Positions 1 through 64,000 of a stretch of DNA of 64,000 nt are shown here, piece after piece. Source of the DNA: Enhydrobacter aerosaccus (lineage in GTDB: Bacteria > Pseudomonadota > Alphaproteobacteria > Reyranellales > Reyranellaceae); NCBI GenBank assembly GCA_903832005.1, contig CAIKZO010000074.1, positions 1 to 64,000 on the forward strand. Reading direction: 5' to 3'. Position numbers and translations under genes: made by a program. The notes below the pieces were generated by a model. It was not told the DNA's origin. It was given only the letters and a program-made list of their open reading frames with translations, and did no database searches. Numbering within the stretch: the stretch's first letter is position 1; each line of letters starts with the position of its first letter.

Positions 1-2
1 AG

Positions 3-42
3 CCCCCTCACCCAACCTCTCCCCCTAGCGGGGGAGAGGAGC
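3..42. repeat. Palindromic intergenic repeat, copy 1
   Basis: A 40-bp element whose core is a 10-bp stem (CCTCTCCCCC / GGGGGAGAGG) closed by a TAGC loop. It lies just beyond the stop of the ABC permease at 68. A second copy at 910-949 is in the opposite orientation and differs at one base, so the two form inverted repeats around the permease gene. It looks like a REP-like or bidirectional terminator element; I see no transposase. Confidence 0.8.
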
Positions 43-67
43 CTGAGAGAATGTGAGGCCAGGTCGA

Positions 68-886
68 TCATGCGGACGCCCTGCGATCCAGCCGACGATA
101 AGCGGCGAAGATGAACAGGGTCACGATCAGCAGGATCGTCGAGATCGCCGAGGCCTGTTCCCAGCGCGGGATCTGGTTGATCAGCGTATCGAGCAGGTTG
201 GAGATCATCGGCACCCGGCCGCCACCCAGCACCGCGGGCGTGATGTAGAAGCCGAGACACAGGATGAAGACCAGCAACGTGCCCGCCGCCAGCGCCGGCA
301 GGGTGAGCGGGAAATAGACCTTCCAGAAGATCGTACGCGCGGGTGCGCCGAGCGATGCGGCTGCCTGCAACAGGCGATCGTCGATGCGGATCATGGCGGC
401 AAACAGCGGCAAGACGAGGAACGGCAGCAGCACATTGGCCATGCCGATGGTGACGCCAAGCTCGTTGTAGAGAAAGGACACGGGCGCGTCGGTGAGGCCG
501 GTCCATTGCAGGAAGCGGTTCACCAAGCCCGCGTTGCCCAGTACGACGATCCAGGCGTAGGTGCGCACGAGGATCGACACCCAGAACGGCAGCACGACCA
601 GCGTGATCGCGATGGCGCGGCCGGTGCCGCTCAGGCTACGCATCCAGTGCGCCAGCGGATAGCCCACCGCCACGTTGGCGATCGTGGCGATCAGAGCGAT
701 CCGCATCGTGTTGCCCAGGACCTTCAGGTAGACCGGCGCCTCGAACAGGCCCTGGTAGTACTCGAGCGTGAAGCCCTGCGTCTTGTTCCAAAACGCAAGG
801 CCCAGCATGTAGAGGATCGGCGCATTGAAGGCGACGATCATCACCACGAGAAGCGGGACGATGAAGGAGAGGCCTTTTCCACGCAC
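68..886 (-). CDS. ABC transporter permease, polyamine (PotB) type
   Basis: A 272-residue inner-membrane permease of the spermidine/putrescine importer family. A first membrane helix occupies about residues 6-28, several hydrophobic helices follow, and the ABC-permease cytoplasmic loop (ASLGAPARTIFWKVYFPLTLP, split as ASLGA...FPLTLP) lies near residue 180. It is the last gene in the window of a minus-strand operon with an ATPase (2007-2978) and a binding protein (959-1984). PotABCD-type systems usually have two permeases, so the PotC-like partner probably lies beyond position 1. A palindromic repeat sits between this gene and the binding protein upstream. The substrate is not shown by sequence; the aminotransferase in the operon suggests an amino compound. 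Confidence 0.88.
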   Translation of the reverse strand: MRGKGLSFIVPLLVVMIVAFNAPILYMLGLAFWNKTQGFTLEYYQGLFEAPVYLKVLGNTMRIALIATIANVAVGYPLAHWMRSLSGTGRAIAITLVVLPFWVSILVRTYAWIVVLGNAGLVNRFLQWTGLTDAPVSFLYNELGVTIGMANVLLPFLVLPLFAAMIRIDDRLLQAAASLGAPARTIFWKVYFPLTLPALAAGTLLVFILCLGFYITPAVLGGGRVPMISNLLDTLINQIPRWEQASAISTILLIVTLFIFAAYRRLDRRASA

Positions 887-909
887 TAGTTGGTCATTCC
901 TCTTCTCTT

Positions 910-949
910 GCTCCTCTCCCCCGCTAGGGGGAGAGGTAGGGTGAGGGGG
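910..949. repeat. Palindromic intergenic repeat, copy 2
   Basis: This is the reverse complement of the element at 3-42 with one mismatch. It sits in the gap between the binding-protein stop (959) and the permease start (886) of the same minus-strand operon. In RNA it would form a strong 10-bp G/C stem. It could protect the binding-protein mRNA end or reduce read-through into the permease. Confidence 0.8.
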
Positions 950-958
950 CAGGCAGCA

Positions 959-1984
959 TCACAGGTTGAGCTTGAAGGCTTCCCACTTCTTGTTCACGGC
1001 CTCGCCATTGTCGGCCCACCACTGGGCGTTCTCGAAGTACTGAACAGCCTTGTTCTGCTTGCTGGTCGGGAACAGTGCGAGCTTGTCCTGGGGCAGCAGC
1101 GGATCGATGTCAGGGCTGGAGCCGGTGTACGGGATCACCGTCGCGGCCTGGGCCTGGTTCTCCGGCAGCGACATCTCGTGCATCAGCTTGTAGGCCGCCG
1201 CCTTGTCCTCGGGCTTGGCGCCTTTGACGATGCCGAAGAAGGACAGATCGGCCTTGCCGCCGACGTAGCTCATGGCGAGCGCCGGCTCATTGATGACGCG
1301 GCCCGACCAGCAGATCGCGTACTGTACTTCGTTGTCCTTCAGGAGCTGCGCCGGCTGGGCGCCCGCCTTCCACCACACCGAGACGTCCTTCTTGATCTCA
1401 TCGAGCTTCTTGAAGGCGAGATCGACGTCGAGCGGGAAGAGCTTGTCGATCGGCACGCCCGCCGCCTGGCAGGCGAACGGCAGCAGGTAATGCGGATAAT
1501 CCGGCAGGCAGCGCTTACCCGGGAAGTTCTTGAGATCGAAGAACTCGGTGAAGTTCTTCGGCTCCTTGGTGCCCTTGCGCCACGACATGATCGTCGAGAA
1601 GTACTGGTAGCCGAAGCCGTATTCGTTCTTGGCCTCGGGGAACATCGGCGCCGGATTGACCGCGGCCCAGTCGATCGGCTCGATCAGGCCGAGTTTCTTG
1701 GCCTGCAGCACGACACCCGAACCTAGCTCGAACAGCACCGTGCTGGTCTGGCCGCTGGCGACCAGCGCCTGCAGCTTGCCGAGCGAGCTCGGGCTCTCGC
1801 GGATGACGTTGATGCCGGACTTCTTGCGCAGCGGCTCGATGTAGCCCTTCTCGATCGAATCGCCGGAGAGGCCACCCGACTCGATCATGCGGATTTCCTT
1901 CGACTGGGCGCGCGCGCCCGCCGACAGGATGCCGAACGTCGACACGCCGGCAGCGGCGCCGGCCACGAAATTACGTCTTCTCAT
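959..1984 (-). CDS. ABC transporter substrate-binding protein, PotD/Fe3+-type
   Basis: A 341-residue periplasmic binding protein. I placed the start at 1984, where MRRRNFVAGAAAG opens a twin-arginine-like export signal ending near ALA-type GARAQ and is preceded by a strong GAGGAGG ribosome site; a longer reading from 2068 would have no such signal. The mature part resembles family-1 extracellular solute-binding proteins of polyamine importers (spacing of 'ALVASGQTSTVLFELGSG' and 'WSGRVINEPALAMSY' type blocks). It follows the ATPase by 22 bp in one operon. The ligand is unknown; the linked class III and class IV aminotransferases suggest an amine or amino acid. Confidence 0.88.
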   Translation of the reverse strand: MRRRNFVAGAAAGVSTFGILSAGARAQSKEIRMIESGGLSGDSIEKGYIEPLRKKSGINVIRESPSSLGKLQALVASGQTSTVLFELGSGVVLQAKKLGLIEPIDWAAVNPAPMFPEAKNEYGFGYQYFSTIMSWRKGTKEPKNFTEFFDLKNFPGKRCLPDYPHYLLPFACQAAGVPIDKLFPLDVDLAFKKLDEIKKDVSVWWKAGAQPAQLLKDNEVQYAICWSGRVINEPALAMSYVGGKADLSFFGIVKGAKPEDKAAAYKLMHEMSLPENQAQAATVIPYTGSSPDIDPLLPQDKLALFPTSKQNKAVQYFENAQWWADNGEAVNKKWEAFKLNL

Positions 1985-2006
1985 CTTTGCCTCCTCGGTT
2001 GTTCCC

Positions 2007-2978
2007 TCACGCGACCGGCCACAGGTCGGTCGCGTCCCACGACACAGAAACTTTTTCGCCGGCGGCATAGGCTCGCCCGACGAACGGCTGGGCCGCCACC
2101 ATCGGCGCCGCGCCGCCCTCCAGTTCGAGATGATAACGGACCATCTGGCCGAGATAGATCGCCTCGATCACCTTGGCAGGCCGGCCACCGTTCACACCGG
2201 CCGCTTCAAGCTTCACCCTCTCCGGCCGCACCAACCCGGTGCCGCCGCCGGGGAGGCCGATAAAATTCGCGATGCCCAGGAACTCGGCCACGAAGCGGTT
2301 GGCAGGCTTGAGATAGGCTTCGGTCGGTGCCGCCACCTGCTGCGTCTTGCCATGGTTCAGCACCATGATCCGGTCGCTGAGCGACAGCGCTTCTTCCTGG
2401 TCGTGCGTCACCAGCAGGGTCGTGACGCCAAGCGTGCGCTGGAGCTGCTTCAGCTCGACTTGCAATTCCTCGCGCAGCTTGCGGTCGAGCGCGCCCAGCG
2501 GCTCGTCGAGCAGCAGGATGTCGGGCTTGAACACGACGGCGCGCGCCAGCGCCACCCTCTGTTGCTGGCCGCCCGAGAGCTGCGACGGACGGCGATCGTG
2601 CAGGCCCTCCAGCCGCACCAGCTTCAGCGCGTCGAGCGCCTGCGTGCGGGCCGTAGCGCCGGTGATCTTGCGCACGCCCAACGGAAAGAGAACATTCTCC
2701 AGCACCGTCATGTGCGGGAACAGCGCATAGGACTGGAACACCAGGCCGATGTTGCGCTCCTGCGCCGGCGCCTCGGTGACGTCGCGCCCGCCGATGAAGA
2801 TGCGGCCCGAGGTCGGCCGGTTGAGGCCCGCGATCAGCGACAGCAAGGTCGTCTTGCCCGAGCCGCTGGGGCCGAGGATGGTGACGAACTCGCCCTGCGT
2901 GACCGAGAGATCGACGCTATCCGCCGCCGCCACGGCCCCGTAGCGTCGCGTCACGCCTTCGAGGCGGATGTCACTCAT
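2007..2978 (-). CDS. ABC transporter ATP-binding protein, PotA type
   Basis: A 323-residue ATPase. The Walker A motif GPSGSGKTT is at about residues 36-44, followed by the Q-loop (VFQSYALFPHM), the signature LSGGQQQRVALARA and Walker B with DEPLGALD. The C-terminal 80 residues form a TOBE-like regulatory domain (GLVRPERVKLE), as in PotA, FbpC and CysA relatives. Its ATG overlaps the TGA of the aminotransferase upstream (ATGA), indicating translational coupling. It should energise the permease at 68-886 and its unseen partner. Confidence 0.92.
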   Translation of the reverse strand: MSDIRLEGVTRRYGAVAAADSVDLSVTQGEFVTILGPSGSGKTTLLSLIAGLNRPTSGRIFIGGRDVTEAPAQERNIGLVFQSYALFPHMTVLENVLFPLGVRKITGATARTQALDALKLVRLEGLHDRRPSQLSGGQQQRVALARAVVFKPDILLLDEPLGALDRKLREELQVELKQLQRTLGVTTLLVTHDQEEALSLSDRIMVLNHGKTQQVAAPTEAYLKPANRFVAEFLGIANFIGLPGGGTGLVRPERVKLEAAGVNGGRPAKVIEAIYLGQMVRYHLELEGGAAPMVAAQPFVGRAYAAGEKVSVSWDATDLWPVA

Positions 2979-4279
2979 GTAAGCGTTGCCATGGCGCGGT
3001 CGGCCGCGGCGAGGGTCTCGTCGATAATCGCATCGTCATGCGCGACCGACAGGAACCATTTGGCGTTCTGGTTGGTGCGGATGCCCTCTTCCTGCAGCGC
3101 CAGATGGAAGGCCAGCGCCTTGTCGCGGTCGCAGGCCATCGACTCGCGGTAATTGCGCGGTGGTGCCGCGGACGTGAAGAAGACCTGGAAGATCGCGGGC
3201 AGCCCCTGCACCTTCACCGCCTGCTTGTGCTTCTTGCCCAGCTCCGCCAACCCCTGCATCAGACGCGTCCCCCGACGCTCGAGGTCACGATAGACCGCGC
3301 CGTCGCCCGCCTCCAGCACGTCGAGCGCGGCAATTGCCGCCGCCATGCTCTGGACATTGCCGTTGTAGGTGCCGCCATGCATCACGCCCTTGTCGAGCAG
3401 CGTGTCCATGACATCGCGGCGACCGCCGACCATGGCGAGCGGAAAGCCCGCGGCGACGGCCTTGGCATAGATCGAAAGGTCGGCCTTCACATTGTAGCGC
3501 CCCTGGGCGCCGCGCAGGCCGGCGCGGAAGCCGGTGATGACCTCGTCGCAGATGAACAGCGCACCGTTGGCTTTGCAGAGATCGCGTACACCCTCGAGAT
3601 AGCCGGGCGCCGGCTCAATCGGCCCGCCATTCACCATCACCGGTTCCATGATGACCGCCGCGATCTCGTCTTTGTGCCGCTGGAAGGCGGCGCTCAGAAG
3701 GTCGAGGTCGTTCCAGCCGCAGACGACGGTATCGTCGAGTACGCTGAGCGCCATACCAGGCGATCCCGCCACTGGCACCGGCGCATCGGCAGGGCCCGCT
3801 TCGTTGAGCGACGGCTTGGTGCTGATGAAGGCCTGGTCGCTCCAGCCGTGATAGTGGCCCTCGAATTTCAGGATCTTGGTCCGGCCGGTGAAGGCGCGGG
3901 CAAGGCGGAACGCCATCAGCACGGCCTCGGTGCCGGAGGTGGCGAAGCGCACGACTTCGGAACTGGGCAGCAGCCGGCACAGCCGCTCCGCCAGCTCCGT
4001 CTCGCGCGGATGCTGGGCGGCGAAGACCTGGCCTTCGCCCAAAGTCGCGGCAACCGCGGCCACGACCGACTTGGGCGCGTGCCCCAGAATGGCCGGGCCG
4101 TTGCCCAACACGTAATCGATGTGCACGTTGCCATCGACGTCGTAAAGACGCGCGCCCTCGCCCCGTTCGAAGAACAGCGGCACGGGGCTGGCGGCATAGC
4201 GCACGTTGCTGCTGACGCCGCCGGCCAAGGATTTCCGGGTACGTTCGTAGAGTTCGATCGATTTGGCGTAACTGCGCAT
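2975..4279 (-). CDS. Class III (PLP) aminotransferase, GSA-aminomutase-like
   Basis: A 434-residue fold-type I PLP enzyme. Asp245 in CDEVITGF should contact the pyridine nitrogen, Lys273 in YAKAVAAGFP should form the Schiff base, and SGTEA (about 115-119) binds phosphate. It resembles glutamate-1-semialdehyde 2,1-aminomutase, but it is first in an amino-compound importer operon and under a divergent GntR regulator. Alphaproteobacteria usually make 5-aminolevulinate by the C4 route and do not need HemL. A catabolic omega- or beta-amino acid transaminase is therefore the better inference. GAGGGA precedes the ATG. The presumed operator at 4330-4349 lies about 50 bp upstream of the start. Confidence 0.85.
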   Translation of the reverse strand: MRSYAKSIELYERTRKSLAGGVSSNVRYAASPVPLFFERGEGARLYDVDGNVHIDYVLGNGPAILGHAPKSVVAAVAATLGEGQVFAAQHPRETELAERLCRLLPSSEVVRFATSGTEAVLMAFRLARAFTGRTKILKFEGHYHGWSDQAFISTKPSLNEAGPADAPVPVAGSPGMALSVLDDTVVCGWNDLDLLSAAFQRHKDEIAAVIMEPVMVNGGPIEPAPGYLEGVRDLCKANGALFICDEVITGFRAGLRGAQGRYNVKADLSIYAKAVAAGFPLAMVGGRRDVMDTLLDKGVMHGGTYNGNVQSMAAAIAALDVLEAGDGAVYRDLERRGTRLMQGLAELGKKHKQAVKVQGLPAIFQVFFTSAAPPRNYRESMACDRDKALAFHLALQEEGIRTNQNAKWFLSVAHDDAIIDETLAAADRAMATLT

Positions 4280-4329
4280 GGTCCCTCACCAGCAAGAACG
4301 ATGCCTTGGCGGCAGGGCGGCGGCAATCA

Positions 4330-4349
4330 AAATTTGTGATCACAAATTT
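4330..4349. promoter_or_regulatory. Perfect 20-bp palindrome, probable GntR operator
   Basis: AAATTTGTGA followed directly by its reverse complement, with no mismatch. The inner TTGTGATCACAA has the alternating GT/AC layout of operators bound by FadR/VanR-type (FCD) GntR regulators. It sits in the divergent gap, 14 bp before the regulator start at 4363 and 51 bp before the aminotransferase start at 4279. It is therefore placed to control both promoters. Confidence 0.8.
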
Positions 4350-4362
4350 GGCCGTTCGGTCT

Positions 4363-5124
4363 ATGCTCCACTGGATGGGCACGAAGATCCCCGCCGATAC
4401 CTCTCTCCGCAGCCAGGTCTACGACTCGCTGCGCGCGGCGCTGACGGCCGGGCGATTTACCCCGGGACAGAAACTTTCCTTCCGCTTCATCGCCGGCACT
4501 CTGGGCGTCAGCCTGACGCCGGTACGCGAGGCGATCCGCCGGCTGGTGGCCGAGGGCGCGATCGAAATGCAGGCCGGGCGGTCGGTGCGCGTGCCGCTGA
4601 TGACAAAGGACAAGATCCTTGAGCTGCGCGACATCCGCAGGACGCTCGAAGGCATGGCCGTCGAGAAGGCCGCCGCCCGCGCGACCGCCGCCCAGGTCGC
4701 CCGGCTGCGCCGCATCGCCAGTGAGCTCGTGGCCGTCCGAGGTCGTGGCGACACGGCGGCCGACCGCCAGAAGATCCGCGAGTTCCACTTCGCCCTCTAT
4801 GCCATCGCAGGCCAACCGACACTGCTGCAGATCATCGAAGGCCTGTGGCTGCGCACCGGTCCGTACATGAATTTGCTCTACCCGGACTACATCACCTCGC
4901 CGCGCGGGCCGGAGCGGCGGCTGCGGATCATCAAGGCCCTGCAGGACCATGATGCGCCGACGGCGCGGCGCGCGATCGAGGCCGACATCGGCGATGCCCT
5001 GTCCTATATCGCGGGACTGGCCGACGCCGCGGGCAACATCGCTCCCGCCCAGCCCGCCGCCGAGCGGAAACGCCGGCGCGGTCGCTCTTCACCGCCGCCG
5101 TCCGGTGCATTAGTTTTCCCCTAA
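4363..5124 (+). CDS. GntR family transcriptional regulator (FCD/FadR-VanR type)
   Basis: About 253 residues. An N-terminal winged helix-turn-helix runs over the first 75 residues (LRSQVYDSLRAAL...LSFRFIAGTLGVSLTPVREAIRRL), and an all-helical FCD ligand-binding domain follows (FHFALYAIAGQPTLLQIIEGLW; R.IIKAL..HD...AR.AI). The reading frame stays open upstream to 4306, but that would place the 20-bp palindrome inside the gene. I prefer ATG 4363, with ATG 4375 as the alternative; neither has a strong ribosome site. It probably represses the divergent aminotransferase/ABC operon and itself, releasing on an amino or keto acid; the effector is inferred. Confidence 0.87.
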   Translation: MLHWMGTKIPADTSLRSQVYDSLRAALTAGRFTPGQKLSFRFIAGTLGVSLTPVREAIRRLVAEGAIEMQAGRSVRVPLMTKDKILELRDIRRTLEGMAVEKAAARATAAQVARLRRIASELVAVRGRGDTAADRQKIREFHFALYAIAGQPTLLQIIEGLWLRTGPYMNLLYPDYITSPRGPERRLRIIKALQDHDAPTARRAIEADIGDALSYIAGLADAAGNIAPAQPAAERKRRRGRSSPPPSGALVFP

Positions 5125-5141
5125 CCGAGAGAGGACGTTTC

Positions 5142-6071
5142 ATGGCCCAACAGCTCAGCAATCAACGCATCGCCTGGTTCAATGGCAAGTTCGTGCCGGA
5201 GAACGAAGTCATGATCCCGTTCCGCGACCGCTCGTGGAAATACGGCGACGGTGCCTTCGACATGACGCGCACCTTCAACGGCCATCCGTTCCGGCTGAAA
5301 GAGCATATCGACCGCTTCTACCGGTCGCTGCGTTACCTGCAGATCGATCCGGGCATCACGGCCAAGGAGATGGTCGCGGCGAGCGAAGAGGTCGTGGCCC
5401 GCAACGAGCACTTGCGCGCCGATATCGGCGACTGGTGGCTGGGCCAAAGGGTCAGCCGCGGCGTCGATGCGGTGGGTGACGAGGGCTGGGACCATACCGG
5501 CCCCAATGTCGTGATCGAGATGCTGCCGCTGCCCTTCGCCAAGCGCGCCAAGCAGTACCGCGACGGCGCGGACTGCATGACGACGACCGCACGCCGCATT
5601 GCGCCATCGATGCTCAGCCCGCGGGCCAAGACGCACAACTACCTCAACATGATCATGGCCGAGAAGCCGATCAAGGCGCTGAACCCGGACGCCTGGCCGA
5701 TCCTGCTCGACGAGAACGGCAATCTCGCCGAAGGCCTCGGCTCGAACATCTTCATCGTCCGCGAGGGCCAGCTCTTCACGCCGTCTGAGCGTTACGTGCT
5801 GCCGGGCGTGTCGCGCCAGATGACCATGGACATGGCCAAGCAGCTCGGCATCGCCTGCACGCCGGGCGACGTCGACCTGTTCGACGCCGCCAATGCCGAG
5901 GAGATGTTCCTGACCTCGACCAGCCTCTGCATCCTGCCCGTGCGTTCCTTCAACGGTGCGCCGGTGGGCGACGGCAAGATCCCGGGACCGATCACCAAGA
6001 AGCTGATCGACGCCTATTCCAAGGACGTCGGCTGTGACTTCGTGGGCCAGTACCTCAAGTTCCTGAATTGA
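5142..6071 (+). CDS. Class IV aminotransferase (branched-chain / D-amino acid type)
   Basis: A 309-residue fold-type IV PLP enzyme. Lys163 (RAKTHNYLN) is the expected Schiff-base residue and Glu197 (NLAEGLGSNIF) the pyridine contact. The C-terminal FLTSTSLCILPV stretch matches the family's cofactor loop. It is slightly shorter than IlvE proteins for biosynthesis and could equally act on D-amino acids or amines; the sequence alone does not decide. It starts 17 bp after the GntR gene, behind GAGAGAGGA. With the class III enzyme across the operator it gives a two-transaminase catabolic locus. Confidence 0.85.
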   Translation: MAQQLSNQRIAWFNGKFVPENEVMIPFRDRSWKYGDGAFDMTRTFNGHPFRLKEHIDRFYRSLRYLQIDPGITAKEMVAASEEVVARNEHLRADIGDWWLGQRVSRGVDAVGDEGWDHTGPNVVIEMLPLPFAKRAKQYRDGADCMTTTARRIAPSMLSPRAKTHNYLNMIMAEKPIKALNPDAWPILLDENGNLAEGLGSNIFIVREGQLFTPSERYVLPGVSRQMTMDMAKQLGIACTPGDVDLFDAANAEEMFLTSTSLCILPVRSFNGAPVGDGKIPGPITKKLIDAYSKDVGCDFVGQYLKFLN

Positions 6072-6529
6072 GGCGGCTGCTCCGGCTCGCGCCCGCCTGG
6101 GGCGCGGGCCTGCTCTGGGGCGCCTTCGTGCCCGCGGTCCTCTTTGCCGCCTGGGCACGAACGCCCTCTCTCCTGCCCATCACGCTTGGCATCACGATCC
6201 TGCATGCCTTTGGCCTCGGCCTGCCAGGCGCCCTGTTCTTCTGGTGGCGGCGATGGACCAGCCTGGCGGCTGTTGCAGCTGCCGGGTTCGTGGTCGGGGC
6301 GATCCCGATGGGCTTTCTTGTTTGGCCCGATGAGATCCGACACACCCCGAACAGCCTCATGGTGGCCGCAGGCTTCGGCCTCCTCGGCGCGAGCGGCGCG
6401 AGCACTTTCTGGCTCGTCTTGCGCGCCTGCGATGCCCTTTATCCAACGGGGCCACGATCGATGCGGCCCGGCGCCCTGCTCGCCTTCCTGGGTTTCTGCG
6501 CCGTTTTCGGCTGTTTCGTCTTCCTCTGA
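6068..6529 (+). CDS. Small multi-pass membrane protein, unknown function
   Basis: A 153-residue, strongly hydrophobic protein. Apparent membrane segments are at about residues 8-28, 33-53, 60-80, 93-115 and 132-152. The likely start is TTG 6068, which overlaps the stop of the aminotransferase gene upstream by three bases, so translation is probably coupled. The run of hydrophobic segments separated by charged turns (WWRRW, WPDEIRH) supports a real protein over the competing frame at 6144-6554. I do not recognise a family. Confidence 0.6.
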   Translation: MRRLLRLAPAWGAGLLWGAFVPAVLFAAWARTPSLLPITLGITILHAFGLGLPGALFFWWRRWTSLAAVAAAGFVVGAIPMGFLVWPDEIRHTPNSLMVAAGFGLLGASGASTFWLVLRACDALYPTGPRSMRPGALLAFLGFCAVFGCFVFL

Positions 6530-6551
6530 CCTATTCCACAGTCAACTGAGA

Positions 6552-6586
6552 TAGAATTCCCCCAACGACAATAACCATCGGGGGAA
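6552..6586 (+). promoter_or_regulatory. Possible promoter and ribosome-site-masking stem upstream of the uracil permease
   Basis: TTCCCCC (6557-6563) can pair with GGGGGAA (6580-6586) across a 16-nt loop. The second arm is the ribosome binding site of the permease that starts at 6590. TAGAAT at 6552-6557 is a fair -10 box, which would start transcripts at or just after the C run; the -35 region is weak. The arrangement recalls start-site-dependent masking at E. coli pyrC, which is known biology; its use here is inference. Confidence 0.45.
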
Positions 6587-6589
6587 ACC

Positions 6590-7864
6590 ATGTTCACTTG
6601 GACCGTAAAGCAGCCGGTCGACGGCGCCGTCGTCGCACCGGATGAACGCCTGCCGTGGCCGCAAACGACGGCGCTCGGCCTGCAGCATGTCGTGGCGATG
6701 TTCGGATCGACGATCCTGGCGCCACTGCTGATGGGCTTCGATCCCAACATCGCGATCCTGATGAGCGGCGTCGGCACGCTGATCTTCTTCCTGGCGACCG
6801 GCGGCAAGGTGCCGAGCTACGTCGGCTCCTCCTTTGCCTTCATCTCGGTCGTGCTTGCCGCCACCGGCTATGCCGGCAAGGGCATGAACGCAAACATTGC
6901 CGTGGCACTCGGTGGCATCATGGCCTGCGGCGCCTTCTATGCAGTGATCGCCGTCGCCGTAATGATCTCGGGCACGCGCTGGATCGAGCGGCTGATGCCA
7001 CCGGTCGTGACCGGCGCCGTCGTGGCCGTGATCGGCCTCAACCTGGCGGCCGTTCCGGTGAAGAACATGGCGCCCACGGGCTTCGACGCCTGGATGCAGG
7101 TGGTGACCTTCCTGAGTGTCGGCGTCGTCGCCGTTTTCACCTCGGGCATGGTGCGGCGCCTGCTGATCCTGGTCGGCTTGATCCTGGCCACGGTGATCTA
7201 TGCCGTGCTGACCAACGGCCTGGGCTGGGGCACGCCGATCGATGGTGCCGCGATCGCGGCGGCCGCCTGGTTCGGCGCGCCGCAGTTCACCGCGCCGGTG
7301 TTCGAGAGCCACGCGATGGCGCTGATCGCGCCGGTCGCCTTGATCCTCGTGGCCGAGAACCTCGGTCACCTGAAGGCGGTCAGCGCGATGACCGGCCGCG
7401 ACATGGATCCTTATATTGGCCGCGCCTTCCTGGGCGATGCGATCGCCACCATGGTCTCGGGCGCGATCGGCGGCACCGGCAACACGACCTACGCCGAGAA
7501 CATCGGCGTGATGGCCGCGACCAAGATCTACTCGACCGCGATCTTTGTCGTCGCCGCACTGTTCGCGATCCTGCTGGGCTTTTCGCCCAAGTTCGGCGCG
7601 CTGATCCACGCCATTCCGCTCGCCGTCATGGGTGGCATCTCGATCGTCGTGTTCGGCCTGATCGCGATCGCGGGTGCGCGCATCTGGGTCGACAACAGGG
7701 TCGATTTCGCCGACAGCCGAAACCTGATCGTGGCTGCGATCACCCTCGTGTTGGGCACTGGTGACTTCACTCTGCGGTTCGGCGGTTTCGCCATGGGCGG
7801 GATCGGCACGGCGACATTCGGTGCTATCCTGCTGCACGCTCTGTTGAGCCGGGGGAAGAAATAG
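6590..7864 (+). CDS. Uracil/xanthine permease, NCS2 (NAT) family
   Basis: A 424-residue inner-membrane nucleobase:cation symporter. N-terminal LGLQHVVAMFGSTILAP is the signature opening of the family. VAENLGHLKAV carries the family's conserved substrate-site Glu region near residue 260, and the motif GGTGNTTYAENIGVMAATK near 295-313 is the NAT signature in its uracil-permease form. About 12-14 membrane segments can be seen. Uracil or thymine is the likeliest cargo. Its last 22 codons are duplicated at 8751-8816, see the direct repeats. Confidence 0.9.
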   Translation: MFTWTVKQPVDGAVVAPDERLPWPQTTALGLQHVVAMFGSTILAPLLMGFDPNIAILMSGVGTLIFFLATGGKVPSYVGSSFAFISVVLAATGYAGKGMNANIAVALGGIMACGAFYAVIAVAVMISGTRWIERLMPPVVTGAVVAVIGLNLAAVPVKNMAPTGFDAWMQVVTFLSVGVVAVFTSGMVRRLLILVGLILATVIYAVLTNGLGWGTPIDGAAIAAAAWFGAPQFTAPVFESHAMALIAPVALILVAENLGHLKAVSAMTGRDMDPYIGRAFLGDAIATMVSGAIGGTGNTTYAENIGVMAATKIYSTAIFVVAALFAILLGFSPKFGALIHAIPLAVMGGISIVVFGLIAIAGARIWVDNRVDFADSRNLIVAAITLVLGTGDFTLRFGGFAMGGIGTATFGAILLHALLSRGKK

Positions 7865-7891
7865 CCATGCTGAAAGTGAAAGCCCACGAGA
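7799..7891. repeat. 93-bp direct repeat, left copy (permease end and vestigial enolase start)
   Basis: It matches 8751-8843 without gaps; I count 7 mismatches in 93 bases. This copy holds the real end of the permease gene and then the first eight codons of the enolase-superfamily gene (MLKVKAHE), before the sequence diverges at 7892. The two copies bracket 859 bp of unique DNA holding the TPR gene. The pattern shows that the permease and enolase-type genes were once adjacent. Confidence 0.92.
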
Positions 7892-7911
7892 GCGCGCAGG
7901 CTCGAGGCTGA
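7867..7911 (+). pseudogene. Vestigial 5' end of the enolase-superfamily gene (14 codons)
   Basis: ATG at 7867 opens MLKVKAHE, identical to the start of the gene at 8819, then runs out of homology (SAQARG) and stops at 7909-7911. It keeps the strong GGGGGAAG ribosome site and ends three bases before the TPR gene's ATG at 7915. It could now serve as a short leader ORF coupling translation into the TPR gene. Confidence 0.75.
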
Positions 7912-7914
7912 TTC

Positions 7915-8739
7915 ATGCAGGCGTCGACAGTGACGGTGATCGCACTTGCCGCTGTCCTCGCACCGACGATCGCGGCGGCGCAGGACCTCCGCGAGGCTGC
8001 CGCACGATGCGGAAGCACCACCCCCGATCTTCGCATCATCGGCTGCACGGCCTTGATCGAAGCCGGCGGCGGACCAAAGGGAAATCTTGCGGGAGCATTC
8101 TTCAATCGCGCGAGCGCCTTCTTGCAGACCCGCAAATACGACCGCGCGATCCAGGACTACGATGTCGTTGTGAGACTGTCCCCGAATTGGCCGGAGGCCT
8201 ACGGCAATCGAGGACTCGCCCGCCGCGGCCAGGGTCAGCCCGATCTCGTGATCGAGGACCTTACCCGAGCGATCCAACTCGGCGCGAAGATGTCCGAATA
8301 TTTTCGGGCACGCGGGCAAGAGTACACCAACAAAAACGACTATGACCGTGCTTTGGCCGATTTCGACGAAGCGGTGAGACTCGCTCCGACAAACGCCCCT
8401 GCCCTGGCCAGCCGCGGCGGGATTTATGTGCTTCGAAAAGAATTCGATCGCGCCATAACGGATTTCGATGCAGCGATCCGCATCGCGCCCACAAACGCAA
8501 CCGCCCTGGCAAGCCGCGGACTAGCCTCTCTCTTGGTGGGACGGTTTGATCGATCGATTGCCGATTATGACGCCGTCCTCAAGCTCTACCCCGGCAAGCC
8601 AGACCTTCTGTACTGTCGTGGAGTCGCCAAGTTGAAAGCCGGCGACCGCACCGGGGGAGAAGAAGACGTGGCTGCCGCCCGCAAACTCGACCCTTCCGTC
8701 GTCGCCCAAGCCGAAATTCTCGGAGTCGGGCTGCCTTGA
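7915..8739 (+). CDS. Secreted tetratricopeptide-repeat protein
   Basis: A 274-residue protein. Residues 1-22 are a Sec signal peptide ending at AAAQD; two cysteines follow (ARCGS, IIGCTA), and about six TPR units fill residues 60-260 (for example YDRAIQDYDVVVRLSP, YDRALADFDEAVRLAP, FDRAITDFDAAIRIAP). Units three and four are very alike at both protein and DNA level, suggesting repeat duplication. It should be a periplasmic protein-interaction module; the partner is unknown. It is an insertion between two genes that were once neighbours, flanked by 93-bp direct repeats, so it is probably acquired. GAGG seven bases before the ATG is its only ribosome site. Confidence 0.88.
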   Translation: MQASTVTVIALAAVLAPTIAAAQDLREAAARCGSTTPDLRIIGCTALIEAGGGPKGNLAGAFFNRASAFLQTRKYDRAIQDYDVVVRLSPNWPEAYGNRGLARRGQGQPDLVIEDLTRAIQLGAKMSEYFRARGQEYTNKNDYDRALADFDEAVRLAPTNAPALASRGGIYVLRKEFDRAITDFDAAIRIAPTNATALASRGLASLLVGRFDRSIADYDAVLKLYPGKPDLLYCRGVAKLKAGDRTGGEEDVAAARKLDPSVVAQAEILGVGLP

Positions 8740-8750
8740 GCTGCCTGATC

Positions 8751-8816
8751 GGGATCGGCACGGCGACATTCGGTGCTATCCTCCTGCACGCTCTGTTGAG
8801 CTGGGAGAAGAAATAA
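8751..8816 (+). pseudogene. Remnant of the uracil permease C-terminus
   Basis: An in-frame copy of the last 21 codons of the permease (GIGTATFGAILLHALLS, then WEKK and TAA) with no permease gene in front of it. It lies in the right-hand direct repeat, directly before the intact enolase-type gene. It has no start codon of its own in a sensible place. It marks the ancestral junction. Confidence 0.85.
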
Positions 8817-8843
8817 CCATGTTGAAAGTGAAGGCGCACGAGA
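8751..8843. repeat. 93-bp direct repeat, right copy
   Basis: This is the partner of 7799-7891. It carries the permease remnant and the true start of the enolase-superfamily gene, with GGGAG as ribosome site. The changes between copies are scattered single substitutions, some synonymous in the permease or enolase frame, so the duplication is not brand-new. Confidence 0.92.
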
Positions 8844-10012
8844 TCTTTCGCTGCGATGCGGGCTGGCGGATCTTCTCGTTCCTCAAGATCACGACCCAGG
8901 ACGGCATCGTCGGCTGGTCGGAGTTCAACGAGAGCTTCGGCAGCCCGGGCCTGGCCGGCGTGATCGACGCGCTGATGCCGAACGTCATCGGCATGGACCC
9001 GATGGAGATCGAGCTGGTGAACGCCGTGCTCGCCACCAAGTCGACGCAGTCGCGCGGCGGCGTGGTGCGCCAGGCGATCGCCGCCATCGAGAACGCCCTG
9101 CTCGACATCAAGGGCAAGGCGCTGGGCGTGCCGGTCTACCAGCTGTTCGGCGGCAAGCTGCGCGACCGCATCCCGGTCTACTGGTCGCACTGCGGCTCCT
9201 ACCGCATGCGCAATCCCGACATCGTCGGCACCGATCCGGTGCGCACCTACGAAGACATGACCAAGGTCGGCGAAGAGGTCCGCAAACGCGGCTTCACGGC
9301 CTGCAAGACCAACATCGCCATGGAGATCGACGGCAAGCTGCGCGCCTATCGGCCGGGCTTCGTCGTCGGCAAAGGCTTCCCCGAGCGCAACTGGGACGCC
9401 TTCATTGCGCGCAGTGCCGCCAAGACAGTCGAGGCCTTCCGCAAGGGTGTCGGCAACGACGTCGGCATCATGCTCGACACCAATTTCCATTTCCGCACCG
9501 AAGGCTTCCGCCGCATCGCCGACGCGGTGGGACCGTACGACCTCACCTGGCTCGAGCTCGACGTGCACGATCCCAAGTCGATCGCGCTCCTGCGCCGCGA
9601 TGCGCCCTGCCCGATCGCTTCCGGTGAGACGCTGCTCGAGCGGCGCGACTTCAAGCCCTATCTCGAGGCCTATGCCTTCGACACCGCCATCGTCGACGTG
9701 GTCTGGAACGGCTTCTCGGAGTCGCTGAAGATCGCCTCGATGGCCGACGTCTACGAGGTGAACGTGGCGCCGCACAATTTCTACGGGCACCTGGCGAGCG
9801 CGATCAGCGCGCATTTCTGTGCCGCGGTCCCGAACTTCCGCATCATGGAGACCGACATCGACAGCGTGCCGTGGCGCGACGAGATCGTGACCAACCCGCC
9901 CAAGATCGAGAACGGCGACTTCATCCTGCCGACCGGCCCCGGCTGGGGCATGGACATCGACGAGAAGGCGTTGAAGAAGCACCCGCCCAAGAACTACGTC
10001 GTGACGCAGTAG
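8819..10012 (+). CDS. Mandelate racemase / muconate lactonizing enzyme family (enolase superfamily) dehydratase
   Basis: A 397-residue enzyme with an N-terminal capping domain (about 1-125) and a C-terminal barrel. Expected metal ligands are in IMLDTNFHF (Asp), TWLELDVHD (Glu) and IASGETLLE (Glu). FTACKTN offers a lysine at the end of the second strand, and VAPHNFYGHLASA supplies the C-terminal histidine seen in the mandelate racemase and galactonate-dehydratase groups. The likely reaction is dehydration or epimerisation of a sugar or hydroxy acid; the substrate is unknown. It converges on the carboxylase gene at 10016 with a three-base gap. The start is fixed by GGGAG and by the duplicated copy of the same start at 7867. 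Confidence 0.87.
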   Translation: MLKVKAHEIFRCDAGWRIFSFLKITTQDGIVGWSEFNESFGSPGLAGVIDALMPNVIGMDPMEIELVNAVLATKSTQSRGGVVRQAIAAIENALLDIKGKALGVPVYQLFGGKLRDRIPVYWSHCGSYRMRNPDIVGTDPVRTYEDMTKVGEEVRKRGFTACKTNIAMEIDGKLRAYRPGFVVGKGFPERNWDAFIARSAAKTVEAFRKGVGNDVGIMLDTNFHFRTEGFRRIADAVGPYDLTWLELDVHDPKSIALLRRDAPCPIASGETLLERRDFKPYLEAYAFDTAIVDVVWNGFSESLKIASMADVYEVNVAPHNFYGHLASAISAHFCAAVPNFRIMETDIDSVPWRDEIVTNPPKIENGDFILPTGPGWGMDIDEKALKKHPPKNYVVTQ

Positions 10013-10015
10013 GCG

Positions 10016-11992
<1,977 letters not shown>

Positions 11993-12005
11993 CAACTTAC
12001 CGCCT

Positions 12006-12605
12006 CTACCGGAATGTCACGGGCCAAAAGCCCTTTTCGCAGGACGTATCGATCCATTCCCGGGATAGGCCCAACCCTCTGATCGTGGCAACCACATCGA
12101 TAGTCGCGTTGATATCAATGCCCGGATGGCTTCTGACGAACGCGCTCTTTTCCTCAGTTGTGGTTTTCTCAGGCGCAAGCAAAAGCATTTTCCACGGGAC
12201 GCTGGAGCAAAAATTCTCGAAGCCGCCATCACTACGAATTTTTACAGGAAGCTCTTTCATCTTGCGCAAGTACGCGAACGTCCCCATGCCGGCGTTCACC
12301 ATCTTCAATCGCTCTGCTTCCACCTTCTCCGCCTGCCAGCCGTCGGAGAGCTTTTCCCAATTTACATTCTGCCGGACACAAGCGGCCTGCCGTCGATCAA
12401 TCGACGCAAGAACCAGATACCAGGCTTTCTCGTCGCTATGCGTGCAATTCATCGCTGCGAGCACCGACTGCACAACGACTCCCGTCACGACGTCGAGGCT
12501 TTCCCTAGCCTCATCTAGCTGTGAATCCGATTGGGCCCACGCTGATCCAAGTTCACTCAAGCAAATGAGTATCGCCAGTATAAGCGCGCTTAGCCGACAG
12601 AACAT
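12006..12605 (-). CDS. Secreted protein of unknown function, lower GC than its neighbours
   Basis: A 199-residue protein starting at ATG 12605, which overlaps the stop of the crotonase gene (TGATG). Residues 1-24 form a Sec signal peptide (LSALILAILICLSELGSAWAQ). The mature part has four cysteines (NCT, ACV, FCS, SCE), which could form two disulfides. I recognise no family. Two hand-counted 60-base lines give 33 and 32 G+C, against 40 of 60 in the crotonase next to it. A periplasmic protein inside a cytoplasmic acyl-CoA operon, with different base use, points to later insertion. Confidence 0.72.
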   Translation of the reverse strand: MFCRLSALILAILICLSELGSAWAQSDSQLDEARESLDVVTGVVVQSVLAAMNCTHSDEKAWYLVLASIDRRQAACVRQNVNWEKLSDGWQAEKVEAERLKMVNAGMGTFAYLRKMKELPVKIRSDGGFENFCSSVPWKMLLLAPEKTTTEEKSAFVRSHPGIDINATIDVVATIRGLGLSREWIDTSCEKGFWPVTFR

Positions 12606-13387
12606 CAGCTCGCCCACTTCGGTTTGCGCTTGTCGAGGAAGGCCCGCATGCCCTCCAGTGCCTCTTCGGTCACGCACTGGTTGGCGACCTGGATGCCCAG
12701 CACCTCGGCGGCACTCGCATCATGCGGCAGGGCGTTGATCTGGGTGACCAGCTTCTTGACCAGGGTCTGGACCGACGGCGCGCCGAGCTTCAGCTCGTTC
12801 GCGAGTGCCGCCACCGTCGCATCGAGCGTGTCGGCATCGACCACCTGGTCGACCAGGCCGATGCGCTGCGCCGTGGCTGAATCGAACAAGCCACCATGCA
12901 TCAGCAGCTGGCGCGCCATGCGCGGCCCCACCGCCTCGATCAGGGTCGGGATCGCGATGCCAGCCAGAAGGCCATTGCGCACCGAGGTGAGGCCAAAGCG
13001 CGCCTTATAGGTGGCGATGGCGAAGTCGCAGGCCAGCATCAGGCCGGTGCCGCCGCCCACCGTGTCGCCATGTACGCGGGCGATCGAGGGCTTGGGAAAA
13101 TCGTAGATCGCCTGGACTGCGGCCATCATCGCGTCGGCGCCGACACGGCGGGCGATCGAGTTGATCTCGGGCCAGGTCAGCACCCAGTTGAAGTCGCCGC
13201 CCGCGGAGAAGATGCGGCCCTCGCCACCCACCACCAGCACGCGCACTTGGTCGTCGACTGCGAGTTCCTCGACCGTGTCGCGAATCGCCTGCGCGGTTTC
13301 GGCGTCGAGCGAGTTCATCGCGTCGGGACGGTTGAGACGGAGCGTCGCAACGCCGTCCTCGATGGAGGTCAGGACTGAATCACTCAT
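12605..13387 (-). CDS. Crotonase (enoyl-CoA hydratase/isomerase) family, LiuC-like, lacking both catalytic Glu
   Basis: A 260-residue protein starting at ATG 13387 behind AGGTG. The CoA-binding and oxyanion-hole parts are present (FSAGGDF at 60-66, GGGTG at 111-115). At the two positions where hydratases carry catalytic glutamates it has Gly115 and Ser135 (FGLTSVRNG). Bacterial methylglutaconyl-CoA hydratases usually keep the second Glu. The gene sits between the two carboxylase subunits, where leucine-pathway operons carry LiuC. It could be a non-hydratase crotonase (isomerase, thioesterase or lyase) or use another acid/base. Confidence 0.82.
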   Translation of the reverse strand: MSDSVLTSIEDGVATLRLNRPDAMNSLDAETAQAIRDTVEELAVDDQVRVLVVGGEGRIFSAGGDFNWVLTWPEINSIARRVGADAMMAAVQAIYDFPKPSIARVHGDTVGGGTGLMLACDFAIATYKARFGLTSVRNGLLAGIAIPTLIEAVGPRMARQLLMHGGLFDSATAQRIGLVDQVVDADTLDATVAALANELKLGAPSVQTLVKKLVTQINALPHDASAAEVLGIQVANQCVTEEALEGMRAFLDKRKPKWAS

Positions 13388-13394
13388 ACGCACC

Positions 13395-15002
13395 TCACAT
13401 GCGGAAGACGCCAAACTTGGTCTGCCCGATCGGCTGGTTCATCGCCGCCGACAGCGCAAGCCCCAGGGTCATGCGCGTGTCGACCGGGTCGAGGATGCCG
13501 TCGTCCCACAGCCGCGCCGTGGCGTAGTAAGGATGGCCTTCGCGCTCGAATTGGTCGCGCACCGGCTGCTTGAAGGCTTCTTCCTCGTCCTTCGACCAGC
13601 TGCCGCCCTTGGCCTCGATATTGTCGCGCCGCACGGTGGCCAGCACGCTGGCGGCCTGCTCGCCGCCCATCACCGAGATGCGCGCCGACGGCCACATCCA
13701 CAGGAAGCGCGGGCTGTAGGCGCGGCCGCACATGCCATAATTGCCGGCGCCGTAGCTGCCGCCCACGATCACCGTGAACTTCGGCACATTCACCGTCGAC
13801 ACGGCAGTCACCATCTTGGCGCCGTCGCGCGCGATGCCGCCCGCCTCGTACTTCTTGCCGACCATGAAGCCCGTGATGTTCTGCAGGAACAGCAGCGGAA
13901 TGCCGCGCTGTCCGCACAGCTCGATGAAGTGCGTGGCCTTGAGCGCCGATTCGTTGAACAGGATGCCGTTGTTGGCGACGATGCCGATCGGAAAGCCCCA
14001 GATGCGGGCGAAGCCGGTCACGATGGTCGTGCCGTAGAGCTGCTTGAACTCGTCGAGCTCGCTGTTGTCGACCAAGCGGGCGATCACCTCGCGCATGTCG
14101 TAGGGGATGCGGCCGTCCGACGGCACGACGCCGTAGAGTTCCTCGGCGGCAAAGCGCGGCTCGACCGGCGGCAGCATCGACACCGACGGAGACTTCTTCC
14201 AGTTGAGGTTGGCCACGATGCGGCGAAGCATGCCGAGCGCGTGGCTGTCGTTCTGGGCGTAGTGATCGGCAACACCCGAGGTGCGGGCATGCACGTCGGC
14301 GCCACCCAGATCCTCGGCGCTCACGACCTCGCCGATCGCGGCCTTCACCAACGGCGGCCCGGCCAGGAAGATCGTGCCCTGCTTGCGCACGATGATGGTC
14401 TCGTCGCTCATCGCCGGCACATAGGCGCCGCCCGCGGTGCATGAGCCCATGACGCAGGCGATCTGCGGGATGCCGACCGCCGACATGTTGGCTTGATTGT
14501 AGAAGATGCGCCCGAAGTGCGCCTTGTCGGGAAACACTTCCGGCCATTGCGGCAGGTTGGCGCCGCCGGAGTCGACCAGATAGAGGCACGGCAGGCGATT
14601 CTCTACGGCGACCTCCTGCGCACGGAGGTGCTTCTTCACCGTCATCGGATAGTAGGTGCCGCCCTTCACAGTGGCGTCGTTGCAGACGATCACGCACTCG
14701 ACGCCGCTCACCCGGCCGATGCCGGTGATCACACCGGAACCCGGCGCATCGTTGTCGTACATGTCGAGCGCCGCGAGCGGCGACAGTTCGAGGAAGGGCG
14801 AGCCGGGATCGAGCAGCGCCCGCACCCGTTCCCGCGGCAGCAGCTTGCCGCGCGCGAGGTGGCGCTTGCGCGATTCCTCGCCGCCGCCCAACCGCACCTT
14901 GTCGGTGCGGGCGCGCAGGTCGTCGACCAGCCCGCGCATGGCGTCGGCGTTCTTCTTGAAGGTGTCGGAGCGGGTGTCGATCGAGGAGGAAAGGACGGTC
15001 AT
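13395..15002 (-). CDS. mccB: Acyl-CoA carboxylase carboxyltransferase subunit (methylcrotonyl-CoA carboxylase beta-like)
   Basis: A 535-residue subunit that transfers carboxyl from biotin to an acyl-CoA. The length and landmarks fit MCC-beta: [22 protein letters not shown] near residue 40, [18 protein letters not shown] near 170, [16 protein letters not shown] near 210, and the C-terminal [16 protein letters not shown]. It precedes the crotonase by 7 bp and belongs with the biotin subunit at 10016-11992. 3-Methylcrotonyl-CoA is the likely substrate (leucine breakdown); geranyl-CoA cannot be excluded from sequence. Confidence 0.9.
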
Positions 15003-15063
15003 GGCCGCCCCAAACTGCCCGGCCCTCCGGCCCAGAGCAAGCAGGACCTATCGCAAGCGGGAC

Positions 15064-16152
15064 CTAGGGCAACCTCGACATGGTGCGCCAGGTCATGCCC
15101 TGCTTGATGAAGGCCTTCTGGTTGGCCCAGGCGGCTGCGAAGTCGGGATCGTGGTCGGCACGCTCCTGCAGCACGACTGCCGTGTTGGCGCGGAAGGCGT
15201 CGAGCAGCACAGGCGCCCACTGCTTGATGACGACGCCCGAGGCCTTCAGCTTCTCCAGCGCTAGCGCCTGGACATGCGGCGCACGGCCCAGGGTCCAGGC
15301 GATGTTGGCGCGGCAGGCCGTTTCGATCTGCGCGCGGAGCGCCGCCGGCAGCTCCAGCCATTTGTCCTTGCGCATCAGGAAGTCGAGCACGGCCGACGGC
15401 TGCTGCCAGCCCGGCATGTAATAAGGCAGGCCGAGCTTGTCGAAGCCGAGGGCGGCATCCATGGCGGGCGTCGCCATCTCGCCACCGTCCACCTTGCCCT
15501 GCTGCAGATGATAGAAGAAGTCGCCCGCCGCCAGCGGCACGACGGTAACGCCCATCCTTTCCAGGATCGGCGCCGAGATGCGGCCGTAGCGCACCCGCAT
15601 GCCCTTGAGGTCTTCCAAGGTATTGAGATCACCGCGGAACCAGCCGCCGCCCTTCGAGCCCTGCACGCCGCACGGAATGCCGGCGACGCCCAGCTTGTCG
15701 TAGACGTCGTGATGGATCTTGCCGCCATCGCCTTCGAGGACCCACGAGGTCATCTCCTCCGGTCCCGGGCCAAACGGCTCGGAGGCGAAGAGGCTGAGCA
15801 CGGAGGATTTCTGGGCGGCGTAGCCCGACCAGGTGAAGGCGGCTTCGAGATCGCCCGACACGATTGCGTCCAGCATGTCGCGCGTCGGCGCCATCTTGCC
15901 GGGCTCGATGATCTTGAGGCTGAGCGCCGCCCCGCTCATGTGCTTCAACGTCTTGGAAAAGGTCCGGACGGCCTCGCCGGCGCCGGGCAGCTGCGGATTG
16001 AAGGCAGTCTGCATGTGCAGCACGAGCCCCGTCGTGGCGCCCGGTGCCGTAGTCGGGGTTTCAGCCATGGCAACGCCCGCTGCAGCAATGGCTGCAACGG
16101 CAAAAGCCACGACACCCTGAAATTTACGGCTAAGGTTCAATCGCCCGCCCAC
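15064..16152 (-). CDS. Orphan TRAP transporter binding protein (DctP family)
   Basis: A 362-residue periplasmic receptor with an N-terminal signal (VVAFAVAAIAAAGVAMAET). The start is a GTG at 16152 or a TTG at 16140; no nearby ATG fits. The DctP landmark LKGMRVRYG..SAPILERMGVTVVPLAAGDFFYHLQQGKVDGGE contains the arginine that usually binds carboxylates. No DctQ or DctM membrane genes are adjacent, so it must share another TRAP membrane pair or act alone. Its place between the acyl-CoA dehydrogenase and carboxyltransferase genes suggests a branched or aromatic carboxylate ligand. Confidence 0.85.
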   Translation of the reverse strand: MGGRLNLSRKFQGVVAFAVAAIAAAGVAMAETPTTAPGATTGLVLHMQTAFNPQLPGAGEAVRTFSKTLKHMSGAALSLKIIEPGKMAPTRDMLDAIVSGDLEAAFTWSGYAAQKSSVLSLFASEPFGPGPEEMTSWVLEGDGGKIHHDVYDKLGVAGIPCGVQGSKGGGWFRGDLNTLEDLKGMRVRYGRISAPILERMGVTVVPLAAGDFFYHLQQGKVDGGEMATPAMDAALGFDKLGLPYYMPGWQQPSAVLDFLMRKDKWLELPAALRAQIETACRANIAWTLGRAPHVQALALEKLKASGVVIKQWAPVLLDAFRANTAVVLQERADHDPDFAAAWANQKAFIKQGMTWRTMSRLP

Positions 16153-16188
16153 TGCACACCCAGTGACTCTCTCACGCTCCGGCCCGGC

Positions 16189-17325
16189 TCACAAGCTTGC
16201 AAGCCCCCGGCCGATAATGATTCTCTGTACGTCGCTGGTGCCCTCGTAGATTTGGCACACGCGGACGTCCCGCCAGATCTTCTCGGCCAGGTAGTCGGCG
16301 ACGTAGCCGTAGCCGCCGTGGATCTGGATCGAGGCCGAGCACACCTCCTCGGCCATCTCCGAGGCGTATAGCTTGGCCATTGCGGCCTCCGTCAGGCAGG
16401 GCTGGCCGGCGTCCTTCAGTGTCGCAGCGTGGTGCACCATCTGCCGCGCTACGACCATTTTGGTCGCCATGTCGGCCAGCCGGAATTGCACGGCCTGGTG
16501 GTTGATGATCTTGACGCCGAAGGCCTCGCGTTCGCCAGCGTACGCCCGGGCGAGCTCGAACGCCGCCCGCGCCATCCCGACCGCCTGGGCGGCAATGCCG
16601 ATGCGCCCGACCTCGAGATTGGCGAGTGCAATGCGGTAGCCCTGCCCCTCCTCCCCCAGCAGCGCACTAGCGCTAATTGCGCAATTCTCGAAAGCGATCT
16701 GGCAGGTGTCGGACGACTTCTGTCCCAGCTTCTTCTCGACCGAGGCCACGCGATAGCCCGGTGTGTTGGTCGGCACGATGAAACAGGAGATGCCGCGCTT
16801 CGGATTGGAAGGATCGGTCACGGCAAAGACCAGCGCCATGTCGGCCGACCGGCCGGAGGTAATGAACTGCTTCACGCCGTTCAAGACCCAGCCATTGTCC
16901 TTTTTCTCGGCGCGCGTTTTCAGCGCCGAGGCATCGGAACCCGCCTGCGGCTCGGTGAGGCAGAAGGCGCCGAGCACCTCGCCCCGCGCGAGCGGCTTCA
17001 GCCACTGCTCCTTTTGCGCGGGCGAGCCATAGGCCAGCAGCGCCGCGCAGTCGGGCGAGTTGTTGACGCTCATCACCGTCGAGAGACCACCGTCGGCCGC
17101 CGCGATCTCCTCCAGCGCCAACACGTAGGACAGCATCGACGCGCCCGCGCCGCCCCACTCCGCCGGCACCGTCATGCCCATGAAGCCGAGCTTGCCCATC
17201 TCGCTGAGCAAGGCACGCGGGATCGCGCCCTCGGCCTCCCACTTGCGGACATGCGGCAGCACCTGCTCCTGCGCGAAGGCGCGGGCAGTGTCGCGGATCA
17301 GGACCTGTTCTTCGTCGAGCAGCAT
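16189..17325 (-). CDS. Acyl-CoA dehydrogenase, short/branched-chain type
   Basis: A 378-residue flavoprotein that oxidises acyl-CoA at C2-C3 and passes electrons to ETF. FAD-binding signatures are FCLTEPQAGSDA and the C-terminal IQIHGGYGY. The catalytic base is Glu361 in CQIYEGTSDVQR, the normal position for short- and short/branched-chain enzymes. True isovaleryl-CoA dehydrogenases have lost Glu here and use one elsewhere, so despite the leucine-type context this is probably not classic LiuA. It starts four bases after the SDR gene stop. Confidence 0.9.
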   Translation of the reverse strand: MLLDEEQVLIRDTARAFAQEQVLPHVRKWEAEGAIPRALLSEMGKLGFMGMTVPAEWGGAGASMLSYVLALEEIAAADGGLSTVMSVNNSPDCAALLAYGSPAQKEQWLKPLARGEVLGAFCLTEPQAGSDASALKTRAEKKDNGWVLNGVKQFITSGRSADMALVFAVTDPSNPKRGISCFIVPTNTPGYRVASVEKKLGQKSSDTCQIAFENCAISASALLGEEGQGYRIALANLEVGRIGIAAQAVGMARAAFELARAYAGEREAFGVKIINHQAVQFRLADMATKMVVARQMVHHAATLKDAGQPCLTEAAMAKLYASEMAEEVCSASIQIHGGYGYVADYLAEKIWRDVRVCQIYEGTSDVQRIIIGRGLASL

Positions 17326-17329
17326 CGGT

Positions 17330-18010
17330 CTACCAGGGCAGTTCGCTGCCGTCGTATTGCAGGAACCGGCCGTTGTCGGATTTCTTCAGCCCGTCGATCA
17401 CCTTCACCATGCCAGGCACGCTCTGCTCGATGGTCAGCGTCGCGGTCGGGCCGCCCATGTCGGTCTGCACCCAGCCCGGATGGAGCGCGAGGCAGATGAT
17501 GCCCTTGGGCTCGAGATCCTTGGCCAGCACGCTCCATTCCATGTTCAGCGCCGTCTTGCTGGCACGATAGAAATAGCGGCCACCGTTGTTGTTGCCGATG
17601 CTGCCGAGGACGCTCGAGAGCGCGACCATCTTCTTCTGCGACGATCGCGCGACATGCTCGACGAAGGCCTCGGCCATCATGAGAGGCGCCAGCGCGTTGA
17701 TCTCGAAGATGCGGCGCCACTCGGCCGGATCGAGCGTGCCAAGATCCTGCGCGTTGGAATCGCGCTCACCGCCTACGCCTGCGTTGCAGATCAGCACGTC
17801 GATCGCCTCGCCCGAGAGCTTGGCCGCCAGCACCTTCACTGCCTTGTAGTCGGAGACGTCGAGCGCATGGTGATGGATGTCTCCCTTTATGCCCTTCAGC
17901 CCGTCGGCGCTGCGCGCACAGGCCAGCACCTTCCAGCCCTTGGCGGCATACTGCTTGGTGAAGTCGAGGCCGAGGCCGCGCGCGGCGCCGGTGATCAGGA
18001 CGGTCGGCAT
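17330..18010 (-). CDS. Short-chain dehydrogenase/reductase (CsgA-like SDR)
   Basis: A 226-residue classical SDR. The NAD(P) loop is TGAARGLG (about 7-14), followed by NAG (about 95-97), the catalytic Ser in VALSSVLGS and the YRASK active-site pair. It is short for the family and resembles the C-factor/CsgA group. It sits in a tight co-directional row, 4 bp before the acyl-CoA dehydrogenase gene and 17 bp after the peptidase gene. The substrate could be a 3-hydroxyacyl-CoA or a small alcohol; the sequence does not say. Confidence 0.87.
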   Translation of the reverse strand: MPTVLITGAARGLGLDFTKQYAAKGWKVLACARSADGLKGIKGDIHHHALDVSDYKAVKVLAAKLSGEAIDVLICNAGVGGERDSNAQDLGTLDPAEWRRIFEINALAPLMMAEAFVEHVARSSQKKMVALSSVLGSIGNNNGGRYFYRASKTALNMEWSVLAKDLEPKGIICLALHPGWVQTDMGGPTATLTIEQSVPGMVKVIDGLKKSDNGRFLQYDGSELPW

Positions 18011-18027
18011 ATCGTTACTCCTACGCT

Positions 18028-19719
18028 TCAGGTGAGTTCGCCCGCGGCGAGCAGTTCGGCCGCGGCGAGGACGGTCGCCATTTGCACCGAATGGGCAAAA
18101 CGGAACGCATCCTCATAGATCGTCTCGTCGGGATATTCGGCGACCAGCGTGAAGGGCGGCACGAAGCGGTCGGTCACGCCGATTACGCAGGAGATCGAAT
18201 GATGGATCGGCTCCGGCCGCTCGCCGAGATGCGCCGCGAAAGCCACGAGATGCGTCTCGTTGAATTCCTTCAGGCCCGGCACGTGGGAGACGCGCTCGGC
18301 GAGCTTGCGCATGAAACTCTGCGCCTGCGCCTCGCGCCCGGTGTGATGCCGCATGATGAGAAAGAAGCCGCGCGGGATCATCCAGGAGGCCGAGCGCGGC
18401 GGCACGTAGCCCGAGTGCGGCCGGGTGAATTCATGCGCCGGATAGCCGTGCAGATTGATGTGCAGAATGGCGTTCGTTCGACGGAAAGCCTCGAGCCGTG
18501 CTGCGCGCTCACCGAAAGGTGGATTGTCCCGGAACTCGAGATCGTCGCCTAGGCCGGTGAAGCGCGCCGCATGGAGCATGTGCCGCGGATTGTGCCGCCG
18601 CAGCTTGCTGTGCATCGCATACCCGTCCGGGTTCTCCTGCGGGATCAGCGCGAAGCCGCGTCCTTTCTCCTTCAGTACCTTGGCGGCGCGCAGCGCACCT
18701 ACGACACCCGAGGTCTCATTGGCGTGCTGCCCGCCGCTCACCAACACTCCCGGACCGCTGCCTTCGATAAGCGTGGCGAGCACGGGACGGCCCTGCCCCG
18801 ACGTAACATCGAACCGTGTGCCGCCGAGTGCTTCGACCTCGCGCAGGATCTGCGCCGGCGCGAGCGGACGGCCGGCCTTTTCGAGCGGCTGGAACTCGTC
18901 CGTCCAGATCGCGCGATCCGCCGGACGGAGAGCCACCCGAATACGCGTCGGCCCTGTGCCCGAGCGGATGTCCGGCACGATCTGCCCGACCTGCAGGGTG
19001 CGGTCCTCGGCGTCGAGCCCGTTGGCGGCCTTGAAGTAGTCGAGGAGCGAGAAATAGAGATCCTCGTGCAAGCCCTCACGCGTGCTCATCGTTTCGTCGC
19101 CATAGGGCAGACGCTGCTCGATACCGCCGGTATGCACGGAGATGTCGAGCACCTCGAACATTGGCTGGGTCTTCGGCCAGGCATGCGCGGCCATGGCCTG
19201 CATGATCTTGTCGAAGGCCGCTTCGTATTCCGTCACCAGCGGCTTGCTCTGCAGCCAGCCACAGGGCGACAGCGACCGCTCGCCAAGAACGTTCACCCGC
19301 TCCCGGTTCGGCGCGAAGACCCGATGCTCGGTCCGACGCGCGCCATGGTCCGTGACGACGACGTAGTGCAGCTCTTCGCTGCCCTTCTCGAAGGTCACCG
19401 ACGCGCCGCGCAGCAACGCTGCCAGCGGATAGGTTTCGACGCGAAAGCGCGCTTCCGCCGCCAAAGCGTGGCTGGGCATCCGAACCGTCACGGCGGTCAA
19501 TCCCGACAACTCCACTTCCTCAAGAAAGAAGTGCAGCAGCGGCTTGTAGGCACTGCGGATGCGGGCCTGCACGCCGGCCTCGGCCAAGGCTGCTTCGGCG
19601 GCACGCCGCGTGAGGCCGTCCTCGAACAGCCAGGCTTCCAGCGACGTGCCCGGCTTCGCATGATCCCGCACGATCTCGTCGAGCGTGCACGGGATGTCGA
19701 CTTCCAGCAGCGACGTCAT
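18028..19719 (-). CDS. M14-family zinc carboxypeptidase-like hydrolase
   Basis: A 563-residue protein. The C-terminal half carries the M14 plan: GGQHANETSG gives the zinc His and Glu (HxxE), LHINLHGYPAHEFTRPHSGY gives the second zinc His and nearby substrate residues, and TLVAEYPDET offers the catalytic Glu. The first 270 residues are an unassigned domain. No signal peptide is visible, so it is cytoplasmic. The stop of smpB lies two bases before its start. A role in amide, peptide or aspartoacylase-like hydrolysis is possible. Confidence 0.78.
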   Translation of the reverse strand: MTSLLEVDIPCTLDEIVRDHAKPGTSLEAWLFEDGLTRRAAEAALAEAGVQARIRSAYKPLLHFFLEEVELSGLTAVTVRMPSHALAAEARFRVETYPLAALLRGASVTFEKGSEELHYVVVTDHGARRTEHRVFAPNRERVNVLGERSLSPCGWLQSKPLVTEYEAAFDKIMQAMAAHAWPKTQPMFEVLDISVHTGGIEQRLPYGDETMSTREGLHEDLYFSLLDYFKAANGLDAEDRTLQVGQIVPDIRSGTGPTRIRVALRPADRAIWTDEFQPLEKAGRPLAPAQILREVEALGGTRFDVTSGQGRPVLATLIEGSGPGVLVSGGQHANETSGVVGALRAAKVLKEKGRGFALIPQENPDGYAMHSKLRRHNPRHMLHAARFTGLGDDLEFRDNPPFGERAARLEAFRRTNAILHINLHGYPAHEFTRPHSGYVPPRSASWMIPRGFFLIMRHHTGREAQAQSFMRKLAERVSHVPGLKEFNETHLVAFAAHLGERPEPIHHSISCVIGVTDRFVPPFTLVAEYPDETIYEDAFRFAHSVQMATVLAAAELLAAGELT

Positions 19720-19721
19720 GG

Positions 19722-20195
19722 TCAGCCCCGGGTGGACATGAGCCGCGAACGCTGGCGCTGCCAGTCGCGGTCCTTGATCGTCTGGCGCTTGTCATGCGCC
19801 TGCTTGCCCTTGGCCAGCGCGATCTCGATCTTGGCCCGGCCGCGCTCGTTGAAATAGACCTGCAGCGGCACGACCGTGCGGCCTTCGCGCTGGATGGCGC
19901 CGATCAGCTTGTTGATCTGGGCCCGGTGCAGCAGAATCTTGCGCGGCCGCTTGGGCTCGTGGTTGTAGCGATTGCCCGAGGCATAGAGCGGGATGTTGGC
20001 ATTGACCAGCCAGGCCTCGCCACCGGTCTCGGTGACATAGGACTCCGCGATCGTGCTGCGGCCACCACGCAACGACTTCACTTCGGTGCCTGTCAGTTGC
20101 AGGCCCGCTTCGAACGTCTCTTCGATGAAGTAGTCGAACCGCGCTTTGCGGTTCTGGGCCACCACCGTGCGGTCCAGTTCCGGTTTCTTGGCCAA
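19722..20195 (-). CDS. smpB: SsrA-binding protein SmpB
   Basis: A 157-residue tmRNA partner required for trans-translation. [30 protein letters not shown] at the start, [14 protein letters not shown] near the middle and [24 protein letters not shown] at the end are the family's conserved blocks. Length is normal. It follows dapA by 13 bp, the usual alphaproteobacterial neighbourhood. No tmRNA gene (ssrA) is visible in the window. Confidence 0.97.
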
Positions 20196-20208
20196 AGGTT
20201 ACTCTTAT

Positions 20209-21087
20209 CTAATTGACGAGGCCCGCGTGCACCATTGCCTCGCGTACGGCCTTCTTGCTGCTCTCGGCGATCGGCACCATCGGCAGGCGCATCTCGGCGC
20301 TGCACTGGCCGATCAGCTCGGCGGCGAACTTCACCGGGCCCGGGCTGGTCTCGCAGAACATCGCCTTGTGCAGCGGCATCAGGCGGTCCTGCAACTCGAA
20401 CACCTTGTCGAGGTCGCGCTTCTTCCAGGCATCGTGCATGTCACCGCACATTCGGGGCGCAATGTTGGCCGTCACCGAGATGCAGCCATCGCCACCCTGC
20501 GCCAGGAAACCCACGGCGCTCGCGTCCTCGCCCGAGAGCTGGATGAAGCCCTTCTTGGCCTTGAGCCTGGTCAGCGTCGGGCGCGCCATGTCGTAGCTCG
20601 CGTCCTTGATGCCGATGATGTTCTTTACCTGCGACAGGCGGATCACGGTCTCGACCTGCATGTCGCCACCGGTGCGCGGCGGCACGTTGTAGAGCAGGAT
20701 CGGGATGTCGACCGCGTCGGCCACCGCCTTGAAGTGCTGGAAGAGACCTTCCTGGGTCGGCTTGTTGTAGTACGGCACGACCAGCATGGCGGCGTCGGCG
20801 CCAGCCTTCTTGGCATGCTTGGTGAGTTCGATCGCCTCGTCGGTCGAGTTCGAGCCGGTGCCGGCGATGACCGGCACGCCGGTGCCCTTGGCGGCGGCGA
20901 TGCAGATGTCGATCACCCGCTTGTGCTCGGTCATGGAGAGCGTCGGCGATTCGCCGGTGGTGCCGCACGGCACGAGACCGTCGGTGCCTTCCTTGATCTG
21001 CCAGGCCACGAATTTCTCGAAGCCCTTTTCATCCACCGCTCCATTCTTGAACGGCGTAATGAGCGCGACGAGCGATCCGGTGAACAT
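20209..21087 (-). CDS. dapA: 4-Hydroxy-tetrahydrodipicolinate synthase
   Basis: A 292-residue cytoplasmic enzyme condensing pyruvate with aspartate semialdehyde for lysine and peptidoglycan. Thr43/Thr44 (CGTTGESPTL), Tyr133 (LLYNVPPRTG) and the Schiff-base Lys161 (IIGIKDASYD) are all present. I start it at ATG 21087 behind a clear GGAGG; the frame is open much further upstream but that part has no homologous look. It is divergent from the lytic transglycosylase gene. Confidence 0.96.
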   Translation of the reverse strand: MFTGSLVALITPFKNGAVDEKGFEKFVAWQIKEGTDGLVPCGTTGESPTLSMTEHKRVIDICIAAAKGTGVPVIAGTGSNSTDEAIELTKHAKKAGADAAMLVVPYYNKPTQEGLFQHFKAVADAVDIPILLYNVPPRTGGDMQVETVIRLSQVKNIIGIKDASYDMARPTLTRLKAKKGFIQLSGEDASAVGFLAQGGDGCISVTANIAPRMCGDMHDAWKKRDLDKVFELQDRLMPLHKAMFCETSPGPVKFAAELIGQCSAEMRLPMVPIAESSKKAVREAMVHAGLVN

Positions 21088-21192
21088 GGCTTCCTCCAAC
21101 GACTTTTCAGTGAAATAACAGTTTACCCCCCGCCCGGCGAGCGGAGCAACTTGCCATTGTGATGCCGCACTGACCTGCCTACGATTCCTAGC

Positions 21193-23392
21193 GTGAACAA
21201 GAAGACTTATCCCCTCATCCTGGTGTTGGCCGCCGCCGCGCCGTGTCTGTTGGCCGCCTCCGCGGCGATCCCTGCAGGCGCCCAGCAAAACGGCGTCACC
21301 GTGCTGCGCGGCGAAAGCGACCAGCCCCGGCCCGGCGTGCCCGACGCGGGCGTGCACCGCATCCCGATTCCCGGTGCGGGCGGCAGTGGCGCCCCCGCGC
21401 CTATTTCCCGGCCAGCGCCCTCCTCCGCGACCCCGATCCGGGACAGCAGCGGCGGCAGCGTGCTTCCCGCCGCCCCCCCCCAGCGAGATCGGCCAGGCGA
21501 TCGGCGGCGCCAAGCCGCTGAGCGACGCGGAGGCCGCGGCCCTCGGGTCCGCGCTGAAAGCGATCGACGACGGCCGCTTCGCCGACGCCGGCGCCTCGGT
21601 CGCCAACTTCAACAACAAGCTGCTGCGCCGCATCGTCCAATGGCAGGCGCTGCGGGTCGCGCCCAAGACCGAGGCATCCGCCTCCTTCCAGGCCTATGTC
21701 GACCTGCTGCACGACACGCCGGACTGGCCCGAGCCCGAGGTGCTGCGCCGCCAGGCCGAGGACCGCATCACCGCAGCCACGCCGCCGGCGGTCGTCTGGA
21801 AATACTTCACCGACAATCCGCCGCTCACCAGCGCGGGCCACATGCGCCGTCTCGAAGCGGCTCAGGCCATCTCGCCAAAGGACGTCCAGCGCCTGGCGAG
21901 CGAGAGCTGGCGCGCGGCAACGTTCAGGCCGGCCGACGAGCAGGATTTCCTGAACAAGTACGGCACGTCTCTCACGCCCGACGACAATGTCGCCCGGTTC
22001 GATCGCATCGTGCGCGAGGGCCGTCCCCAGGTCGCCAAGGACATGCTGCCGAAGCTGCCGCCGACCTATCAGCCGCTCGCCAACGCGCGCCTGGCGATGG
22101 CGACGCGCGCGGCCGACACGGTGCAGATACTGCGCGGCGTGGCGCCCGCCCAGCTCAACACGCCGGCGATCCGGCTCGAGCAGCTGCAGTGGCTGCGCCG
22201 CACCGGCAATCTCGGAGAGGCCAAGGCGATGCTGGCGGCGCCAGCGACCGGCCAGAGCGAGGCGTGGCTGGGCGAGCAGCAGCAGGTCACGCGCGACCTG
22301 CTGGCCGCGGGCCGCGCCGCGGACGCCTATGCCGTGATCACCCAGCACGGCCAGACCAAGGGTCTCGCGTTTGCCGAAGCCGAGTTCCTCGCCGGCTGGA
22401 TCGCGCTACGCCATCTCAAGAAGCCGGCCGACAGCCTCAAGCATTTCCAGACACTGTATGACGGCGTGTCGACCGACATCTCCAAGAGCCGCGCCGCCTA
22501 CTGGATGGGCCGCGCGATCGAGGCCTCGGGCAAGCCCAAGGACGCCAACGAGTGGTACGGCCGCGCCGCTGGCTTCGGGCAGACGTTCTATGGCCAGCTC
22601 GCCGCGCGCAAACTGCCGGGCGGCGCCGCGCGCCTGCCGAGCGATCCCACCGTCAACGATGCCGACCGCCTGGCCTTGAGCGGCCGCGAGTTGGTGACGG
22701 TCGCGCGCGCTCTCGGCCAGGCCGGCGCCTCGGACCGCACGCAGCCCTTCCTGCTGAAGCTCGCGCGCATGGTGAACGGGCCGGGCGAGACGCAGTTGTT
22801 GGCGCAGCTCGCCACCGAACTGAAGCGCCCCGACGTCGCCGTCGCCATCGCTCGGCGCGCGACCGAGTACGGCATCACTTTGTTCGACGCGTCTTTCCCC
22901 GTGGTCGATCTCGGCAACAGCGGCGCGATCGAGCGGGCGTTGGCCCTCGCGGTGACGCGCCAGGAGAGCGCCTTCAACGCCGCCGCCGTCTCGCCGTCGG
23001 GCGCGCTCGGCCTGATGCAGCTGATGCCCGGCACCGCGCGCGAAGTCGCGGGCAAGGTGGGCGTCCCCTACATCCAGACCAAGCTCACCAGCGATCCCGC
23101 TTACAACGTGAGCCTCGGCACGCAATATCTCGGCGACATGCTGCAGAAGTTCGGCGGCTCGTATGAGCTGGCGCTTGCCGCCTACAACGCCGGCCCCGGC
23201 CGCGTGTCGCGCTGGCTCGAGTCGATCGGTGATCCGCGCGGCGGCAAGATCGACATGGTCGACTGGATCGAGATGATCCCCGTCCGCGAGACCCGCAACT
23301 ACGTCCAGCGCATCATGGAAGGCGTCGGCGTCTATCGCGACCGCCTGAACGGCTCCTTCCGCACGCTCGCGCCCGCGATGGGACGGTCGTAG
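21193..23392 (+). CDS. Soluble lytic murein transglycosylase, reading frame split at a C9 tract
   Basis: The product cuts peptidoglycan glycan strands in the periplasm. A signal peptide (LILVLAAAAPCLLAASAAIPAGAQQ) starts at 21193 and a proline/serine-rich linker follows. The frame is lost at nine cytosines (21473-21481) and the rest continues one base over, to 23392. Removing one C gives one continuous protein of about 732 residues. The downstream part has a long superhelical U/L domain and a C-terminal SLT domain with the catalytic Glu in TRQESAFN, GLMQLMPGTA and LALAAYNAGPGRV. The same strand break could be a sequencing error, a mutation or phase variation. Divergence from dapA is usual in alphaproteobacteria. 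Confidence 0.85.
21473..21481. repeat. Homopolymeric C9 tract at the frame break
   Basis: Nine C residues lie inside the transglycosylase gene, between the signal/linker region and the main enzyme. Eight would keep frame (AAPP then SEIGQAIGG). Tracts of this kind slip in replication and are also a typical place for sequencing indels. Confidence 0.85.
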
Positions 23393-23405
23393 TCCTCGCC
23401 TTGTT

Positions 23406-24629
23406 CTAGGCCGGAGCCAACCGCGACGGTCGCGCCAGGGCAAAGGTGATCTGCACGATCCCGGCCGTAAGGCCCATGACGACACCAAGGCGCCACGCCA
23501 GGTCGTACGAACCGTAGGTGTCGAACAGCAGGCCGCCGCCGAAAGCACCGAGGAAGCTTCCGAGCTGATGGCTCATGAACGCCAGGCCCTGGATCATGGG
23601 CTGCCAGCGCAATCCGAACATCTCGATCACCGCGCCGGCGACGAGCGGACCGACGCCCAGCCACAGGAAGCCCATCAGGCCGGCAAAGATCAACGTGCTG
23701 GTCGGTGTCGGCGGCAGGAGAAAGTACCAGCCGAGAACCAGCGACCGCGAGACGTAGATGCTGCCGAGGAGAACGAGCTTGGGCCAATGGCCGCCCGCCC
23801 AGCCGAAGAACAGACTGCCCGCCACGTTGAACACTGCGATGACGCCCAGCGCCTGCGCACCCAACATTGGATCCATGCCGCAGATCGCCAGGTAGGACGG
23901 CAGATGCGTGGAAATGAACAGAAGCTGCATGCCGCAGACGAAATAGGCCGCGGTCATCACCACGAACGGCAGGCGTCCGAATGCCGAGCGGATGGCGGCG
24001 GATACGGTGATGTCAGCTGACTTATCCTGGACCGTGCGTGGAATGGAAATCGCGTCGACGCGACCCGCGATCCACGTCGCGGGCAAGAGTAATGAAGCGA
24101 GAACGGCCAGCGCCAGTACGCCAGCCCTCCAGCCGTGAGCGGCGGTAACGCTTTGCGCGATCGGCGCGGCGACGATTGCGCCCAAGGTCCCCGCCCCGGT
24201 GATCACGCCCAAGGTGATGCTGCGGATCGACGCCGGGACGACGCGCGAGGCGGTGGCCTGCGCCATCGCCGACGCCGTGCAGGCGAGCGAAGCGCCGATC
24301 AGCAGGCCCGCTCCAGCAACAAAGCCCAGCATTCCTTGCGCTACGGCAAGAACAAGCAAGCCGGCGAGATACAACAGTGCACCGCCGACAAGGATCCGCC
24401 GGAAGCCGAGCCGCACGACGAGAGCGCCCATCACCGGCTGCAGAAGCCCCCAGGTCAGGTTCTGAAGCGAGAACGCCAGGGTGAAATCCGACACGCTGAG
24501 CGCGATGTCGTGTGTCACGGGTTGAAGGAACAGGCCGAAAGTCTGCCGGATGCCCATGCTGAGCGTCAGCATCACCGAGGCGCCGATCAGGATCGGCATG
24601 ACAGGTCGAAGTGCGCGCCAGTGGCTCAT
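23406..24629 (-). CDS. Major facilitator superfamily transporter
   Basis: A 407-residue protein with about 12 membrane helices in two halves, the central charged loop near residues 205-215 and weakly kept MFS loop motifs (MGALVVRLGFRRILVGG). The start at 24629 is clear. It is divergent from a TetR regulator, a typical arrangement for a regulated exporter or organic-acid importer. TTGACA, 17 bases and TAGGTA in the gap form its probable promoter. Cargo is unknown. Confidence 0.88.
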   Translation of the reverse strand: MSHWRALRPVMPILIGASVMLTLSMGIRQTFGLFLQPVTHDIALSVSDFTLAFSLQNLTWGLLQPVMGALVVRLGFRRILVGGALLYLAGLLVLAVAQGMLGFVAGAGLLIGASLACTASAMAQATASRVVPASIRSITLGVITGAGTLGAIVAAPIAQSVTAAHGWRAGVLALAVLASLLLPATWIAGRVDAISIPRTVQDKSADITVSAAIRSAFGRLPFVVMTAAYFVCGMQLLFISTHLPSYLAICGMDPMLGAQALGVIAVFNVAGSLFFGWAGGHWPKLVLLGSIYVSRSLVLGWYFLLPPTPTSTLIFAGLMGFLWLGVGPLVAGAVIEMFGLRWQPMIQGLAFMSHQLGSFLGAFGGGLLFDTYGSYDLAWRLGVVMGLTAGIVQITFALARPSRLAPA

Positions 24630-24669
24630 GCGCCGGTCCTCATGTCTTGACTACACCGCCCTGTGTAAT

Positions 24670-24698
24670 TACCTAAGAACCGTCGCTCACCTTGTCAA
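24670..24698 (-). promoter_or_regulatory. Probable sigma-70 promoter for the MFS gene, overlapping the TetR gene's promoter region
   Basis: On the minus strand TTGACA (24693-24698) is followed after 17 bases by TAGGTA (24670-24675). On the plus strand TTGACT (24647-24652) is 17 bases before the same hexamer position (TACCTA). The two promoters would face each other over shared -10 bases, and GTAATTAC (24665-24672) is a small palindrome there. A TetR dimer on this site would affect both. Confidence 0.5.
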
Positions 24699-24724
24699 GA
24701 ATGAATGCACAGATCGGTGTTATC

Positions 24725-25294
24725 ATGAGCAGATGGCTATCCACCGAGGAGATGCAGGAGCGCATCCTGGAAGCCGCCGACCGGCTGTTCTACCGGCAGG
24801 GCATCCGTGCGGTGGGCGTCGACACGATCGCCGACGAGATCGGCATCAGCAAACGCACGCTCTACAACTACTATCCGTCGAAGGACGCGCTGATCGCGGC
24901 CTACATGTCGCGACGGCTGGTGACGCTCGAGATCACCGACCGCCCGCCGCTCGATCAGATCCTGGGCGCGTTCGACGGTCTCGACAGGTCGATCGCGGCC
25001 AAGCGCTTTCGCGGCTGCGCCTTCGTCAATGCCGTTACCGAACTCGGCGAAGGCACCCCTGAAGCGCACAAGCTCGCCATTACGTTCAAGGAGAACCGGC
25101 GTCTATGGTTTCGCGAACTCCTGTCGCGCCTCGGCGTCGAGGATGAAGACAGGCTGGCGACCCAGCTCGCCATCCTGCTCGATGGTGCGATCGCCACGGC
25201 CCTCGTGCGCGGCAATTCCGCGATGACAGGCGCAGCCAAAGAGGCCGCCGCCCTGCTCATTGTGTCAGCGACGAAGAAGAAGCGAAAGCGTTGA
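24725..25294 (+). CDS. TetR family transcriptional regulator
   Basis: About 189 residues from ATG 24725; ATG 24701 or TTG 24692 upstream would add up to 11 residues. The N-terminal helix-turn-helix is typical (ILEAADRLFYRQGIRAVGVDTIADEIGISKRTLYNYYPSKDALIAAY). The C-terminal half binds the unknown ligand. It most likely represses the divergent MFS gene. Its end converges on the AHSA1 gene with a 10-bp gap. Confidence 0.88.
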   Translation: MSRWLSTEEMQERILEAADRLFYRQGIRAVGVDTIADEIGISKRTLYNYYPSKDALIAAYMSRRLVTLEITDRPPLDQILGAFDGLDRSIAAKRFRGCAFVNAVTELGEGTPEAHKLAITFKENRRLWFRELLSRLGVEDEDRLATQLAILLDGAIATALVRGNSAMTGAAKEAAALLIVSATKKKRKR

Positions 25295-25304
25295 AGCCCG
25301 TCTC

Positions 25305-25766
25305 TCAGCGGCCCACGTAGCCGACGAGATTGTCGAGGGTTTGCGACGTGCCGACGTCGACGCCCATCTTCAGATACTGCTCCAGCAGTTCCGCGGACTC
25401 GCAGTCGATCTCGACCGTCATGCGCGTCCCATTGGCGATGTCCTGAAGCAGAACCCGCCCCGTCGAACCCAGCGCCTCGAAGACAAGCCGCTCGGGCGGC
25501 ACGATCTCGGAATAGGTGCCGGCAAAGGCCATGTCGGGCTGGCCCTTGGAGACGAACTTGAAGGCCCCACCCGGCCGCAAGTCGATCTCGCAGGTCGTGA
25601 GCGGCTCGCCGGCTGCATCCCACCAGCAGGTCACGTGCTCCGGCTTCGTCCAGGCGTCGAATATCTCGGCACGCGGAGCGGTGAAGGTGCGCACGAGCCT
25701 GATCGTGTGCGTGCGGTGATCGATCTCGAGGCCGGTTCTGGCATTCGCCTGGGCGTGCACGGGCAT
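25305..25766 (-). CDS. SRPBCC/AHSA1-domain protein
   Basis: A 153-residue single-domain protein of the START-like hydrophobic-cavity fold. The markers are RTFTAPRAEIFDAWTKPEHVTCWW near the start, DLRPGGAFKFV in the middle and the closing helix ELLEQYLKMGVDVGTSQTLDNLVGYV. It begins one base after the ArsR gene stop, and ArsR/AHSA1 pairs are a recurrent stress or detoxification module. The ligand is unknown. Confidence 0.88.
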   Translation of the reverse strand: MPVHAQANARTGLEIDHRTHTIRLVRTFTAPRAEIFDAWTKPEHVTCWWDAAGEPLTTCEIDLRPGGAFKFVSKGQPDMAFAGTYSEIVPPERLVFEALGSTGRVLLQDIANGTRMTVEIDCESAELLEQYLKMGVDVGTSQTLDNLVGYVGR

Positions 25767-25767
25767 C

Positions 25768-26115
25768 CTACTTCTCCTGCTTCTTCATGACGGCGAGATG
25801 GGCGTCGAGATTGTTGAACCTGCTCTCCCACTGCTGGCGGAAGGGTTCGATCCAATCGGAAATGTCTTTCATTCCGCGCGGCGTGAGCCGGCGGGGGCGC
25901 CGTTGAGCATCGCGCCCGCCCTCGATCAGCCCGGCGGTCTCGAGGACTTTCAGATGTTTGGAGATCGTCGGCTGGCTGAGCTGAAACGGCTCCATCAGTT
26001 GGGAGACGCTGGCCTCCCCCGAGGCAAGACGCGCCAGGATAGCCCGTCGCGTGGGATCACTCAGCGCGTAGAAGGCGCTGCTCAGCCGATCGGAATGTGC
26101 ATTATTAATCGCCAT
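25768..26115 (-). CDS. ArsR family winged-helix regulator
   Basis: A 115-residue repressor-type protein with the ArsR core ALSDPTRRAILARLASGEASVSQLMEPFQLSQPTISKHLKVLETAGLI. It has no ArsR metal-binding cysteines, so it probably senses something other than a metal through this motif. There is no ribosome binding site: the ATG lies inside a 32-bp perfect palindrome that also covers the -10 box. The gene is followed at once by AHSA1, which it should co-express and control. Confidence 0.9.
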   Translation of the reverse strand: MAINNAHSDRLSSAFYALSDPTRRAILARLASGEASVSQLMEPFQLSQPTISKHLKVLETAGLIEGGRDAQRRPRRLTPRGMKDISDWIEPFRQQWESRFNNLDAHLAVMKKQEK

Positions 26116-26139
26116 TTGGCTATATAGCCAAATGGCGAT
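26108..26139. promoter_or_regulatory. 32-bp perfect palindrome over the ArsR start codon (probable operator)
   Basis: ATCGCCATTTGGCTAT followed by its exact reverse complement, with no mismatch. It contains the ATG of the ArsR gene (26113-26115) and, at its centre, TATATA (26121-26126). As DNA it is an ideal dimer operator; as RNA it would only partly be transcribed. It is the most symmetrical site in the window. Confidence 0.85.
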
Positions 26140-26150
26140 ATATTCGTCAA
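26121..26150 (-). promoter_or_regulatory. Promoter of the ArsR/AHSA1 pair, apparently giving a leaderless mRNA
   Basis: On the minus strand TTGACG (26145-26150), 18 bases, then TATATA (26121-26126). The ATG begins six bases after the -10 box, the distance at which transcription normally starts. The messenger would therefore begin at or next to the A of ATG, which fits the missing ribosome site. The start point is inferred. Confidence 0.65.
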
Positions 26151-26156
26151 GGGCGG

Positions 26157-27119
26157 CTAGCCGATCTTTTGCAGAATCGCCGGCAACAGGGGGCCCTTGG
26201 CCATCGCCGCGATCGCCTGGTCAAGCTGATCGAGCGTCGAGTAGCCGACCAGCATGGTCGTGACGTTCGGGTTCGAGATCACGAAGCGCTGCGCCATCTC
26301 GGCGAGGCTCGACGAGCCGCTCTCCTTCACCAGCGGCTCGAGCGCCTTAGCGCGCGCCACGTCGCCCGCGAAATCGGACGCCGAGCCGATCGGCGGCACG
26401 ACCTGCATGGCGAGCGGATGGCGGTCGGACGTGCCCGCCAACGCGCCGCCCGCGAGGGCGCGGATCACGATCGTGCCCATGTCATTGGCCTTGGTGCGCT
26501 CCAGCACGCGGCTGTAGTCCAGGCCCGGCGCACCCTTGGGCATCGGACCGCCGGCGCTGGGATTGAGTGCGTTGTAGACGACCTGCATCGTGTCGAAGGA
26601 CTTGGACTCGACGGCCTTCAGCAACGCCGCGGGCTCGCCAACACCACTGAAGCCGATGAAGCGGGTCTTGCCCGCCTTCACCAGAGCCTGCAGCGCCGGC
26701 ACGACCTCGTTCAGCGCGATCTCGATCGCCATGCGATCGTCGGCGTCGGTCGCGACCAGTGGATTGTGCAGCTGGAAGAGATCGACATGATCACGGTCGA
26801 GGCGCTTGAGGCTTGCGTCCATCGACTCGGCCACGAACGCGGCAACGCGCTTGCGGTCTGCCGCCTTCAGGCGAACCTTGGTGCCGAGCACGATGTTTGG
26901 CTTCAGCGCCTTCAGCACGCGGCCAAGATTGCGCTCCGACTCGCCGTCGCCGTAGATCGAGGCGGTATCGATATAGTTGATGCCCTGGTCGACCGCGCGG
27001 GCGATGGCGCGCTCCTGGTCGGCAGCGGCACCCTTTGTCATCAGGCCACCGACGGCGCCCGCGCCGAAGCCGAGCACCGAGAGTTCGAGGCCCGTGCGGC
27101 CGAATTTGCGGCGTTCCAT
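26157..27119 (-). CDS. Aldo/keto reductase
   Basis: A 320-residue NADPH-type oxidoreductase with the family tetrad: Asp in YIDTASIYG, the Tyr of the same block, Lys in LGTKVRL and His in LFQLHNPL. The C-terminal VTTMLVGYSTLDQLDQAIAA is the cofactor-binding end. It is preceded by GGGAG and lies between the dipeptide-type binding protein and the ArsR pair, all on the minus strand. The substrate is not evident. Confidence 0.9.
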   Translation of the reverse strand: MERRKFGRTGLELSVLGFGAGAVGGLMTKGAAADQERAIARAVDQGINYIDTASIYGDGESERNLGRVLKALKPNIVLGTKVRLKAADRKRVAAFVAESMDASLKRLDRDHVDLFQLHNPLVATDADDRMAIEIALNEVVPALQALVKAGKTRFIGFSGVGEPAALLKAVESKSFDTMQVVYNALNPSAGGPMPKGAPGLDYSRVLERTKANDMGTIVIRALAGGALAGTSDRHPLAMQVVPPIGSASDFAGDVARAKALEPLVKESGSSSLAEMAQRFVISNPNVTTMLVGYSTLDQLDQAIAAMAKGPLLPAILQKIG

Positions 27120-27157
27120 CCCTGCTCTCCCTTTTAATTAAGAGCGGCGAACGTGGC

Positions 27158-28717
27158 CTATTTCTTGGTCATGTTCCAGAACACGGTGGCGGGCGCCGGG
27201 ATCAGGCCGTCGATGTTCGTGCGCAGTGCGGAAGGCTGGTAGAGCTGGCCGAGATTGACGTGGGTCGGCGCGTCGACCCAGTGCTTCTGCAGGGTCATCG
27301 CGATCTCTTTCTGCTTCACCGGATCACTCTCCTTCGCAAAAGCGTCACGAAGCTTCTCGATCTCGGGATCGCAGGGCCAACCGTACGAGGCCTTCTCGCA
27401 GGAAGCGTTGAAGAAGCTCGCCGTGATCGGATTGAGGATGTCGGCCGCACCCGAGTAGGTGAAGAAGGCATTCCAGCCGCCTTTGTCCGGCGGGTCCTTC
27501 CGGTTGCGGCGCGCGATGACCGTCTGCCAGTCCATCGCCTGCACATCGACCTTGAAGCCCGCGGCCTCCAGCTGTGCCTTGGCGACCGGCGCCAGGTTGG
27601 CCATCGCGGCGACATCGATCGACTGCAGCAGCACGACCGGCGTGCCGTCGTAGCCCGCGGCCTTGAGCAGTTCTTTTGCCTTGGCCGCGTCCTGGTTCAA
27701 CACGTCCTTCAGCCCCTCGTCGGAGCCGAGCGGCGTGCCGCAGATGAAGGGCTGCTTGCAGATTTTGTAGTATTTCGAATCGCCGACGGTGGCCTTGAGG
27801 AAGTCCTCCTGCCCGAACGCCACCATCGCGGCGTGCCGGATCCGGGGATCGTCGAACGGCTTGAACAGCGTGTTGAAGCGGAACACGTACTGGCTGCCCA
27901 GTGGATTGCTGTCGACCAGCTTCACATCCTTGTCCTTGGCGAGCAGCGGCAGCAGGTCGGACGGCGGATTCTGGATGACATCGATCTCGCCGTTCTCGAG
28001 GGCCGCGACCTGCGTCTGAGGATCGGCGATCCACAGCCATTCGACCCGATCGACCTCCGGCACCTTGCCACCGGCCAGTCCCGACGGCGGCTCGTCGCGC
28101 GGCTTGCTGACGGTGTTCTTGGTGAACACGACCTTCTCGCCGGGCTTCCATTCGTCGGCCTTGAAGACGAACGGACCGGAGCCGATCACATCCGCCGCCT
28201 TGATCTGCGTGTTGGGGTCGGTCTCCGCCGTCTTCTTCGGCATCATGAATGCCGGGCTCGACGACGGCTTGCTGAAGGCCGCCAGCACCATGCCGAACGG
28301 CTCCGTCATCTTCATCCGGAAGGTGCGCGCATCGACTGCCTCGAAGCCCGCGACCGACTTCATCATCCGCTGGCCGACTGTGTCGCGCGCGGCCCAGCGC
28401 TTGATCGAGGCAATGCAGTCGTCCGACGTGACCGGCTGGCCATCGCTCCACTTGATGTCGCGTAGAGTAAAGCTCCAGGTCAGCTTGTCGTCGGACACGG
28501 ACCAGCTCTCGACCATCTCGGGCTTGATCTGGAGCTTGTTGTCCAGCGCAAACAGCACGTCCCAGACCATGTAGCCAAAGTCGCGCTGGGCATAGGCCGT
28601 GGTCCAGATCGGATCGAGGATCTTCACGTCTGAACCCATCGCGACTTTCAGCGTCTGGGCCTGCGCCGTTCCCACCCATATACCTGCCAAGGCCAGGATC
28701 ATTGCGGATTTGCGCAT
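27158..28717 (-). CDS. ABC transporter substrate-binding protein, dipeptide/oligopeptide (family 5)
   Basis: A 519-residue periplasmic receptor; the signal peptide is MRKSAMILALAGIWVGTAQAQ. The opening VAMGSDVKILDPIWTTAYAQRDFGYMVWDVLF and the later LTWSFTLRDIKWSDGQPVTSDD are hallmark blocks of DppA-type proteins. No permease or ATPase genes are next to it, so it is an orphan receptor here. It follows the hydrolase gene by two bases, suggesting that the hydrolase acts on the imported compound. Confidence 0.9.
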   Translation of the reverse strand: MRKSAMILALAGIWVGTAQAQTLKVAMGSDVKILDPIWTTAYAQRDFGYMVWDVLFALDNKLQIKPEMVESWSVSDDKLTWSFTLRDIKWSDGQPVTSDDCIASIKRWAARDTVGQRMMKSVAGFEAVDARTFRMKMTEPFGMVLAAFSKPSSSPAFMMPKKTAETDPNTQIKAADVIGSGPFVFKADEWKPGEKVVFTKNTVSKPRDEPPSGLAGGKVPEVDRVEWLWIADPQTQVAALENGEIDVIQNPPSDLLPLLAKDKDVKLVDSNPLGSQYVFRFNTLFKPFDDPRIRHAAMVAFGQEDFLKATVGDSKYYKICKQPFICGTPLGSDEGLKDVLNQDAAKAKELLKAAGYDGTPVVLLQSIDVAAMANLAPVAKAQLEAAGFKVDVQAMDWQTVIARRNRKDPPDKGGWNAFFTYSGAADILNPITASFFNASCEKASYGWPCDPEIEKLRDAFAKESDPVKQKEIAMTLQKHWVDAPTHVNLGQLYQPSALRTNIDGLIPAPATVFWNMTKK

Positions 28718-28719
28718 AC

Positions 28720-29523
28720 TCAGCTCCCTCTCAGGCGCGACAGCTCGGTCGCGAGAAATATCTTGGCCCGCTCGATGATTGGCCACGGGTCATGGCCGAC
28801 GCCCGGCACCAGCTCGTGCGTGACGGCGACGCCCGCCTCGACGAGGGAGGCCCGCAGCGCCTCCAATCGATCCGGCCGCGAAGCGCCCGCAATGTTGGCG
28901 TCCGGCATCCAGTAGCGGCCGCCTTCGCGATGCGTGATCTCGTGCGTCTCGAGATCGGCCGCACCGACCACCGTCTGCACCGGCACGCGACGCAGGGCCT
29001 CGCGGTCGACCGCGACGCCGCGCGTGCCGACCCACCAGTCCCAGCGGTCGCTCACCAGGGTCACCGAGCCGGGGGCGGCGATCGAGGTGGCCCAGAGCCG
29101 GGCAGGCTGGCGCAGCAGGAAGCGGTTCACGAACTGCGCGCCGCCGGAAAAGCCGAACAGGCCAAAGCGCGCGAACGGCACGCCCCAGCGCGCGGTAACA
29201 TCCTCGACCATGCCGAGCAGGATCTCGTCGTACTGGATGCCGGGCTCGACGAGATACTTGTAGCCGTCGGGATTGTCGTCGCCCGCCACGCCGACCGGGA
29301 ACAACGGACACAGGATCAATGCGTTGTGCGTGTCGCCGAACGCCTGAAAGCGGTCGCGGAAGTCCATGAAGGTGCGCGGGCTGCCGTGCACGACCACGAC
29401 CAGCTCGGGCGGCATAGTACTCTCGCGATAGCCCGGCGGTACGTAGAGGCAATAGGAAAAGCGCGGGTCGAGCTTGGCGGCATAGACGGCGGTGAGGCCG
29501 ATATCGTAGGGGCCGAGTTTCAT
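28720..29523 (-). CDS. Alpha/beta-fold hydrolase
   Basis: A 267-residue cytoplasmic hydrolase. VVVVHGSPRT is the oxyanion strand/loop, GLFGFSGGAQF the nucleophile elbow with Ser, and VPGVGHDPW the catalytic His region. The start ATG at 29523 faces a GntR gene across 48 bp. It is probably an esterase or peptidase-like enzyme acting on the ligand of the neighbouring binding protein; this is inference. Confidence 0.83.
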   Translation of the reverse strand: MKLGPYDIGLTAVYAAKLDPRFSYCLYVPPGYRESTMPPELVVVVHGSPRTFMDFRDRFQAFGDTHNALILCPLFPVGVAGDDNPDGYKYLVEPGIQYDEILLGMVEDVTARWGVPFARFGLFGFSGGAQFVNRFLLRQPARLWATSIAAPGSVTLVSDRWDWWVGTRGVAVDREALRRVPVQTVVGAADLETHEITHREGGRYWMPDANIAGASRPDRLEALRASLVEAGVAVTHELVPGVGHDPWPIIERAKIFLATELSRLRGS

Positions 29524-29533
29524 GGTATATTTT

Positions 29534-29553
29534 TGATCCAAAATGTGATCCAA
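29534..29553. promoter_or_regulatory. Direct repeat TGATCCAA x2, candidate regulator site
   Basis: TGATCCAA occurs at 29534-29541 and 29546-29553, twelve bases start to start, about one helical turn. It fills the 48-bp gap between the divergent hydrolase and GntR genes. GntR operators are usually inverted, so this could be two half sites or another protein's site. Confidence 0.45.
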
Positions 29554-29571
29554 TTCTTGAGGACAGCACGA

Positions 29572-30240
29572 ATGGAATCAAGAAGGAAAACCCGAGGTGT
29601 CGAAGCCGTCGCAGCGGCGATCGCCGCTGATATCGGCTCCGGCCTGCTGGGCAACGGTGCCTGGCTGAAGCAGGTCGACATCGAGGCACGCTACGGCTGT
29701 ACAAGGGCCGACTCCCGGCGTGCGCTGGAAGCGCTTGCCATCAAGGGCAAGGTCCAGCGCATTCCACAGCGCGGCTACTACGTGACGGTGATCGACGAGG
29801 CGAGCCGAGCTGAACTGGTCGAGGTGCGCGTTGTCCTCGAGACGGCGGCGGTTCCCGGTATCGTCGAGCGGGCAACGGCCGCGGACGTCCGCGACCTGCG
29901 GCGCCTCGCCAATGAATTTGCCGCGGCGGTGAAGCACGGCGACGCCGCGGAGAAATACGAGACCAACCGCGCCTTCCATGTAAGGCTGACCGAGCTCTGC
30001 CCCAATCGAGAGCTGGCGAAACTGGCGCTTGCCGTGCGCGGTGACCTGCCGACGACCCCGATGGTGCAGTGGCATTCACAGGCCCGCATCGAGCGCTCGT
30101 GCCGGGAGCATCTGGAGATCGTCGAAGCGCTGGCCAAGCGCGATGCCTCGACGCTGAAGGCTCTCATCGCTCGCCACATCCGACAGCCGGACGTCGCAAA
30201 AAAAGCGCGTTTGAACGCTGCCCACGAACGTGCGACGTAG
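29572..30240 (+). CDS. GntR family transcriptional regulator (FCD type)
   Basis: A 222-residue regulator starting at ATG 29572 behind TTGAGGACAG. The winged helix (WLKQVDIEARYGCTRADSRRALEALAIKGKVQRIPQRGYYV) is followed by an FCD domain with VRLTELCPNRELAKLAL and EHLEIVEALAKRDA. It is divergent from the hydrolase/binding-protein pair and upstream of the dehalogenase and ammonia-lyase genes. It probably controls both directions. Confidence 0.86.
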   Translation: MESRRKTRGVEAVAAAIAADIGSGLLGNGAWLKQVDIEARYGCTRADSRRALEALAIKGKVQRIPQRGYYVTVIDEASRAELVEVRVVLETAAVPGIVERATAADVRDLRRLANEFAAAVKHGDAAEKYETNRAFHVRLTELCPNRELAKLALAVRGDLPTTPMVQWHSQARIERSCREHLEIVEALAKRDASTLKALIARHIRQPDVAKKARLNAAHERAT

Positions 30241-30262
30241 CGAGGCAACTTCGGAGTTTTCG

Positions 30263-30949
30263 ATGAACGCCGCCCTCAGTCGCACCGAGATTTGCGTGTT
30301 CGATGCCTACGGCACGCTCTACGACTTCAATTCGGCGGTTGCCCGCCATCGCGACGCGATCGGACCGAAGGCGGACACGCTCTCCGAGATGTGGCGCAGC
30401 AAGCAGGTCCAGTACACCTGGCTGCGCAACAGCATGGGCACCTATTCGCCGTTCTGGCAGGTGACCGGTGATGCGCTCGATCATTGCCTCGCGACTGTGG
30501 GCATCACCGACAAATCGGTGCGGGAAAAGCTGATGGGCGCCTACCTGGCGCTCGATCCCTTTCCCGAAGTGCCGGCCATGCTGGAGACGCTGAAGAAAGC
30601 GGGCAAGCGGCTGGCGATCCTGTCGAACGGCAATCCCGACATGCTCGACCCGATGGTCAAGGCCTCTGGCCTCGCCGACTACTTCGAGGCGGTGATCAGC
30701 GTCGATGACGCCAAGGTCTTCAAGGTCGATCCCAAGACCTACGAGCTGGTGAAGAAGCGCACCGGCGTGAGTTCCGACAAGGTCTGCTTCCTGTCCTCGA
30801 ATTGTTGGGATGCGCATGGCGCGGCGCAGTTCGGCTTCAACGTCCTCTGGGTGAACCGCGGCAGCCTGCCGGAAGACATCCTGCCCGGCAAGATCGTGGC
30901 CCAGATCAAGGACCTCTCCCACCTTCCCTCTGAACTTGGTGTTTCGTGA
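30263..30949 (+). CDS. Haloacid dehalogenase type II / HAD hydrolase
   Basis: A 228-residue enzyme with the L-2-haloacid dehalogenase pattern: nucleophile Asp14 in VFDAYGTLYD, LSNGNPDML with the Ser/Asn pair, the Lys of KVDPKTYELV and SSNCWDAHGAAQFG. Aromatic and Arg residues of the type II cap are plausible but not checked. The start at 30263 behind CGGAG is better than the GTG at 30230. Its stop shares one base with the next gene's ATG. Dehalogenation of 2-haloacids is the family's best-known role; other HAD substrates are possible. Confidence 0.85.
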   Translation: MNAALSRTEICVFDAYGTLYDFNSAVARHRDAIGPKADTLSEMWRSKQVQYTWLRNSMGTYSPFWQVTGDALDHCLATVGITDKSVREKLMGAYLALDPFPEVPAMLETLKKAGKRLAILSNGNPDMLDPMVKASGLADYFEAVISVDDAKVFKVDPKTYELVKKRTGVSSDKVCFLSSNCWDAHGAAQFGFNVLWVNRGSLPEDILPGKIVAQIKDLSHLPSELGVS

Positions 30950-31932
30950 TGACCGCTTTTCCAACTTTCGCCGACGTCCAGGCCGCCGCCCGCCGCCTCG
31001 AGGGCATCGCGATCCGCACACCGCTGCTCGAGAACGCCCGCGTGAATGCCAAGCTGGGCGGCCGCCTGTTCATCAAGGCCGAGTGCCTGCAACGCACCGG
31101 CTCCTTCAAGATCCGCGGCGCCTACAATTTCCTGGCGTCGATGAGTGAGGTCGATCGCAAGAAGGGCGCCGTCGGCTGGTCCTCGGGCAACCATGCGCAG
31201 GGTCTGGCCGAGGCTGGCCGCCTGTTGGGCGTGAAGACGACCATCGTCATGCCGGCCGATGCGCCGGCGCTCAAAGTCGCCAACACGCGCGCGTCGGGCG
31301 CGGAGGTCGTGCTCTACGACCGCGTGAAGGACAGCCGCGAGGAGATTGGTCTTGGCATCGCCGCCAGAACCGGCGCCACCGTCGTGCCGCCTTATGACCA
31401 TGTCTGGATCCTGACCGGCCAGGGTACGGCGGGTCTCGAACTGGCCGAACAGGCCAAGGCGCTGGGCGTCACGCTCGATGCGGTCGCGGCCCCCTGCTCC
31501 GGCGGCGGCCTGTCGACCGGCGTGGCGTTGGGCGTCAAGGGCATCATGCCGAACGCCACCGTGCATGCGGGCGAGCCGGCAGGCTTCGACGATCTCGCGC
31601 GCTCGCTGGCGAGCGGCAAGAAGGAGAAGAACGCCAGGCTCTCGGGCTCGATCTGCGACGCGCTGCTGGCGCCCGAGCCGGGCGACGTCACCTTCCCGCT
31701 GGCGAAGACCGTGCTGGGGCCGGGCCTGGTCGTGACCGACGAGGAAGTGCTCGACGCGATGGAAGTGGCGTTCCGCGAGTTTAAGCTCGTGGTCGAGCCG
31801 GGCGGCGCGGTGGCGCTGGCGGCAGCGCTGACCGGCAAGCTGCCGGTGAAGGGCCGCAATGTCGCCGTCGTCTGCTCCGGCGGCAACGTCGATCACGCCA
31901 CCTTCGCGCGGGCTCTCGCCCGCCATTCGTAG
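30949..31932 (+). CDS. PLP-dependent threonine/serine dehydratase-like ammonia-lyase
   Basis: A 327-residue fold-type II PLP enzyme. Lys54 in RTGSFKIRGA forms the Schiff base, SSGNHAQG clamps the substrate carboxylate, and SGGGLSTGVA binds phosphate. It has no C-terminal ACT domain, so it is the catabolic or hydroxyaspartate-dehydratase kind without isoleucine feedback. It is coupled to the dehalogenase gene (TGATG), implying a shared pathway for a hydroxy- or halo-amino acid. Confidence 0.87.
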   Translation: MTAFPTFADVQAAARRLEGIAIRTPLLENARVNAKLGGRLFIKAECLQRTGSFKIRGAYNFLASMSEVDRKKGAVGWSSGNHAQGLAEAGRLLGVKTTIVMPADAPALKVANTRASGAEVVLYDRVKDSREEIGLGIAARTGATVVPPYDHVWILTGQGTAGLELAEQAKALGVTLDAVAAPCSGGGLSTGVALGVKGIMPNATVHAGEPAGFDDLARSLASGKKEKNARLSGSICDALLAPEPGDVTFPLAKTVLGPGLVVTDEEVLDAMEVAFREFKLVVEPGGAVALAAALTGKLPVKGRNVAVVCSGGNVDHATFARALARHS

Positions 31933-31943
31933 GAGAAGGAACC

Positions 31944-32555
31944 ATGCCGGATCTCGTCACAACCGAAGCCGAACTCGAGGCGATCTACGGCCTGCCGGCC
32001 GGTCCGGCCGTGACCAAGGAGATCGACCACATCTCCGACCACTATCGCCGCTTCATCGAGACTTCGCCGTTCGTCGTCCTGGCGACGTCGGGTCCGGAGG
32101 GGCTCGACTGCACACCGCGCGGCGATCCGGCCGGCTTCGTCCGCGTGGTCGACCGGCGGACGGTCCTGCTGCCCGACCGGCGCGGCAACAACCGCATCGA
32201 CACGCTGCGCAACATCGTCCGCGACCCGCGCATTGCGCTGCTGTTCCTGATCCCCGGCATCGGCCGGACGCTGCGCATCAACGGCCGTGCGGCGATCAGC
32301 GTCAATCAAGAGCTCTGCCAGTCCTTCACGATGGAAGGCAAGGTGCCGCGCAGCGTCATCGTCGTCACGGCGGAAAGCGTCTACACGCAGTGCCCCAAGG
32401 CGCTGGTGCGATCGCATCTATGGGACGCTTCCAGGCATCTTGCCGAGAGCGACCTGCCCAGCAGCGGCACGATCATGAAGGCCCTGCAGCAGGGCTTCGA
32501 CGGCGACAGCTACGACCGCGAGTACCCGCAAAAGCTCAAGGAAACGATCTACTAA
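31944..32555 (+). CDS. Pyridoxamine 5'-phosphate oxidase-family flavoprotein
   Basis: A 203-residue FMN-binding split-barrel protein of the MSMEG_1061-like group (ISDHYRRFIETSPFVVLATSG; DRRGNNRIDTLRNIVRDPRIALLFLIPG; LRINGRA). It is probably an oxidoreductase, not the true PdxH. It follows the ammonia-lyase by 11 bp. Its stop overlaps that of the opposing ABC permease by four bases. Confidence 0.85.
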   Translation: MPDLVTTEAELEAIYGLPAGPAVTKEIDHISDHYRRFIETSPFVVLATSGPEGLDCTPRGDPAGFVRVVDRRTVLLPDRRGNNRIDTLRNIVRDPRIALLFLIPGIGRTLRINGRAAISVNQELCQSFTMEGKVPRSVIVVTAESVYTQCPKALVRSHLWDASRHLAESDLPSSGTIMKALQQGFDGDSYDREYPQKLKETIY

Positions 32556-33505
32556 AGCCTTCGACGGCCCCTAAGCCGAGTGAGTTGCTGATCGGCCAGG
32601 ACGCCGATCAGAATAACCGTGCCCATCACGGCGAAGTTGAGCGAGCTCGGAATGCCCAGCAGGTTCACGAGGTTCTGCAGCATCTGGAGCAGGATCGCGC
32701 CCAGCACGATGCCCAGGATCGAGCCCTCGCCGCCACGCAATGAGCATCCGCCCAGCACCGCGGCGGCGATGCCGTAGAGTTCGTAGAAATTGCCGTGGCT
32801 CGCGGGCGAAATCGAGCGCGTGTACATCGCCAGATAAATCGACGAGAGACCGGCCAGGCCGCCGCTGATCACATAGGCCGCCGCGATGATGCGCCCGGTG
32901 CGGATGCCGGAATAGCGCGCCGCTTCCTCATTCTTGCCTACGGCAAAGAGGTAACGCCCAAACACCGAGCGGTGCAGCAGCACGCCCATCACCAGTGCCA
33001 CCAACAGGAAGACGATGAAGGAATGCGGCACGCCGAAGGTGCGGCCGGCCGTCATCCACTCCAGGGTCGGGAAACTCTGACCGAACTCGAAGCCCGCCGT
33101 GCCGTCGTTGGTGTAGTAGCGCGCGACACCACGGTAGATCAGCAGGCCGCACAAGGTGACGATGAAGGGCTGCAACTTGAGTCGCGTCACCAGGAAGCCG
33201 TGGACCGCACCCAGCACGACCCCGCACGCCACGATGATCGGCACCGCCAGCCACCACTCGACGCGCCACGTCACCAGCAGGTCGATGAAGATCACGCCCA
33301 GCAGGGCGAACATCGAGCCGATAGCGAGATCGATGCCGCCGGTGATGATGACGAAGCCTTCGCCGATCGAGAACAGGCCGAACAGGCCCACGAGGTTGGC
33401 GGTGTTGGCGAGGTTGATCGGCGAGATGAAGCGCGGATTGAGGATCGCCACGACCACGCCCACGACCACGATCAGCAGGAAAAGACCCAGATCCTTCTTC
33501 AGCAC
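32552..33505 (-). CDS. Sugar ABC transporter permease, RbsC type
   Basis: A 317-residue inner-membrane permease with about eight or more helices and the BPD_transp_2 blocks (EGFVIITGGIDLAIGSMFAL; AAVLGGCSLRGGEGSILGIVLGA). The start is a GTG at 33505, inside the end of the ATPase gene (7-bp overlap), so translation is coupled. It forms a ribose-type importer with the ATPase and binding protein upstream. Confidence 0.92.
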   Translation of the reverse strand: MLKKDLGLFLLIVVVGVVVAILNPRFISPINLANTANLVGLFGLFSIGEGFVIITGGIDLAIGSMFALLGVIFIDLLVTWRVEWWLAVPIIVACGVVLGAVHGFLVTRLKLQPFIVTLCGLLIYRGVARYYTNDGTAGFEFGQSFPTLEWMTAGRTFGVPHSFIVFLLVALVMGVLLHRSVFGRYLFAVGKNEEAARYSGIRTGRIIAAAYVISGGLAGLSSIYLAMYTRSISPASHGNFYELYGIAAAVLGGCSLRGGEGSILGIVLGAILLQMLQNLVNLLGIPSSLNFAVMGTVILIGVLADQQLTRLRGRRRL

Positions 33506-35031
33506 GCCACGTTCTCCGCTTCCTGCATGTCCCGTTGTCCCACGGCCAGCCGCATCACGCTCTCTTCGCTGAAGGCCGTCCGCTCGAGGAAACCACCGAT
33601 CCGGCCCTCGCGCATCACCACGATGCGGTCGCTGACGCCGATCACTTCTTCCATGTCGCTCGAGATCATGAGGACCGCGACGCCGTCATCGGCCAGCCCA
33701 CGCATCAACTTGTATATCTCCGACTTCGAGCCGACGTCGATGCCGCGCGTCGGCTCGTCGAAGATCACGACCTTGGGCGTCATCGACAGCCACTTGGCCA
33801 GCACGACTTTCTGCTGGTTGCCGCCGGACAGCGTTCCGACCAGCGTATCGATCGAGGCCGTACGGATGTCGAGCGCCGCCTTGCGCTCCTCCGCGTTACG
33901 CCGCTCGGCACCGCTACCGATGAGCGCGCCCGAAGCAAAGGCCATGAGGTTGGCGAGCGAGATGTTCTCGTTCACCGAGAATTCGAGCACGAGGCCGGAA
34001 CGCTTCCGGTCCTCGGGGATCAGGAAGATGCCGTGGTCGATGGCGTCGCGCGGCGTGCGGATGGTGACCGGGCGGCCGGCCAGGCGAACCTCGCCGCCGG
34101 CGGGCGTGTCGACGCCGAACAGCGCGCAGGCAAGTTCCGTGCGGCCCGCCCCGACCAGCCCCGCCATGCCCAGAATCTCGCCCGCGTGCAGGGCAAGGTC
34201 GAGCGCGTGGGACGGATGCGCGCTGGTCCGGAAGCCCGCGATCTCCAGCACCGCCTCACCCACGGGGCGCTGCGGCGGAATATAGAGCGCGCGCAGGTCG
34301 CGGCCGATCATCAGGCGGATCATCGCCTCATGCCCGATCTCGTGCCGCGACAGCCCGCCCACCACCGCGCCGTCGCGCAGCACGACGACCCGGTCGGCAC
34401 ACTGTTCGACCTCATTCAGGCGATGCGAGATGAAGATCACCGCCACGCCGGCGGCCTTCAACTCGGCGATCACCTTCAGGAGGCGCGCCGTTTCCGACGC
34501 GGTCAGGCTCGATGTGGGCTCGTCCATGATGACGATTCGCGCGTCGAGCGACAGCGCCTTGGCGATCTCGACCAGTTGGCGCTGGGCCAGCGACAGGTTG
34601 GCGATCGGCGTGCGCGCCTCGAAATCGACGCCGAGCCGCTGCAGCAACGGCGTCACCCTGGCTTCCAGCGCCTTGCGGTCGACCAGCTTGAGCGGCCCGC
34701 CGAATACAGGCTCGCGGCCGATCATGACATTGGCCGCGACGTCGAGATTGTCGAAGAGATTCAGCTCCTGGTGCACGAAGGCGATACCCGCCGCCATCGC
34801 GCCCGCCACCGACAGCGCCGCATGTTCAGCACCGTCGATGCGGATCGCCCCGCCGCTCGGCTCGACGACCCCGCCCAGAATTTTCATCAGGGTCGACTTG
34901 CCGGCGCCGTTCTCGCCGATCAGCGCCAGCACTTCGCCCCGCTCGACGTGAAGGCTGACGCGATCGAGCGCCTTCACGCCGGGGTAGGTCTTGCTGACGG
35001 AAGCGAGTTCGAGGAGACGCTCGGCGCTCAT
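33499..35031 (-). CDS. Sugar ABC transporter ATP-binding protein, RbsA type (two ATPase domains)
   Basis: A 510-residue tandem ATPase. The first half has Walker A GENGAGKST, signature LSLAQRQLVEIAKAL and MDEPTSSL. The second half has a degenerate Walker A (GLVGAGRTE) and signature LSGGNQQKVVLAKWL with FDEPTRGIDVG. This full/degenerate pair is normal for RbsA/MglA. It is separated from the binding-protein gene by a 92-bp palindromic element. Confidence 0.93.
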   Translation of the reverse strand: MSAERLLELASVSKTYPGVKALDRVSLHVERGEVLALIGENGAGKSTLMKILGGVVEPSGGAIRIDGAEHAALSVAGAMAAGIAFVHQELNLFDNLDVAANVMIGREPVFGGPLKLVDRKALEARVTPLLQRLGVDFEARTPIANLSLAQRQLVEIAKALSLDARIVIMDEPTSSLTASETARLLKVIAELKAAGVAVIFISHRLNEVEQCADRVVVLRDGAVVGGLSRHEIGHEAMIRLMIGRDLRALYIPPQRPVGEAVLEIAGFRTSAHPSHALDLALHAGEILGMAGLVGAGRTELACALFGVDTPAGGEVRLAGRPVTIRTPRDAIDHGIFLIPEDRKRSGLVLEFSVNENISLANLMAFASGALIGSGAERRNAEERKAALDIRTASIDTLVGTLSGGNQQKVVLAKWLSMTPKVVIFDEPTRGIDVGSKSEIYKLMRGLADDGVAVLMISSDMEEVIGVSDRIVVMREGRIGGFLERTAFSEESVMRLAVGQRDMQEAENVAC

Positions 35032-35033
35032 AT

Positions 35034-35125
35034 CGTCATCCCGAGCGCAGCCGAGGGACCTCTCTTTTGTAGGTGCGATGACAAAAGAGGTCCCTCGACT
35101 TCGCTTCGCTCCGCTCGGGATGACG
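35034..35125. repeat. 92-bp imperfect palindromic intergenic element
   Basis: It opens with CGTCATCCCGAG and closes with the exact reverse complement. Inside, GAGGGACCTCT and AGAGGTCCCTCG arms extend the stem around a short loop. The CATCCCGAGCG... type is a dispersed repeat in many alphaproteobacterial genomes (from memory). It lies between the binding protein and ATPase genes of the operon. Confidence 0.82.
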
Positions 35126-35131
35126 CTTGTT

Positions 35132-36085
35132 TTACTTCTTGCCCTGCCGCGCCTTCAGCTCGGCCCAGAAGGAATCGACATTGTCCTTCTCGATGATCTT
35201 GGTCGGGATGATGATGAGCTTGTTGGCGGGCACGAACGACTTGTCGCCTTCGAGGAACTTGGCCATGTCCTTCATGCCCTGGTAGCCCCACTCGTAGGGC
35301 TGCTGCACGACGGTGCCGACGATCGTGCCTTCCTTGACGCCGCCCAAGGTGATGGCGTCCTCGTCGAAGCCGATGATCGTCACCTTGCCGATCTTGCCCG
35401 CTTCCTTCAGCGCCTCGTAGATGCGCGGCGTGTTGTAGGAATAGAAGCCGACCATGCAGTTGATCTCGGGATGGGCGGTGATCGTGTCCTCGACGTTGCG
35501 CTTGGCGCGGGTCTGGTCGATGTCGTCGGCGCGCACGTCGACCAGCTCGATCTTTGTGCCCTTGATCACTTCCTTCACGCCGTCGATGCGCTCGCGCGCA
35601 TTGTCGGCGCCCGGCAGTCCGACGAAGCCCATGCATTTGCCGCCGTTCGGCATCGCCTTGACCATCAACTGGCCGGCCTGCTTGCCCGCCTCGACGTTGG
35701 ACGAGCCGATATAGACGACGCGCTTGCTGCTGGGCGCGTCGCTGTCGGTGGTGAACAGCGCCACCTGGCCGCCGACGCGATTGAGCGCGTCGCCCATGGT
35801 CTTGGGGTCGACGGGGCTCACCAGGATGCCGGCGACGCCCGCGGCCACGAGATCGTCCATCATGCGGGTCTGGATCGCCGCCGACGACTGCTCGGGATAC
35901 TTGAACGTCAGAGTATAGTTCGGAAGTTCGCTCTGGGCCTTCTTGACGCCCGCTTCGGCGGCTTTCCAGAAGTCCGAGGCGCCGTTCACGACGAAGGCCA
36001 GGGTCTTCTTGTCGGCCGATTGGGTGGTGCCGGTGAGACCAATCAGGGTCGCGGCAACGACAGCAGCGGTCAGCATCTTCTTCAT
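35132..36085 (-). CDS. Sugar ABC transporter substrate-binding protein, RbsB type
   Basis: A 317-residue periplasmic receptor with signal MKKMLTAAVVAATLIGLTGTTQSA and the LacI-like fold of Peripla_BP_4 proteins (FVVNGASDFWKAAEAGVKKAQSE; GILVSPVDPKTMGDALNR; FDEDAITLGGVKEGTIVGTVVQQPYEWGY). It is first in the operon. The ligand may be a pentose, polyol or similar; no catabolic sugar gene is adjacent to narrow this. Confidence 0.92.
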   Translation of the reverse strand: MKKMLTAAVVAATLIGLTGTTQSADKKTLAFVVNGASDFWKAAEAGVKKAQSELPNYTLTFKYPEQSSAAIQTRMMDDLVAAGVAGILVSPVDPKTMGDALNRVGGQVALFTTDSDAPSSKRVVYIGSSNVEAGKQAGQLMVKAMPNGGKCMGFVGLPGADNARERIDGVKEVIKGTKIELVDVRADDIDQTRAKRNVEDTITAHPEINCMVGFYSYNTPRIYEALKEAGKIGKVTIIGFDEDAITLGGVKEGTIVGTVVQQPYEWGYQGMKDMAKFLEGDKSFVPANKLIIIPTKIIEKDNVDSFWAELKARQGKK

Positions 36086-36128
36086 GTTCTTCCTCCCGAA
36101 TGGCGAGTGGCACGACCCGATCGCCTAT

Positions 36129-36158
36129 CGATTTGTTGTCGATTGAGCGACCAAATCG
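36129..36158. promoter_or_regulatory. Inverted repeat CGATTTG...CAAATCG, candidate operator
   Basis: Seven-base arms with 16 bases between, in the 145-bp gap between the binding protein (minus) and cyclase (plus) genes. The rest of this gap shows nothing else I recognise. No regulator gene is adjacent, so the binding protein is unknown. Confidence 0.4.
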
Positions 36159-36230
36159 TTGTTAAACAGCTAGTCAGAGGCCGGCGGGATCGTCAACCCT
36201 GCCAGGGAAGTTCGGAGATATGCAGTCAAC

Positions 36231-37265
36231 ATGAACACCTCTCGACGCGCGCAGCGCGACCGCCGGGTGACCGCGATCGTCCTCGTCGCCACCGCTATCC
36301 TCAGTGCGTTCTTCGGCGGCAAAGTCGCGCCCGGCACAGCACCGGCGTGGGCGGGCTACCTCCAGGGCGTCGTCAACGGGCTGCTCGCGGCGACCCCGAT
36401 CGTCCTGCTGGAGATCTACGGCATGCAGGGAGCGCTGGGCGAGCGGCTGCGCCGCCAGCCGCTGTGGGCCTATCTCGCCATCAAGATTTTCGCCTATGCG
36501 TTCTTCATCGTCGGCGCCTATGCCGTGTCGCGCGTGGCCTTCCTCAAGCTCTATGGCCTGCCTCTGCAGGGCACCGACATCGACCAGAAGTCCCTCATCT
36601 TCGGTGCCGTCATGTCGGTCGGCTTCAACCTCACCTTCGAGCTGGGCGGCCTGCTGGGCTGGAGCACGCTCAAGAGCCTGCTGACCGGCCGCTACTCCCT
36701 GCCGCGCGCCGAGCAGAAGACTTTCCTGCTGATCGACATGAAGGACTCGACGGGCCTGGCCGAACGCCTGGGACCGATCCGCTTCCACAAACTGCTCAAC
36801 GACTTCTTCCGCGACGTCTCCCATGCCGCCCTCGAATGCGAGGCGGAGATCCACAAGTATGTGGGCGACGAAGCGATCCTCACCTGGGCCGACGATGCCG
36901 GCCTTCAGGATGGCGCGGCCCTCTCCTGCCCCTTCATCGCCCAGGACTTCATCGCCAAACGCAAGGCGCTTTACCTCGAGCGCTACGGCGCCGTGCCGTC
37001 GTTCCGTGCGGCGCTCCATTGCGGCGAGATCGTCGCCGGCGAAATCGGCGACCTCCGACGCGAGATCGCCTATGTCGGCGATACGTTGAATGTGGCGGCC
37101 CGTCTGCTCGACGCCGCCAAGACGGTGGGACGCGATGTGCTGGTCTCCGCCGAACTACTGCAACGCTCGACGGTGCCTGATGACCTGCGCACGGAAGAAT
37201 TGCCCGTGCTCGAGGTGCGTGGCCGCGCCGAGCCGCTCGCCATCGCCGCCCTGGACCGCCGCTAG
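36231..37265 (+). CDS. Membrane-anchored class III adenylate/guanylate cyclase
   Basis: A 344-residue protein with four or so membrane helices in residues 15-165 and a C-terminal class III cyclase domain (about 175-344). FLLIDMKDST has the first metal Asp, YVGDEAILTW the second, and the later IAYVGDTLNVAARLLDAAK the transition-state Asn/Arg region. It should make cAMP or cGMP in the cytoplasm; the membrane half may sense a signal. Its stop overlaps that of the alkylsulfatase gene by four bases. Confidence 0.87.
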   Translation: MNTSRRAQRDRRVTAIVLVATAILSAFFGGKVAPGTAPAWAGYLQGVVNGLLAATPIVLLEIYGMQGALGERLRRQPLWAYLAIKIFAYAFFIVGAYAVSRVAFLKLYGLPLQGTDIDQKSLIFGAVMSVGFNLTFELGGLLGWSTLKSLLTGRYSLPRAEQKTFLLIDMKDSTGLAERLGPIRFHKLLNDFFRDVSHAALECEAEIHKYVGDEAILTWADDAGLQDGAALSCPFIAQDFIAKRKALYLERYGAVPSFRAALHCGEIVAGEIGDLRREIAYVGDTLNVAARLLDAAKTVGRDVLVSAELLQRSTVPDDLRTEELPVLEVRGRAEPLAIAALDRR

Positions 37266-39214
37266 CGCCCTTCGCCCGGCGTCAGTATCTCGAACATCAT
37301 GCTGCCTGGCTGTTCGAGCATGCCGAACAGCACCGCGAACTTCGCGGCATCGCCCTCGACCTTGAGCGCACCCGACATCAACGCCTCCGGCGCCGTGGTC
37401 TTGCGCAACACCAGCGCATCGAGCGTCGTGCGCGTCGTCGTCACCGAAGCCGCCGCCGTGTCGGAGCGCTCACCCATGCGATGGCTCAAGGTGCAGTTCT
37501 TGAGCGTGAGCGCCATCTCCTCGTCGCGGTCGGTGAAGCGCCAATTGAGGACGAACGACTGGCCCGCCGCCTTGGCCGGATCGAGCCGAATCTCCAGCGC
37601 ATCGAAGAACACGTCGGTGCTGAGTCCCGCCAGCGTGTCAGCACTGGCGAGCGACCGCGCCGGCACCTGGAACACGCCGTGCCGCAACTCCTGCGCTCCA
37701 TAGAGGAAGGCATTGCGCCAGGTGGCCGACTCGGCCTGGTAGCCCATCTGCTCGAGCGCATCGGCGCAAAGCGCGCGCGCTTCCTTGTTTTCGGGTTCGG
37801 CGAAGACGACTTCCTTCATCACTTGGGCAACCCAGCGGAACTCGCCTTTGGCGAAGTCCGCCTTCGCGCGCGTCATCACCGCCGCCGCGCCGCCCATGTA
37901 TTCGACAAACTTCTTTGCCGCGGGCGCAGGCGGCAGCGGATGGAGATTGCACGGGTTGCCATCGTACCAGCTGAGGTATCGCTGATAGACCGCCTTCACA
38001 TTGTGGCTGACCGTGCCGTAGTAGCCGCGCACCGACCAGCGGTCGGCCAGGCCCGGCGGCAGGTCGATCGCCTCGGCGATCTCGGCCGGTCGCCAGCCCT
38101 TGTTCATGTAGCGCAAGGTCTGGTCGTGGATGTGCTTGTAGAGATCGCGCTGCGCCTCGAGATAGTCGACGATCGCCTCGCGGCCCCAGGTCGGCCAATG
38201 GTGCTGGCCGATCATGATATCGGTGTGCGGAGTGTACATCTTGATAGCGTCGCCGATGTACTTGGCCCAGATCCGCGGATCGCGTGCCAGCGCGCCGCGC
38301 AACGGGATGAAGTTGTGCAGCAGCGGACAGGCATTCTCCGCCATGTTGAGCACGCGGAACTCAGGATAGAACATATGCATCTCGGCCGGCGCCTCGGTCT
38401 CGGGCGCGAGCTGGAACACGATCTTCACCCCGTCGATCACATGCTCCTCGACCGCCTCGACGATCAGCTGTGTCGGTGCGATCAGGCCGGGCGTGCCGCG
38501 GGCGATGCCCTTGCCGAGACCTGCATCGACCTGGCCCTTGGCGCCGCGCGGCAGCATCGCGCCGAACTGGAACTGCGCGCGCCGGCTCATCGGCAGGCCG
38601 GCCAGCACATTCTCGCCGGACACGGCCTCCATGAAGCCGTTCGGCGCGATCACGACCGCGCGGCCAGCCTTGACGTCGGCCTCGTCGACCACGCCACGCA
38701 CGCCGCCGTAATGATCGACGTGACTGTGCGTATAGATCACCGCGACCACGGGCTTGCGTGGGCGGTGGGCGTAGTAGAGCTCAAGTGCGGCACGCGAGCT
38801 TTCGGCGACCGTGAGCGGATCGACCAGGATCAGGCCGGTCTTGCCTTCGATCACCGTCAGGTTGGCGATGTCGAAGCCGCGCAATTGATAGAGCCCGTCG
38901 GTGACCTTGAAGAGACCGTTGGCCATGTTGAGACGCGCCATGCGCCACAGACTGGGGTTGACCGTCGAGGGCGCCAGCTCGCCGTCGATGAAGGCGTATT
39001 CACCGAGGTTCCACAGGGTCGTGCCGCTCTTCGTCTGGATCGCCCCATCGGGTACCAGCGCGATCAGCCCGCGTTGGACCGCCTCGAAATCGCGCGTATC
39101 GGAGAACGGCAGCTTGGCCGCCATCGCCGTGTTCGCGGCCTTTGTCGCGGTTTCGGCGTCACGCGCCACCTCGAGATGCGATGCCGGAACGGGCACGGCG
39201 GAGCCAGCAACCAT
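37262..39214 (-). CDS. Alkyl sulfatase, SdsA1-like metallo-beta-lactamase fold
   Basis: A 650-residue enzyme. The binuclear zinc motif THSHVDH lies at about 162-168, and further His/Glu ligands follow in the LAPETEAPAEMHMF and MAENACPLLHN blocks. The middle dimerisation domain and C-terminal SCP2-like domain match linear alkylsulfatases that free sulfate from SDS-type esters. The usual secretion signal is not visible, so it may be cytoplasmic. I start at ATG 39214 behind AAGGA. Confidence 0.88.
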   Translation of the reverse strand: MVAGSAVPVPASHLEVARDAETATKAANTAMAAKLPFSDTRDFEAVQRGLIALVPDGAIQTKSGTTLWNLGEYAFIDGELAPSTVNPSLWRMARLNMANGLFKVTDGLYQLRGFDIANLTVIEGKTGLILVDPLTVAESSRAALELYYAHRPRKPVVAVIYTHSHVDHYGGVRGVVDEADVKAGRAVVIAPNGFMEAVSGENVLAGLPMSRRAQFQFGAMLPRGAKGQVDAGLGKGIARGTPGLIAPTQLIVEAVEEHVIDGVKIVFQLAPETEAPAEMHMFYPEFRVLNMAENACPLLHNFIPLRGALARDPRIWAKYIGDAIKMYTPHTDIMIGQHHWPTWGREAIVDYLEAQRDLYKHIHDQTLRYMNKGWRPAEIAEAIDLPPGLADRWSVRGYYGTVSHNVKAVYQRYLSWYDGNPCNLHPLPPAPAAKKFVEYMGGAAAVMTRAKADFAKGEFRWVAQVMKEVVFAEPENKEARALCADALEQMGYQAESATWRNAFLYGAQELRHGVFQVPARSLASADTLAGLSTDVFFDALEIRLDPAKAAGQSFVLNWRFTDRDEEMALTLKNCTLSHRMGERSDTAAASVTTTRTTLDALVLRKTTAPEALMSGALKVEGDAAKFAVLFGMLEQPGSMMFEILTPGEGR

Positions 39215-39260
39215 TTGTCCTTTTCCTTCTTCTCTCAGCACGGCACTTTGTGAGCGCGCC

Positions 39261-39575
39261 ATGGCCCAACGCAAGCTCTCCCTCCCGGCAATTCGTCGCG
39301 CAGTCTCTGCTCTGCCCGGCGTGGAGGAAGGTACGTCCTACGGGACGCCGGCCTGGCGCCACAAGCGCAAGCTGCTGACGCGCCTGCATCAGGATGGAGA
39401 GTCGATCGTCCTGAAGGTCGGCGCCCAGACGCGGGATCACCTGCTGCAGGCCGATCCCGCGACCTTCTTCATCACCAACCACTATGCCGGCTACCCGATG
39501 GTGCTGGCGCGCCTCGACAAGCTCACGGCGGCGGATCTGCGGAAGCTGCTCGAGCGCGCTATCCTTCAACCTTGA
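39261..39575 (+). CDS. MmcQ/YjbR-family DNA-binding-fold protein
   Basis: A 104-residue protein of the YjbR-like fold (SLPAIRRAVSALPGVEEGTSYGTPAWRHKRKLLTRL; FFITNHYAGYPMVLARL). The start follows the divergent alkylsulfatase gene by 46 bp. Its last 17 bases overlap the end of the opposing Bug gene. The function of the family is not settled. Confidence 0.83.
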   Translation: MAQRKLSLPAIRRAVSALPGVEEGTSYGTPAWRHKRKLLTRLHQDGESIVLKVGAQTRDHLLQADPATFFITNHYAGYPMVLARLDKLTAADLRKLLERAILQP

Positions 39576-40533
39576 TGTTGTTTTCCTTCACCACCTTGGT
39601 CCAGCGGTCGGTCTCGAACTTCAGCTTGTCGAGATAGCCGTCGGGCGTGCTGCCGGTCGTGACGAAGCCCAACTCGGCGAACTTCTTCTTCACGCCCTGA
39701 TCCTTCACAATCTCGAGACAGAGCGCGTTGAGCTTGTCGACGACCGGGCGCGGAATGCCGATCGGGCCGACGATGCCATAGAACACCGCGCTCACGAGAT
39801 CGGGCATGCCGAGTTCGACCACGGTCGGCACGTCCGGGCACAGGGCCGAGCGCTCGGCGGTGGCGACGCAAATGCCAGTCAGGCGACCGCCTGAAACATG
39901 CGTGCCGGTCGGCAGCACGACATCGCACACGATCGGAACGTGTCCGCCCATCACGTCGCGGATCGCGTCGGCCGAGCCCTTGTAGCCGACCACTTCCATT
40001 TTCAGGTTGTTGCGCGACCGGAACAGCTCGCCCCACAGGTGCGGCTGGTTGCCGATACCCGAGCAGGCGAAGCGGACCTTGTCGGGCTGGGCATTCACCC
40101 AGGCCACGAAGTCCTTGAAGTTCTTGATCGGCAGATCCTTGTTGACCGCGATCATGTCGGGAATGTCGGCGATCGTGGAGATCGGCTGGAAATCCTTCAG
40201 CGGGTCGAACGGCTGCTTGAGCCCGAGCGCGGCATTGGTAGCCAGCGTCGTACTGCCGAGCAGCAGCGTGTAGCCGTCGGGCTTGGCCTTGGCGACCGCC
40301 TCCATGCCGATGATGGTATTGCCGCCGCCCTTGTTCTCGACGATGACCTGCTGGCCCAACAGCTCGCCCAGCTTCTCGGCGACCACGCGGCCCGCGGTGT
40401 CGGTGGCGCCGCCCGGAATGTACGGCACCACGATCCTGACCTGCTGGCTGGGCCAGGCTTGTGCCCGTACCGATGACGCTCCCACGATCGTCCAGCCGGC
40501 AGCACCCGCGATTACACCACGACGCTTGATCAT
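39559..40533 (-). CDS. Bug-family tripartite tricarboxylate receptor
   Basis: A 324-residue periplasmic protein with the RR-type leader MIKRRGVIAGAAGWTIVGASSVRAQ. It shows WPSQQVRIVVPYIPGGATDTAGRVVAEKL and VENKGGGNTIIGMEAVAKAKPDGYTLLLGS, the two Bug fingerprints. No TctA/TctB genes are adjacent, a common state for this family. It lies 25 bp after an MFS gene on the same strand. Confidence 0.9.
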   Translation of the reverse strand: MIKRRGVIAGAAGWTIVGASSVRAQAWPSQQVRIVVPYIPGGATDTAGRVVAEKLGELLGQQVIVENKGGGNTIIGMEAVAKAKPDGYTLLLGSTTLATNAALGLKQPFDPLKDFQPISTIADIPDMIAVNKDLPIKNFKDFVAWVNAQPDKVRFACSGIGNQPHLWGELFRSRNNLKMEVVGYKGSADAIRDVMGGHVPIVCDVVLPTGTHVSGGRLTGICVATAERSALCPDVPTVVELGMPDLVSAVFYGIVGPIGIPRPVVDKLNALCLEIVKDQGVKKKFAELGFVTTGSTPDGYLDKLKFETDRWTKVVKENNIKVEG

Positions 40534-40558
40534 TTTTTCCTCCCAATTGGGAGGAACG

Positions 40559-41749
40559 TTACTCCGCGGGCTTGAGCGCCGTCGAGGCGGTCACGTCGCT
40601 TTCGTTGGGCAGAAACGAAATGGCGATCATGGTGCAGGCGGCGACGCCGGCCAGCGACATCAGCATGAAGGGAAAGCCCGCGGCCTTCACCGACGGGCCG
40701 ATGCCCGCTACCACGAGGGAACTCACGCCGAAGCCGATCGCCAGCCGCATGCCGGTGACACGGCTGCGCAGCCGGTCGTCGACATAGCGCACGATCATCG
40801 CATCGGTGAACGGGATGGCGCCGAACACGAAGACCATGAAAAGGGCCGTGACGAACACCAGCATCCAACCTTCCGAATAGGCGGCCAGCACGAACAGCGG
40901 AATCTGCACCAGCAGGATCGGCATGTAGACGGTCTTGATCGGATGACGGTCGATCAGGTGACCGACCAGGAGCTGGGCCAGCGAGGCGAAGGTGAAGACC
41001 CCGAACAGCACCGTGCTGAGCAACCATGGCTGGGCCGCCAGCTCGGCGATGCGCGTCTTCAGCATCTCGCCGTTGGAGTTGGTGGTGAAGTTGAAGACGA
41101 TCGAGCCGGTGATGGCGGCGCAAGTCATGACGAAGAACACGCGCGCCATCATGCCGGGCGGCATGTCGAGCATCTTGGCCTTACGCTTGGCGGGCGAGCC
41201 CTCTTCCTTCGGCACGTACTTGGCGAACAGCACGGCGCCCACGAGGGAGACGACGCCCGGAACGATATAGGCCATTTGCCAGCCGTAGCGCGTCGCCAGC
41301 AGCACCGAGATGCTGGAGCCGATGGCGATGCCGAGGTTACCGACCAGGCCGTTGACGCCGATCACGAAGCCCGGACGCTCCGCGCCCTGCACGATCATCG
41401 GGATACCGACGGGATGATAGATCGAGGAGAAGGCGCCCATCAGCGTCATCGCCGCACCGATCTGCCACTTGTTGGTGCAGAGCGCGATGATCATGCAGGA
41501 GACGCCAAGACCGGCGAAGAACAGGATCATCATGTTGCGGCGGCCCCACTGGTCGCCGAGCTTGCCCGAGATGATCGAGCCCGCGCCGAACATGAAGGAA
41601 GCGCCGAACGCGTAAGGCGTCAGTTCCTTCCAGTCGGCGCCCCAGATGCCGGCGATCACGCTCACTGTGTAGAGAAAGATCACGAGGACCCAATGGTCCA
41701 TGGCGTGGCCGAGATTGAGCAAGAGCGACGTCGGGCTGCTGAATTTCAT
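40559..41749 (-). CDS. Major facilitator superfamily transporter
   Basis: A 396-residue protein with about 12 membrane helices and a loop 2-3 motif GKLGDQWGRRN. Earlier starts are possible in frame, but ATG 41749 has AGGAG upstream and gives a normal N-terminus. It is divergent from an AraC regulator. No clear cargo. Confidence 0.88.
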   Translation of the reverse strand: MKFSSPTSLLLNLGHAMDHWVLVIFLYTVSVIAGIWGADWKELTPYAFGASFMFGAGSIISGKLGDQWGRRNMMILFFAGLGVSCMIIALCTNKWQIGAAMTLMGAFSSIYHPVGIPMIVQGAERPGFVIGVNGLVGNLGIAIGSSISVLLATRYGWQMAYIVPGVVSLVGAVLFAKYVPKEEGSPAKRKAKMLDMPPGMMARVFFVMTCAAITGSIVFNFTTNSNGEMLKTRIAELAAQPWLLSTVLFGVFTFASLAQLLVGHLIDRHPIKTVYMPILLVQIPLFVLAAYSEGWMLVFVTALFMVFVFGAIPFTDAMIVRYVDDRLRSRVTGMRLAIGFGVSSLVVAGIGPSVKAAGFPFMLMSLAGVAACTMIAISFLPNESDVTASTALKPAE

Positions 41750-41751
41750 TT

Positions 41752-41791
41752 TGGGCGTCTCCTGATGTGTAAATAATAAAAAGGACGCCCA
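41752..41791. promoter_or_regulatory. Inverted repeat TGGGCGTC...GACGCCCA in the MFS/AraC gap
   Basis: Eight-base perfect arms surround 24 mostly A/T bases, between the MFS start (41749) and the AraC start (41820). It could be an operator or a hairpin in the MFS leader; the MFS ribosome site touches the left arm. Confidence 0.45.
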
Positions 41792-41819
41792 TGGCTGTCT
41801 TGCGCTAGATTGCCAACTT

Positions 41820-42629
41820 ATGTCGCAAGTCAGCCAAACCCGGTCCACCAACCCTGCCGACTATCAGCGCGTGCCACGCGCGGTCGCCGCCATGCCCAAG
41901 GATTTCGCGGCGGGCTTCAAGATCAGGCCGCACAGCCACGAGCGCTCGCAGCTGATCTATGCGACGGCCGGCACGATGCGCGTCGCCACACGCGACGCCA
42001 TGTGGGTGGTGCCGCCGCAGCGCGCGCTGTGGATGCCGGCGCATATTGGCCACAGCATCGTGATGGCCAGCGACGTCACCATGCGCACGCTCTACATGCG
42101 CGACGATGCGGCCGCCTTCATGCCCAACGCCTGCCGCGTGCTCTCGATCTCGCCCTTGCTACGCGAGTTGATCGTGCGCGCGACCGAGCTGCCGCTGCAG
42201 TACGACGAGAGCGGCCCGGCCGGACATGTGATCGCGCTGATCCTGTCGGAGCTACGCGGCCTGCAGTCGCTACCGCTGCAGCTGCCGATGCCGCGCGACC
42301 CGAAGCTGAACCAGCTCTGCCAAGCGTTGCTCGAGGCGCCCGGCGACCAACGACCGCTCGAGGCCTGGGCCGAGACCATCAACACCAGCGCCCGCACCCT
42401 GGCCCGCCACTTCCAAAGCGAGACCGGTCTCAGCTTCGGCGCCTGGCGCCAGCAGGCGCGCGTGCTCGAGGCCATGGGGCGCTTGGGCAACGGCCAGCCG
42501 GTGACGCAAGTCGCTTTCGACCTGGGCTACGAGAGCGTCAGCGCCTTCAGCGCCATGTTCCGCCGCGCCGCCGGCGCCTCGCCGCGGCAATTCCAGAATC
42601 GGCCCTCCGCCACGGGAGAAGCATCGTGA
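41820..42629 (+). CDS. AraC family transcriptional regulator
   Basis: A 269-residue activator. An N-terminal cupin-like sensor (KIRPHSHERSQLIYATAGTMRV...WMPAHIGHSI) is followed by two helix-turn-helix units at the C-terminus (INTSARTLARHFQSETGLSFGAWRQQARVLEAM; QVAFDLGYESVSAFSAMFRRAAGASP). It is divergent from the MFS gene, which it probably controls. The GTGA at its end starts the methyltransferase gene. Confidence 0.91.
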   Translation: MSQVSQTRSTNPADYQRVPRAVAAMPKDFAAGFKIRPHSHERSQLIYATAGTMRVATRDAMWVVPPQRALWMPAHIGHSIVMASDVTMRTLYMRDDAAAFMPNACRVLSISPLLRELIVRATELPLQYDESGPAGHVIALILSELRGLQSLPLQLPMPRDPKLNQLCQALLEAPGDQRPLEAWAETINTSARTLARHFQSETGLSFGAWRQQARVLEAMGRLGNGQPVTQVAFDLGYESVSAFSAMFRRAAGASPRQFQNRPSATGEAS

Positions 42630-43354
42630 CCTTGGCCGACAGTTGGGAAGCCCACTCCCGCCAATGGATCGAGTGGGCGCGCGCGCCGGGCTTCGACAGC
42701 TACTGGCGCTATCACCGCGACCAGTTCCTCGCACTCGTGCCGCCGCCTGGCCGACAGACCGTCGACATCGGCTGCGGCGAAGGCCGGTTGACGCGCCACC
42801 TCAAGGGCCTCGGCCACCGGATCATCGGCATCGATGCCTCTCCTTCCCTGGTCGCCGCCGCGCGCGAGGCGGACCCGTCGATGGATATCCGGCACGCCAA
42901 TGCGTCTGCGTTGCCGTTGCAGGATGCCAGCGCAGATCTCGCGATCGCCTTCATGACGCTGCACGACATCGATGAGATGCCGCTCGCCGTCCGTGAGATC
43001 GCACGCGTGCTGGAGCCCGGCGGCAAGCTGTGCCTGGCGATCGTCCATCCGATAAACTCGGCGGGGCGCTTCGAAGAATCGGCGGCGGACGCGCCCTTCG
43101 TCATCAAGGGCGACTATCTCCGACCCTTTCGTTTCGCCGACACTGTCGAGCGCGATGGCATGACCATGACGTTCCATAGCCAGCACCGTCCGATCTCGGC
43201 GTACTTCTCGGCCCTGGAGCAGGCGGGCCTTCTGGTCGAGGCCTTGCGCGAACCGGACATCCCGGACCACGCCCTCAACTCGGAAGCCAGCCGTCGCTGG
43301 CAGCGCCTCCCGCTGTTCCTCCAAATGCGCGTCGTTCGCCCTGCGGCCGACTGA
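42626..43354 (+). CDS. Class I SAM-dependent methyltransferase
   Basis: A 242-residue enzyme starting at GTG 42626, which overlaps the AraC stop. Motif I is VDIGCGEGRLT, with the acidic residue GIDAS; motif II/III is DLAIAFMTLHDI and the RVLEPGGKLCLAI strand. It resembles the UbiE/BioC-type fold; the acceptor is unknown. Confidence 0.88.
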   Translation: MTLADSWEAHSRQWIEWARAPGFDSYWRYHRDQFLALVPPPGRQTVDIGCGEGRLTRHLKGLGHRIIGIDASPSLVAAAREADPSMDIRHANASALPLQDASADLAIAFMTLHDIDEMPLAVREIARVLEPGGKLCLAIVHPINSAGRFEESAADAPFVIKGDYLRPFRFADTVERDGMTMTFHSQHRPISAYFSALEQAGLLVEALREPDIPDHALNSEASRRWQRLPLFLQMRVVRPAAD

Positions 43355-43523
43355 CATATCCCTGTAAAAAGTGGGGATTTCTCCATTATTCCAAGCGATT
43401 ACGCGGACAGCACGCTTGACGTCAGAGGCCTGAATATCCCCAATGCGGGTCCTGTTTAGGGTAGGATAAACCGCCGTTCAGCAAGATCGGCCACTGCGCG
43501 TACGCAGTTCGTGGAGTTCAGTT
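43355..43523. other. 169-bp intergenic region upstream of the oxidoreductase operon
   Basis: No gene is visible. It should hold the promoter for the three-gene oxidoreductase operon. TTGACG occurs at 43416-43421 without a convincing -10 at proper spacing. A small CTGCG/CGCAG stem (43494-43507) sits just before the GTGGAG ribosome site. Confidence 0.5.
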
Positions 43524-45335
43524 TTGAAGCCGACAGACATTCAGAATCCCGACTACTTCCATAAAGTAGTCGACTGCCAGTGGGCCTGCCCCGCACATAC
43601 CCCCGTTCCCGAATACATCCGGTTGATCGCACATGGGCGTTACTCCGACGCCTACATGATCAACTGGAAGTCGAACGTCTTCCCGGGAATCCTGGGCCGA
43701 ACGTGCGACCGTCCCTGCGAGCCGGCCTGCCGCCGCAGCCGCGTCGAGGACGAGAACCTGGTTAAGGGCAAGAAGGAGCCGGTCGCGATCTGCCGCCTCA
43801 AGCGCGTCGCCGCCGACTACAAGGACGACGACATCGGCCTCAAGATGCCGAAGGCGCCGGAGAAGAACGGCAAGCGCATTGCCTGTATCGGCGGCGGTCC
43901 CGCCTCGCTCACCGTGGCCCGCGACCTCGCGGTGATGGGCTACGAGATCGTGATCTACGACCAGGATCCCAAGCTCGGCGGCTTCATCCGCACGCAGATC
44001 CCGCACTTCCGCCTGCCCGAGCACGTGATCGACGAAGAGGTCGGCTACATCACCGGCATCGGCAACATCGAGTTCCGCCACCAGAAGGTCGACTCGATGA
44101 AGGCGATCCTGGCCGAAGGCTATGACGCGGTGTTCGTGGGGTCCGGCGCGCCGCGCGGCCGCGACCTCGACGTGCCCGGCCGCCAGGAGGCCGCCGCCAA
44201 CATCCACATCGGCCTCGACTGGCTGTCGAGCGTCTCGTTCGGCCACATCACTTCCGTCGGCAAGCGCGTGATCGTGCTGGGCGGCGGCAACACGGCGATG
44301 GACTGCTGCCGCACCGCGCGCCGCCTGGGCGGCGACAGCGTGAAGGTGATCGTCCGCTCCGGCTTCGAGGAGATGAAGGCGTCTCCCTGGGAGAAGGAAG
44401 ACGCGATGGGCGAGGACATCCCCATCCTGAACATGCTCGTGCCGAAGGAAGTGAAGCACGAAGGCGGCAAGATCTCTGGCGTGCTGTTCGAGAAGGTGAA
44501 GGCCGAGTACGACGACAAGGGTCGCCGCAGCCTGAAGCCCTCGGGCGAGCCCGACGAATTCCACGAGTGCGACGACGTGCTGGTCGCGATCGGCCAGGAG
44601 AATGCCTTCCCCTGGATCGAAGCCGATGCCGGCATCGAGTTCGACAAGTGGGGCCTGCCCAAGATCGGCGAGACGACGCTGCAGAGCACGCAGAAGAAGG
44701 TCTTCTTCGGCGGCGACGCGGCGTTCGGCCCGAAGAACATCATCTGGGCCGCCGCGCACGGCCATGATGCCGCGATCTCCATCCACAAGATGCTGATCGG
44801 CGAGAACGTCGAGGAGCGTCCGGCTCCCGGCGTCAACGTCGCCAGCCAGAAGATGGGCATCCACGAGTGGAGCTACGACAACGCTCCGACCATCGACCAT
44901 CGCTTCAAGGTGCCTCACCGCAAGAAGGAAGAGGCGCTGAAGGACATCATGGCCGAGGTCGAGTTGGGCTTCACTCCCGAGCTTGCGCTGAAGGAAGCCG
45001 AGCGCTGCCTGAACTGCGACGTGCAGACGGTGTTCACCGGCACGCTCTGCATCGAGTGCGACGCGTGCGTCGACATCTGCCCGATGGACTGCATCACCTT
45101 CACAGAGAACGGCGAAGAAAAGGAACTGCGCACGCACCTGATGGCGCCGGCGATGAACCCGACGCAGGACCTGTACATCGGCGGCGACCTCAAGACCCAG
45201 CGCGTCATGGTCAAGGACGAGGACGTCTGCCTGCACTGCGGGCTGTGCGCCGAGCGCTGCCCGACCGGCGCGTGGGACATGCGCAAGTACTACATGGAAA
45301 TGACCCAAGCGGAGCACGCATGCCGCAAGCAATAG
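43524..45335 (+). CDS. GltD-like NAD(P)/FAD oxidoreductase with added ferredoxin clusters (third subunit of a 2-oxoacid oxidoreductase)
   Basis: A 603-residue flavoprotein. The N-terminal iron-sulfur region has Cys18, Cys22, Cys61, Cys65 and Cys69. CIGGGPASLTVARDLA (about 121) binds FAD and VLGGGNTAMDCCRTA (about 255) NAD(P), as in the glutamate synthase small subunit. The C-terminus carries two ferredoxin sets, CIECDACVDICPMDC and CLHCGLCAERCP. It starts with TTG behind GTGGAG. Its gene overlaps korA by 16 bases, so it should pass electrons between KorAB and NAD(P). A KorABC enzyme of this plan was described as 2-oxoglutarate:NADP+ oxidoreductase in Azoarcus (recalled). Confidence 0.85.
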   Translation: MKPTDIQNPDYFHKVVDCQWACPAHTPVPEYIRLIAHGRYSDAYMINWKSNVFPGILGRTCDRPCEPACRRSRVEDENLVKGKKEPVAICRLKRVAADYKDDDIGLKMPKAPEKNGKRIACIGGGPASLTVARDLAVMGYEIVIYDQDPKLGGFIRTQIPHFRLPEHVIDEEVGYITGIGNIEFRHQKVDSMKAILAEGYDAVFVGSGAPRGRDLDVPGRQEAAANIHIGLDWLSSVSFGHITSVGKRVIVLGGGNTAMDCCRTARRLGGDSVKVIVRSGFEEMKASPWEKEDAMGEDIPILNMLVPKEVKHEGGKISGVLFEKVKAEYDDKGRRSLKPSGEPDEFHECDDVLVAIGQENAFPWIEADAGIEFDKWGLPKIGETTLQSTQKKVFFGGDAAFGPKNIIWAAAHGHDAAISIHKMLIGENVEERPAPGVNVASQKMGIHEWSYDNAPTIDHRFKVPHRKKEEALKDIMAEVELGFTPELALKEAERCLNCDVQTVFTGTLCIECDACVDICPMDCITFTENGEEKELRTHLMAPAMNPTQDLYIGGDLKTQRVMVKDEDVCLHCGLCAERCPTGAWDMRKYYMEMTQAEHACRKQ

Positions 45336-47164
45336 CTGCCGTTAACGACTTCGTCGTCAAGTTCGCGAACGTCAACGGCTCCGGATCGGCTTCAGCCAAC
45401 GAGCTGTTCGCCCGCTCCATCCTGCGCATGGGCGTGCCCGTCAGCCCACGCAACATCTTCCCCTCGAACATCCAGGGCCTGCCGACCTGGTACGAGGTCC
45501 GCGTCACCGAGAAGGGTTATCTCGGCCGCCGCGGCGGTGTCGACATGATGGTCGCGATGAACCCGCAGACTTGGGCCGAGGACGTGAAGGAAATCTCGCC
45601 CGGCGGCTACCTGTTCTACGACTCGACCAAGCCGATGCCGCCGTCGATGTTCCGCGAGGACATCAACGTGATCGGCGTGCCGCTGACGGCGATCACCAAC
45701 GCCACCTACTCCGACGCCCGCCAGCGCCAGCTGTTCAAGAACATCATCTACGTCGGCGCGCTGTCGATCCTGCTCGACATCGACAAGATGGCGATCCAGC
45801 AGCTGTTCGGCGAGCAGTTCAAGGGCAAGGAAAAGCTGATCGATTCCAACGTGAAGGCGCTGGAGCTGGGCCGCGACTGGGTGACCAAGAACATCGATGC
45901 CGGCTTGGTGAAGCTCAAGGTGCGCAAGGCCGACAACGTCGGCAACCGCATCTTCGTCGAAGGCAACAACGCGGCCGCCCTCGGCGCCGTCTACGGCGGC
46001 GCCACGGTCTGCGCGTGGTATCCGATCACGCCCTCCTCCTCGCTGGCCGAGGGCTTCCAGGCGCATTGCAAGAAGCTCCGCCACGACAAGGAAACCGGCA
46101 AGGCCAAGTACGCCATCGTCCAGGCCGAGGACGAGCTTGCCTCGATCGGCATGGTGATCGGCGCCGGCTGGAACGGCGCGCGCGCCTTTACCTCGACATC
46201 GGGCCCGGGCATCTCGCTGATGACCGAGTTCATCGGCCTCGCCTCCTTCGCCGAAGTGCCGGCCGTAATCGTCAACGTGCAGCGCGGCGGCCCCTCGACC
46301 GGCATGCCGACCCGCACGCAGCAATCCGATCTGCTGTCCTGCGCCTACGCCTCCAACGGCGACACCAAGCACGTGCTGCTGTTCCCGGAAGACCCGAAGG
46401 AGTGCTTCGACTTCACCGCCGAGGCGCTCGACCTCGCCGACCGATTGCAGACCCCGGTATTTGTCATGACCGATCTCGACATCGGCATGAACCACCGCCT
46501 GTGCCAGCCGTTCGAGTGGGACGAGAAGCGCGACCTCGACCGCGGCAAGGTGATGACCGCGGAGGAACTCGAGGCCGGCAAGAACTTCGGCCGTTACCTC
46601 GACGTCGACGGCGACGGCATTCCCTTCCGCACCTATCCCGGCACGCATCCGACCAAGGGCTCGTACTTCACCCGCGGCACGACCAAGGACGAATACGCAC
46701 GCTACTCCGAGGAAGGCACCGTCTACGTCCGCAACATGGAGCGGCTGCAGAAGAAGTTCGTGACGGCGGCGAAGATCGCTCCGCAGCCGCTGCGTTACTC
46801 TTCGCCCAAGCCCACCAAGTACGGCGTGATCTACTTCGGCTCGACCAGCCCGGCGATGGCCGAGGCGCTCGACCATCTCGAGGCCGACGGCAACCACGTC
46901 AATGCGCTCCGCGTGCGGTCGTTCCCGTTCCCGCAGTCGGTCGAAGAGTTCATCCACGAGCACGACAAGGTGTTCATCGTGGAACAGAACCGCGATGCGC
47001 AGTTGCGCACCATGATCATGAGTGAATTCACGCTCGATGCCCGCAAGCTCGTGCCCGTCCTGCACTACGACGGCACGCCGATCACCGCCCGCTTCATTGC
47101 CGGCGATGTCGCCAAGAAGCTTGCCCAGTTCAAGGTCGTCCCGTTCGAGAAGGCCGCGTCATGA
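45320..47164 (+). CDS. korA: 2-Oxoacid:acceptor oxidoreductase, fused gamma-alpha subunit (KorA-like)
   Basis: A 614-residue subunit. Residues 1-185 form the gamma domain (VNGSGSASANELFARSILRMG..EVRVTEKGYLGRRGGVDMMV), and 190-614 the alpha pyrimidine-binding and domain II parts (GNNAAALGAVYGGATVCAWYPITPSSSLAEGF; QRGGPSTGMPTRTQQSDLL). The YPITPSS and GPSTGMPT blocks fit 2-oxoglutarate-type enzymes, but 2-oxoacid choice cannot be proved. Its start overlaps the flavoprotein gene; KorB follows with ATGA. Confidence 0.9.
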   Translation: MPQAIAAVNDFVVKFANVNGSGSASANELFARSILRMGVPVSPRNIFPSNIQGLPTWYEVRVTEKGYLGRRGGVDMMVAMNPQTWAEDVKEISPGGYLFYDSTKPMPPSMFREDINVIGVPLTAITNATYSDARQRQLFKNIIYVGALSILLDIDKMAIQQLFGEQFKGKEKLIDSNVKALELGRDWVTKNIDAGLVKLKVRKADNVGNRIFVEGNNAAALGAVYGGATVCAWYPITPSSSLAEGFQAHCKKLRHDKETGKAKYAIVQAEDELASIGMVIGAGWNGARAFTSTSGPGISLMTEFIGLASFAEVPAVIVNVQRGGPSTGMPTRTQQSDLLSCAYASNGDTKHVLLFPEDPKECFDFTAEALDLADRLQTPVFVMTDLDIGMNHRLCQPFEWDEKRDLDRGKVMTAEELEAGKNFGRYLDVDGDGIPFRTYPGTHPTKGSYFTRGTTKDEYARYSEEGTVYVRNMERLQKKFVTAAKIAPQPLRYSSPKPTKYGVIYFGSTSPAMAEALDHLEADGNHVNALRVRSFPFPQSVEEFIHEHDKVFIVEQNRDAQLRTMIMSEFTLDARKLVPVLHYDGTPITARFIAGDVAKKLAQFKVVPFEKAAS

Positions 47165-48216
47165 CCTACATCGCCAAGCCCAAGCTGCATCATCCCTCGC
47201 TGGTCAAGAACAAGGCCGGCTACACCCGCCGCGACTACGAGGGCGCGGTCTCGACCTTGTGCGCCGGCTGCGGCCACGACTCGATCAGCGCCGCGATCAT
47301 CCAGGCCTGCTACGAACTCGACGTGCTGCCGCACCAGGTGGCCAAGCTCTCCGGCATCGGCTGCTCGTCCAAGACGCCGACCTATTTCGTGGGCGCATCG
47401 CACGGCTTCAACACGGTGCACGGCCGCATGCCGTCGGTGATGACCGGCGCCAACCTCGCCAACAAGGACCTGATGTACATGGGCGTGTCGGGCGACGGCG
47501 ACAGCGCCTCGATCGGCCTCGGCCAGTTCGCGCACGTCATGCGGCGCGGCGTTAACATGACCTACATCGTCATGAACAACGGCGTGTACGGCCTGACCAA
47601 GGGCCAGTTCTCGGCCACCGCCGACAAGGGCTCGATCAGCAAGAAGGGCGCGGCCAACTCCGACGAGGCGATCGACATGGTCTCGCTCGCCATCCTGATG
47701 GGCGCCACCTTCGTCGGCCGTTCCTTCTCGGGCGACAAGCACCAGCTCGTGCCGCTGATCAAGGCGGCGATGGCGCACAAGGGCGCCGCCTTCCTCGACG
47801 TCGTGAGCCCCTGCGTCGCCTTCAACAACCACGCCGGCTCGACCAAGAGCTACGATTACGTACGCGAGCACAACGAGTCGCTGAACCGCATCGACTTCAT
47901 CGAGGGCCGCGAGGAGATCACCACCCAGTACGATCCCGGCACGACGACGGTGGTGCGCCAGCACGACGGCTCGATCCTGCGGCTGAACAAGCTCGGCGAG
48001 GAATACGATCCGTCCGACAAGATCGCCGCCATGAAGCGCGTCCAGGAAGGCCTGCAGGCGGGCGAAGTGGTGACCGGTCTGCTCTACGTCGATCCGACGC
48101 CGAAGGACCTGCACCACCACATGAACACCGTCGACGTGCCGCTGAACCGGCTGAACACGTCCGACCTCTGCCCCGGCAGCGCCGCCCTCGATCGCATCAA
48201 CGCGAGCCTGCGCTAG
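47161..48216 (+). CDS. korB: 2-Oxoacid:acceptor oxidoreductase, beta subunit (KorB-like)
   Basis: A 351-residue thiamine-diphosphate subunit. LCAGCGHDSI near residue 34 supplies iron-sulfur cysteines, GIGCSSKTP follows, and VSGDGDSASIGLGQF...YIVMNNGVYGLTKGQ is the TPP/Mg motif. With KorA it decarboxylates a 2-oxoacid, coupled to CoA and low-potential electrons. It overlaps korA by four bases. Confidence 0.92.
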   Translation: MTYIAKPKLHHPSLVKNKAGYTRRDYEGAVSTLCAGCGHDSISAAIIQACYELDVLPHQVAKLSGIGCSSKTPTYFVGASHGFNTVHGRMPSVMTGANLANKDLMYMGVSGDGDSASIGLGQFAHVMRRGVNMTYIVMNNGVYGLTKGQFSATADKGSISKKGAANSDEAIDMVSLAILMGATFVGRSFSGDKHQLVPLIKAAMAHKGAAFLDVVSPCVAFNNHAGSTKSYDYVREHNESLNRIDFIEGREEITTQYDPGTTTVVRQHDGSILRLNKLGEEYDPSDKIAAMKRVQEGLQAGEVVTGLLYVDPTPKDLHHHMNTVDVPLNRLNTSDLCPGSAALDRINASLR

Positions 48217-48236
48217 CTCCTATCCGTGGACGACCG

Positions 48237-48533
48237 TTGATCCGCCTGCTGTTCGGATTTCTGGGAGGCCTCGCCGGCGCGCTGATCGGCGGCGCCGTGC
48301 TCACCATGCTCACGGCGCAGGCTCTCCTGCACATCGCGCCCGGTGCGGCTGGCGGCTGGTCTACGATGGCCGGCGCCGAGATGGGCGGCATGCTGGGCCT
48401 GCTGCTGGGCTTCCTCGCCGGCGTCTGGCTGGTCTTGCGCGACGAAGGCCGCTGGGCCGGCAGCGCGCTGACCTGGCTCTGGGTCGGCGCGCTCCTGTTG
48501 ATCGGCTGCCTGGGCTTCGTCGCCTTCTCTTAA
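48237..48533 (+). CDS. Small membrane protein, unknown function
   Basis: A 98-residue protein with three hydrophobic segments (about 3-30, 48-66, 76-96) rich in Gly and Ala. The probable start is TTG 48237 behind GTGGA. Its stop overlaps that of the opposing ABC gene by four bases. It follows korB by 20 bp but shares no evident role. Confidence 0.6.
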   Translation: MIRLLFGFLGGLAGALIGGAVLTMLTAQALLHIAPGAAGGWSTMAGAEMGGMLGLLLGFLAGVWLVLRDEGRWAGSALTWLWVGALLLIGCLGFVAFS

Positions 48534-50248
48534 GCTGAAGTCTCCACGAGACGCCCCACCTCGCCCTGTTGGCGCTTCAGCTCGATGTTGCGGTCGTGCC
48601 ATTGCTTCAGCGCGGGCGAGTGGCCGATCGAGATCACGGCCGTCTTGGGCAGGCGCGCCTTCAGTTCCTGGTAGATCGCGGCCTCGTTGGCCACGTCGAG
48701 CGAGGCCGTCGCCTCGTCCATGAACAGCCAGTCCGGCTTGAAGATCAACGCGCGCGCGATCGCCAGCCGCTGCTGCTCGCCGCCCGACAGGATGTTGCTC
48801 CAGTGCGCCGTCTCGTCGAGCCGGCCCTTCAGGCTGCCGAGCCGAGCCGTCTCGAGCGCCGCCACGATCTCGGCATCGCTCGCAGTCGACTGCTCGTCGG
48901 GATACTTCACCGCGTCGCGCAAGGTGCCGATCGGGATGTAGGGCTTCTGCGGCAGGAACAGCACGCGCGCGCCGGCCGGGATGTGCACCGTGCCCTGGCC
49001 GAACGGCCAGATGCCCGCCAGCGCACGGAACAGCGTGCTCTTGCCCGAGCCGCTCTCGCCCGAGATCAGGGTCGAGGTGCCGGGCTTCAGCGACAGTTCG
49101 GTGTTCTGCAGCAGCGGCTGGCCGGTCGGCAGCGCCAGGGTCATGCCCTCGGCCGCGACGTCGGCACGACCGGACTCCGGCTCGACGGCGATCGCGGTCG
49201 GCGGCTTCTCGTCCACAGCGGCCTGCAGGCCTTTCAAGCGATCCATGACCGCGCGCAGGTCGGCCAGCGAGGTGTAGTTGTCGACGAAGAAGGACAGCGC
49301 GCCCTGCACCTGACCGAAGGCCGAGGCCGTCTGCATGACGACTCCCAGGGTGAAGGCGCCGGCGAAATAGCGCGGCGCGGTCACGACCAGCGGAAAGATG
49401 ATCGCGAGCTGGCCGTAGCCTGCCTGGTAGAACGACAGCTGGATCTGCGTGAACAGCACACTCCAGCCATTGGAGAAGACGTCGGCGAAGCGGTCGGACA
49501 ATGCTTTCTGTTCATCCCGCTCGCCGCGGTAGAGGGCGATGCCCTCGGCATTCTCACGCACGCGGACCAGGGAGAAGCGGAAATTCGCCTCATAGCGCTG
49601 GCGCATGAAGTTGAGCGGGATCAGGCGACGGCCGACGAAGTGGGCCAGCAGCGAGCCAACGATCGCGTAGAGCAGCGCCGCCACCGCCATGTAGCCCGGA
49701 ATGGTGATGTCGAGGCCGATGAAGGCGAGCGACAGCGGACCCGACAGCTGCCACAGGATGAAGATGAACGAAAACAGCGACGCGACCGAACTCAGGAAGC
49801 CCAGCAGGAGCTGCATCGTGTATTGACCGAGGTAATTCAGGTCCTCGGCGATGCGCTGGTCGACGTTGTCGACGGTGCGCTGCAGTTCGATGCGGTAGTA
49901 GCCGCGGCCTGCGAGCCAGTGGGTGACATAGTGATGCGTCAGCCACCGCCTCCAGCGCAGCCGCAGATAGGGGCTGACGATCCCTCGTGCCACCGCATTC
50001 ACGATGTAGAGCGCCGCCAACCATGAGAAAGTAAGCACTTCCGCCCAGAAGACCGGCTCGTTCTTGTTCTGGAGCGCATCGTAGAAACGCCGGTTCCACT
50101 CGTTGAACAGCACTTCGATCCCGACGCCCGTGAACGTGAGTGCGATCGCGCCGATCAGCAGCGGGATGGCCCAGCGCCAGTCCTCGGAACGGAAATACGG
50201 GACAACCAGGCGCCACCAGTCGCCGAGGAACGAGCCAACTCTTTTCAT
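48530..50248 (-). CDS. ABC transporter, fused membrane/ATPase (YddA / ABCD type)
   Basis: A 572-residue half transporter. An ABC_membrane_2 domain with about six helices covers residues 25-330 (LRWRRWLTHHYVTHWLAGRGYY; NVDQRIAEDLNYL). The ATPase follows, with Walker A GESGSGKST, signature LSGGEQQRLAIARAL and MDEATASLD. The NVDQRI motif is of the SbmA-related YddA group. It probably acts as a dimer; cargo is unknown. It follows the TRAP large-permease gene by 34 bp. Confidence 0.9.
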   Translation of the reverse strand: MKRVGSFLGDWWRLVVPYFRSEDWRWAIPLLIGAIALTFTGVGIEVLFNEWNRRFYDALQNKNEPVFWAEVLTFSWLAALYIVNAVARGIVSPYLRLRWRRWLTHHYVTHWLAGRGYYRIELQRTVDNVDQRIAEDLNYLGQYTMQLLLGFLSSVASLFSFIFILWQLSGPLSLAFIGLDITIPGYMAVAALLYAIVGSLLAHFVGRRLIPLNFMRQRYEANFRFSLVRVRENAEGIALYRGERDEQKALSDRFADVFSNGWSVLFTQIQLSFYQAGYGQLAIIFPLVVTAPRYFAGAFTLGVVMQTASAFGQVQGALSFFVDNYTSLADLRAVMDRLKGLQAAVDEKPPTAIAVEPESGRADVAAEGMTLALPTGQPLLQNTELSLKPGTSTLISGESGSGKSTLFRALAGIWPFGQGTVHIPAGARVLFLPQKPYIPIGTLRDAVKYPDEQSTASDAEIVAALETARLGSLKGRLDETAHWSNILSGGEQQRLAIARALIFKPDWLFMDEATASLDVANEAAIYQELKARLPKTAVISIGHSPALKQWHDRNIELKRQQGEVGRLVETSA

Positions 50249-50282
50249 TACGGAAGTCCTTTTTCGGGCCGAAAGCCACGCC

Positions 50283-51581
50283 CTACATCTGGCCGGGGAG
50301 CCAGAGCGCGATGATCGGGAAGGCAATCAGGATAATCAATCTCAGGATGTCGGTCGCGATGAAAGGCAATACACCCTTGAAAATCGACGAAAACGTGACG
50401 TCCTGCACCACACTCTTGATCACGAAAACATTCATCCCGACCGGCGGGTGAATTAGCCCCAGTTCCACGGTCATGACGATGATGACCCCGAACCAGATCG
50501 GGTCGAAGCCGAGCTGGGTCACCACCGGAAAGATGATCGGCACCGTGAGGATGATCATCGCCATGGCGTCCATCAGGCAGCCCAGCACGAGGTACATGAC
50601 CATGATCAGCGCCAGCACGCCGTAGGAGCCGATGCCGAGCCCGGTCAGGAACGTCGTCACCGTCTGCGGCACCTGGGTGATGGTGAGGAAATAGCCGAAC
50701 AGCAGCGCGCCGATCAGCACGGTGAACACCGCGGCCGCCGTGCGCGTGGCCTGCAACAAGGAGGCGCGGATCTCCGCCCGGCCCAGCCGTCCGCGCAGCA
50801 CGCCCAGCAGGAACGCCCCACCCGCGCCGACGCCGCCCGCTTCGGTCGGTGTGAAGACGCCGCCATAAAGACCGCCGATCACAAACACGAAGAGCAGCAG
50901 CGGCGCCCACACGTCATTCAGCCCCGCCCGCCGCTCCGCCCAGCTCGACTTGGGCGCGGTCGGCAGGAAGTCGGGCTTCACCCGCGTGATCACGGCGATG
51001 GTCAGCATGTACATCACGATGGCCAACAGGCCCGGCACGATGCCCGCCATGAAGAGCTTGCCGATGTCCTGCTGCGTAATCAGCCCGTAGACCGCGAGCA
51101 CGGTCGACGGCGGCAGCATGGCGCCCAGCGTGCCACCCGCCGCGATCACGCCGGTGGCGAAGCTCTTGGGGTAGCCGTAGCGCCGCATCTCGGGATAGGC
51201 GACGCTCGAGAAGGTGGCGGCGGTAGCGACCGACGAACCCGAGATTGCCGCGAACCCGCCGCACGACAGGATCGTCGCCAGGCCCAGCCCGCCGCGCCGG
51301 TGACCGATAAAGGTATTGGCCGCGCGGAACAGCTCGCGGCTCACGCCCGAGGTCGAGACGAAGGCACCCATCAGCAGGAACATCGGGATGACGCCGAACT
51401 GATAGTCGGTGACCGTGCGCATCGAGGTCTGACCGATCAGCTTCAACGCCGGCCCGCTGCCGCTGAGATAGGCGTAGCCGCCCACCCCCACCAGTCCCAT
51501 CGCCATGCCCACCGGCACGCGCAGCAGCATCAGCGCGAACAGCACGACAAAGCCCAGCAGGGCGACGGTATCGCCGCTCAT
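50283..51581 (-). CDS. TRAP transporter large permease (DctM)
   Basis: A 432-residue membrane subunit with about 12 helices that moves solute on a sodium gradient. The DctM marks are GLATILSCGGFAAISGSSVATAATFSSVAYPEMRRYGY, AAGGTLGAMLPPSTVLAVYG and GLIHPPVGMNVFVIK. Its start overlaps the small permease gene (ATGA). Order on the strand is P, Q, M. Confidence 0.94.
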   Translation of the reverse strand: MSGDTVALLGFVVLFALMLLRVPVGMAMGLVGVGGYAYLSGSGPALKLIGQTSMRTVTDYQFGVIPMFLLMGAFVSTSGVSRELFRAANTFIGHRRGGLGLATILSCGGFAAISGSSVATAATFSSVAYPEMRRYGYPKSFATGVIAAGGTLGAMLPPSTVLAVYGLITQQDIGKLFMAGIVPGLLAIVMYMLTIAVITRVKPDFLPTAPKSSWAERRAGLNDVWAPLLLFVFVIGGLYGGVFTPTEAGGVGAGGAFLLGVLRGRLGRAEIRASLLQATRTAAAVFTVLIGALLFGYFLTITQVPQTVTTFLTGLGIGSYGVLALIMVMYLVLGCLMDAMAMIILTVPIIFPVVTQLGFDPIWFGVIIVMTVELGLIHPPVGMNVFVIKSVVQDVTFSSIFKGVLPFIATDILRLIILIAFPIIALWLPGQM

Positions 51582-52084
51582 CTTCCTCTTATCTCCGAAT
51601 CAGGCAGCTTTTCGTCGTGGATGTCTTCCGGATGGAAGATCAGGCGATAGGAGCGGATCGCGATCAGCACCACCGCCGACACGTCGCCGATCCACGCGAC
51701 CGCGAAGAACGGCCAGGTCGGCAGGCCGAGATCGTAGGTCAGCACGTGGTCATGGTAGGTCGCCGTCACCTTGTCGAACAGCGTGTAGGTCTGCACCGAC
51801 ACGACGAACAGCAGCACCAGGGTCGCGAACACGTCGATCACGCGCTTCCACTTCGGGCTGGCCTGCGCCCACACCAGATCGACCGTGATGTGGCCACCGC
51901 GATAGGACGTAGCCGCGATCCCCCAGAAGATCAGGATGCCCAGCAGCATGCGGCCGAAGTCGTAGCTGTCGGGGATCTGCACGCTGAAAAACCGGCGCAG
52001 CGCCACCGAGATAAAGATGTCCGCCGCCACCAGCCCCACGAACAAGGCGGCAATCGCCTCGATCGTGTCGATGATGCGGTCCAT
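51578..52084 (-). CDS. TRAP transporter small permease (DctQ)
   Basis: A 168-residue four-helix subunit (about 10-30, 45-65, 85-107, 130-150) that pairs with DctM. LLGILIFWGIAATSYRGGHITVDLV is the family's conserved centre. ATG 52084 is preferred; a GTG at 52099 is possible. It is 45 bp from the binding-protein stop. Confidence 0.9.
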   Translation of the reverse strand: MDRIIDTIEAIAALFVGLVAADIFISVALRRFFSVQIPDSYDFGRMLLGILIFWGIAATSYRGGHITVDLVWAQASPKWKRVIDVFATLVLLFVVSVQTYTLFDKVTATYHDHVLTYDLGLPTWPFFAVAWIGDVSAVVLIAIRSYRLIFHPEDIHDEKLPDSEIRGR

Positions 52085-52129
52085 GACGCTACGCTGCACG
52101 CGCGCCTCCGCTCCTGGCGCGCGTCAGGC

Positions 52130-53158
52130 TCAGAATCCCGCGCCCGCCTTGGCGACGTCGGCCTGGAATTCCTTGTAAAGCGCGTCGGGATCGCCGCCGG
52201 CCTTGGTGACGGCGTCGGCCCACTGCTTGTGCAGCGGCACGGTAGCGGTCTTCCAAGCCTTCACCTGGTCGGGCGTCAGCGCATAGGTCTCGTGACCCGA
52301 CACCGCCTTCATCTTGTCGCGGCCGGCGGACTCGAAGGCCGTCCAGGGCGCAGAGATCTTGACCGCCCACTCGCCGGTGCAGTGGTCGTCGATCACCTTT
52401 TTCTGGGCAGGCGACATGGCGTCGTACTTGGCCTTGTTCATCGAGTAGGTGAACACGGTCGTGTAGAGCGGCACGTCCATCGAGTATTTGGTCACCTTGT
52501 CGAGGCCGAACAGGAACATCGAGCCCCACGGGAAGAAGATGCCGTCGGCCACGCCACGTTCCAGCACGTCGCGCGACTCGGGCGCCGAGGCCTGCACGTT
52601 GGTGCCGCCCAGCATCGTCACCATCTGGGCGATCGTGCTCTGCGCGGGGCGGATCTTCATGCCCTTGATGTCCTCAGGCGCCACCACCTTCTTGCGGCCG
52701 TGATAGGCGCCGGGATCGTGGATGAAGGCGAAGCAGAAATGCGTGTCCTTCATCTCTTGCGCCGCATGCTTGCGGTACCAGGCGTCGAGGGCCGCCGTGC
52801 CCTTGTCGCCGTTGGCGAAGGTGAAAGGGATCTGGCCGATCGCGATCACCGGGAAACGGCCGGGCTGGTAACCCGGGTTGACGTAGGTCACGTCGGCGAT
52901 GCCGTCGCGCGCCATGTCGTAGTGGTCGAACGCCTTGCCGAGCTGCTCGGAGGGGAAGATCGCCGTCTTGATCGTGCCGCCCGACTCCTTGGTGATGTCG
53001 TCGGCCCAGGCCTTGGTCGCCGGCACCAGCGGATGGGCGGGCGGCAGCCAGATCGAGATCTTGAGGTCGACCGTCTTGTCCTGGGCCACCGCCGGAGCGG
53101 TCACGGCCAGCCCCAGAACCAGCGCCCCCGAAATCAGCGCCGAAGCGAGCTTTTTCAT
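52130..53158 (-). CDS. TRAP transporter substrate-binding protein (DctP)
   Basis: A 342-residue receptor with signal MKKLASALISGALVLGLAVTAPAVAQ. EDIKGMKIRPAQSTIAQMVTMLGGTNVQASAPESRDVLERGVADGI is the DctP core with the ligand arginine. It heads the TRAP operon. The C4-dicarboxylate or another acid may be the ligand. Confidence 0.93.
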   Translation of the reverse strand: MKKLASALISGALVLGLAVTAPAVAQDKTVDLKISIWLPPAHPLVPATKAWADDITKESGGTIKTAIFPSEQLGKAFDHYDMARDGIADVTYVNPGYQPGRFPVIAIGQIPFTFANGDKGTAALDAWYRKHAAQEMKDTHFCFAFIHDPGAYHGRKKVVAPEDIKGMKIRPAQSTIAQMVTMLGGTNVQASAPESRDVLERGVADGIFFPWGSMFLFGLDKVTKYSMDVPLYTTVFTYSMNKAKYDAMSPAQKKVIDDHCTGEWAVKISAPWTAFESAGRDKMKAVSGHETYALTPDQVKAWKTATVPLHKQWADAVTKAGGDPDALYKEFQADVAKAGAGF

Positions 53159-53241
53159 GGCGTTTATCTCCCGATTGTTTGTTGCGGCAACCATACCGGG
53201 CCATGACAGGAGCGCCAACGGGGTTTATAGCCGCGCGCACA

Positions 53242-54534
53242 ATGGATGCTTCCTCTTATCTCGCCCCCCGCCAGGTCGCCCTCGACATCCTGATGGCCTG
53301 CCTCGACAGGGGTCAGCCGCTCGACGACGTGCTGGGCCAGCACACGGGCTTTCCCAAACTCGACCCGCGCGACCGCGCCTTCGTCCGCATGCTGCTCGCC
53401 ACGACGGTACGGCGGTTGGGTGAAATCGACGGGGTGCTGGGCACGCTGATCGACCGCCCGATCGGCGACGATGCAACCGTCGCCCTGCAATCGCTACGGT
53501 TGGGCGCGGCCCAGCTCCTGTTCCTCGCCACGCCGCCGCATGCCGCCGTCGACACCGCCGTCCGGCTGGTTGAACAAGCCAAGCTTCCGCACTTGAAGGG
53601 CCTGGTCAACGCCGTGCTGCGGCGGATCGCGCGCGAGGGTGTGGCGTTGCTGGGCGACCGCGATGCCGCGACGCTCAATGCGCCGGCCTGGCTCTGGCAA
53701 TCCTGGGTGGATGCCTACGGCGAAGAAACGGCGCGCGCCATCGCCGCCGCCCATCTGGTCGAGGCGCCGCTCGACATCACGCCGCGCGGCAACGCCGAGT
53801 CCTGGGCCCAGCAACTCGAGGCCGAAATCCTGCCGACGGGAACCTTGCGCCGCGCTGCCGGCGGCTACATCGCCGACCTTCCGGGTTTCGCCGAGGGCGC
53901 GTGGTGGGTGCAGGACGCTGCGGCCACGATCCCTGTCCGCCTGATGGGCGACATCGCCGGCAAGCGCATCGCGGATCTCTGCGCCGCACCGGGCGGCAAG
54001 ACCATGCAGCTTTGCGCCGGCCTCGCGGCGGTGACCGCCGTCGACGTCTCCGCGCGGCGCATGGTTCGCCTCGGCGAAAACCTGACCCGCTCCGGCCTCT
54101 CGGCCGAACTGGTGACGTCCGATGTCAGCAAATGGAAGACCTCGGACAAATTCGATGTCGTCCTGCTCGACGCGCCCTGCTCCGGCACCGGCACCCTGCG
54201 CCGGCATCCCGACATCGCCTGGCTGAAATCCGACGAAGACGTCGCCCGCCTCACCCTGACGCAGGATCGTCTGCTGTTGCGGGCTCTCGAGCTGCTGGAG
54301 CCCGGCGGCATGTTGATCTACGCCGTCTGCTCGCTGCAGGCGGACGAAGGTCCCGAGCGCATCGAGAGCCTGCTGGCCCGTCGTCCCCTGCTGAAGCGCA
54401 TCCCCGTACAGCCGGAAGAACTGCCCGGCCTCGTCGAGGCGATCACACTGGCCGGCGACGTCCGCACCCTGCCCTCGATGTGGCCCGAACGCGGCGGCCT
54501 CGACGGCTTCTACGTGGCGCGGCTGTCGACCTGA
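53242..54534 (+). CDS. rsmB: 16S rRNA (cytosine-C5)-methyltransferase, RsmB type
   Basis: About 430 residues. An N-terminal NusB-like helical domain (RQVALDILMACLDRGQPLDDVL; LLFLATPPHAAVDTAVRLVE; KGLVNAVLRRI) is followed by a SAM methylase with LCAAPGGKTMQL, DAPCSGTGTLRRHPDI and the catalytic Cys of AVCSLQADEG. The NusB domain supports RsmB (position 967) over other NSUN-like enzymes. ATG 53203 upstream is an alternative start. Confidence 0.92.
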   Translation: MDASSYLAPRQVALDILMACLDRGQPLDDVLGQHTGFPKLDPRDRAFVRMLLATTVRRLGEIDGVLGTLIDRPIGDDATVALQSLRLGAAQLLFLATPPHAAVDTAVRLVEQAKLPHLKGLVNAVLRRIAREGVALLGDRDAATLNAPAWLWQSWVDAYGEETARAIAAAHLVEAPLDITPRGNAESWAQQLEAEILPTGTLRRAAGGYIADLPGFAEGAWWVQDAAATIPVRLMGDIAGKRIADLCAAPGGKTMQLCAGLAAVTAVDVSARRMVRLGENLTRSGLSAELVTSDVSKWKTSDKFDVVLLDAPCSGTGTLRRHPDIAWLKSDEDVARLTLTQDRLLLRALELLEPGGMLIYAVCSLQADEGPERIESLLARRPLLKRIPVQPEELPGLVEAITLAGDVRTLPSMWPERGGLDGFYVARLST

Positions 54535-54540
54535 TCGTCC

Positions 54541-54590
54541 GGACCGCGGGCTTCCAGCCCGCTTACGAGCGCGCAGGATGCGCGCGGTCC
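54541..54590. terminator. Palindromic element between convergent genes, possible bidirectional terminator
   Basis: GGACCGCG at the left end and its exact reverse complement CGCGGTCC at the right end, with a further GCGGGCTTCCAGCCCGC stem inside. It lies between the stops of rsmB (54534) and the amidohydrolase (54596). There is no T run, so it may be a repeat element instead of a classical terminator. Confidence 0.55.
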
Positions 54591-54595
54591 ACGTA

Positions 54596-56137
54596 TTAGA
54601 CCATCGAGCTCGGCCGGTAGAACGGCACGTGCTTCGACGTGTCGATGTAGTCGCCATAGAACTTCCGCGCGTGCGGCAGCAGCGCGACCGAAAGCTTGCG
54701 GCGTTCCACCTCGTCGTCGCTCAGCGCCTTGGCGAGGTCGTCGTGCAGCGCCTTGAGGGCCGCGGTCCTGTCGACCTTGGTGAACTTGCCATCCTGGTAG
54801 ATCACATCGCCGTCGCACATCGTCATGGTGACGGCCTGCTGCTTGGCGCGCTGGATCACGGCGTCGAGCGTCGGCGTCATCTCGTCGAGATATGGGTAGG
54901 CGACGGCGTTCCAGTCGATCAGCACCATGTCGGCCGCCTTGCCGACCTCGAGCGTGCCGAGGTGCGTGCCGAACGACGTCGTCTTGGCGCCACCGACCGT
55001 GGCCATGCGCAGTACCTGCGACATGGTCGGCACGTCGGCCTCGATCATGCCTGGCACGCGATGGGCGCGCAGCACGAGCTTCATTTCTTGCAGCATGTCG
55101 CGGTCGTCGTTGATGCCCGCCTCGTCGAGGCCGATCGCGGTGTTGACGCCCTTCTTCTCGAAGTAGTTCAGCGCGGCCACACCCGAACGCAGGCGGAAGT
55201 TGGACGAGCAGTTGTGGCAGACGCAGCCCTTGGCCGCGGCCAGCCGGTCGATGTCCTTCTCGCTCAACCACACGCCGTGGCCCAAGGTCAGGCGCTCGTT
55301 CACCATGCCGAAGCGGTCGAGATATTCCAGGGCCGTGCAGTTGCCGCGGCGCCAGGCATATTCCTTCTGATAGGCCGTCTCGTTCAGATGCATGTGCATC
55401 GGCGCGTTGTACTGCGACGACGCTTCGCTCAGCTTGGTCAGCGCCTTGTCCGAGCACCAGTGCAGGTTGGCGGGCGCGAGCTGGATCTTCACCCGGCGCT
55501 TGTTGTGATGCTGCGAGTGGAACGACTTGAACATGTCCATCGCGTCGTCGAGGCTCATCTTAAACCGGTCGAACCAGCGCTGCATCGGCCCCTGCAGCTC
55601 CTTCGGCAGGCCCCGCACGAACTCGTCGTCGGCCTGGTAGACGAGCCGGTTCTGGTCGCGCACCGCGTAGCAGTAGCTGACCCTCATGCCGATATCTTCA
55701 TAGGCGCGGATCGTGTCGTTCGCGCGCTTCTCGACGTCGGGCAAGGTGCCGGGCATCCAGCCCTGGATGTGCTGCACCGTGGTGATGCCCGAGCCGATCA
55801 TCTCGAACGCCGAATAGAGCGTGTCGAGATAGAGGTCGACGTTGCGAATCACCATGCGGGTGATGAACCAGAGTTCGAGCGGCATGTCGGGCGAGCCCAG
55901 CTGCACCGGCGTCAGGCCGACGTGGTGATGGCCGTTGACGAAGCTCGGCAGCAGGATTTCCTTGCCCGTGCCGATCACCTGGACGTTGGGATATTTGCGA
56001 TGAAGGTCTTCGTAGGTGCCGACTTCCTCGATCACGCCGTCCTTCTGCAGGACAGCGCCATCCTTGATCTCGTTCCAGGTAAAGCGGTCGTTGACGCCGG
56101 TGATGGTGGCGCGGCTGCGGATCAGGCTGGTGGCCAT
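54596..56137 (-). CDS. Amidohydrolase, TrzA/AtzA-guanine deaminase family
   Basis: A 513-residue metal-dependent hydrolase. The HxH site is LPSFVNGHHHVGL, further metal ligands are in PMHMHLNET (His) and TLGHGVWL (His), and the catalytic Asp is in AIGLDEAGIND. These fit hydrolytic deaminases or dechlorinases of N-heterocycles (guanine, s-triazine, related). It lies 21 bp after the ABC ATPase gene, so the ABC system probably brings in its substrate. It is slightly longer than TrzA proteins; the C-terminal 60 residues (ALKALHDDLAKAL...) may be an extra segment. Confidence 0.87.
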   Translation of the reverse strand: MATSLIRSRATITGVNDRFTWNEIKDGAVLQKDGVIEEVGTYEDLHRKYPNVQVIGTGKEILLPSFVNGHHHVGLTPVQLGSPDMPLELWFITRMVIRNVDLYLDTLYSAFEMIGSGITTVQHIQGWMPGTLPDVEKRANDTIRAYEDIGMRVSYCYAVRDQNRLVYQADDEFVRGLPKELQGPMQRWFDRFKMSLDDAMDMFKSFHSQHHNKRRVKIQLAPANLHWCSDKALTKLSEASSQYNAPMHMHLNETAYQKEYAWRRGNCTALEYLDRFGMVNERLTLGHGVWLSEKDIDRLAAAKGCVCHNCSSNFRLRSGVAALNYFEKKGVNTAIGLDEAGINDDRDMLQEMKLVLRAHRVPGMIEADVPTMSQVLRMATVGGAKTTSFGTHLGTLEVGKAADMVLIDWNAVAYPYLDEMTPTLDAVIQRAKQQAVTMTMCDGDVIYQDGKFTKVDRTAALKALHDDLAKALSDDEVERRKLSVALLPHARKFYGDYIDTSKHVPFYRPSSMV

Positions 56138-56158
56138 TCTGGCTTCTCCTGGAAATGT

Positions 56159-56983
56159 TCAGGCGGTGACGGAAAGAGCTTCCTGTTCGGCGAAGGCGCG
56201 GTCAACTTCGTCGCGCAGGAGTTCGGTGAGTTGGATGCGCAGCGCTTCCGCTTCGCGAGAGAAGAGATTGCGCGGCCGCGGCAGGTCGATCGGCACGATG
56301 GTCTTGATGCGGCCGGGCCGCGAGGTGAAGACCACGACGCGGTCGGCGAGCGCCACCGCCTCGTCGATGTGATGGGTGACGAACAGAACAGACGCGCCGC
56401 TGTCGCGCCAGACGTCGAGCAGGAAGTCCTGCATGCGGGCGCGGGTCTGCACGTCGAGGGCGGCGAACGGCTCGTCCATCAGCAGCACCTTGGGCCGCAT
56501 GGCCAGCGCCCGGGCGACGGCCACTCTCTGGCGCATGCCGCCCGAGAGTTCGTCGGGACGCTTGTCCAGCGCGGCCTTGAGGCCGACCCTCTGCAGCGCC
56601 TCCTCCGCGACCTTCCGGCGCTCGGCCTTGGACGCGCCGCGGATCGACAGGCCGAAGCTCACGTTCTCCCACACCGTCAGCCAGGGAAAGAGCGAGGTCT
56701 CCTGGAAGATCAGGCTGCGCTCGGGCGACGGCACTTCGACCTTGTCGCCGAACGACCAGGTGACCCCGTCGGTCGCGTCTTCCAGCCCCGCGATCAGGTA
56801 CAGCAACGTGCTCTTGCCGCAGCCTGAGGGTCCCAGGAAAACCACGAACTCACCGGGCGCGACGTCGAGGTGGATGTCGCGCAACGCCTCATGCGCGCGC
56901 CGCGTGCCAGCCGCCCAGGTCTTGCCGACGCCACGGCAGACCACGGCGTCCTTCGATGAAAAGACCGGCGCGTCAAAGGCCAC
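56159..56983 (-). CDS. ABC transporter ATP-binding protein, SsuB/TauB type
   Basis: A 274-residue ATPase starting at GTG 56983, inside the end of the permease gene (11-bp overlap). Walker A is GPSGCGKST, the Q-loop LIFQETSLFPWLTVWENV, the signature LSGGMRQRVAVARAL, and Walker B LLMDEPFAALD. The Q-loop and ending match nitrate/sulfonate/taurine-type importers. A longer reading to 57070 is open but lacks a start signal. Confidence 0.92.
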   Translation of the reverse strand: MAFDAPVFSSKDAVVCRGVGKTWAAGTRRAHEALRDIHLDVAPGEFVVFLGPSGCGKSTLLYLIAGLEDATDGVTWSFGDKVEVPSPERSLIFQETSLFPWLTVWENVSFGLSIRGASKAERRKVAEEALQRVGLKAALDKRPDELSGGMRQRVAVARALAMRPKVLLMDEPFAALDVQTRARMQDFLLDVWRDSGASVLFVTHHIDEAVALADRVVVFTSRPGRIKTIVPIDLPRPRNLFSREAEALRIQLTELLRDEVDRAFAEQEALSVTA

Positions 56984-57911
56984 GCAGCTTCTCCTTGGTG
57001 TCGGGCAGCCAGTAGAGGATGCGGCGCTGCGCCTGCCGCAGCAGCCAGTCGAATGCAAAGCCCAGCACACCGATCACCGCGATGGTGAAGAACACCAGCG
57101 AGGGGTTGAAGGTGTTGCGCGCCAGCATGATCACCTGGCCCATGCCGTAGCCGACGCCGGTCGACTCGGCGATCAGCACCACCATCCAGGCGCCGAACAG
57201 GTTCATGCGCAGCACCGCCAGCATGCCGGGCAGGATCGCGGGCACGATCACGCGGCCGTAGATCTGCGGTTTGCTGGCGCCCATGGTGCGCGCGACGTTT
57301 ATCAGGTTGGGGCTGACGCCATCGATCTGGGTCACCGTCGCCAGTACCATGTGGAAGAACAGCGCCACCACCACCATGAAGATCGCGGGCCCGTTGCCGA
57401 TGCCGAAGATGAAGATCGCCACCGGCAGCCACGCAATCGGCGACACCGGCGAGAGCAAGGTGACCGTGGGCAGCACGAGCTTGTCGAACAGCGCGTTGTA
57501 GCGGATCAGCACGCCCACCCCGACACCCAGCACCGAGGCGATCGACAGGCCGGTGAAGACGCGCATCGTCGTGGCGCCGATGGTGACCATCACCGATTCG
57601 AAGGCCGAGGGTCCGTCGGTCATCGACTTGCCGACCTGCCAGCGCGTGGCGGTGTTGAAGAACTTGCCCTGGTCGGCGATCGATCCCAGGAAGATATGCG
57701 GCGGCGGCAACAGCTTGGGATCGGCCCAGCCGAAGAACCAGCACAACTCCCACAGGCTCGCGAACAGGCCGATCGACAGGCAGCCCCAGAAGATTTTCGC
57801 CACCACGCCCTCGCCCGCCATGGTGGCGAAGAGACGCGCAACCGCCGCCGGGCGGGATGCTCCGGCGGCGGCGGCCCCGCGCGAATAGTCGGGGGGCGTG
57901 ACGACGGCCAC
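56973..57911 (-). CDS. ABC transporter permease, SsuC/TauC type
   Basis: A 312-residue membrane protein with about six helices and the loop INVARTMGASKPQIYGRVIVPAILPGMLAVLRMN that contacts the ATPase. It starts with GTG 57911, immediately beside the TAA of the binding-protein gene. The long N-terminal tail (1-35) is not usual. Confidence 0.91.
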   Translation of the reverse strand: MAVVTPPDYSRGAAAAGASRPAAVARLFATMAGEGVVAKIFWGCLSIGLFASLWELCWFFGWADPKLLPPPHIFLGSIADQGKFFNTATRWQVGKSMTDGPSAFESVMVTIGATTMRVFTGLSIASVLGVGVGVLIRYNALFDKLVLPTVTLLSPVSPIAWLPVAIFIFGIGNGPAIFMVVVALFFHMVLATVTQIDGVSPNLINVARTMGASKPQIYGRVIVPAILPGMLAVLRMNLFGAWMVVLIAESTGVGYGMGQVIMLARNTFNPSLVFFTIAVIGVLGFAFDWLLRQAQRRILYWLPDTKEKLRGL

Positions 57912-58994
57912 TTAGGCCGCCGACTTGTATTTCAGCTTGGAGTAGAGGTCCGGGTTTTCCTTGATGACCTCTTCGAGGAGCGTCCAGTCGATCGCGTCGC
58001 GGCCGGGCTTCTTCTTGATGTAGCCCATCTCCATCACACTGTCGGTGCGATCGAGGATGAACTGGGTCTGGCTGCGCGCGTCGACCACGGCGGGCTGCTT
58101 GCCCTTGGCGATCTTCGCGTTCTCCATCGAGGTCTTGTAGTACTTGCCGACCAGTTCGGTAAGCACCTCGTCGGGCTTCTGCTCGGCGTCATACTGCGCC
58201 TGGAACATCGACTTGATGATGGCTTTAAGCCCGGCCGGATTGTCCTTCATGATGTTGGCGCGCGCAGCCAGCACGCAGTCGGTGTAGCCCGGGCCGTACA
58301 TGTCGATGCCGTCGGTCAGCATGACCGCGCCCTTCACGTCGGCGACGAGTGCCGAGGCATAGGGCTCGATGGTGCAGATCCAGTCGAGCGCGCCCGCCTT
58401 GAAGGCTTCGACCGCTTCCGGCGTGTTGCCCATGTAGCGGACCTTCACGTCCTTGAAGGAAACATTGTGCTTCTTCAGATAGTCGTAGGGCATCACCTCG
58501 AGCGTATCGAGTTGGAAGGTGCCGAGCGTCTTGCCCTTGAGCTTCTCGGCCGAGTCGAGGCCGGGCTGGGCCACAATGGCGCAACCCTGGATGCCGCCGC
58601 CGGCCACGATCTTTACCGGAGCGCCGGCGTCGTAGAGCGCCATGAAGCTGGTGTAGGGCATCAGGCCCACATCTACCTGGCCCATGCCGAGGAAGGTCAC
58701 CATCTCGGCCTGGGTCGGCGTGTTGACGAACTCGAGCTCCACGCCCGCGGCCTTGGCGTACTGGCGCGAGTGCGCGAGAAAGATGTTGAGGTTACAGAAG
58801 CCGGAACCGTGCGTCGACTTGATGCCTGACGCCGCATGCGCAGCACCTCCCAGCATCATGCCGGGACCGGCCGCCATGGCGATGGTCGTGGTGGCGACAG
58901 CGCCCTTCAGGAAGCGGCGGCGCGAGGCCGTGGCGCCGGACAGGTCGACGTTGGTGAGATCGGGGAAATGCGTACAGCCAATGCGGTCACACAT
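57912..58994 (-). CDS. ABC transporter substrate-binding protein, NMT1/TauA type
   Basis: A 360-residue receptor. A long N-terminus with Cys2 and Cys7 precedes a twin-arginine signal (SRRRFLKGAVATTTIAMAAG) and AAHAA cleavage, so Tat export is likely. FNTPTQAEMV-type blocks (FVNTPTQAEMVTFLGMGQVDVGLMPY) and KLKGKTLGTFQLDTLEVM fit the NMT1/SsuA fold. With the amidohydrolase it suggests import of a heterocyclic or amide substrate. Confidence 0.9.
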   Translation of the reverse strand: MCDRIGCTHFPDLTNVDLSGATASRRRFLKGAVATTTIAMAAGPGMMLGGAAHAASGIKSTHGSGFCNLNIFLAHSRQYAKAAGVELEFVNTPTQAEMVTFLGMGQVDVGLMPYTSFMALYDAGAPVKIVAGGGIQGCAIVAQPGLDSAEKLKGKTLGTFQLDTLEVMPYDYLKKHNVSFKDVKVRYMGNTPEAVEAFKAGALDWICTIEPYASALVADVKGAVMLTDGIDMYGPGYTDCVLAARANIMKDNPAGLKAIIKSMFQAQYDAEQKPDEVLTELVGKYYKTSMENAKIAKGKQPAVVDARSQTQFILDRTDSVMEMGYIKKKPGRDAIDWTLLEEVIKENPDLYSKLKYKSAA

Positions 58995-59329
58995 GATGCG
59001 TCTCCTCGCGGGAAGAGGTTATGGGGACGGGATCTGATGATTTCGGTCTCAGGGCCAGGACTGCTCCATCGGCACGCCAACCGAAGAGAACCGCTCGCGC
59101 GGCCTGCGCTGCCGACAAGGGTGCAAAGCCTGTGCCACCCGTTCCCGATCACGTCTCAGGCACACGTCTCCACGCGTGCTGCAGTGCACGCGCACAAATC
59201 TTGATCAAATGGTCAAAACTTGCCCCGCAGAACGTCCAACGCGACGTCCAGACCGATTGACTTTACATGCCGGATGAATCCCAATCCGCCCCAACAAAGA
59301 AGCCTTTGTTGCCATTTGGAGGAGTTCCC
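58995..59329. other. 335-bp intergenic region between divergent transporter genes
   Basis: No coding gene is convincing here. It should hold both promoters. I checked it for TPP, cobalamin and guanidine riboswitch cores and found none. CACGCGTG (59171-59178) and TTGATCAA (59201-59208) are small palindromes that could be protein sites. Confidence 0.55.
59293..59310 (+). promoter_or_regulatory. Small leader hairpin before the second TRAP operon
   Basis: AACAAAG and CTTTGTT pair around a four-base loop. It sits 8 bases before the GGAGG ribosome site of the DctP gene at 59330. It may protect the 5' end or affect translation. Confidence 0.4.
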
Positions 59330-60358
59330 ATGACAATCACTCGCCGCCGGATTCTGGCCGCCACCGCCGCTGCCCCGCTCGCCGCCCCGTTCATCGCCGG
59401 CACCGCCCGAGCCGAGACCAAGAAGCTCAAGATCTCCCACCAATTCCCCGGCGGCACGATCGACACCGGCGACTTCCGCGACCAGCTCTGCCGCCGCTTC
59501 GCCGTCGAGCTGGAGAAGCGCACCAAGGGCGCACTTGGCGCCGACATCTATCCCAATTCCTCGCTGGTCAAGACGGTGGCGCAGTACTCGGCGATCCGCA
59601 AAGGCGCGCTCGACATGACGCTCTATCCGCTGAATTACGCCGGCGGCGAAGTGAGCGAATACAACATCGGCTTCATGCCCGGCGTCGTCAGCTCCTATGC
59701 CCAGGGCTACGCCTGGAAGCAGGCCGAGATCGGCAAGAAGATGAACGCGCTGATGGCCGAAAAGGGCGCCGTGCTGGTGACCTGGCTGTGGCAGGCCGGC
59801 GGCTCCGCCAGCCGCGACGCCAAGCCGGTGCTCGTGCCCGAAGATGTGAAGGGCAAGAAGGTGCGCGGCGGCAGCCAGGAGATGGACCTGATGCTGAAGG
59901 GCGCCGGCGCCTCGGTCGTGTCGATGCCGTCGAACGAGCTTTACGCGGCGATGCAGACCGGCACGATGGACGTCTGCATGACGACGTCGACCAGCTTCAT
60001 CTCGTTCCGCCTGGAAGAGATCGCGCACAGCCTCGCGACCCCGCGCCAGAAGAGCTTCTTCTTCGTGTTCGAGCCGCTGCTCATGTCCAAGCAGGTCTTC
60101 GACGCCCTGCCGAAGGACCAGCAGACGGCGATCATGGACATCGGCGCGGAGATGGAGAAGTTCGCGCTCGAGAAGGCCAAGGCCGACGACGATGAGGTCG
60201 CCAAGGTCTACGAGAAGCGCGGCATCAAGACCTACGACATGGACCAGGCCGCCGTCGACAAGTGGAAGGCCGTCGCCGCCACCACCTGCTGGAAGCAGTA
60301 TGCCGACAAGAGCGCCAGCAACGCCGAGTTCCTGAAGCTCAGCCAGCAGGTCTCGTGA
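59330..60358 (+). CDS. TRAP transporter substrate-binding protein (DctP), Tat-type leader
   Basis: A 342-residue receptor whose leader MTITRRRILAATAAAPLAAPFIAGTARAE has the twin-arginine look. GGAGG lies before ATG 59330. KKVRGGSQEMDLMLKGAGASVVSMPSNELYAAMQTGTMDV is the DctP core, with Arg in the carboxylate position. It heads a complete TRAP operon. The ligand is unknown. Confidence 0.93.
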   Translation: MTITRRRILAATAAAPLAAPFIAGTARAETKKLKISHQFPGGTIDTGDFRDQLCRRFAVELEKRTKGALGADIYPNSSLVKTVAQYSAIRKGALDMTLYPLNYAGGEVSEYNIGFMPGVVSSYAQGYAWKQAEIGKKMNALMAEKGAVLVTWLWQAGGSASRDAKPVLVPEDVKGKKVRGGSQEMDLMLKGAGASVVSMPSNELYAAMQTGTMDVCMTTSTSFISFRLEEIAHSLATPRQKSFFFVFEPLLMSKQVFDALPKDQQTAIMDIGAEMEKFALEKAKADDDEVAKVYEKRGIKTYDMDQAAVDKWKAVAATTCWKQYADKSASNAEFLKLSQQVS

Positions 60359-60816
60359 AGGCTCTCGACCAGCTCAACAGGGCGATCGTCGTTCTCTCGT
60401 CGATCGCCCTGGTCATCGCCGGCGCGGTCCTCACCTACTCGGTGATCCTGCGCAACTTCTCGCCCGAGCCGACCGACTGGCAGGACGAGTTCTCGGTCTT
60501 CATGCTGATCGGCGTGACGTTCGGCGCTTCCGCCTGGGTGCAGTCCGAGCGCGGCCACATCGGCATCGAGGCGGTCAAGGTGCTGCTGCCGCCGCGCATC
60601 GAGCGCTGGCGCCAGGTCGTCGTCGACCTGCTGAGCGCCGCGTTCTGCGCCTTCTTCTGCTGGAAATCCTGGACGCTGTGGTACGAGGCCTGGAGCGAGG
60701 GCTACACCAGCGCCACCTCCTGGGCGCCGCCGCTCTGGATCCCCTACATTGCCATGTCGCTCGGCATGACCCTCCTGACGTTTCAGATCCTGGTACAGGC
60801 CTTCCGCAGATCATGA
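60355..60816 (+). CDS. TRAP transporter small permease (DctQ)
   Basis: A 153-residue, four-helix protein starting at GTG 60355, overlapping the DctP stop (GTGA). WQDEFSVFMLIGVTFGASAWVQSERGHIGIEAV is the DctQ central block. It overlaps the DctM start by four bases. Confidence 0.9.
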   Translation: MKALDQLNRAIVVLSSIALVIAGAVLTYSVILRNFSPEPTDWQDEFSVFMLIGVTFGASAWVQSERGHIGIEAVKVLLPPRIERWRQVVVDLLSAAFCAFFCWKSWTLWYEAWSEGYTSATSWAPPLWIPYIAMSLGMTLLTFQILVQAFRRS

Positions 60817-62156
60817 GCACCGTCGAGATCGGCGTCCTCTACGGGGTCGCCACCCTGCTCGTCATGTTCTCCGGCATGCCGATCGCCTTTGCCCTGGGCT
60901 CGGTCGCGACCGTGTTCATGGTCTTCTTCATGCCGACGTCGGCGCTCGATACGGTGACGCAGAACGTCTACGAGGAGATGTCGGCGATCACCCTGCTGTC
61001 GATCCCGCTCTTCATCCTGAAGGGCGCCGCGATCGGCCGCTCGCCCGCCGGCCGCGATCTCTATTCGGCCTTGCATGTCTGGATGAGCCGCCTGCCGGGC
61101 GGCCTCGGCATCGCCAATATCTTCGCCTGCGCGCTGTTCGCGGCGATGGCCGGCTCGAGCCCCGCCACCTGCTCGGCAATCGGCTCGGCCGGCATTCCCG
61201 AGATGCGCAAGCGCGGCTACCCGCCGGGCTTCGCGGCCGGCCTGATCGCCGCCGGCGGCACGCTCGGCATCCTGCTGCCGCCCTCGATCACGATGATCCT
61301 CTATGCCGTGGCCTCCGAGCAGTCGCTGGGCAAGCTCTTCCTTGCAGGCATCGGCCCCGCCCTGCTCCTCGTCTTCTTCTTTGCCGCCTACGCCGCCTGG
61401 CGCTACGGCCACGAGACCCGCAAGGCGCGCGTGACCCTGGCGGGTGGCGGCGCCACCTCGGCGCTGCTCGACGACGAGCATTTTACGCTCGGCCAAAAGT
61501 TCGCCGCCCTGCCGCGCGTCCTGCCGTTCGTGCTGCTGCTGACCGGCGTGATGGTCGCCCTCTACGGCGGCTATGCGACGCCGTCTGAGACAGCGGGCCT
61601 GGGCGCGATCCTGGCGCTGGTGCTGATCGCGGTGATCTACAACGTCTGGCGGCCCGCGCAGCTGAAGCCGATCATGGAAAACACGATCCGCGAAGGCTCG
61701 ATGCTGATGCTGATCATCGGCATGTCGCTCTTTTATTCCTACGTGATGAGCTACCTCCACATCAGCCAATCGGCCGCCGAGTGGGTCGTGGCGCAGCACC
61801 TGTCGCGCTGGGTCCTGCTGGCGGCGATCCTGGTGATGGTCGTGATGCTGGGCTTCTTCCTGCCGCCGGTCTCGATCATCCTGATGACCGCGCCGATCAT
61901 CCTGCCGCCGCTCAGGGCCGCGGGCTTCGACCTGGTGTGGTTCGGCGTCATCATGACCATCGTCATGGAGATGGGCCTGATCCATCCACCGGTCGGCCTC
62001 AACCTCTTCGTCATCAAGAACATCGCGCCCGACATCCCGCTCGGTGACGTGGTGTGGGGCGTCGTGCCGTTCGTCCTGCTGATGACCTTGGCCGTCGTGG
62101 TGCTGTGCTTCGCCCCCGACATCGCCATGTGGCTGCCGGACAAGCTCATCAAATAG
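60813..62156 (+). CDS. TRAP transporter large permease (DctM)
   Basis: A 447-residue membrane protein with about 12 helices. It carries AMAGSSPATCSAIGSAGIPEMRKRGYPPGFAAGLIAAGGTLGILLPPSITMILYA (the DctM N-half core, split here by eye) and GLIHPPVGLNLFVIKNIAPD. Coupled to DctQ by ATGA. It converges on the EamA gene with a three-base gap. Confidence 0.94.
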   Translation: MSTVEIGVLYGVATLLVMFSGMPIAFALGSVATVFMVFFMPTSALDTVTQNVYEEMSAITLLSIPLFILKGAAIGRSPAGRDLYSALHVWMSRLPGGLGIANIFACALFAAMAGSSPATCSAIGSAGIPEMRKRGYPPGFAAGLIAAGGTLGILLPPSITMILYAVASEQSLGKLFLAGIGPALLLVFFFAAYAAWRYGHETRKARVTLAGGGATSALLDDEHFTLGQKFAALPRVLPFVLLLTGVMVALYGGYATPSETAGLGAILALVLIAVIYNVWRPAQLKPIMENTIREGSMLMLIIGMSLFYSYVMSYLHISQSAAEWVVAQHLSRWVLLAAILVMVVMLGFFLPPVSIILMTAPIILPPLRAAGFDLVWFGVIMTIVMEMGLIHPPVGLNLFVIKNIAPDIPLGDVVWGVVPFVLLMTLAVVVLCFAPDIAMWLPDKLIK

Positions 62157-62159
62157 GCG

Positions 62160-63059
62160 TCACACCTTGCCGCGAAAGCGCGCCCGTTCGCGGTAGCCGA
62201 TGTAGAGGCCGGAGCCGATGATCACGCTGGCGCCGACCCAGGTCCAGAGATCCGGGAAGTCGTGGAAGACCAGGTAGCCCATGATCGCGGCACCGATCAG
62301 CTGGGTGTAGTTGAACGGCGACACGATCGAAGCCGGCGCCTGGCTGTAGGCGATGGTCAGGAAGTAATGGCCGGTGCCGGCCAGGATTCCCATGCCGACG
62401 AACATCGCCATGTGCCAGGTCGTGGCCGGCATCACCCATTCGAAGGGCACGAACGGCGTGGCGGCCACCGTGCCTACGATGGTGGCGACCGTGGCCGATG
62501 CGTCCGGCCGCTCGGTCTGGCCGTAGCGCCGCGAGAAGACCTGGTAGAGCGCGCTCGAGCAGGTGCTGGCCACGATCAGCAGCACGTGCCAGTCGAAGCT
62601 CTCGTGGCCCGGCCGCACCACGATCAGCGCGCCGATGAAGCCCACGCCGACCGCCGCCCAGCGATGCGGTCCCACCTTCTCGCCCAGCAGTCGCGAGGAC
62701 AGCGCGGTGACCACGATCGGGCTGGTGAGCGAGATCGACGCCGCCGTGGCCAGCGGCAGATAGACCACGCCGTGGAAATAGAGATAGGACGACATGAACA
62801 GCAGCATGCCGCGCACAATCTGGGTATCGAGGCGGCGAATGCGGAACAGCTCCCGCCCGTTGCGCGGCAGGAAGATCGCCAACATGAAGATGAAAGCGAA
62901 GATGTAGCGCGACCAGATCACCTCGATCACCGGATAGCCCGAGGTCGAGAGCGTCTTCGACATGCCGTTCAGGACGGCAAAGCACGTCGTCGCAAAGATC
63001 GTCGACAGGATCGCCCGCAGGATGCGGTCGGTCGGCGGCGGCGATGGCTGAGGCGTCAT
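62160..63059 (-). CDS. EamA/DMT-superfamily transporter
   Basis: A 299-residue membrane protein with ten helices in two similar halves, each an EamA domain (FAVLNGMSKTLSTSGYPVIEVIWSRYIFA; QLIGAAIMGYLVFHDFPDLWTWVGASVIIGSGLYIGYRERAR). It is probably a metabolite exporter or importer. The start at 63059 is clear. Confidence 0.9.
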   Translation of the reverse strand: MTPQPSPPPTDRILRAILSTIFATTCFAVLNGMSKTLSTSGYPVIEVIWSRYIFAFIFMLAIFLPRNGRELFRIRRLDTQIVRGMLLFMSSYLYFHGVVYLPLATAASISLTSPIVVTALSSRLLGEKVGPHRWAAVGVGFIGALIVVRPGHESFDWHVLLIVASTCSSALYQVFSRRYGQTERPDASATVATIVGTVAATPFVPFEWVMPATTWHMAMFVGMGILAGTGHYFLTIAYSQAPASIVSPFNYTQLIGAAIMGYLVFHDFPDLWTWVGASVIIGSGLYIGYRERARFRGKV

Positions 63060-63120
63060 GTTGTCAAACTAACGCGCATCGTCTGCAACGCAACCCGCGC
63101 GATGTCCTGGCGGAATTGCT

Positions 63121-64000
63121 CTAGAATCCGATGCTCTTGATCTTCGCGGCCAATGCGGCAATCGAGAACGGCTTGCCGATGAAGTTCACGCCGTGATCCA
63201 GCACGCCGTGATGGACGATGGCATTTGCCGTGTAGCCGGTGGTGAATAGCACCTTGAGGTGCGGCCAGCGCTCGGTCGCCACGCCGGCGAGCTGACGGCC
63301 GTTCATGTTGCCCGGCAAGCCGACGTCGGTGAACAGCAGGGCGACGTCGTCGTGCGCCTCGAGCTGGGCGATCGCCGAAGCGCCATTTTCCGCGTAGTAG
63401 ACCGTGCAGCCGATCTCGCGGCAGGCCGAGATCGCGAATTCCCGCACCACGGGATCGTCCTCGACCACCAGCACCACCGGCCCGCTGCCCGCGGCGGCAG
63501 TAGCATGCGGCGCGATGCTTTCGGCAGCCGCCGCACCTTCGGTCAGCGCCCGCGGGAGATAGAGCTTCACCGTCGTGCCGTGACCGAGCTCGCTGTAGAT
63601 CTTCAGGTGTCCCCCGATCTGCTTCACATAGCCGAAGGTCATGCTGAGGCCGAGGCCCGTGCCCTGCCCACGCTGCTTGGTGGTGAAGAACGGCTCGAAG
63701 GCGCGCGCGATCGTCTCCTGGTCCATGCCGGCGCCGGTATCGGAGATGGCGACCATCACGTATTGACCCGGCGTCACCTCGGCATTGGCGGCCGCATAGG
63801 CATCGTCGAGATGAGCGTTCGCGGTCTCGATGGTGAGGGTGCCGCCCGCCACCATGGCATCGCGGCCGTTGATCGCGAGGTTGAGGATGGCGCTTTCGAG
63901 CTGCGCTACGTCGGCCTTGGCGCGCCACAGGCCGCCCGCCAGCACGGTCTCGATCTTCACCTTTTCGCCCAGCGTCCGGCGCAGCAGCTCGGACATGCCG
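63121..64000 (-). CDS. Hybrid histidine kinase, C-terminal part (HATPase plus receiver), cut by the window end
   Basis: Only the C-terminal 293 or so residues are present; the start lies beyond 64000. The ATPase domain has N-box LESAILNLAINGRDAM, G1 SDTGAGM, F-box FEPFFTTKQ and G2 GQGTGLGLS. The receiver domain has VVEDD, the phosphate-accepting Asp in LLFTDVGLPG, the Thr of TTGYT and Lys in FIGKPFS. The histidine-phosphotransfer part is not in view. It faces away from the EamA gene, 61 bp off. Confidence 0.92.
   Translation of the reverse strand, partial: GMSELLRRTLGEKVKIETVLAGGLWRAKADVAQLESAILNLAINGRDAMVAGGTLTIETANAHLDDAYAAANAEVTPGQYVMVAISDTGAGMDQETIARAFEPFFTTKQRGQGTGLGLSMTFGYVKQIGGHLKIYSELGHGTTVKLYLPRALTEGAAAAESIAPHATAAAGSGPVVLVVEDDPVVREFAISACREIGCTVYYAENGASAIAQLEAHDDVALLFTDVGLPGNMNGRQLAGVATERWPHLKVLFTTGYTANAIVHHGVLDHGVNFIGKPFSIAALAAKIKSIGF

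Follow-up and report, generated by a model that had tools for sequence, protein, structure and literature searches.

A TPR-protein gene inserted with a 94-nt target duplication at a permease/enolase junction in a probable Reyranella

In the window, by which we mean the whole 64-kb stretch of DNA analysed here, a gene for a TPR protein lies between a xanthine/uracil permease gene and a gene of the enolase superfamily, and comparison with related genomes makes it nearly certain that it got there by an insertion that duplicated its target, the permease/enolase junction. The pattern is already known; what is new is a clean case with a different kind of gene in a probable Reyranella. A first-pass annotation of this DNA had read the locus in this way, as a TPR gene placed between two formerly adjacent genes with the junction duplicated, and the empty site found in three congeners (G033, G003 and G002) bears that reading out.

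The two copies of the target form an ungapped direct repeat of 94 nt (7798–7891 and 8750–8843) with 93% identity, the sole direct repeat of at least 45 nt with copies no more than 6 kb apart that the repeat finder reported in the 64-kb window. Seven mismatches (left-copy positions 7831, 7850, 7854, 7864, 7870, 7881 and 7884) leave a longest common exact run of 33 nt, and this 33-nt stretch, with up to 3 mismatches allowed, occurs 2 times versus 0 in 100 shuffles. The annotation had likewise counted seven mismatches and no gaps, in a repeat given as 93 bp; the duplication stands, while its length becomes 94 nt with the C shared by 7798 and 8750, and the spacer, rightly described as holding one TPR gene, measures 858 nt and not 859 bp.

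All features are on the forward strand. The permease gene (6590–7864; 424 aa; Pfam PF00860, E 1.2e-89) is an intact ORF, and the left target copy (7798–7891), which corresponds to the same 94 nt of two relatives (loci L005 and L006) as the right copy, contains its 3′ end and stop codon followed by the enolase start and first 8 codons. Reading on from this start, an enolase stump of 14 codons plus stop (7867–7911) ends 3 nt before the TPR start codon. The inserted DNA (7892–8749; 858 nt), which is missing from the empty sites, contains one 274-codon ORF (7915–8739) for a 274-aa TPR protein (Pfam TPR_1, E 1.4e-32; TPR_2, E 1.6e-31) with an apparent, putative signal peptide, the N-terminus having been judged by eye. 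The right target copy (8750–8843) consists of a permease stump of 21 codons plus stop and the enolase start region, and leads into the intact mandelate racemase/muconate lactonizing (enolase superfamily) gene (8819–10012; 397 aa; Pfam PF13378 and PF02746). Both stumps were found at the lengths first described, 14 codons for the enolase and 21 for the permease. Thus the left copy supplies the permease 3′ end, the right copy supplies the enolase start region, and both neighbours are intact.

The enolase gene was searched for in 65 genomes of the genus (own genome included), all 65 of which gave a match, many of them paralogues at ~65–70% DNA identity. Thirty enolase loci were retrieved: the window's own, three with the permease directly upstream (G033, G003 and G002; 91–92% DNA identity), and 26 others with no permease within the flank examined, at most ~1.5 kb. 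The TPR gene is absent from all three loci in which permease and enolase adjoin (L004, L005 and L006 of G033, G003 and G002), so that a search of relatives for a single junction without the TPR gene, the check proposed in the annotation, found three congeners that have it. Aligned to each relative, the window falls into two blocks, the first running up to 7891 and the second beginning at 8750. On the relative's sequence these blocks share 94 nt (L005 and L006) or 96 nt (L004), the signature of insertion with target duplication. Both flanking direct copies map onto one target, this target is single-copy at the empty site of L004, L005 and L006, and in the alignment to the three empty sites the relatives' sequence is retained across the insertion site. 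Elsewhere, at G043:C1:3211286-3211666, a permease orthologue is apparently internally deleted, with residues 1–80 matching and then directly residues 373–423.

The copies were also compared with G033, G003 and G002 over 94 columns (two intergenic G033 bases were omitted from its row). At 5 of these columns both copies carry a base seen in none of the three relatives; of the 7 mismatch columns, 3 have the base of all three relatives in the left copy and 1 has it in the right copy, with the relatives mixed at the other 3. Each copy seems closer to the other than to G033, G003 or G002, which would most simply mean that the duplication was made in this lineage, though the source may also have been a donor belonging to this species or to a sister species. 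Fourfold-site divergence of the permease and enolase genes from G003 and G002 is 0.26–0.51 (Jukes–Cantor) versus 7 of 94 positions between the copies, and on this rough comparison, in which each copy is partly under coding constraint, the insertion looks younger than the split from these two genomes. Seven mismatches between the copies also mean that the event is not fresh and that any scar may be blurred.

The inserted gene differs from its neighbours in composition: its GC3 is 0.67, whereas the permease gene has 0.88 and the enolase gene 0.93. Its DNA gave matches at E 0.001 or better in 17 of 75 family genomes, own included, and the best DNA match of the insert outside its own genome in this set is partial, with 67% identity over 228 nt. 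At the protein level, the best congener match by E-value reached 41% and the best match in GTDB contigs 42%, in a scan that may omit this genome or very near kin, and a scan of 5.8 billion proteins, with scoring limited to the 7,999 candidates sharing most words, gave identities of 26–46% among the best 120 of 203 matches. No parent copy was found in the gene's own genome (90% complete) and no donor in the 75 family genomes, the GTDB contigs or the protein scan. With its unusual GC3 and no close relative found, the TPR gene looks foreign; as no donor was found, neither the limits of the captured fragment nor microhomology, if any, can be read off. Residues 61–214 of the protein, the repeat region, match a phage-protein family of unknown function (phrog_7590, E 7.7e-22).

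The enolase start follows the TPR stop by 79 nt, and no promoter-like or terminator-like site was found in 7700–8900. Since 3 nt separate the stop of the enolase stump from the TPR start codon, we predict that the TPR gene is translationally coupled to the stump, and from this layout we infer that it would be read as an extra cistron of the host operon.

Neither a transposase nor an integrase was detected in the insert, where the TPR gene gave TPR families only in Pfam and five other ORFs in or overlapping the insert gave no Pfam family. Among the 20 inverted-repeat pairs reported, none joins both insert ends, in a search that covered ends of at least 14 nt. The statement in the annotation that no transposase or terminal inverted repeats are visible thus agrees with both searches, and the absence of both is in keeping with an insertion with long target duplication. 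DNA transposons and insertion sequences usually have a transposase and leave a short target duplication, so the 94-nt duplication and the lack of a transposase do not fit either.

The annotation had called this an undescribed way of adding a gene, but Nobusato et al. had introduced the name 'insertion with long target duplication' for such a pattern in 2000 (Gene 259:99), from two compared H. pylori genomes, according to the excerpted text of PMC1643837, which adds that such insertions are frequently associated with restriction-modification genes; in PMC11708052 the term 'long target duplication' occurs in the reference list only. As in the excerpted H. pylori cases, the gene here is present in one genome and lacking at the same site in a relative, and long direct copies flank it while the target is single in the relative. 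Unlike those cases, the cargo is a TPR gene and not a restriction-modification gene (the latter being a frequent association and not part of the definition), the host is a probable alphaproteobacterium (Reyranella), and the copies mismatch at 7 of 94 positions. Transposed genes of Arabidopsis, in the excerpt of PMC2869330, are similar in being single genes with flanking direct repeats, and in 13 of 18 genes with repeats >30 bp the repeats correspond to the target site of the sister species; for these genes the authors propose insertion of a circle. They differ in belonging to a plant and in having, in some cases, an identifiable parent gene. In comparisons of bacterial species, 10–18% of small variable segments have flanking direct repeats, which the excerpt of PMC2884548 gives as mostly <30 bp and often read as marks of deletion, whereas the repeat here is 94 bp and the relatives are empty.

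As a whole, we consider it probable that a foreign fragment was inserted with target duplication, by end-joining capture at a staggered break, and is read within the host operon. A break at the junction would have left staggered ends ~94 nt apart, and filling in of these ends would have duplicated the target on both sides. End joining by Ku and LigD would then have linked the filled ends to the captured foreign fragment, with neither transposase nor homology needed, and the inserted gene would be read from the host operon, aided by the enolase stump that ends just ahead of its start codon. A LigD with a Prim-Pol domain adjoins Ku in the same genome; Ku was present in 3 of 4 genomes tested, with none found in G002, so that the link of Ku/LigD to the event is circumstantial. 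Of the two origins suggested in the annotation, unequal recombination in its plain form fails as an explanation because the spacer DNA is unrelated to the target, and template switching is a possible candidate route to the duplication. Reversal by recombination between the copies, also suggested there, appears plausible given a longest exact run of 33 nt versus the RecA threshold in E. coli, quoted as 30 bp in the excerpt of PMC2884548. All the empty sites belong to other species, and no excised allele was observed in this lineage.

The mechanism is inferred, and sequence alone cannot separate staggered-break capture from the integration of a circle; we regard the choice of the former over the latter as close to an even one. 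In the circle account, which taken as a whole we hold possible though rather unlikely, one homologous crossover brought in a small circle or ligated fragment made of the TPR gene and part of the host junction, so that the junction came to stand on either side. A product of E. coli conjugation has the same arrangement as the one seen here: after conjugation of plasmid DNA, the excerpt of PMC3240628 reports a PCR product for partial lacZ duplication in 56 of 60 clones, with duplications of 109–950 bp in 14 sequenced clones, which the authors read as single crossovers with circular molecules. As here, cargo came to lie next to a short homologous segment duplicated in direct orientation; unlike here, where donor homology is not known, the homology had been engineered on the plasmid. 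At the present locus, however, the 5 bases shared by the copies require the junction piece to come from this lineage and to have been joined to the TPR DNA already, so that two illegitimate joints are still required, and no circle of this kind is known.

An improbable source is homology-facilitated illegitimate recombination in which a related donor had the TPR gene next to its own permease/enolase junction. Competent bacteria are known to acquire foreign DNA by this route, with one end homologous and the other illegitimate, but it generally deletes recipient DNA of about the size of the insert, ~1 kb, in the account excerpted from PMC3240628, and no recipient DNA was lost here. The copies share bases missing from G002, G003 and G033, so such a donor would have to be very close kin. 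We give still less credence to a decayed site-specific integrase island with the permease 3′ end as its attachment site. The duplication does cover the 3′ end of a gene, and the same genome has a duplication of a tRNA-Leu 3′ end around a 1.7-kb insert (locus L158, below), but the Pfam search found TPR families only, with no integrase gene among the six ORFs searched in or overlapping the 858-nt insert, the repeat continues beyond the permease stop codon and enters the enolase gene, and the two copies seem to date from the insertion itself and not to have been long separated. An assembly artefact is scarcely credible even in a fragmented genome (175 contigs, 90% completeness), as the copies differ at 7 places with at most 33 identical bases in a row, and the TPR ORF is intact, with flanking sequence on either side of its DNA in a contig of 98,856 bp. 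Merodiploid formation by transformation was set aside, the duplications there being about 100–900 kb in the excerpt of PMC3784515.

Flanking direct repeats were also sought at other TPR loci. In a first scan of 55 loci, many of them overlapping and own genome included, repeats occurred only at the window's own locus (L033, L220 and L227), at L039 and at L062, where both copies lie within one TPR ORF. As controls, 30 permease loci gave repeats at the window's own and at L082 (35 nt, 80%), and 30 enolase loci at the window's own and at L030 (68 nt). Among 13 more distant TPR loci the scan reports repeats in five (L093, L094, L101, L102 and L104). A set of 29 TPR loci, some overlapping the first 55, had 20 without repeats; L312 is L039 again, the repeats of L323 look palindromic, and repeats were also reported at L310, L313, L326, L327, L329, L335 and L337. 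A last set of 20 loci, mostly longer stretches of earlier sites, gave repeats only at L350 (the L323 site; 1487–1592), again palindromic in appearance. A mobile TPR family was accordingly rejected: flanking duplications are not a general feature of TPR genes, whose loci look no different in this respect from the permease and enolase controls.

At L039 (G049:C406; 1017–1195 and 2196–2374), a secreted-type TPR gene lies between the 3′ end of an ammonium-transporter gene and a 179-bp, 96% identical copy of that end, and its insert, like that in the window, begins 23 nt upstream of the start codon of the TPR gene. A TPR gene also adjoins an ammonium-transporter gene in L049 (G064) and lies between two such genes in L055 (G060); given these layouts, the stump in L039 may derive from a second transporter gene, and the case is not clean.

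Within the genome itself, 101 sequences totalling 1,668,702 bases out of 6.05 Mb were surveyed, each truncated at 20 kb except the window. This returned 25 repeat pairs, the window's own included, of which 10 were inspected, again with the window's own among them. Four loci (L188, L210, L178 and L158) resemble the window case in outline, with no matching empty site in any relative compared. L188 (G000:C37; 14209–14300 and 18302–18393) has a 92-bp duplicate of the 3′ end of an OppC-like permease gene bounding a 4-kb insert; its stump has an internal stop and comes directly after the stop of another secreted-type TPR gene, and three relatives differ downstream of the OppC-like permease, so that they show no empty site. 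At L210 (G000:C52; 814–937 and 2192–2315) a TctC-type receptor gene sits between the copies of a 124-bp repeat that takes in part of a DUF6362 gene, namely its 3′ end, and the DNA there gives patchy partial matches across the genus. L178 (G000:C28; 4711–4855) holds a 145-bp segment of mutS (named by eye) as a stray copy, at a distance of 2.1 kb from the intact gene; the segment is single in ten loci of this gene from nine relatives. In L158 (G000:C3; 9066–9123 and 10829–10886), a 58-bp copy of the tRNA-Leu(taa) 3′ end bounds the 1.7-kb insert, which has two ORFs that look secreted by eye. L178 and L158 have at most one outer flank in common with any one relative. The repeats of L195 (5090–5192) also look palindromic, and this locus was rejected as a similar insert, being a dispersed repeat: BLAST aligned it 17 times within the 1.67 Mb surveyed, a count that includes its own two.

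The repeat-flanked inserts of the surveyed part of the genome and of L039, for none of which an empty site was confirmed in a relative, together with the 23-nt leader common to the window and L039, raise a more general reading that we regard as quite improbable, namely that bacteria like Reyranella recurrently place promoterless fragments consisting of a gene alone (secreted TPR genes included) behind host genes, without a transposase and with duplication of 90–180 bp of target. If this reading were true, the exact 23-nt leader in the window and in L039 (G049) would point to a gene-cassette type of mobility.

The locus itself provides a polarised example, with three empty relatives, of a single, probably foreign gene entering an operon with both neighbours undamaged and no transposase visible. 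Such cases make the mechanism of long target duplication testable beyond H. pylori and restriction-modification genes.
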